DNA of 21,067 nucleotides from a virus: IMG/VR virus record IMGVR_UViG_3300042691_012905, positions 1 through 21,067 of that record, one strand, 5' to 3'. Position 1 is the first letter of the stretch; each line of letters begins with the position of its first letter. Below the pieces are notes generated by a model that saw only the letters and a list, made by a program, of their open reading frames with translations, was not told where the DNA came from and did no database searches. A program made the translations under genes and the position numbers. Positions 1 through 21,067 of this stretch are shown here, in pieces.

Positions 1-144
1 CAATTTAACTCATTGACTGAGTTTATTAAAAGCAAAATGATGACATCTTTGGAATATGTGGCAATAATGAATCCAAGCCATACTGAGATGCCAAGTGATT
101 TTGAAGAACATACAAGTAACCAAGTTAATGACTTACCATTTTAA
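1..144 (+). CDS. C-terminal fragment of a protein with an SSB-like acidic tip
   Basis: An open frame enters from the left edge and ends at the TAA at 142-144, giving 47 residues. The fragment ends in an acidic stretch followed by N-D-L-P-F. The family knowledge used is that a C-terminal D-D/L-(I/L)-P-F after a flexible acidic tail is the hallmark of bacterial and phage single-stranded DNA-binding proteins, where the tip recruits repair and replication partners. The visible part lacks the OB-fold, so the fold cannot be confirmed. It sits 4 bases upstream of the Gp157 gene and near a NinB-like gene, which fits a recombination or ssDNA-handling cassette. It could instead be an ssDNA-annealing protein (ERF or RecT type) with the same kind of tip. 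Confidence 0.55.
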   Translation, partial: QFNSLTEFIKSKMMTSLEYVAIMNPSHTEMPSDFEEHTSNQVNDLPF

Positions 145-148
145 TCTT

Positions 149-646
149 ATGAGCAACCTTAATATTTATCAGATAGAAAAAGAGTATTTAGAACTTGCAA
201 ATCAACTAATCGAATCGGGAGGAGAATGTTCTCCCGAACTTGAATTGCAACTTACAATCAACCAAGAGCAGTTAGAACAAAAAGCAAGAGGATACGGATT
301 TGTTGTTAAGCAAATGGAATCCGATGTATCAATTATTGATGCCGAAATAAAGCGATTGGGCGAACTTAAAAAGGCGAGATTGAAAACTATTGAACGATTG
401 GAAACAACCGTATCTCAGGCAATGCAATTGTATCAGATACAGAAGTTAGAAACTCCGACCTTAAAGATTAGCTTCCGCAAAAGTGAATCAGTTGAAATTG
501 ATAATGAAGCTGAGATACCTGCACAATTCTTAAAGGAAAAAACGACTTACACAATTGACAAAACTGCAATCAAAGAAGCCATCAAGAAAGGCGAGGTAGT
601 TATCGGTGCAAGATTGCAAGTAAATCAAAACATTCAAATCAAGTAA
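149..646 (+). CDS. Siphovirus Gp157-family protein
   Basis: The product has 165 residues if translation starts at the ATG at 149, just after the previous stop. An in-frame upstream start at 95 would overlap the previous gene and add sequence unlike the family. The N-terminal half is a long charged helix or coiled coil (roughly residues 30-105, rich in E, Q, K and L). The C-terminal third follows the Gp157 pattern: a T-P-x-x-K-I-S-F-R-K strand, then V-E-I-D, I-P-x-x-(F/Y)-L-K-E-K, I-D-K-x-A-I-K-E-A-I-K-K-G, and a final G-A-x-L. The Gp157 family (PF05565) is widespread in siphophages. It was first noted for phage resistance when expressed in Streptococcus, but its molecular role is unsettled. 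Next to ssDNA-binding and recombination genes it probably acts in that pathway. Its stop overlaps the next start (TAATG). Confidence 0.85.
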   Translation: MSNLNIYQIEKEYLELANQLIESGGECSPELELQLTINQEQLEQKARGYGFVVKQMESDVSIIDAEIKRLGELKKARLKTIERLETTVSQAMQLYQIQKLETPTLKISFRKSESVEIDNEAEIPAQFLKEKTTYTIDKTAIKEAIKKGEVVIGARLQVNQNIQIK

Positions 647-1227
647 TGAAACACTGGCATCTGAAAGAACATACTAAAATATGTTTAATGGAATCAAACA
701 ATGATTCAATATGGAAATGTGAACATAATTTAGAGCAAATAGTTTTTTATTCTCAAGGTGATTTTTATTTAATTACAATGCCTAAATGTTATTTTGGAGA
801 AAATAAATATGATGATATTGTTGACATATTAAATAAAATAGGATTGTTAAAAACCAAGAAAAGAATTGATGATTTTAATAAAGTTACCGATATGGATAAT
901 GATTTAAAAGAATTAAGACTTAGAGATATTGTTTTTAAGGATATAGTTCACGAGGTAAATTATATTTACTACAATAATGCTGGAAAAAAATATTCTATAA
1001 TGAGTAAAGTAAATTTGTTTGATGCTATGGAATGGAGAGAAAACGATTTATTTTTTAACAATGCTAAAAAGTTTAAAGAATATTTAAGTAGTATTGGTTT
1101 AGAATATTTAATTGCAAAAGTTGAAGAATTGCAATCACAAAATATAGTTTTTAATCCATCAAAAAAAGAAGTAGTAAAATCAATTGATTCAATTTTAGAA
1201 AAAATACAAAAACAAATAAACAATTAA
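646..1227 (+). CDS. Hypothetical protein, 193 aa, A+T-rich
   Basis: I do not recognise this protein. The ATG at 646 overlaps the Gp157 stop by one base (TAATG), which suggests translational coupling. The product is soluble, with alternating aromatic/hydrophobic strand-like segments in the first 60 residues (W-K-C-E-H, I-V-F-Y, F-Y-L-I). A charged middle (about residues 70-100) and a helical, Lys/Glu-rich C-terminus (about 130-193) follow. No signal peptide, membrane span or catalytic motif is visible. Codon choice is strongly A/T-ending (AAA, TTA, ATA, GAT), more so by eye than in the Gp157 and NinB-like genes on either side. That may mean it entered the cassette separately as a moron-type accessory gene. 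Confidence 0.75.
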   Translation: MKHWHLKEHTKICLMESNNDSIWKCEHNLEQIVFYSQGDFYLITMPKCYFGENKYDDIVDILNKIGLLKTKKRIDDFNKVTDMDNDLKELRLRDIVFKDIVHEVNYIYYNNAGKKYSIMSKVNLFDAMEWRENDLFFNNAKKFKEYLSSIGLEYLIAKVEELQSQNIVFNPSKKEVVKSIDSILEKIQKQINN

Positions 1228-1238
1228 AAACCAAAATT

Positions 1239-1454
1239 ATGGAAACCACAAAAAAAACAAATTCAAAAGAATTATTAAAACACGCTTTCAACACAATGAT
1301 GTTGTTAAAGTCAAAAGCAATTAGCGTTGAAGAAGCTAAGGCACAATCCAACCTTTTAAAGCAATCTAATAACATACTTAGGTATGAACTGGATAAGGCA
1401 GTTGCAATTGCCAAGTTCGACAATTTAGATATTAAAGACATCGAAGAAAACTAA
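1239..1454 (+). CDS. Small hypothetical phage protein, 71 aa
   Basis: This is a short helical protein. The start ATG lies in the typical Bacteroidota context (CCAAAATTATGG) with no Shine-Dalgarno sequence. The sequence is amphipathic, with a Leu/Met-rich helix (L-L-K-H-A-F-N-T-M-M-L-L-K), then an E-E-A-K-A-Q motif and a second helix ending in Y-E-L-D-K-A-V-A-I-A. It closes with an acidic tail (D-I-K-D-I-E-E-N). This pattern recurs in small early phage proteins of unknown role, but no function can be assigned. The following NinB-like gene starts immediately after its stop (TAA then ATG at 1455), so the two are almost certainly co-translated. A role as a partner of the recombination protein is possible but is only inference from position. 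Confidence 0.75.
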   Translation: METTKKTNSKELLKHAFNTMMLLKSKAISVEEAKAQSNLLKQSNNILRYELDKAVAIAKFDNLDIKDIEEN

Positions 1455-1949
1455 ATGAAATCAACTTTCTTCAGCACGGTCAAAGATGGCAAGTTGCAAA
1501 AAAACACAACTCAAAACATCCTCCAAGAATTAGCACACTTGGAGGGTAAAAGAGTAGTTATTACAATCGAAAAGCAAAGAAGTTCAAGAAGTTTGCAACA
1601 GAATAAGTTATATTGGGTTTATATCGACATTTTGAGCCAAGAATTGGGCCATAGTAAAGACGAAATGCACGAACTTGTAAAATATAAGTTTCTTAAATTA
1701 AAACGCTTTATATCCATTGTAAATGGCAAATCAGTAATCTTAGCTTTGGAGGATGGAATTTATGTTGATGTTAGCACTGGCGAAATTCACGACATTGAAA
1801 AAGTTGAGCCTTATGACAAGATTGGATCAACTGCTACCTTAACCAAATCTGAATTTATTGATTTTATTGATAACCTTATTACTTGGGCCAAAGACTTTTT
1901 AAACATTACTTTACCTAATCCAGAAGAACAACAAACAATTAATTATTAA
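1455..1949 (+). CDS. NinB-like recombination (ssDNA-binding) protein
   Basis: The product has 164 residues. The N-terminal third forms the usual strand-rich start (F-F-S-T-V-x-D-G-K-L, then G-K-R-V-V-I-T-I-E-K) followed by the signature R-S-x-x-Q-N-K-L-Y-W-V-Y. The centre holds a helix with L-G-H-S-K-D-E-M-H-E-L-V-K. The C-terminus has the T-K-S-E-F-I-D-F-I-D segment and ends I-T-L-P-N-P-E-E. These features match the NinB/YbcN-type family of lambdoid and other phages (PF05772). Lambda NinB (Orf) binds single-stranded DNA and helps RecA or annealing proteins act in place of RecFOR. The context agrees, because upstream genes look like ssDNA-binding and Gp157 proteins. The family call is good and the exact activity in this phage is inferred. 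The start abuts the previous stop. Confidence 0.8.
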   Translation: MKSTFFSTVKDGKLQKNTTQNILQELAHLEGKRVVITIEKQRSSRSLQQNKLYWVYIDILSQELGHSKDEMHELVKYKFLKLKRFISIVNGKSVILALEDGIYVDVSTGEIHDIEKVEPYDKIGSTATLTKSEFIDFIDNLITWAKDFLNITLPNPEEQQTINY

Positions 1950-1951
1950 TT

Positions 1952-2242
1952 ATGGAAACCTACCCACAAAAATTTATTGAGTATCACGCCAAATATCCAA
2001 AGGTTTACGAGTATTACAAAGGAGTAATTGCTCAGCTTATAAACAGAGGATTCAAGAAGTATTCATCCGATGGAGTATTGCACATTGTGAGGTTCACAAA
2101 GCACGATGAAATTAAAAAGGATGGATTTAAGGTAAACAATAACTACACTCCATATTATGCGAGGTTGTACGAAAGTGAACATCCTGAGTTGAAGGGATTT
2201 TTTGCGATGAGAAAAACAAAAGTAAATTCATTTGCAGATTAA
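1952..2242 (+). CDS. Conserved small phage protein of unknown function, 96 aa
   Basis: The ATG at 1952 follows the NinB-like stop by 2 bases (AATTATG). The sequence has an N-terminal helical part (F-I-E-Y-H-A-K-Y-P-K-V-Y-E-Y-Y), then I-N-R-G-F-K-K-Y-S-S-D-G-V-L-H, then V-R-F-T, and then the conserved-looking segment F-K-V-N-N-N-Y-T-P-Y-Y-A-R-L, ending with H-P-E-L-K-G-F-F-A-M-R. From memory, the pattern R-G-F-x-x-Y-S-x-D ... F-K-(I/V)-N-N-N-x-x-x-Y-Y-A-R with a late G-F-F-x-x-R is common in small early proteins of many unrelated tailed phages, usually near NinB or Holliday-junction resolvase genes. Its biochemical role is not known to me. The last codons overlap the -33 element of the promoter proposed for the downstream RNA. 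Confidence 0.8.
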   Translation: METYPQKFIEYHAKYPKVYEYYKGVIAQLINRGFKKYSSDGVLHIVRFTKHDEIKKDGFKVNNNYTPYYARLYESEHPELKGFFAMRKTKVNSFAD

Positions 2243-2262
2243 AAAAATAATCCGTAATCTTG
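2231..2262 (+). promoter_or_regulatory. Predicted Bacteroidota promoter for the structured RNA
   Basis: A TTTG at 2231-2234 is followed by 20 bases and then TAATCTTG at 2255-2262. This is one mismatch from the Bacteroidota -7 consensus TAnnTTTG and has correct spacing (17-23). The -33 box overlaps the last codons of the preceding gene. Transcription should begin near 2268, a short distance before the first helix of the RNA. The single mismatch and the overlap with coding sequence lower confidence. Confidence 0.5.
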
Positions 2263-2267
2263 CAAAA

Positions 2268-2396
2268 TCGTTCTTAAAAATTAGAAGTTATATCATTGAT
2301 TCCGCCAATGATTCATACATAACACAATCGTACCCTCAAGGGGTTGGAAGCCGAGTAATCGGGCGGAACTTTCAGCAACTTGGGGGTATTTTTTTT
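2268..2396 (+). ncRNA. Compact structured RNA with pseudoknot, function unknown
   Basis: This gap between two genes folds into a set of mutually compatible helices. The first hairpin pairs 2292-2298 with 2306-2312 (7 bp, perfect) around loop 2299-2305. Bases 2300-2305 of that loop (UUCCGC) pair perfectly with 2363-2368 (GCGGAA), forming a 6-bp pseudoknot. A long outer stem pairs 2331-2340 with 2379-2388 (10 bp, one G-U). Inside it, 2346-2350 pairs with 2369-2373, and 2351-2354 pairs with 2359-2362 under a GUAA (GNRA) tetraloop. Eight T residues follow the outer stem at 2389-2396. With the promoter at 2231-2262 this would be a free RNA of about 130 nt; alternatively it is a 5' leader element of the gene at 2404. 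It does not match the consensus of riboswitches or ribozymes I know. The 5' end is an estimate. Confidence 0.65.
2331..2396 (+). terminator. Stem plus U8 tract ending the structured RNA
   Basis: The 10-bp stem 2331-2340/2379-2388 is G+C-rich in its middle (CCC against GGG) and is followed directly by eight T residues at 2389-2396, as in an intrinsic terminator. The enclosed loop is long (38 bases) but largely folded by the inner hairpins, so the stem should close readily. Read-through into the small gene at 2404 is possible, because no separate promoter is seen for it. Confidence 0.5.
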
Positions 2397-2403
2397 AAAT
2401 ATA

Positions 2404-2595
2404 ATGAGAGTAATAAATATTTATGTTAACGATGATGCTAAAATAGAAGCAAAAATAGAGTTAACAACTGGTAAAAATTTGATTTTTACAGACGAAGAAT
2501 GTAAAATTAGCGACCATTTAATGTCAATTGATGAATTAGAAGATGCTAATAAAAAACTATCTGAATTAATTAAAATGGTACGCAAATTATTATAA
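2404..2595 (+). CDS. Small hypothetical protein, 63 aa
   Basis: The chosen ATG at 2404 lies 7 bases after the oligo-T tract; an in-frame upstream start at 2380 would lie inside the structured RNA. The product has strand-like N-terminal segments (R-V-I-N-I-Y-V, K-I-E-L-T-T-G-K-N-L-I-F-T), then an acidic turn, and a C-terminal amphipathic helix (residues about 40-63, ending K-M-V-R-K-L-L). No known domain is recognised. It ends 1 base before the replication initiator start, so it is likely co-transcribed with it. Its small size and helix could suit an initiator partner or modulator, but nothing in the sequence proves this. Confidence 0.65.
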   Translation: MRVINIYVNDDAKIEAKIELTTGKNLIFTDEECKISDHLMSIDELEDANKKLSELIKMVRKLL

Positions 2596-2596
2596 A

Positions 2597-3235
2597 ATGG
2601 ATAGTTATACACTCAGCAGAAACTTCTTTAATTGGTGTTTTGAAAATCCTGAAAAGATAAGTCCAAATCATAGTGCAATCTATTTCTTTGCAATTGAACA
2701 TTGTAATCGTTTAGGATGGAGAAACAAATTTGGATTTCCTACTCAAATGGCAATGGATGCAATTGGAATAAAAAAGCATCAAACCTACATTAGATATTTT
2801 AATGATTTAGTTGATTGGGGATTTTTTAATTTAATACAAAAAAGCCAAAATCAGTATAGTTCTAACATAATTAGCTTAATAAGTGATTTGCCAAAAAACG
2901 GCAAAGCACTGGATAAAGCAATCATAAACCATAGGGCAAAGCAAACAGAAACCATAGGGCAAAGCAATAGTAGTATAGATAAACCAATAAACAATATAAC
3001 CAATAAACAAATATACAAGTCATTTTCTGCCTTATCAATTACAATTGAAGAAGTAGAAAAATTAAAACAATTGGGATATACTCAAATTCAAATTGATGAA
3101 ATATTAGAATCAATAGAAAACTACAAAGGCAATACAAAATATAAAAGTTTGTATTTGACTGCAAAGAAATGGTTGAATAAAGAAAGAATTGAAAATCCAC
3201 CACCAACAGAAGTTAAACGCCCAATGGTATATTAA
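2597..3235 (+). CDS. Phage replication initiator (winged-helix, lambda O-like organisation)
   Basis: The product has 212 residues. The N-terminal domain (about 1-95) resembles the winged-helix DNA-binding part of Bacteroidota phage initiators: S-R-N-F-F-N-W-C-F-E-N-P-E-K-I-S-P-N-H, then a helix-turn-helix with G-F-P-T-Q-M-A-M-D-A-I-G-I-K, then L-V-D-W-G-F. A polar linker (about 98-140, rich in K, N, Q and S) follows. The C-terminal domain (about 145-205) contains N-Y-K-G-N-T-K-Y-K-S-L-Y-L-T-A-K-K-W-L, a pattern seen in loader-binding ends of phage O/DnaD-like proteins. It lies directly before the primase-helicase (2-base gap), so it probably recognises the origin and loads that helicase. The linker-coding DNA holds direct repeats that may be the origin itself. 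The family call is fairly secure and the partner role is inferred. Confidence 0.75.
   Translation: MDSYTLSRNFFNWCFENPEKISPNHSAIYFFAIEHCNRLGWRNKFGFPTQMAMDAIGIKKHQTYIRYFNDLVDWGFFNLIQKSQNQYSSNIISLISDLPKNGKALDKAIINHRAKQTETIGQSNSSIDKPINNITNKQIYKSFSALSITIEEVEKLKQLGYTQIQIDEILESIENYKGNTKYKSLYLTAKKWLNKERIENPPPTEVKRPMVY
2900..3010 (+). repeat. Direct repeats inside the initiator gene, candidate replication origin
   Basis: A perfect 19-base repeat, AAACCATAGGGCAAAGCAA, occurs at 2926-2944 and 2949-2967 (23-base period). Its AAAGCA core also occurs at 2903-2908 and 2915-2920, giving four cores with 12-, 23- and 23-base spacing. A second repeat, AACCAATAAACAA, follows at 2982-2994 and 2998-3010 (16-base period) and leads into A+T-rich DNA. 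Both periods are not multiples of three, so the copies encode different peptides. Conservation is therefore at the DNA level. The layout (iterons then A+T-rich DNA within the initiator linker) resembles lambda ori within gene O. Confidence 0.6.
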
Positions 3236-3237
3236 TT

Positions 3238-5073
3238 ATGACAATAGCAGTAATAGAAAAGGAATCAAAGCGTGAATATCTAATTGATATTTCCAAAGGT
3301 GGCGAAAATAAACAGACTTGCCCAGCGTGTTCTCACGAACGTAAAAAGTCAAAAGATAAATGCTTCAGCTACAACGCAACCAAAGAAGTAGGAAGTTGCT
3401 CACATTGTGGTAAGGCATTTTACAAAAAGTTGGACAAAATAGAAAACAACTACCAAAGGATTGAATATAAGCGACCAATTTGGAAAAATGAAACTACTTT
3501 ATCTGAAAAGTTGGTTAAGTGGTTTGAGGGCAGAAAGATTAGTCAAAAAACATTATTAAAGGCAAAGATTACAGAGGGGTTAGAGTGGATGCCACAAACA
3601 AACGGAAACATCAACACCGTACAATTTAACTACTTTAGAGATGGTGAATTGATAAACGTAAAATATCGCACTGGCAACAAACAATTTAAGTTAGCAAAAG
3701 ATGCTGAACTAATATTTTACAACTTGGATGCAGTAAAAGACCAAAAAGAAATAATAATTGTTGAGGGTGAAATTGATTGCTTAACTTTAATTGAATGTGG
3801 GATTGAAAATGTTATTAGCGTTCCAAATGGTGCTACAATTGGCAGAAACAATCTTACTTACTTAGACAATTGCATAGACCTATTTGATGAAGATACAAGG
3901 TTTATATTGGCATTAGATAATGACCAAGCTGGAAATAGTTTAAGAGATGAATTTGCCAGAAGATTAGGGGTTGAAAATTGCTCAAAGGTAGCGTTCAAAG
4001 ATTGCAAAGATGCAAATGAATGCTTGGTTAAGTATGGAATGGATGGAGTATTGGAAAGCATAAACAATAAAATTGAATATCCTTTAGTCGGCATATTTAC
4101 CTCCACAGACTTAAACGAAGAGATAGATAATTACTACAACAACGGATTGCCACAAGGCGAAACAATAGGCTTAGAAACATTTGATGAAAACCTTAAATTT
4201 CATTTAGGATACATCACAACAATTACAGGCATCCCAAATCATGGTAAATCTGAAGTATTAGATTTTATTTGTGCATCGTTAAACATTCGTGCTGGTTGGA
4301 AGTTTGGTTTATTTAGCCCTGAAAACTATCCTTTAGAACTTCACTTTAGCAAGTTTGCTGAGAAATTAATAGGCAAAGCATTTGATGGAAATTACAAAAT
4401 GAATAAAATGGAGTTAGACTTAGCCAAAGATTACTTTTCAAAAAACTTCTTTTTTATAAAACCCGAAAATGATTTTAAACTTGAGGATATTTTGCGGATG
4501 GTAAAAAGTTTAATTAGAAAATACGGAGTAAATGCCTTTGTAATTGATGCTTGGAATAAGTTAGAACACAATGAAGATTCAACACACTATGTTTCAAAAC
4601 AATTGGATATATTGGCAACATTTTGCGAAAGAAATATGGTACATTGTTTTCTTGTTGCTCACCCGACAAAAATAATGAAAGATAAAAAAACGGGATTATT
4701 TGAAGTGCCAAACCTTTACAACATAAATGGATCTGCAAACTTCTTCAATAAAACTCACAACGGATTAACCGTATATCGCAACTATGACTCAAAGAAAACA
4801 GAAATATACATACAAAAAGTAAAGTTTAAACACTGGGGGCAGTCAGGCACAATGTGTTCATTGGGATGGCATTTTATTAATGGCAGATATTATACATTTA
4901 TTCCCGACAATACCAATTGGATATTAGGCGAAAAGAAACAAGTAGAAGCATTTGAACTACCTTCAAGCCCAATAAAGCCCAACGGAGCATTTGACACACC
5001 AATAAACAAAAAAGATAATTGGGACTTTATCCCAAAGAATGAATTTACAGATATTGGCAACGATGCCTTTTAA
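3238..5073 (+). CDS. Bifunctional DNA primase-helicase (T7 gp4/Twinkle-like)
   Basis: The product has 611 residues. A zinc-ribbon lies near the start, with C28-x-x-C31 and C54-x-x-C57. The TOPRIM core follows: I-V-E-G-E-I-D at about 174-180 and the metal-binding D-N-D at 227-229. The helicase part begins near 300, with a Walker A variant G-I-P-N-H-G-K-S at 331-338, Walker B-like V-I-D-A-W-N at 435-440, and the V-A-H-P motif around 473-476. This order (zinc ribbon, TOPRIM, RecA-like hexameric helicase) is that of T7 gp4, which primes lagging-strand synthesis and unwinds the fork. The initiator gene directly upstream probably loads it. No DNA polymerase gene is visible in the window. After the stop there is no gene until 5210, and a new promoter begins the next unit. 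Confidence 0.92.
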   Translation: MTIAVIEKESKREYLIDISKGGENKQTCPACSHERKKSKDKCFSYNATKEVGSCSHCGKAFYKKLDKIENNYQRIEYKRPIWKNETTLSEKLVKWFEGRKISQKTLLKAKITEGLEWMPQTNGNINTVQFNYFRDGELINVKYRTGNKQFKLAKDAELIFYNLDAVKDQKEIIIVEGEIDCLTLIECGIENVISVPNGATIGRNNLTYLDNCIDLFDEDTRFILALDNDQAGNSLRDEFARRLGVENCSKVAFKDCKDANECLVKYGMDGVLESINNKIEYPLVGIFTSTDLNEEIDNYYNNGLPQGETIGLETFDENLKFHLGYITTITGIPNHGKSEVLDFICASLNIRAGWKFGLFSPENYPLELHFSKFAEKLIGKAFDGNYKMNKMELDLAKDYFSKNFFFIKPENDFKLEDILRMVKSLIRKYGVNAFVIDAWNKLEHNEDSTHYVSKQLDILATFCERNMVHCFLVAHPTKIMKDKKTGLFEVPNLYNINGSANFFNKTHNGLTVYRNYDSKKTEIYIQKVKFKHWGQSGTMCSLGWHFINGRYYTFIPDNTNWILGEKKQVEAFELPSSPIKPNGAFDTPINKKDNWDFIPKNEFTDIGNDAF

Positions 5074-5145
5074 CGACAAAACAAAAATAATAGATTTGAT
5101 TTTCAGCAAGTTATAAAAAATAAGCAAAATATTTTTGAATACGTA

Positions 5146-5175
5146 TTGCAGATATAAATAATAGATGTATTTTTG
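5146..5175 (+). promoter_or_regulatory. Strong Bacteroidota-type promoter
   Basis: TTG at 5146-5148, a 19-base spacer, then TATTTTTG at 5168-5175 match the TTG-N17-23-TAnnTTTG consensus exactly. The start site should lie near 5181, about 30 bases before the ATG at 5210. A 10-bp palindrome (AATACGTATT, 5138-5147) overlaps the -33 element and could bind a regulator. This 136-base gap (5074-5209) contains no other feature I can support. Confidence 0.75.
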
Positions 5176-5209
5176 CACTCAACAATTAACAATTATAAAA
5201 AAAGAAACT

Positions 5210-5509
5210 ATGAAAGTAACACACCCAACATTAGGAGAAGGCCAAGTAATCAGTCAAGATGCCAACAATGTAACAGTTGACTTCAATGGCACAACAAAAG
5301 TAATGATTATAAAATTTGCCAAATTAAAAAATGAAGATGGTAGCGACTTTGGTGTACAAGCAGTAGCTGCTCCTGCTAAATCAAAAAAATTAAACAAAGC
5401 TAACTTCATCAATGTAGAAGATTACAAAAAAAGCGAATACTTCAACATGGACAAAAATGACTTTGAAGACATGAGAAAAAAAGATGCTTACAAATCAATA
5501 TCTTGGTAA
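5210..5509 (+). CDS. Free-standing UvrD C-terminal (Tudor-like) domain protein
   Basis: The product has 99 residues from the ATG at 5210 (GAAACTATGA context); the in-frame ATG at 5165 lies within the promoter and is unlikely. Residues about 2-40 read K-V-T-H-P-T-L-G-E-G-Q-V-I, then N-V-T-V-D-F-N-G, then M-I-I-K-F-A-K-L. This matches the pattern of the small beta-barrel at the C-terminus of UvrD/PcrA helicases (V-x-H-x-x-F-G-E-G-x-V ... V-x-F ... K-x-L ... A-x-L), but no helicase is attached. In UvrD/PcrA that domain binds RNA polymerase. The remainder (about 50-99) is a charged tail with aromatic residues ending S-I-S-W, unlike anything I know. A role in contacting host RNA polymerase or a helicase partner is inference. 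It is first behind a strong promoter, so it is probably abundantly made. Confidence 0.65.
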   Translation: MKVTHPTLGEGQVISQDANNVTVDFNGTTKVMIIKFAKLKNEDGSDFGVQAVAAPAKSKKLNKANFINVEDYKKSEYFNMDKNDFEDMRKKDAYKSISW

Positions 5510-5531
5510 TAATTAACAATAAAAAAAAACT

Positions 5532-5717
5532 ATGAACTCAAATCACACTTACAACAGAACAACAATCACAATGATTGACAACTCTACTTACAGATTAGGT
5601 AGTGGAAAGTTAACAATTGATGGAATGAAAAAAAACCATCAAATAAACACCTCAGTTAATGGCAAAAAGTATATTGTAAATCTTAATAATGGAATGTGCT
5701 ATGACATCCTTAACTAA
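5532..5717 (+). CDS. Small hypothetical protein, 61 aa
   Basis: This short open frame has a Bacteroidota-type start context (AAAAAAACTATGAAC). The product is polar and strand-rich (T-T-I-T-M-I-D-N-S-T-Y-R-L-G, then K-K-Y-I-V-N-L-N-N-G) and contains one cysteine. It looks like a small beta-sheet protein, and no domain is recognised. It overlaps the next gene by 17 bases, which suggests both belong to one transcript from the promoter at 5146. Function unknown. Confidence 0.65.
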   Translation: MNSNHTYNRTTITMIDNSTYRLGSGKLTIDGMKKNHQINTSVNGKKYIVNLNNGMCYDILN

Positions 5718-5874
5718 AAAACAAAGAGGCGGCACAAGGTTAAACGCTGGCCCTAAATTCAAATACGGTGAGCCAACAACTCCCGTACTTATCCGAGTGC
5801 CAAATTCCAAGATTGCAATCTTTAGGGCTAAGGCAAAAGAAATTCTAAAAGTTTGGGAAACAAATAAAACTTAA
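5701..5874 (+). CDS. Small basic protein, possible DNA-binding, 57 aa
   Basis: The chosen ATG is at 5701; an in-frame start at 5689 adds four residues and overlaps more of the previous gene. The N-terminus is basic with a K-K-Q-R-G-G-T-R-L-N-A-G-P-K stretch, followed by L-I-R-V-P-N-S-K and a helix with F-R-A-K-A-K-E-I-L. The R-G-G/R-x-x-A-G-P-K opening and the R-V-P-x-S-K segment recur in tiny phage and plasmid DNA-binding or repressor-like proteins (from memory), so DNA binding is plausible but unproven. It ends 4 bases before the next start, giving a tight cluster of small genes before the terminase. Confidence 0.6.
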   Translation: MTSLTKKQRGGTRLNAGPKFKYGEPTTPVLIRVPNSKIAIFRAKAKEILKVWETNKT

Positions 5875-5878
5875 AATA

Positions 5879-6085
5879 ATGACAAATAAAACCGCAGTAC
5901 AAACTTTGATAGACTACATGGAAGAAAACTATCACCTTACCGAAGAAAGTCGCTTAGAGTTTAAAAAAGCACTTGAATTAGAAAGAATGCAGATAATAAA
6001 CACCTACATTGATGCAAGTCCAAGATTAGAAGATATAACCAAAGGAGCAGCAGAAGATTACTATTTACGTTTGACAATTAAATAA
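5879..6085 (+). CDS. Small helical phage protein of unknown function, 68 aa
   Basis: The protein is predicted to be largely helical: T-A-V-Q-T-L-I-D-Y-M-E-E-N, then E-F-K-K-A-L-E-L-E-R-M-Q-I-I-N-T-Y-I-D-A, and an E-D-Y-Y-L-R ending. The pattern T-A-V-x-x-L ... A-x-E-x-E-x-x-Q-I-I-x-A/T-Y ... Y-Y recurs in small early proteins of Bacteroidota phages, for which no function is known to me. It precedes the terminase promoter. Its stop (6083-6085) falls between that promoter's -33 and -7 elements, so late transcription starts just after this gene. Confidence 0.65.
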   Translation: MTNKTAVQTLIDYMEENYHLTEESRLEFKKALELERMQIINTYIDASPRLEDITKGAAEDYYLRLTIK

Positions 6086-6097
6086 TTTGTATATTTG
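6070..6097 (+). promoter_or_regulatory. Bacteroidota-type promoter upstream of the terminase genes
   Basis: TTTG at 6070-6073, a 16-base spacer, then TATATTTG at 6090-6097 match the consensus, with a spacer one base shorter than the usual 17-23. The start site should fall near 6103, about 30 bases before the small terminase ATG at 6135. The -33 box lies inside the end of the preceding gene. Confidence 0.65.
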
Positions 6098-6134
6098 CAG
6101 CATGGCAATAGCCGATAAATACGATTAAATACGA

Positions 6135-6383
6135 ATGGCAAAATTTGAGAAAGGCAATTCGGGAAAACCGAAAGGAGCAAAAAACAAAATAACTAAATCA
6201 GTTAAAGAAGTAGTTTTTGATGTATTTGAAAAGCTACAAGCAGACCCAAAAGCAAATTTATTAATTTGGGGAAGAAACAACACAACTGAATTTTATAAGA
6301 TTGCTGCCAAGCTAATTCCAACAGACATTAAAGCAGACATTGAAAGTAAAAGTGATTTACTTATAAAAGTTGTTCGTGAGTGA
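6135..6383 (+). CDS. Probable small terminase subunit
   Basis: The product has 82 residues. It opens with F-E-K-G-N-S-G-K-P-K-G-A-K-N-K, a basic glycine-rich motif that marks DUF5681-type and small-terminase N-termini in many phages. A helical stretch (V-K-E-V-V-F-D-V-F-E-K-L) follows, then W-G-R-N-N-T-T-E-F-Y-K-I-A-A-K-L-I-P-T-D-I, a pattern seen at the ends of Bacteroidota phage small terminase proteins. The small subunit recognises the packaging site and regulates the motor. The assignment rests mainly on overlap with the large terminase gene and on the N-terminal motif; the sequence is short. Its stop overlaps the large subunit start by 8 bases. Confidence 0.75.
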   Translation: MAKFEKGNSGKPKGAKNKITKSVKEVVFDVFEKLQADPKANLLIWGRNNTTEFYKIAAKLIPTDIKADIESKSDLLIKVVRE

Positions 6384-7620
6384 GATAATCGTAAAACTCC
6401 AAAAAAGGCATATCAACCAAGAGTTGATAATGCAAACAAAAAGGCGATTCAATGTTTTGAAATGTGGCCGCAGATTTGGAAAAACATCCATAGCCAAAGA
6501 ACTAATTATTGAACCTGCATTGGATGGATTCCCAGTAGCTTATTTTTGCCCTACATACAAAGACCTTAACGACTTTTGGATTGACATTGTCAAAATACTT
6601 GGCGATGCCATCAAGCAGAAGAATGAACAGTTAAAACAAATCCGATTAATTACGGGAGGTGTTATTGATATGTGGTCATTAGACGAACCCGACTCTGGTA
6701 GAGGAAGAAAATATAAACGAGTAGTTATTGATGAGTGCGAAAAAGCTAAAAAGTTAAAAACAGCTTGGAACGGAACAATCCGAGCAACCCTAACAGATTA
6801 CATTGGTGATTGTTGGTTTTTATCTACTCCGCAATTTGGTAAGACATATTTCAAAGAGTTGTTCAAAAGGTCAACCGATGAAAAGTATCTACACGAATGG
6901 CAGGGGTGGAAATTTACAACATACGACAACCCATTTATGGATGCTCAAGAGATAGATTCAGCAAAGGCAACACTTGATCCAATGTATTTCAATTGTGAGT
7001 ATCTGGCGGAGGATGTTACCTTAGATACTATGCTTTGGGCTTATGCTTTTGAGCCTAATAAACATTTGCAGAAAGTTGAGATACTAAAAAACTTAGAGAT
7101 AATACTATCCTTTGACTTTAACAAAAACCCTATTTCCTGCTCAGTATTACAAATTCCATCCTTTGACACGATAAGAGTAATTGAAACGATTAAACTTGCT
7201 AATTCAGATATTTATGAGTTATGCGATGTGATTAAAACAAAGTACGGAAACACACTTTATTTGATTACAGGCGATGCAAGTGGTTCATCAACTTCTGCAA
7301 TGGTGCAAGACAATATGAATTACTACAAGATAATTAGAGCCAAATTAAATTTATCAAACAATCAAATGATGGTGCCGGTTGTTAATCCAAGATTAGCAGA
7401 TAACCGAGTTTTAGTAAATAGTCTATTGAGTAGAGGTAATGTTTTATTGGATAAGGACAACACTAAGCCATTGCAATTTGACTTTGAGAATGTTACGGTA
7501 TTGCCTGATGGCTCAATTAAAAAGGCAGATAGAAACGACCCTGCCCAACAATCCGATGCCTTAGATACCTTTAGATACGCTTGTAATACATTTTGTTCAA
7601 AGTTTTTGATTAGAGATTAA
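6376..7620 (+). CDS. terL: Terminase large subunit (packaging ATPase-nuclease)
   Basis: The product has 414 residues from the GTG at 6376; a TTG at 6370 is an alternative. The in-frame ATG at 6430 would cut off the usual N-terminal lead-in to Walker A. The ATPase domain shows Walker A (C-G-R-R-F-G-K-T, about 30-37), Walker B (R-V-V-I-D-E, about 115-120) and the coupling motif (L-S-T-P, about 149-152). The RNase H-like nuclease half shows L-S-F-D-F-N near 245-249, I-T-G-D near 297-300, and the late S-D-A-L-D near 393-397, supplying the expected acidic metal ligands. This motor packages DNA into the prohead through the portal and cuts concatemers. The portal is not next to it here but about 9 kb downstream. 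Confidence 0.93.
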   Translation: MSEIIVKLQKRHINQELIMQTKRRFNVLKCGRRFGKTSIAKELIIEPALDGFPVAYFCPTYKDLNDFWIDIVKILGDAIKQKNEQLKQIRLITGGVIDMWSLDEPDSGRGRKYKRVVIDECEKAKKLKTAWNGTIRATLTDYIGDCWFLSTPQFGKTYFKELFKRSTDEKYLHEWQGWKFTTYDNPFMDAQEIDSAKATLDPMYFNCEYLAEDVTLDTMLWAYAFEPNKHLQKVEILKNLEIILSFDFNKNPISCSVLQIPSFDTIRVIETIKLANSDIYELCDVIKTKYGNTLYLITGDASGSSTSAMVQDNMNYYKIIRAKLNLSNNQMMVPVVNPRLADNRVLVNSLLSRGNVLLDKDNTKPLQFDFENVTVLPDGSIKKADRNDPAQQSDALDTFRYACNTFCSKFLIRD

Positions 7621-7638
7621 AAAAAATTAGTAAGTTTG
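7603..7638 (+). promoter_or_regulatory. Bacteroidota-type promoter upstream of the glycosyltransferase
   Basis: TTTTTG at 7603-7608 (within the end of the terminase gene), a 22-base spacer, then TAAGTTTG at 7631-7638 fit the consensus. The start codon of the glycosyltransferase follows at 7656. No terminator separates it from the upstream operon, so this would be an internal promoter. Confidence 0.65.
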
Positions 7639-7655
7639 CAAACAACAATTAAAAT

Positions 7656-8273
7656 ATGTTTTCAGTAATTATACCTACCCTTTGGAAATCTGACAAGATA
7701 AAGCCATTAATTCAATCCCTAATAGATTGCGAGTTGGTGAATGATATAACTATAATTTCAAATGAAAGAAGCGAGTTAGAAAAAGAGTTATTGATTTACA
7801 ACACCAAACTTTATATTGATAAAAGGGTTGAAAATTTATTTGTAAATGAATCTTGGAATTATGGAGTTAAACTTGCCGACAATGATAACATTGCCATCCT
7901 TAACGATGACATCCTAATTGATACAAATGTATTTAATTTCTTAAACGATAAATTAGAGGATGTTGGAGTAGTTGGTATGTGTTTTGAGAATTATGCCTTG
8001 AAACAATCCGTATCAATGAATCTTACCGATGTTGTTGAACGACCTTATGGATTTGGATGTGCAATGTTCATACACAAATCTAACTATGTAGATATTCCAT
8101 TTGAGTTAAAGATAGCTTGTGGTGATGACTACCTAATCAAATACGCTAAAGGCAAAGCCAAAAAGCTATACGGATGCAAGATTGAAAGTGATATAAGCAC
8201 CACAACAAGACTTCCTGAGTTCGGAATGATTCAATTTGAAGATAACAGAATATACATAGAAAAATATCAATAA
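7656..8273 (+). CDS. GT-A glycosyltransferase (family 2-like)
   Basis: The product has 205 residues. The N-terminus F-S-V-I-I-P-T-L-W-K-S, then I-T-I-I-S-N-E, then N-E-S-W-N-Y-G, then I-A-I-L-N-D-D-I-L-I-D is the GT2 nucleotide-sugar binding architecture. The N-D-D (about 86-88) occupies the DxD position that holds the metal and UDP/GDP. A later G-F-G-C-A-M-F-I and the acidic G-D-D-Y-L segment fit the acceptor-side helix of GT2 enzymes. It is short compared with bacterial GT2 enzymes, as is common in phages. The stop overlaps the following methyltransferase start by one base, so the pair is likely made together to build a methylated sugar. The target could be a virion protein, a host surface glycan or DNA; position in the structural module favours a virion target, by inference. 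Confidence 0.82.
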   Translation: MFSVIIPTLWKSDKIKPLIQSLIDCELVNDITIISNERSELEKELLIYNTKLYIDKRVENLFVNESWNYGVKLADNDNIAILNDDILIDTNVFNFLNDKLEDVGVVGMCFENYALKQSVSMNLTDVVERPYGFGCAMFIHKSNYVDIPFELKIACGDDYLIKYAKGKAKKLYGCKIESDISTTTRLPEFGMIQFEDNRIYIEKYQ

Positions 8274-8824
8274 TGGCCCATCAAGAGCAAATCAACTTTT
8301 GCAAATCAGTTCAAGAATTTATGCCTGATTTCTTTAAAGGAGTTAGCGTATTAGATATTGGAAGTTTAGATATTAATGGAAACAACCGTTATTTATTTGA
8401 GAATTATGATTACACTGGCATTGATATTGGTGAAGGCAAGAATGTGGATATTGTTTGCAAAGGACACGAATTTAAACCTGCTGAGAACCACAAATTTGAT
8501 GTTGTTATTTCTACTGAATGCTTTGAACATGATAAGCATTGGAGAGAAACGGTAAGAAATGTAATCGACAATCTATTAAAGAGTGGAGGTTTATTTTTAT
8601 TTACTTGTGCCACCACTGGCAGACCTGAACACGGAACAAAAAGGACATCTCCAAGCGATTCACCATTTACAAGTAAAGCCGAAGATTGGGAAGATTACTA
8701 CATGAATTTAACTGAGGGAAATTTCTTTGGCAACTTTAACTTTGAAAAAGACTTTTTAATTTATCAATTTAAAACACGATTAGAATATCCTCAAGATTTG
8801 TACTTTTGGGGAATAAAAAGATAA
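8273..8824 (+). CDS. SAM-dependent class I methyltransferase
   Basis: The product has 183 residues. The SAM-binding core is clear: V-S-V-L-D-I-G-S (motif I, about 24-31), then Y-T-G-I-D-I-G (acidic end of strand 2), F-D-V-V-I-S-T-E-C-F-E-H (motif with the C-F-E-H post-strand 4), and the G-G-L-F-L-F-T strand 5. This is the type 11 small-molecule or sugar-methyltransferase layout rather than a DNA methylase, since no N-P-P-Y-like catalytic motif or target-recognition domain is present. The gene starts on the last base of the glycosyltransferase stop (TAATG), so the two are coupled. Methylating a sugar that the upstream enzyme adds is a reasonable joint role. The following gene begins 3 bases after its stop. 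Confidence 0.82.
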   Translation: MAHQEQINFCKSVQEFMPDFFKGVSVLDIGSLDINGNNRYLFENYDYTGIDIGEGKNVDIVCKGHEFKPAENHKFDVVISTECFEHDKHWRETVRNVIDNLLKSGGLFLFTCATTGRPEHGTKRTSPSDSPFTSKAEDWEDYYMNLTEGNFFGNFNFEKDFLIYQFKTRLEYPQDLYFWGIKR

Positions 8825-8827
8825 AAT

Positions 8828-9202
8828 ATGGCACTATTAAACTGCAACGCAACATACAAACAAGATGTACCGGGATGTATTGATTTCATCGCCTTAAACT
8901 TAGATTTAGAGGCAACAACAATTTATGAAGTAAGGTTTACTTTTGCTAATGGTATGGTCTTAAAGACAAGGATAACAACTAATGCAGGAGGCACTCTATC
9001 ATTGTCTAAAGATGGATTGTTGAGTGGATTTTGGAACGATGGAACGGGAGAGATAATAGTTCAGATATTTGAATTAACTGACTTATGCACACCAGTTATT
9101 TTAACACTTTGCGAAAACGATTATTCTCAAATAGTTTTAAACTTTACTAAGGTATTGATAGATGCAGCAATAAGAACAGAAGATGTGCCTTGTTGCTCAT
9201 AA
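8828..9202 (+). CDS. Hypothetical protein, probable beta-sandwich virion protein, 124 aa
   Basis: The protein is small, strand-rich and Cys-bearing (C-N-A-T near the start, C-I-D-F, D-L-C-T-P, T-L-C-E-N, a final C-C-S). Alternating hydrophobic strands (I-Y-E-V-R-F-T-F, L-K-T-R-I-T-T, I-I-V-Q-I-F-E-L) suggest an Ig-like or jelly-roll sheet, typical of phage tail accessory or head decoration proteins. The 280-residue tail protein at 14915 has a loosely similar N-terminal half (D-C-G-V ... C-E-A-G-D-I-R-F-Q-F), but I cannot show homology by eye. No signal peptide or catalytic motif is seen. Its place between the modification genes and tail genes fits a structural role and might make it the substrate of those enzymes, which is speculation. 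Confidence 0.7.
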   Translation: MALLNCNATYKQDVPGCIDFIALNLDLEATTIYEVRFTFANGMVLKTRITTNAGGTLSLSKDGLLSGFWNDGTGEIIVQIFELTDLCTPVILTLCENDYSQIVLNFTKVLIDAAIRTEDVPCCS

Positions 9203-9230
9203 AAAAATATAAACCAAAATAAACAAAACA

Positions 9231-9578
9231 ATGGAAGAACAACTATGGATTCTAAACACAAAGATTGAAGCATTTCAAGTCTTTATGCTACTTTTTTTTA
9301 ACTCACTTGCAATAATTGGTATTCACAACATCTTTGCAGGGGAAGGAATGATTTGTAAGCCGATAACAGAACGATTTGAAAAGTTGATTGGTGATGAATG
9401 GTTTTGGATAACCAAACCATTGTATAACTGCCCTCCATGTATGATATTACTTTACGGATTCCCTTTGGCTTACTTTGTTTACGATGGACAACCTTATGGT
9501 TACTTTTGGATGTTTGCCTATTGTATGGCTTTGAGTGGGCTTAATAAAATATTAACCTCAATAATTTACCGAGATTAA
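9231..9578 (+). CDS. Small integral membrane protein with a CPPC motif
   Basis: The product has 115 residues with about three hydrophobic segments: residues 15-35 (F-Q-V-F-M-L-L-F-F-N-S-L-A-I-I-G), about 63-82 (C-P-P-C-M-I-L-L-Y-G-F-P-L-A-Y-F), and about 87-110 (G-Y-F-W-M-F-A-Y-C-M-A-L-S-G). The loop between the first and second contains W-F-W-I-T-K-P-L-Y-N-C-P-P-C-M. The K-P-L-x-(D/N)-C-P-P-C-M segment recurs in membrane proteins of Bacteroidota phages (from memory), but its role is unknown. A paired Cys-Pro-Pro-Cys next to a membrane edge might bind metal or form a disulphide. A superinfection-exclusion or lysis-related role is possible but unsupported. The stop overlaps the next start (TTAATG). 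Confidence 0.75.
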   Translation: MEEQLWILNTKIEAFQVFMLLFFNSLAIIGIHNIFAGEGMICKPITERFEKLIGDEWFWITKPLYNCPPCMILLYGFPLAYFVYDGQPYGYFWMFAYCMALSGLNKILTSIIYRD

Positions 9579-9781
9579 TGAATTGGTTGCTAATCTTAAA
9601 TAATAATGGATTTGTTGCTCAAGGGCATTCTTGTGGATGTCAAGGCAACAACCAATATCATAGATTTGCAAACGAATCAACAGAAGTAAAAGTTTACAAG
9701 AAATTAAACCAATATCAAATAAAAAAAGACAATGTTTGGAGCGATAAAAAAGCAATTACAGAAATTAGCACCGAGTTCTGA
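9578..9781 (+). CDS. Small Cys-containing hypothetical protein, 67 aa
   Basis: The ATG overlaps the previous stop. The N-terminus is short and hydrophobic (M-N-W-L-L-I-L-N-N), followed by G-H-S-C-G-C-Q-G-N-N, then R-F-A-N-E-S-T-E-V-K-V-Y, then Q-Y-Q-I-K-K-D-N-V-W, ending in a Glu/Thr tail. The pattern suggests a small beta-rich protein with a CxC metal or redox pair. The last 50 bases overlap the tail assembly chaperone start in another frame, a long overlap that hints at coupled translation. No function is recognised. It is probably a minor tail or chaperone-region protein, by position only. Confidence 0.65.
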   Translation: MNWLLILNNNGFVAQGHSCGCQGNNQYHRFANESTEVKVYKKLNQYQIKKDNVWSDKKAITEISTEF

Positions 9782-10343
9782 TATAATTGTAAAGGATGGA
9801 TTTACTTTAGAGTTTGCATTCGAGTGTAATAAAGTAAAATACTACGAATTTAAAGATAAAAATTCAATGCCATTCCAACGTGGATTGGATGCTTTAATAT
9901 TTTTTGAGGAACTTCAAAATGGAGTTACAAGAGATTACATTCTAAACCATATCGAAGTAATGAAAAAATGTACTGAGGTAAAGAATGGTAAATCTTTAGA
10001 CTTAAAAAATATGTTCATTGAGATAGCACGATTTGAAGAACGATTGAAATACATTATAAGCCCAGAGATTATTTATAAGGTTGCTTCTGTTGCCTTTGTA
10101 GATGAAAAGGAAAGCGTATTGAGATACGACCACGAATACAATAAGCATAAGATTGAAAGTTGGAAAAAATACGGTGATGGTTTTTTTTTGTACGCACCCT
10201 TGAGGAAATTGATTCCGTTTTTAAGTCAATACGGAGAAACTTCCCAAACGTATTTGAGAATAGTGGAACAGATAGAAAAGCTACAAGCAACGGCTCATTC
10301 ATTGATTCTGTTAGAAGAGGAATTGAATCAAGAGAACGATTAA
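9732..10343 (+). CDS. Probable tail assembly chaperone (zero-frame, gpG-like)
   Basis: The product has 203 residues. The start at 9732 overlaps the previous gene by 50 bases; the N-terminus M-F-G-A-I-K-K-Q-L-Q-K-L and the following F-E-C-N-K-V-K-Y-Y-E-F-K-D ... M-P-F-Q-R-G resemble Bacteroidota phage proteins found just before tape measures. The middle is helical and charged. The decisive context is position and the -1 open frame: in long-tailed phages the gene before the tape measure encodes the G chaperone, with a G-T fusion made by programmed -1 frameshifting. A T9 run at 10181-10189 provides the slip. The zero-frame continues past it with an ordinary-looking helical tail (about residues 153-203). 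No sequence-level homology to lambda G is visible. The function call rests on synteny and the frameshift. Confidence 0.7.
   Translation: MFGAIKKQLQKLAPSSDIIVKDGFTLEFAFECNKVKYYEFKDKNSMPFQRGLDALIFFEELQNGVTRDYILNHIEVMKKCTEVKNGKSLDLKNMFIEIARFEERLKYIISPEIIYKVASVAFVDEKESVLRYDHEYNKHKIESWKKYGDGFFLYAPLRKLIPFLSQYGETSQTYLRIVEQIEKLQATAHSLILLEEELNQEND
10181..10187 (+). promoter_or_regulatory. Slippery heptamer T TTT TTT for -1 frameshifting
   Basis: Read in the zero frame the site is GGT TTT TTT TTG, so it fits the canonical X XXY YYZ rule with all-T identity. It lies in a T9 run at 10181-10189. A -1 slip moves reading into the frame that is closed by TGA at 10175-10177 just upstream but open from there to the TAG at 10469-10471. 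No downstream pseudoknot is obvious. Confidence 0.65.
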
Positions 10344-10471
10344 AGTTAGTTGTAATGAAATTTTTACCTCCTACATATCAAATAAATACATTAAATTTGT
10401 ACGATTTCTTTTTTTTCGCAAACGAAGCGAAAAGCCAACAATTAAAACAAAGCACCGCTAATAAAAGATAG
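10187..10471 (+). CDS. -1 frameshift extension of the tail chaperone (gpGT-like C-terminus)
   Basis: After slippage the -1 frame adds 94 residues to the first 152 of the upstream protein, giving a 246-residue fusion. The frame has no stop from the slip site to the TAG at 10469-10471. It continues 128 bases past the zero-frame stop through what would otherwise be a gap. Its end reads V-V-M-K-F-L-P-P-T-Y, then L-N-L-Y-D-F-F-F-F-A-N-E-A-K-S, a patterned sequence rather than random read-through. The TAG overlaps the GTG start of the tape measure (TAGTG), linking termination of this product to tape-measure translation. An ATG at 10355 in the same frame could alternatively start a separate 38-residue protein. 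A missing T in the T9 run, if a sequencing error, would make this one plain gene. Confidence 0.62.
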   Translation, partial: FVRTLEEIDSVFKSIRRNFPNVFENSGTDRKATSNGSFIDSVRRGIESRERLKLVVMKFLPPTYQINTLNLYDFFFFANEAKSQQLKQSTANKR

Positions 10472-12735
10472 TGGAAAATGTCATTATAAAGTTTACTGCT
10501 GATACCACAGGATTACAACCAGCAGTTGACCAACTTAAACTACTTGGAAAGATAACCGATGAGGATGCAAGAAAGATTGATGAAATAAATCAATCACAAG
10601 CACGTTATTTAAACACACTTAAAAAGACTACTCAAGAAGCGGGTAATTTTAGCGATGAAATGTCGCACCTTAAAAACGAAATACAAGCAGGAATATTAGA
10701 GGGAGTTGCGGAACATTTTGCGGAAATGGGAGTGGAAATGGAAAAGACTGCAAAAAAAGGTAAGACATTAAAACAAGAGTTAAAAGAATTAAAAACACAG
10801 ATTGCAAGTGGTGGATTGGATGCAAAACAATTATCTGAAGCCACAAAGAGAGCAGCAGAACTTACCGACCATTTAGGCGATGTCAATGATAAGATTAAGG
10901 CATTGTCAAGCGATACCAAGAGGATTGATGCAGTAGTTGAAGGATTCAGAGGATTGGCAGCAGGGGTAGCAGTAACTCAAGGGGCTATTGGATTAATGGG
11001 TGATGAAAACAAAGACCTTGAAAAGACCTTGTTAAAAGTTCAAAGTGCAATGGCTGTATTAACAGGTGTTCAAGAATTGGCAAAATTAGCAACTGATAAA
11101 AACGCTTTAAGTAATTTATTTTTATCGACATCAGAAAAGTTAGCGGGTAAAAGTGCAACGGTAATGGGAGTTGAAATTTCTGCGGCTACTGCTGTTGCTA
11201 CTGCTGGAATATCTTTGTTAGTTGCGGGTCTTGCTTTTTTAATTACGGAAATGGATAATGCGGGAGGTAGATCGCAACAGATGAATGAAAGATTATCTAA
11301 GGGGTATGAAAGGGATTTAGAGATTTATGAGAAAGTACTTAACAGAAAGTTAGAAAAATTAAAAACATCAAGAGATGGAGAATTGGCTGCTTTGAAAATA
11401 TCTTATGATAGAGAACAAAAAGAAGCTGAAAGAAAATACATTAAAGAAGGTGGAACATCAGAAGCGTTTTGGAAACTCCAAGAATCTAGCTTAGAGGAAT
11501 ACAAATACAATGTTGCAGAAATAAATAAAAAGTGGGATGAAAAAGAAAAAAACAAATTAAAAGAACAACAAGAGAAAAAAGCAAAATTAAAGGCAATTTC
11601 AGATGCTGCCGCATTAAAAAAGGCAGAAGAAGAAGCACGAAAAAGAGCAGAGGCAGAAGCCAAAGCCACAGAAGAAGCCAACAAAAGAGCAATGGAGGAT
11701 GTTGATGCAACTTCACAACTTAAAAAGAATTACTATAAGCAGTTAGACATTCAAAAAGAATATCAAAAAAGCAGTCTGGAGATTGATGAAATATACAGCA
11801 GAATTGCCTCAGAAGGTCGCTATCAAACATCAGAAGAAATTTATGCTCAAGTAGAAAAAGAGTTAAAAGATTACGAGGATTTAAAGAAAAAGCAAACTGA
11901 TATTGATACAAAATACTTAGAAGAAAAGGCAAAGAAAGAAGAAGAGTATAGGCAATTAGCACAGCAGACAGCCATACAGATATTGGAAAATACTGCTTCA
12001 TTTGCCTTTAGCCAAATTGAACAAAACCTCCAACAAGAAACAGATTTAAAAATTGCAGCCGCAGAAGAGGAACAACGTAAACAATTGGAAGGTCGTGAAC
12101 TTTCGGCATCACAGCAACAAGCTATCGAGAGGAATACACAAAGAGAAATAGCAAGAATAAAAACTGAGGCGGCACGAAAGCAAAGACAAGCGGATGTAGT
12201 TCAAGCAAGTATCAATGGAGCAATAGCAATTACAAAGGCATACGCAACAATGGATCCGATTTCAGCAAGTATTGCCGCAGTAGGAATAGCAACATTGACA
12301 GGGTTACAGATTGCATCCATCAAGAATCAACCGATACCAAAGTTTGCCAAAGGAACAAAAGGAGTTCAAGGACCGGGAACAGATACAAGCGATTCAATAC
12401 TTGCCTACCTATCCAAAGGAGAAATGGTCATCCCTACAAAGACAAAAGAAAGCTATTTCCCTGCCTTAGATTTAATCTTTGATAAAAAGGTAAGCCCAAG
12501 TATTGCCAATGAATTATTATTGGAGGCATCGAAAGGAAACTACAATATTTCACACGATTACAATAGTCCAGTGTATGTTAATAGTTCAGTAGCTATTGAC
12601 TATGATAAGTTAGATAGGTTGTTTAGCAAAAACAAAAGCACCACAAACATAAATATGGATGAAAGTGGATTCAGAAAGTTTTTGATTACTGAGAATGGCA
12701 AGAATGAATATTTAAACAAAAAATTTAGGAAATGA
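10471..12735 (+). CDS. Tail tape measure protein
   Basis: The product has 754 residues, starting at a GTG that overlaps the preceding -1 frame stop. Residues 1-150 are helical. A hydrophobic stretch lies near 238-260 (A-T-A-G-I-S-L-L-V-A-G-L-A-F-L-I). A very Lys/Glu/Ala-rich coiled coil occupies about 345-420. A second hydrophobic/Ala-Ile-rich part lies at about 580-620. Next comes the tape-measure ending F-A-K-G-T-K-G-V-Q-G-P-G-T-x-x-S-D-S-I-L-A-Y-L-S-K-G-E-M-V-I, a very common C-terminal motif in this class. Such proteins set tail length and are ejected with the DNA. At about 0.15 nm per residue this implies a tail shaft on the order of 110 nm, an estimate from length alone. The stop overlaps the next start (ATGA). 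Confidence 0.9.
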   Translation: MENVIIKFTADTTGLQPAVDQLKLLGKITDEDARKIDEINQSQARYLNTLKKTTQEAGNFSDEMSHLKNEIQAGILEGVAEHFAEMGVEMEKTAKKGKTLKQELKELKTQIASGGLDAKQLSEATKRAAELTDHLGDVNDKIKALSSDTKRIDAVVEGFRGLAAGVAVTQGAIGLMGDENKDLEKTLLKVQSAMAVLTGVQELAKLATDKNALSNLFLSTSEKLAGKSATVMGVEISAATAVATAGISLLVAGLAFLITEMDNAGGRSQQMNERLSKGYERDLEIYEKVLNRKLEKLKTSRDGELAALKISYDREQKEAERKYIKEGGTSEAFWKLQESSLEEYKYNVAEINKKWDEKEKNKLKEQQEKKAKLKAISDAAALKKAEEEARKRAEAEAKATEEANKRAMEDVDATSQLKKNYYKQLDIQKEYQKSSLEIDEIYSRIASEGRYQTSEEIYAQVEKELKDYEDLKKKQTDIDTKYLEEKAKKEEEYRQLAQQTAIQILENTASFAFSQIEQNLQQETDLKIAAAEEEQRKQLEGRELSASQQQAIERNTQREIARIKTEAARKQRQADVVQASINGAIAITKAYATMDPISASIAAVGIATLTGLQIASIKNQPIPKFAKGTKGVQGPGTDTSDSILAYLSKGEMVIPTKTKESYFPALDLIFDKKVSPSIANELLLEASKGNYNISHDYNSPVYVNSSVAIDYDKLDRLFSKNKSTTNINMDESGFRKFLITENGKNEYLNKKFRK

Positions 12736-14915
12736 ATTGGAAGTTTACAATAATTGAAAGTAATTTAGATGAAACGATTATTATTGAGCCTATTGGATGG
12801 GATGGATTAACAATTGGATTAACGAGAAACTTTGAGAATCATGGAATTATTAAGACCATTGAGAATACTGACTTTCAATTTATTGAGGATGCCTATGTAT
12901 TATTAAAGTCAATTTATGATACTACGGGAGCAGATTCAATAGCTTTTTTAAAAGTAGAGTATCAATGTGAATCAGAGGCATATCAGTTGTTAGATACGTT
13001 TAAATTCGATTTTAATACCTATAAGAGAACGTGTGGGGATATGTGTATGATTGAGATTGCTGTAAATGCCAATAGTTGTTTGAATGATTTGATGGTGAGA
13101 ATGTCGCAAGATATAGACTTAGCAACTACAACGGATATAGATGGAAACGAAATAACACCATTATCTGAGGTAGATATTACATTGGGAGGTCAAGATATAG
13201 TTATTAGGAATAGGGCAGTTCCTGACCCAAGTTTAACATATCAATTGTCAATTACATTATCAACAAGAAACTTTGATGCCTTTCCTGCTATTGGTTGGTT
13301 GTATCATTCATTAGCATTAAGAGTTACTGAAATACAAGAAATACCTGCTTTTAATTTTCTCAGCCCAACGGGAGAAACATTTGAATGTGCAACACAACAA
13401 ATGAATGAGCAACCTAATTGGGAAACTGATGAAATTTTAGCTTATACTATTTGGGAAAGAGATTTAGAAAATATTAACTTAACCGAGTTATGTCTTGAAG
13501 GAGGTTATGAATTTAGTTTAGATGTTAACATTAGCGGAACGGTTGTAGTTCAGTCAACACTTGATGCAAGTATTGTGAGTATAGATTATCAATTATATGA
13601 ATTAGACGTTGTTAATAATATAAATTTAATTTATTCAGTTAATATGTTAACTACATCCTATGCAATTCCTGATGATATGACTCCTGTATCAATTCCTTTT
13701 TCTTATGCCAACTATTCACCTCCAAGCTTTGCAAATACAAGAAAGTTATTTGTTGTTTTTGAAACTACCTATGGTACTCCTGATGGAGTAAATGAAGATT
13801 GTAAAAGTATGCAGTTTGATTGGCAATATGATGCAGGTTCTTATGTAGAAATGTTAATAAATACAAATTGCCCTGAAACAACTATAAAAGGGGTAAACTT
13901 AAAAGATACATTTGAATTTTTGCCAACAGCACTTGTAGGAGATTGCTATGATGTACAATGCAATGATGAATGTATGGCTGACCATATTTTAACAAATGGT
14001 TTAAAGCTAAGGAGAAAACCCGATACAAGTAACCTATTTCTTAGTTGGGAAAATCTATTTAGAAACACCTCAAAGATATTTAATTTAGGTTGGGGAATAT
14101 CTGGCAGCGACTTAATAATTGATAAGGCTAAACAGTTCTATCAACAAACAAATACAATATCGTTAGGAGCAGTTGATGAAGTAAAGATTAGCCATGCAAA
14201 AGAGTTTTTATTTGGGAAAGTAAATGTAGGTTATAGCAAGTGGGAATCTGAAGAGTACAATGGACTTGACGAGATGAATACAATGAGAAAGTATTCAAGG
14301 CAAGGCAGTAACTCAGATAAAACACTGGATTTAGTATCACAATTTATTACCGCAGGATATACCATTGAGATAACAAGACGCAAAAGTCCATTTTCAAGCG
14401 ATTGGAGATATGATAGTGATACATTTGTAATAAATATTGATGGCTCAAATGCAGTGCAGGGAGTAACATCTCCGAGCAACATAGTAAGTCCATCAACAAG
14501 ATACAATTACAGACTAACACCAATTAGAAACTTATTAAATTGGTTTAATCGTTTGTGCCTTTATTCACCTCAAGAATTAGTATTTAATTCGTCAAATGGT
14601 AACTTTATTGCAAGTGGTAGAATGACCGGGCAATGTGATTTAGAGGATGCAGCAATAGCCGAAAATGATAACATAGTAACAGCAGATTTTGATGTTAGTG
14701 CAAATGCAGAACCTTATTTTTTGCCAATTATTTATGAATTTTCAATACCTTTGACAATGAATCAATTTATGAATGAAATGTTGGTTGATGTTTATGAAAA
14801 TCTTTATTCATTTGAGTGCAACGACACTACATTTAATGGTTATTTATTAACCGCTACTTATGACCCGAATCAAGGAATGGCAAAGTTTACGCTACTCCAC
14901 GCAATTATGGAATAA
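12732..14915 (+). CDS. Large tail protein following the tape measure (distal tail/baseplate type)
   Basis: The product has 727 residues. The N-terminus M-N-W-K-F-T-I-I-E-S ... I-I-I-E-P-I-G-W-D-G-L and then Y-E-L/F-x-F-x-T-Y-K-R-T-C-G-D-M-C resemble tail proteins that lie just after tape measures in Bacteroidota phages (recognised from memory). The body is beta-rich with many paired Cys residues (C-G-D-M-C, C-N-D-E-C). The C-terminal third (about 480-727) has W-E-S-E-E-Y-N-G-L-D-E-M-N-T-M-R and alternating strands. Phage logic places a distal tail or tail-hub protein here, joining the tube to the tip. No enzymatic motif is visible. It is coupled to the tape measure (ATGA) and to the next tail gene by a 1-base overlap. 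Confidence 0.75.
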   Translation: MNWKFTIIESNLDETIIIEPIGWDGLTIGLTRNFENHGIIKTIENTDFQFIEDAYVLLKSIYDTTGADSIAFLKVEYQCESEAYQLLDTFKFDFNTYKRTCGDMCMIEIAVNANSCLNDLMVRMSQDIDLATTTDIDGNEITPLSEVDITLGGQDIVIRNRAVPDPSLTYQLSITLSTRNFDAFPAIGWLYHSLALRVTEIQEIPAFNFLSPTGETFECATQQMNEQPNWETDEILAYTIWERDLENINLTELCLEGGYEFSLDVNISGTVVVQSTLDASIVSIDYQLYELDVVNNINLIYSVNMLTTSYAIPDDMTPVSIPFSYANYSPPSFANTRKLFVVFETTYGTPDGVNEDCKSMQFDWQYDAGSYVEMLINTNCPETTIKGVNLKDTFEFLPTALVGDCYDVQCNDECMADHILTNGLKLRRKPDTSNLFLSWENLFRNTSKIFNLGWGISGSDLIIDKAKQFYQQTNTISLGAVDEVKISHAKEFLFGKVNVGYSKWESEEYNGLDEMNTMRKYSRQGSNSDKTLDLVSQFITAGYTIEITRRKSPFSSDWRYDSDTFVINIDGSNAVQGVTSPSNIVSPSTRYNYRLTPIRNLLNWFNRLCLYSPQELVFNSSNGNFIASGRMTGQCDLEDAAIAENDNIVTADFDVSANAEPYFLPIIYEFSIPLTMNQFMNEMLVDVYENLYSFECNDTTFNGYLLTATYDPNQGMAKFTLLHAIME

Positions 14916-15757
14916 TGGCCACAAGCCTTATAGATTTACAGAATAGCTTTGTAAGATTTAATGAGCAAGAATTTATTACTGACAATGATTGTGGAGTTGT
15001 AGTAGATACTTGTTTACCAATATGTGAAGCAGGAGATATAAGATTTCAATTTCAATTAAATACAAACGATTATGCAAATGCCGCAGCAATTGAAGCAGGT
15101 TTGCAAGTAAGAAGATTGACATCAAGTGGACTTACAACAATAACTGGATTTGTTGATTCGGCAGTATTGCAAAGCGGAACAATTTATTTAATTCGTTTAA
15201 ATTTTCAAGGTAGTACATTGTTAAGTGGGTTAGAAGATGGTGATTGTTTTCAAATACAGATTAATTTCCTTAGAGATGAACCACCTGCTTATTTATCCAC
15301 TACTTCAATAACTTGCTTTAAATATTCAGTAGATAAATGCTTTACAAGTCGAATTACATACGGAAATAATGAAGATGCCTTTGGCTTTTTCTATCCAAGT
15401 ACCTTAACTTTCAATGCAATAAGACTTCCAATGTATGCCTCTAATCCTGCCTTTGACATTGAGCAAAAAACATACGTTAGAAGTAATGGAGTAAGAACAA
15501 AAGTATTTGCAAGATTAGCAAAAAAATACAAATTTGTTACCGATTTTTTGACTGAGGAATTGCATCAAAAGTTAGTTGTTGCATTAAACCACGACACAGT
15601 ATTAATAGCAACATCAACAGACTATCAATTGGAGTGTACTTTTGAAAATGAATATAACCAAGACTTCCCAAGTATTATGCAAGGGATGAATGTATGGCCA
15701 GCAGACTTTCAAGTTTATGAAACACCATTTAACGAAATAAATAATAATTGTGGATAA
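14915..15757 (+). CDS. Tail protein (minor/tip structural protein)
   Basis: The product has 280 residues. It starts on the last base of the preceding stop (TAATG). The first half is a beta-sandwich-like region with Cys residues (D-C-G-V-V-V-D-T-C-L-P-I-C-E-A-G-D-I-R-F-Q-F-Q-L). The second half contains T-Y-V-R-S-N-G-V-R-T-K-V-F-A-R-L-A-K-K-Y and F-V-T-D-F-L-T-E-E-L-H-Q-K-L-V-V-A-L-N-H-D-T-V, a helix-strand pattern seen in tail proteins of Bacteroidota siphophages, from memory. It likely sits at the tail tip with the 727-residue protein. No enzymatic motif is visible. The next gene, a glycosyltransferase, starts 8 bases before its stop, so the enzyme is produced with these tail proteins and could act on them, an inference. 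Confidence 0.7.
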   Translation: MATSLIDLQNSFVRFNEQEFITDNDCGVVVDTCLPICEAGDIRFQFQLNTNDYANAAAIEAGLQVRRLTSSGLTTITGFVDSAVLQSGTIYLIRLNFQGSTLLSGLEDGDCFQIQINFLRDEPPAYLSTTSITCFKYSVDKCFTSRITYGNNEDAFGFFYPSTLTFNAIRLPMYASNPAFDIEQKTYVRSNGVRTKVFARLAKKYKFVTDFLTEELHQKLVVALNHDTVLIATSTDYQLECTFENEYNQDFPSIMQGMNVWPADFQVYETPFNEINNNCG

Positions 15758-16628
15758 AACAGGAATCTTAATTGTAGCAGTAGGACATGGCAACTATGGA
15801 AAGTTAGCCGCTACATTGGCAATGTCAATAAAAGGGAATGGTAGCAAATATCCTATTCATTTAGTCTACACAGAATCAACTTTAAAAGCTATTGGAGAAG
15901 ATTACATAAACTTTTTTGATTCCAAAAGCGAATGCCCAAGCGAATATTTATTAAACAATGGTGAGCAATGTTTTATAAAAGTAAAAAGCCATATTAACGA
16001 GTTAACTCCGTTTGAGAATACATTGTTTTTGGATTCAGATATTATAATGATTAACAACGCAATGTTAGACAATATAATTGATGAAATAAAAAATGTTGAT
16101 TTTACGGTTAAAAACTCAGGGTTTACAAACTATGAATCCGATACTATAACAAAGGATTCTATCCAATGGGCAAACCTTTTAGAAATAAAAGAAGCATACG
16201 GATTTATAAATGAAGATATTTGGAATGTACATTCAGAGTTTATTTGGTGGAAAAAAACAGAAGCAAACAATCAACTATTTAATGATTGGATATACAACTT
16301 TGAAAATTTAAAAGTAAAATCAATTGAATTTGGAGGTTGTATTCCTGATGAGTTGCCTTTGTGGATTGCAATGATACAAAACAAAATTGTGCCTCATCAA
16401 GAAGTATTTCATCCTACATTTTGGCCAATGGATGCAAGTAAGCAAATGAGAATTGCCGACTTGAGGAAAGAATATTGCGGAGTTTCCATAGGTGGAAACA
16501 ATCTAAGCCCACTAACTAAAAACAACTACGATTTATTAGTTTCATTGTTCGCAAATATTACGAATATGAGATACAAATATTTTGCACAGCCAAAAAAGAA
16601 ATGGCTACCTGAAAGACATACCTACTAA
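15750..16628 (+). CDS. Glycosyltransferase with DxD motif (GT8-like, GT-A fold)
   Basis: The product has 292 residues from the GTG at 15750, overlapping the upstream stop by 8 bases. The N-terminus I-L-I-V-A-V-G-H-G-N-Y-G-K-L-A-A-T-L-A-M-S-I-K then P-I-H-L-V-Y-T-E is a nucleotide-sugar-binding start. The motif N-T-L-F-L-D-S-D-I-I-M-I (about 90-101) supplies the metal-binding D-S-D. Later W-N-V-H-S-E-F-I-W-W, then G-G-C-I-P-D-E-L-P-L-W-I are typical of the donor/acceptor side of GT8-like enzymes, though the exact family is uncertain. It is a second glycosyltransferase of a different type from the one at 7656. Placement between tail and portal genes in a tight operon suggests it glycosylates a virion component. 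It ends 1 base before the portal start. Confidence 0.75.
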   Translation: MDKTGILIVAVGHGNYGKLAATLAMSIKGNGSKYPIHLVYTESTLKAIGEDYINFFDSKSECPSEYLLNNGEQCFIKVKSHINELTPFENTLFLDSDIIMINNAMLDNIIDEIKNVDFTVKNSGFTNYESDTITKDSIQWANLLEIKEAYGFINEDIWNVHSEFIWWKKTEANNQLFNDWIYNFENLKVKSIEFGGCIPDELPLWIAMIQNKIVPHQEVFHPTFWPMDASKQMRIADLRKEYCGVSIGGNNLSPLTKNNYDLLVSLFANITNMRYKYFAQPKKKWLPERHTY

Positions 16629-16629
16629 A

Positions 16630-18363
16630 ATGGAATTAGAAAAAAACTACAAAATAATTGATGCCAATGCAATAGCAGAGATTTATAAAAAACCTCACAT
16701 GGAGGATGAGGAATATACAAACTTTAAATACTATTCAGACAACGAATATCCTAAAAAGCTAATTGATGAACGTAGGCCAAACGAGGCTCAGATGGTTAAG
16801 GAATACAGAGAAAAAACGTATCAACCCGTATTTCAAGAAGTATTTGATAGGGTTTTAGCTTCCTTAAATAAGATTCACAGAGCGGATGGATTTTTCATCA
16901 AATATCCCGACCAAAAAGAATTTACACAAATTGCAGATGGCGAAAAATTGCCAGAGTATTTAGAAACAGATTTTAAAGGAAAGCAGTCAATAATGAACTA
17001 TACATTTAGCACATTGCTAAAGCAGTATTTAATTGATGCTAATGGCATTTGTTTGATTTGGGGATATCAACCTATAACAGAAGAAGGAAACGAAGACAAC
17101 ACTAATTATATTGAACCACATCCGTATATTATTAACACCGATAAAATCATTTATTTTAGCGAAGGAGAATCTTTTGTTTACAGAGGTGAACATGCAAGAG
17201 AATTGTACTCAGTAGATAAAATTCAATGGGCAAAGTGGGTAATGGATAAAAGAGGGGTATGGAGGATTGAAAAGTCCATACCTAATTTAAGTGGTGAGGC
17301 GTGTTTTTTTAGGTTAGGAGGTTTAGTAGAATCCACAGAGGATTTAGGAACTGAATACCAAAGCAGATTAAAGGCGATGTTGCCCTGGTTAAATGTTGCA
17401 ACGGTTGAATTTTCAGATTTACAAGCTGAGATAGTTATGCACATCCATAGTCAGCAATGGATTTATCAAAGTGAGGAGTGTAGTAGTTGTAATGGTAGCG
17501 GATTCCTTTTAAAAGACCAACAAAAAGTGCCTTGCACAAACACCAAGTGTAAAGATGGATATGTTTCATTCAGTCCTTACGAGCCATTAAGAGTTAGACC
17601 TGCCAAAACCAATATGGGTGAAACACCGGCACCAACTCCTCCAATGGGTTACATTCAAAAAGATACTGAAATAGCAAAGTTGCAAGATGCAAGGATTGAT
17701 AGACACAGAAACAGGGCATTAAGTGCAATTAATATGCAGTTTTTAGAGTTAATTCCTGCTGCTGTTAGTGGAGTTTCTAAGGCTTATGACCGAGATGAAA
17801 CAAACAATACATTTTATGCAATTGCTAAGGACTTAGGCCGAATAATAGAATTTAGTGCTTACTATGTTGCAGTTTGGAGGTATAACCAAATTTATAGCAA
17901 CGACATTATTAAATCAATGTGTCCTATTGTTATTGTTCCTAATACATTTGATATTCTTAGTTCAGATTTTTTAGTACAAGAAATTAAAACCGCTAAAGAT
18001 TCGGGATTAAATGATGCAGTGCTTTCTGAAATGGAAATAGAATTTATAAAAAAGAGATTTCCTAACGATGTGAGGTTGCAACAAATAAAAATTGATGCAA
18101 TGAAACTTGATCCTGCAAGTGGTAAAAGCGAAGAAGAAAAGGCGTTAATGTTTGCATCAAATACAATGACTAAGCAAGACCAAATACTATCAACTTACAT
18201 TTATGATTTTATAGAAAAGGCTTATGAGGAAATTGCAAACTTTGGAATGAAAACAAGGGATGAAAAGTTAAAGACTTTACAAGGCTATGCAGCAGCCAAA
18301 CAAACCGAAATTTCTGCAAAAAATAAAGTTGAAACAATTATAAGAGATAACATTGGCAACTAA
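16630..18363 (+). CDS. Portal protein
   Basis: The product has 577 residues from the ATG at 16630, 1 base after the previous stop; a TTG at 16582 would overlap that gene. The body is the helical, Trp/Tyr-rich pattern of portal subunits, such as E-D-L-G-T-E-Y-Q-S-R-L-K-A-M-L-P-W-L, then the stem-like D-R-H-R-N-R-A-L-S-A-I-N and a helical C-terminus. An inserted zinc-finger-like element lies in the clip/wing region: C284-x-x-C287 with S-G-F, then C302-x4-C307, the DnaJ-type C-x-x-C-x-G-x-G spacing. Portals form the dodecameric ring through which terminase pumps DNA and to which the tail attaches. The identification fits the downstream MuF-like gene. Its distance from terminase is unusual. Confidence 0.82.
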   Translation: MELEKNYKIIDANAIAEIYKKPHMEDEEYTNFKYYSDNEYPKKLIDERRPNEAQMVKEYREKTYQPVFQEVFDRVLASLNKIHRADGFFIKYPDQKEFTQIADGEKLPEYLETDFKGKQSIMNYTFSTLLKQYLIDANGICLIWGYQPITEEGNEDNTNYIEPHPYIINTDKIIYFSEGESFVYRGEHARELYSVDKIQWAKWVMDKRGVWRIEKSIPNLSGEACFFRLGGLVESTEDLGTEYQSRLKAMLPWLNVATVEFSDLQAEIVMHIHSQQWIYQSEECSSCNGSGFLLKDQQKVPCTNTKCKDGYVSFSPYEPLRVRPAKTNMGETPAPTPPMGYIQKDTEIAKLQDARIDRHRNRALSAINMQFLELIPAAVSGVSKAYDRDETNNTFYAIAKDLGRIIEFSAYYVAVWRYNQIYSNDIIKSMCPIVIVPNTFDILSSDFLVQEIKTAKDSGLNDAVLSEMEIEFIKKRFPNDVRLQQIKIDAMKLDPASGKSEEEKALMFASNTMTKQDQILSTYIYDFIEKAYEEIANFGMKTRDEKLKTLQGYAAAKQTEISAKNKVETIIRDNIGN

Positions 18364-19285
18364 AGGAGATAAAGAAATAAAAGCTATTTTAGAAGCGATT
18401 GACAAAGGGATAATTGACTTTCAAGAAGCAATACCTAAAATTCAAGAACGTATCTACAACAAGCTATTATTATTCCAAAAAGAACTATCCGTACAAGGTG
18501 AAACAATAACCAACACGGTTAAGAATGTTAAGTTACTTGGTAGTTTAAAAAATGAGATTGAAACAATAATTTTAGACGATACCGATTACTTAGAAGCAGT
18601 TGCAAAGTTTAGCAAATTGTATGACTTAGTAACAAAGCTAAACAACAACTATTTTAAGGCAATAGAATCAAAATTTACTCCATCAAAAGTTATTGATGAA
18701 GTAAGAAAGCAATCAGTATCTTTAGTTATTGATGGACTTACGGAGGCAGGGTTGCAATCAAACTTTATTAATCCAGTTCGTGAAATTATTAATACCTATG
18801 TAACAACAGGTGGAAGCTACTCTAAGTTAAGCGGTGAACTTAATAACTACATAAACGGATATAGTTCAGATGCAGGGCCTATTGATGGCAGTTTTGTCAA
18901 GTTTACTAAACAGATAACAACCGATGCCTTAAACCAATACAATGCTCAAGTAAATGAGATTACAAGTTTAGATTTAGGTTGGGAGTGGTATAGGTATGTT
19001 GGTAGCAACATCAAAACTACAAGAACATTTTGCGAGGCACTAACAAAAAAAGAATACTATCATAGGTCAGAGTTGGCACAAATAATAAAAGGAAACTTTG
19101 CAGAGTTTAAAGAAATGGATGGAAAGATTTATGATAAAACGGGATTGCCACAAGGTATGTATGACGATACTAACACAAGCAACTTTGCTATTTATCGAGG
19201 CGGTTACAACTGCGGACATCAAGCGTATGCAATACCTACTTACTTAGTGCCTCAATCAATTAGAAAGTCAATTGGGAAAAATTAA
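18353..19285 (+). CDS. MuF/SPP1 gp7-like minor head protein
   Basis: The product has 310 residues from a TTG at 18353, overlapping the portal stop by 11 bases; no ATG occurs in frame near the start. The first 200 residues are helical. Near the C-terminus it reads W-E-W-Y-R-Y-V-G-S-N-I-K-T-T-R-T-F-C-E, then G-M-Y-D-D, then Y-R-G-G-Y-N-C-G-H-Q-A-Y-A-I-P. The W-x-Y-x-G ... T-R-x-F-C ... G-G-Y-N-C-G-H pattern is the signature of MuF-domain minor head proteins, which sit inside the prohead near the portal and are needed for DNA ejection or packaging. Portal followed by MuF is the usual pair. The TTG start fits a coupled translation scheme. After the stop a promoter begins the capsid unit. Confidence 0.85.
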   Translation: MATKGDKEIKAILEAIDKGIIDFQEAIPKIQERIYNKLLLFQKELSVQGETITNTVKNVKLLGSLKNEIETIILDDTDYLEAVAKFSKLYDLVTKLNNNYFKAIESKFTPSKVIDEVRKQSVSLVIDGLTEAGLQSNFINPVREIINTYVTTGGSYSKLSGELNNYINGYSSDAGPIDGSFVKFTKQITTDALNQYNAQVNEITSLDLGWEWYRYVGSNIKTTRTFCEALTKKEYYHRSELAQIIKGNFAEFKEMDGKIYDKTGLPQGMYDDTNTSNFAIYRGGYNCGHQAYAIPTYLVPQSIRKSIGKN

Positions 19286-19316
19286 TTTGTACTTATTGAT
19301 AATATCAATAACTTTG
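19286..19316 (+). promoter_or_regulatory. Bacteroidota-type promoter for the capsid unit
   Basis: TTTG at 19286-19289 right after the minor-head stop, a 19-base spacer, then TAACTTTG at 19309-19316 match the consensus fully. The start site should be near 19322, about 17 bases before the ATG at 19339. Nearly the whole spacer is taken up by a palindrome, suggesting regulation. Confidence 0.75.
19293..19311 (+). promoter_or_regulatory. Operator-like palindrome between promoter elements
   Basis: TTATTGATAATATCAATAA is a perfect inverted repeat with 8-bp arms (19293-19300 and 19304-19311) around AAT. It lies between the -33 and -7 boxes and covers the first three bases of the -7 box, an ideal repressor site. 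There is no T tract after it, so it is unlikely to be a terminator. Confidence 0.55.
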
Positions 19317-19338
19317 GCAAAACTTATAAATATAATTT

Positions 19339-19701
19339 ATGACACAAACAACAAAAGAGCCTACATTTATGAGGCTAAAAATTACAGACAAAGGAATAGT
19401 TAATTATGTTCCTTTAAACAAATCAAATCGTGATTTTTATTCTGAACACAAAAAGAAACTTTCAAACGAAAAAAGAGAAAAGTTTTTGATTGAAGAAGTA
19501 GAATTGAGTTTGCACGATGCCGCAGAGTTAGGCATCTATGAAGCCTATGAAATTTTAAATCCACCTAAAAAGAAAGGTGAAGTAAGCCAACAATCAAATG
19601 ATGTGATGGCTATGCTAATGAGCCAAAACCAAGCACTAATGGAACGCTTGGCAGTATTGGAAAGTAAGGAAACAACCAAAAAAGAAACCTTTAAAAAATA
19701 G
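19339..19701 (+). CDS. Hypothetical protein with coiled-coil C-terminus, 120 aa
   Basis: This is the first gene of the capsid transcript. The N-terminal half is mixed (F-M-R-L-K-I-T-D-K-G-I-V-N-Y-V-P-L-N-K-S-N-R-D-F-Y), the middle holds L-S-L-H-D-A-A-E-L-G-I-Y-E-A-Y-E-I-L-N-P-P, and the C-terminus (about 85-112) is a Met/Leu-rich coiled coil (M-A-M-L-M-S-Q-N-Q-A-L-M-E-R-L-A-V-L-E). A small structural or scaffold-associated protein is plausible because it precedes the scaffold and capsid genes. No family is recognised. It ends 2 bases before the 17-residue peptide. Confidence 0.7.
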   Translation: MTQTTKEPTFMRLKITDKGIVNYVPLNKSNRDFYSEHKKKLSNEKREKFLIEEVELSLHDAAELGIYEAYEILNPPKKKGEVSQQSNDVMAMLMSQNQALMERLAVLESKETTKKETFKK

Positions 19702-19703
19702 TT

Positions 19704-19757
19704 ATGAAATATCCAGTTAAAAAACCAAAAGGCGGCTGTAAAGGTTGCGGAAAATAA
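19704..19757 (+). CDS. 17-residue CxxC micropeptide
   Basis: The frame reads M-K-Y-P-V-K-K-P-K-G-G-C-K-G-C-G-K and then TAA, with ATG at 19704 in GTTATGA context. It fills the 80-base gap between two capsid-module genes. It is strongly basic (6 Lys in 17) and ends in C-K-G-C-G-K, a possible metal knuckle. I recall similar tiny G-C-x-G-C-G peptides in other Bacteroidota phages, but cannot verify this. Being so short, it might be chance; the compact spacing on both sides argues otherwise. Role unknown, with nucleic-acid or structural binding possible. Confidence 0.45.
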   Translation: MKYPVKKPKGGCKGCGK

Positions 19758-19781
19758 TTACTAACCAATACAAAAAAAACA

Positions 19782-20672
19782 ATGATTATAACAGATTATT
19801 TTGTTCAATTATGCGAAAAAGCAGGGATTGATACCAAAGACACAGACTTGATTGATTTACTCTCTAAATCTGATTTGTCAAAAATTCAAATATCGGATTC
19901 TTTGATAGAAAAGATTAACAAAAATGTATTGACTAAAGAAGAAGCAAAAAATTCTCCTGAGTTAAAAAAACATTTTTACGGAAATGCACTTGATCCAATA
20001 AATAAAAAGATTGCTGCCTTTTTTGATGAGTACGGATTTGACGATGGAATGAAAGCCGAAGTATTAGCCGACACATCTACCTATTCACAATTTGAAAAGA
20101 CCGTTAAAAAGATTGCAGAGCTAAAAGAAAAGCAAAGCACAAGCGGAAACAAAGGCGAAAAAGCAGACTTAGAAAAAAAGATAAATGAGTTAGCGGCTGA
20201 ACTTTCAAAGGTTGCAAAACAAAAGGAAGATGAAAAGATTGCAGCAGTAAACGAGGTTACTCAAAGGTATGAAAATCAATTTTTAGAAATGAATATTGAT
20301 TCTATTATTGGGTCAAAAAACTTACCCGGACAATTTGCAAAAGAGATTGAAATAAAAATTGCAAAGGAATTTGTCAATAAAAAACTTGCTGAAAAAAATG
20401 CAGTTTTAAAAAATATTGAAGGAAAATTAAAACTTGTTTCAAAAGATAACGAAGATTTACTTATCTTTGATGCGGGGAAAGAAATTTCCTTCGATTCTCT
20501 CACAGAAATGGCTTTGGCCGAAAACAAATTTTTAAAAGTAAGTGGCGGAAATCCACCACCTGCAAATGGTTTTAACCGAAACAACGGAGGCCAAAATCCT
20601 CCAAAACAGAACGCAGCTACAAATTTAGCCCTAAGCGAAATAGACATTGCTTTAGAAGGTTTTAAAGAGTAG
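19782..20672 (+). CDS. Probable head scaffold protein
   Basis: The product has 296 residues. The start context is AAAACAATGATT. The protein is acidic and helical. The N-terminus is Asp/Leu/Ile-rich. A long coiled coil spans about 110-165 (K-K-I-A-E-L-K-E-K, then A-D-L-E-K-K-I-N-E-L-A-A-E-L-S-K-V-A-K-Q-K-E-D-E-K). The C-terminus is rich in Pro, Asn and Gly (N-P-P-P-A-N-G-F-N-R-N-N-G-G-Q-N-P-P-K-Q). The architecture of a long charged coiled coil then a disordered linker, directly before the probable capsid gene, is that of phage scaffolds. No protease triad is seen, so I do not call a protease-scaffold fusion. The assignment rests on architecture and position. Confidence 0.75.
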   Translation: MIITDYFVQLCEKAGIDTKDTDLIDLLSKSDLSKIQISDSLIEKINKNVLTKEEAKNSPELKKHFYGNALDPINKKIAAFFDEYGFDDGMKAEVLADTSTYSQFEKTVKKIAELKEKQSTSGNKGEKADLEKKINELAAELSKVAKQKEDEKIAAVNEVTQRYENQFLEMNIDSIIGSKNLPGQFAKEIEIKIAKEFVNKKLAEKNAVLKNIEGKLKLVSKDNEDLLIFDAGKEISFDSLTEMALAENKFLKVSGGNPPPANGFNRNNGGQNPPKQNAATNLALSEIDIALEGFKE

Positions 20673-20689
20673 TTTAATACTACAACAAA

Positions 20690-21067
20690 ATGGCTTTAGG
20701 TTATTGCCCAGCGGTACTCCAACACATGAAATTCATCATAGGAGAAAACGCACCAGAACACAAAATAACTCCATCAGGTTTCTTAAAAGCAAACCTTGAG
20801 AAAGGAGCAAACGCAACACCAATTCAAGATTCACTAAGTTTAGCAAATACTGCTGGACATATCAAAGATTTGAGATTAAAATACTACAACAGAACAGTAC
20901 CTTCTCAAATGGCAACTGCTGACAATTGTGATATTGACTTGGTTCAAGCATATTCAGAAATAACAATTGACACTACATCAATAGTTAAATTTGGATTGCA
21001 TTTTAACGATTCCACAATTGCAAGATATTGTGATGAAGCATCTCGTTCAGTAGCAATTGGTTCAGCA
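20690..21067 (+). CDS. Probable major capsid protein, N-terminal part (cut by window edge)
   Basis: The frame opens at the ATG at 20690 (ACAAAATGGC context), 17 bases after the scaffold stop, and stays open for 126 codons to the right edge without a stop. The sequence reads M-A-L-G-Y-C-P-A-V-L-Q-H-M-K-F-I-I-G, then L-R-L-K-Y-Y-N-R-T-V-P-S-Q-M, and later I-D-L-V-Q-A-Y-S-E-I-T-I-D-T. Position right after the scaffold in the head module makes it the best candidate for the HK97-fold major capsid protein, but the fold cannot be confirmed from the fragment. A small decoration protein or cement protein is an alternative. Confidence 0.65.
   Translation, partial: MALGYCPAVLQHMKFIIGENAPEHKITPSGFLKANLEKGANATPIQDSLSLANTAGHIKDLRLKYYNRTVPSQMATADNCDIDLVQAYSEITIDTTSIVKFGLHFNDSTIARYCDEASRSVAIGSA

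Follow-up and report, generated by a model that had tools for sequence, protein, structure and literature searches.

The 161-base gap between the gene end at 2242 and the ATG at 2404 of the window, which is the whole 21,067-base virus record analysed here, holds a strongly folded RNA. The earlier note on this DNA had described one structured RNA in a gap; this RNA is an allele within a widespread class of leader RNAs with two kissing hairpins that stand before phage replication operons. The window carries terminase, primase-helicase and NinB genes, and its RNA has every part of the plan of the class: a promoter-like box, a first hairpin (HP1), a second hairpin (HP2) with an exposed strand complementary to the HP1 loop, a T-run and a replication operon behind. 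The RNA class and its placement 5' of replication genes are well supported, and it is probably a new RNA family controlling when the replication genes switch on. For the window RNA, our main reading, to which we give a probability of roughly 0.55, is that of the 5' leader of the replication operon, in which a loop-loop lock tunes terminator read-through. The class is absent from Rfam release 15 and occurs 5' of replication genes in many Flavobacterium, Cellulophaga and Tenacibaculum phages. Few cases of regulation at the RNA level are reported for these groups. Our literature searches found no description of this RNA.

Fold of the RNA and its place in the window

The window RNA had a minimum free energy (MFE) of -40.1 kcal/mol against -24.7 ± 3.3 kcal/mol in 200 dinucleotide shuffles (z -4.67). 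None of the shuffles was as good, which agrees with the unusual degree of order that the earlier note had seen in this gap. A sequence-blind detector gave the RNA as its sole match in the window and no match in shuffles. All five helices of the earlier note were found again (Table 1). They are the 7-bp hairpin 2292-2298/2306-2312, which is now the upper stem of HP1, the six-pair pseudoknot 2300-2305/2363-2368, in which UUCCGC and GCGGAA match without a flaw, the outer stem 2331-2340/2379-2388, which is lengthened by one extra G-U pair (2330-2389), the stem 2351-2354/2359-2362 with its GUAA cap, and an inner stem. The last exists as described but is longer than 2346-2350/2369-2373, having eight pairs. 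Four features had been missed: the 5-bp lower stem of HP1, the T8 run, the upstream promoter-like box and the downstream replication operon.

HP2 looks like an intrinsic terminator because the T8 run follows it directly. A standard terminator scan of the window reported none; its loop limit of 3-8 cannot accommodate HP2. No alternative antiterminator fold was identified.

Table 1. Positions in the window of the RNA, its parts, the predicted promoter and the operon genes.
Feature	Position	Strand	Basis or remark
Predicted Bacteroidota-type promoter, -33 element TTTG	2231..2234	+	sequence; matches consensus TTTG / TAnnTTTG
Predicted promoter, -7 element TAATCTTG	2255..2262	+	1 mismatch to TAnnTTTG; 20 nt past -33 element
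Kissing-hairpin leader RNA, type A	2268..2396	+	fold z -4.67; near-identical copies
HP1	2287..2323	+	lower stem 2287-2291/2319-2323, upper stem 2292-2298/2306-2312, loop 2299-2305; MFE and centroid structure
Loop-loop helix, 5' strand UUCCGC	2300..2305	+	perfect complement of 2363-2368
HP2	2330..2389	+	outer stem 2330-2340/2379-2389, inner stem 2343-2350/2369-2376
Mini-hairpin CCGA-GUAA-UCGG, GNRA loop, top of HP2	2351..2362	+	
Loop-loop helix, 3' strand GCGGAA	2363..2368	+	unpaired strand near top of HP2
T8 run directly 3' of HP2, intrinsic-terminator-like tail	2389..2396	+	sequence
Operon gene 1, 63-aa protein of unknown function	2404..2595	+	ATG 8 nt past T-run
Replisome-organizer-like protein	2597..3235	+	phrog_13246, E 1.5e-4
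DNA primase/helicase	3238..5073	+	phrog_239, E 2e-86; Toprim domain

The consensus of the Bacteroidetes primary sigma factor is TTTG / TAnnTTTG (PMC7366714), and from the match to it at 2231-2234 and 2255-2262 we predict that the RNA would start at about 2268-2272. The TTTG element is retained in relatives that have other upstream genes (e.g. L012, L049), and the -7 element in relatives is TAATCTTG or TAACATTG. Transcripts that begin further upstream may also cover the operon. A promoter-like pattern, TAATCCGTAANNTTGCAAAA, was seen in an unrelated contig as well (L059:7675-7694), with no kissing-hairpin RNA behind it.

The gene for the 63-aa protein is swapped for other small genes in sister phages. 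The next two genes are mosaic. In the replisome-organizer-like gene, the C-terminal third (about 136-212) is 61-78% identical where the N-terminal part differs; the primase-helicases of the window and of L039, L040, L060 and L064 have a differing N-terminal part and a related C-terminal third, and their last 20-30 residues are nearly identical.

Sister RNAs at the same locus

Relatives with primases up to 99% identical have the same promoter, followed by RNAs that differ in sequence but not in plan. A complementary loop pair is present in every sister RNA found at the window locus. Besides the window, type A is present in L049, L047/L040 and L051, where the RNAs are 95-98% identical and the downstream genes differ. 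Two sites vary inside HP2, 2375 and 2383, both from U-G to U-A with the pair kept. The loop-loop helix is invariant across the four near-identical copies, so that its pairing in type A is proposed by analogy with the relatives. The earlier note had suggested that compensating changes should be looked for in related phages. They are present in the loop-loop helix of same-locus and same-context relatives, while the invariant type A copies speak neither way.

The type B RNAs, collected by the HP1 stem alone, have the order HP1 (AGUUGU-loop-ACAACU), GNRA mini-hairpin and HP2. Their HP1 stem is nearly constant and their loops are variable. Ten distinct RNAs were obtained, and in all 10 the entire loop has its exact complement in HP2. 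The seven distinct alleles are CGGCAU/AUGCCG, GGCCAU/AUGGCC, GGGCAU/AUGCCC, GUGCCA/UGGCAC, GUGGAAG/CUUCCAC, GUCGGAG/CUCCGAC and GUAGGAG/CUCCUAC; the pair GUAGGAG/CUCCUAC is found within other stems in type C. The type B mini-hairpin between the kissing hairpins is GGTG-GMAA-CACC (e.g. L028 at about 2978-2992) or, in L002, GCAATA-GCAA-TATTGC, and it shows compensating changes; the window RNA has its GNRA cap inside HP2 instead.

The RNAs are exchanged as cassettes. Type A (L049) and type B (L012) stand behind the same upstream sequence, the downstream gene MSTFDKF is common to L051 (type A) and L061/L063 (type B), and the downstream gene MGIYKTPV is common to L047 (type A) and L076 (type B).

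Isolated phages with the same plan

A direct DNA search in isolated phages recovered nothing homologous to the window RNA, as its 13 Klebsiella matches (32 nt, E 0.1) are due to chance, and the window as a whole had no near match. By primase, the closest isolated phages are those of Flavobacterium, Cellulophaga and Tenacibaculum and the sewage phage PJN03, and we infer the host of the window phage from such relatives. In the Flavobacteriaceae phages examined, the gap 5' of the small gene and the initiation gene carries the same two-hairpin plan: Lillamyvirus, Muminvirus, Elemovirus, Cebadecemvirus, Cellubavirus, Nekkelsvirus and Tenacibaculum phage JQ. The loop pairs are GUGAGACG/CGUCUCAC in lillamy, GUGAGAAG/CUUCUCAC in morran, GUGGAACG/CGUUCCAC in mumin, mymlan and snusmum, GUACGAC/GUCGUAC in Cellulophaga phi10:1 and phi19:1, AUUGGAA/UUCCAAU in Nekkels, GCAUCCUAC/GUAGGAUGC in Tenacibaculum JQ and UGAGAGC/GCUCUCA in Elemovirus. 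PJN03 had no large gap 5' of its primase operon, and inspection by eye of the human-gut contig L112 revealed no such RNA upstream of the operon. A scan of genome contigs for NinB gave two loci only, both irrelevant. Rfam detected a DUF805b RNA (RF02914, 52 bits) between two genes of Flavobacterium phage lillamy9-5 (L101:12781-12815).

Covariation in the type D family

Viral contigs were searched for a lillamy-type HP1 with free loop positions, and 71 loci were obtained. There were 47 with a partner in a second hairpin, and the other 24 were chance matches. Membership demanded the exact complement for seven of the eight loop bases, so the missing wobble intermediates of type D have to be read accordingly, though no unfiltered high-scoring match contradicts their absence. 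A covariance model (R1), built ignoring the loop-loop helix, scored the tested members at 75-121 bits and the 24 chance matches at 27 bits or less. Since R1 separates the two groups, the partner strand is not merely selected for.

Among the 35 distinct type D RNAs, 99.6% of 1011 pair cells were standard pairs, and 15 of the 29 pairs showed two-sided changes. In the loop-loop helix two-sided changes were found in four of eight pairs and one-sided changes in none, and shifting the partner by one column as a control reduced pairing to 35-38%. Counting all types, 17 of 17 cognate loop pairs were complementary over 6-10 nt. The cognate complementarity of representative loops summed to 81, a value that 0 of 100,000 reassortments reached. 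The loop-loop pairing is thus shown by covariation in the relatives. Because this helix preserves compensating changes of natural origin, simple two-base swaps suffice to test the pairing.

Weak R1 matches also fell precisely on the phi10:1 (24.5 bits), JQ (21.0 bits) and L051 (17.3 bits) RNAs. The window scored 17.8 bits (E 3.8) at the exact position of its RNA, below the type D level of at least 75 bits. The RNAs of the window, phi10:1, JQ and L051 share the plan of type D but are of a different sequence family.

Of 38 distinct type D contexts, 35 have a TAnnTTTG box that ends 4-7 nt 5' of HP1 (2% in the background), and in nearly all type D loci a gene starts 14-77 nt past the HP2 loop strand. 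In most loci this next gene is followed by replication-initiation, helicase or primase genes. The T-run is weak or interrupted in some members, e.g. GGGTTTAATCG in L123.

Two further elements were noticed in type D. The linker between HP1 and HP2, AAAATATTATA, is strongly conserved and unpaired in the model; it may be where a protein binds or a tertiary contact forms. A second small hairpin (consensus NGGTATCTTAAAACCN) lies directly 5' of ATGGCAAA, the start of the 'MAKFEL' gene, in L101 (about 14218-14252), many type D loci and phi10:1/phi19:1. Its stem shows C-G/A-T exchanges, and it is possibly a translation control element of this gene.

Proposed mechanism and alternatives

We propose that transcription would begin at the operon's own Bacteroidota-type promoter and that the leader would be a short RNA of about 125 nt. 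HP1 would fold before HP2, the intrinsic-terminator-like hairpin, and the exposed strand near the top of HP2 would then kiss the HP1 loop with 6-10 Watson-Crick pairs. This loop-loop lock would set whether polymerase stops at HP2 or reads through into the replication genes, and a stopped transcript may become a stable small RNA. We infer that the RNA is transcribed, that transcription terminates at HP2 and that the lock acts on read-through. Lillamy- and mumin-type phages are reported to be virulent (PMC7077304), so a lysogeny switch is unlikely.

The stopped RNA may perhaps act in trans as well. As a specificity RNA like CI of P4, c4 of P1 or CopA, released copies would pair with leaders having the same loop and stop those operons, damping replication by dose or excluding related phages. 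This is a tentative reading. It would account for loop alleles that differ between closely related phages although the two strands of each pair remain complementary. In type D, phages with flanks about 86-96% identical (L141, L145, L162, L178) have different alleles. Loop alleles are mostly non-complementary to one another, and phages of a single host strain, Flavobacterium sp. LMO9, carry three. For HP2 of the type B RNA in L028 the CopA model gave 33.9 bits (E 7e-5), which falls short of its gathering score of 60, and the window gave no match to this model. In P4, CI RNA stops the replication operon via two leader sites (PMC4825925). However, the complement here lies within the same molecule, where pairing should far outpace pairing in trans, the c4 model gives no match, and compensated drift could yield such alleles without trans action. 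The differing alleles on LMO9 make cis control and trans exclusion directly distinguishable by experiment.

A wider proposal goes with trans action, since loops that change quickly and yet stay matched are what is expected of an identity tag. The class would then be an undescribed kind of phage RNA whose fast-changing loop pair marks identity and whose released copies shut replication operons of the same tag. We hold this to be doubtful; if true, the tag would mean RNA-based incompatibility or superinfection exclusion in virulent phages.

It is unlikely that the RNA is instead the product of a stand-alone small RNA gene that targets mRNAs of the host or the phage, or a protein, and happens to be retained next to the replication genes, with the loop-loop pairing only stabilising it. 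Its own promoter-like box and terminator-like end would suit such a gene, as would the swapping of type A and B RNAs as cassettes, and the GNRA loops and conserved single strands offer possible binding sites for a partner. But the RNA is found directly 5' of replication genes, always in sense, in all Flavobacteriaceae phage genera examined, a position that a free-standing RNA does not need. Moreover, none of the 38 type D contexts has a promoter-like box within 60 nt 3' of HP2.

It is quite improbable that the RNA is made at a replication origin, as a primer or an origin-activating transcript comparable to ColE1 RNA II: it recurs beside replication-initiation genes in the sense of the operon, but it ends in a terminator-like hairpin and T-run, not in an RNA-DNA hybrid site, and no direct repeats were found in the region. 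That the gap is just a structural 5' UTR and an ordinary terminator whose loops are complementary by chance is hardly credible, as the covariation and permutation results in relatives contradict it, although the 6-nt complement alone is only modestly unlikely in the window (p about 0.03, composition shuffles) and the helix is invariant in type A.

Comparison with known systems

At the gathering threshold, Rfam gave no match for the window or for the RNAs of the relatives (18 loci), and a permissive E-value search with the window gave only unrelated weak matches. The view of the earlier note, a compact structured RNA with a pseudoknot that is unmatched to known families, is supported by these results; no established family of the kind it had proposed to search for explains the RNA in the window or the relatives. 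Known riboswitches and self-cleaving ribozymes were rejected on the same grounds, with no gathering match. In the Pistol ribozyme a hairpin loop pairs with an internal strand of a second helix to give a 6-bp pseudoknot. A Pistol-like ribozyme was rejected because the strand order differs, the pseudoknot strand being on the opposite side of that helix here, and because Rfam gave no match; the loop sequences are not conserved either. A type III toxin-antitoxin RNA (ToxI and kin), with tandem pseudoknotted repeats upstream of an endoribonuclease toxin gene, does not fit either: there are no direct repeats, and downstream are the 63-aa protein and replication genes, with no toxin gene. For the same lack of repeats and toxin genes we set aside a defence-gene reading, and the weak PADLOC match (E 0.005, 15 bits) that the 63-aa protein gave is attributed to chance.

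In CopA of plasmid R1 (RF00042), a terminator stem-loop doubles as a kissing loop in replication control. Unlike CopA, which is antisense to its target, the leader RNAs are sense, lie upstream of the operon and are self-complementary between two loops. IsrK of the Gifsy-1 prophage is a small RNA arising from a partial stop before downstream phage genes, the longer product being an mRNA (PMC4825925). The leader RNAs resemble it as small RNAs from transcripts that would stop before downstream phage genes; they differ from it in that IsrK, whose sequence was compared via Rfam only, is not known to be connected with replication genes or with a loop-loop helix that covaries.

The P4 CI RNA causes premature termination before the replication genes by pairing with the leader (PMC4825925). 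This RNA and c4 of P1 and P7 (RF01695) are alike to the leader RNAs in being short untranslated RNAs from a phage operon leader, before replication genes in P4, and in being complementary to other stretches of the same leader; here the HP1 loop is complementary to the top of HP2 in 17 of 17 pairs. They are unlike in that the c4 covariance model matched neither the window nor the 18 loci of relatives, and in that the terminator-like hairpin itself supplies the complement here, all in a single short RNA, with no processing implied. P4 CI RNA and CopA are functional models of the leader RNA, not families to which it belongs.
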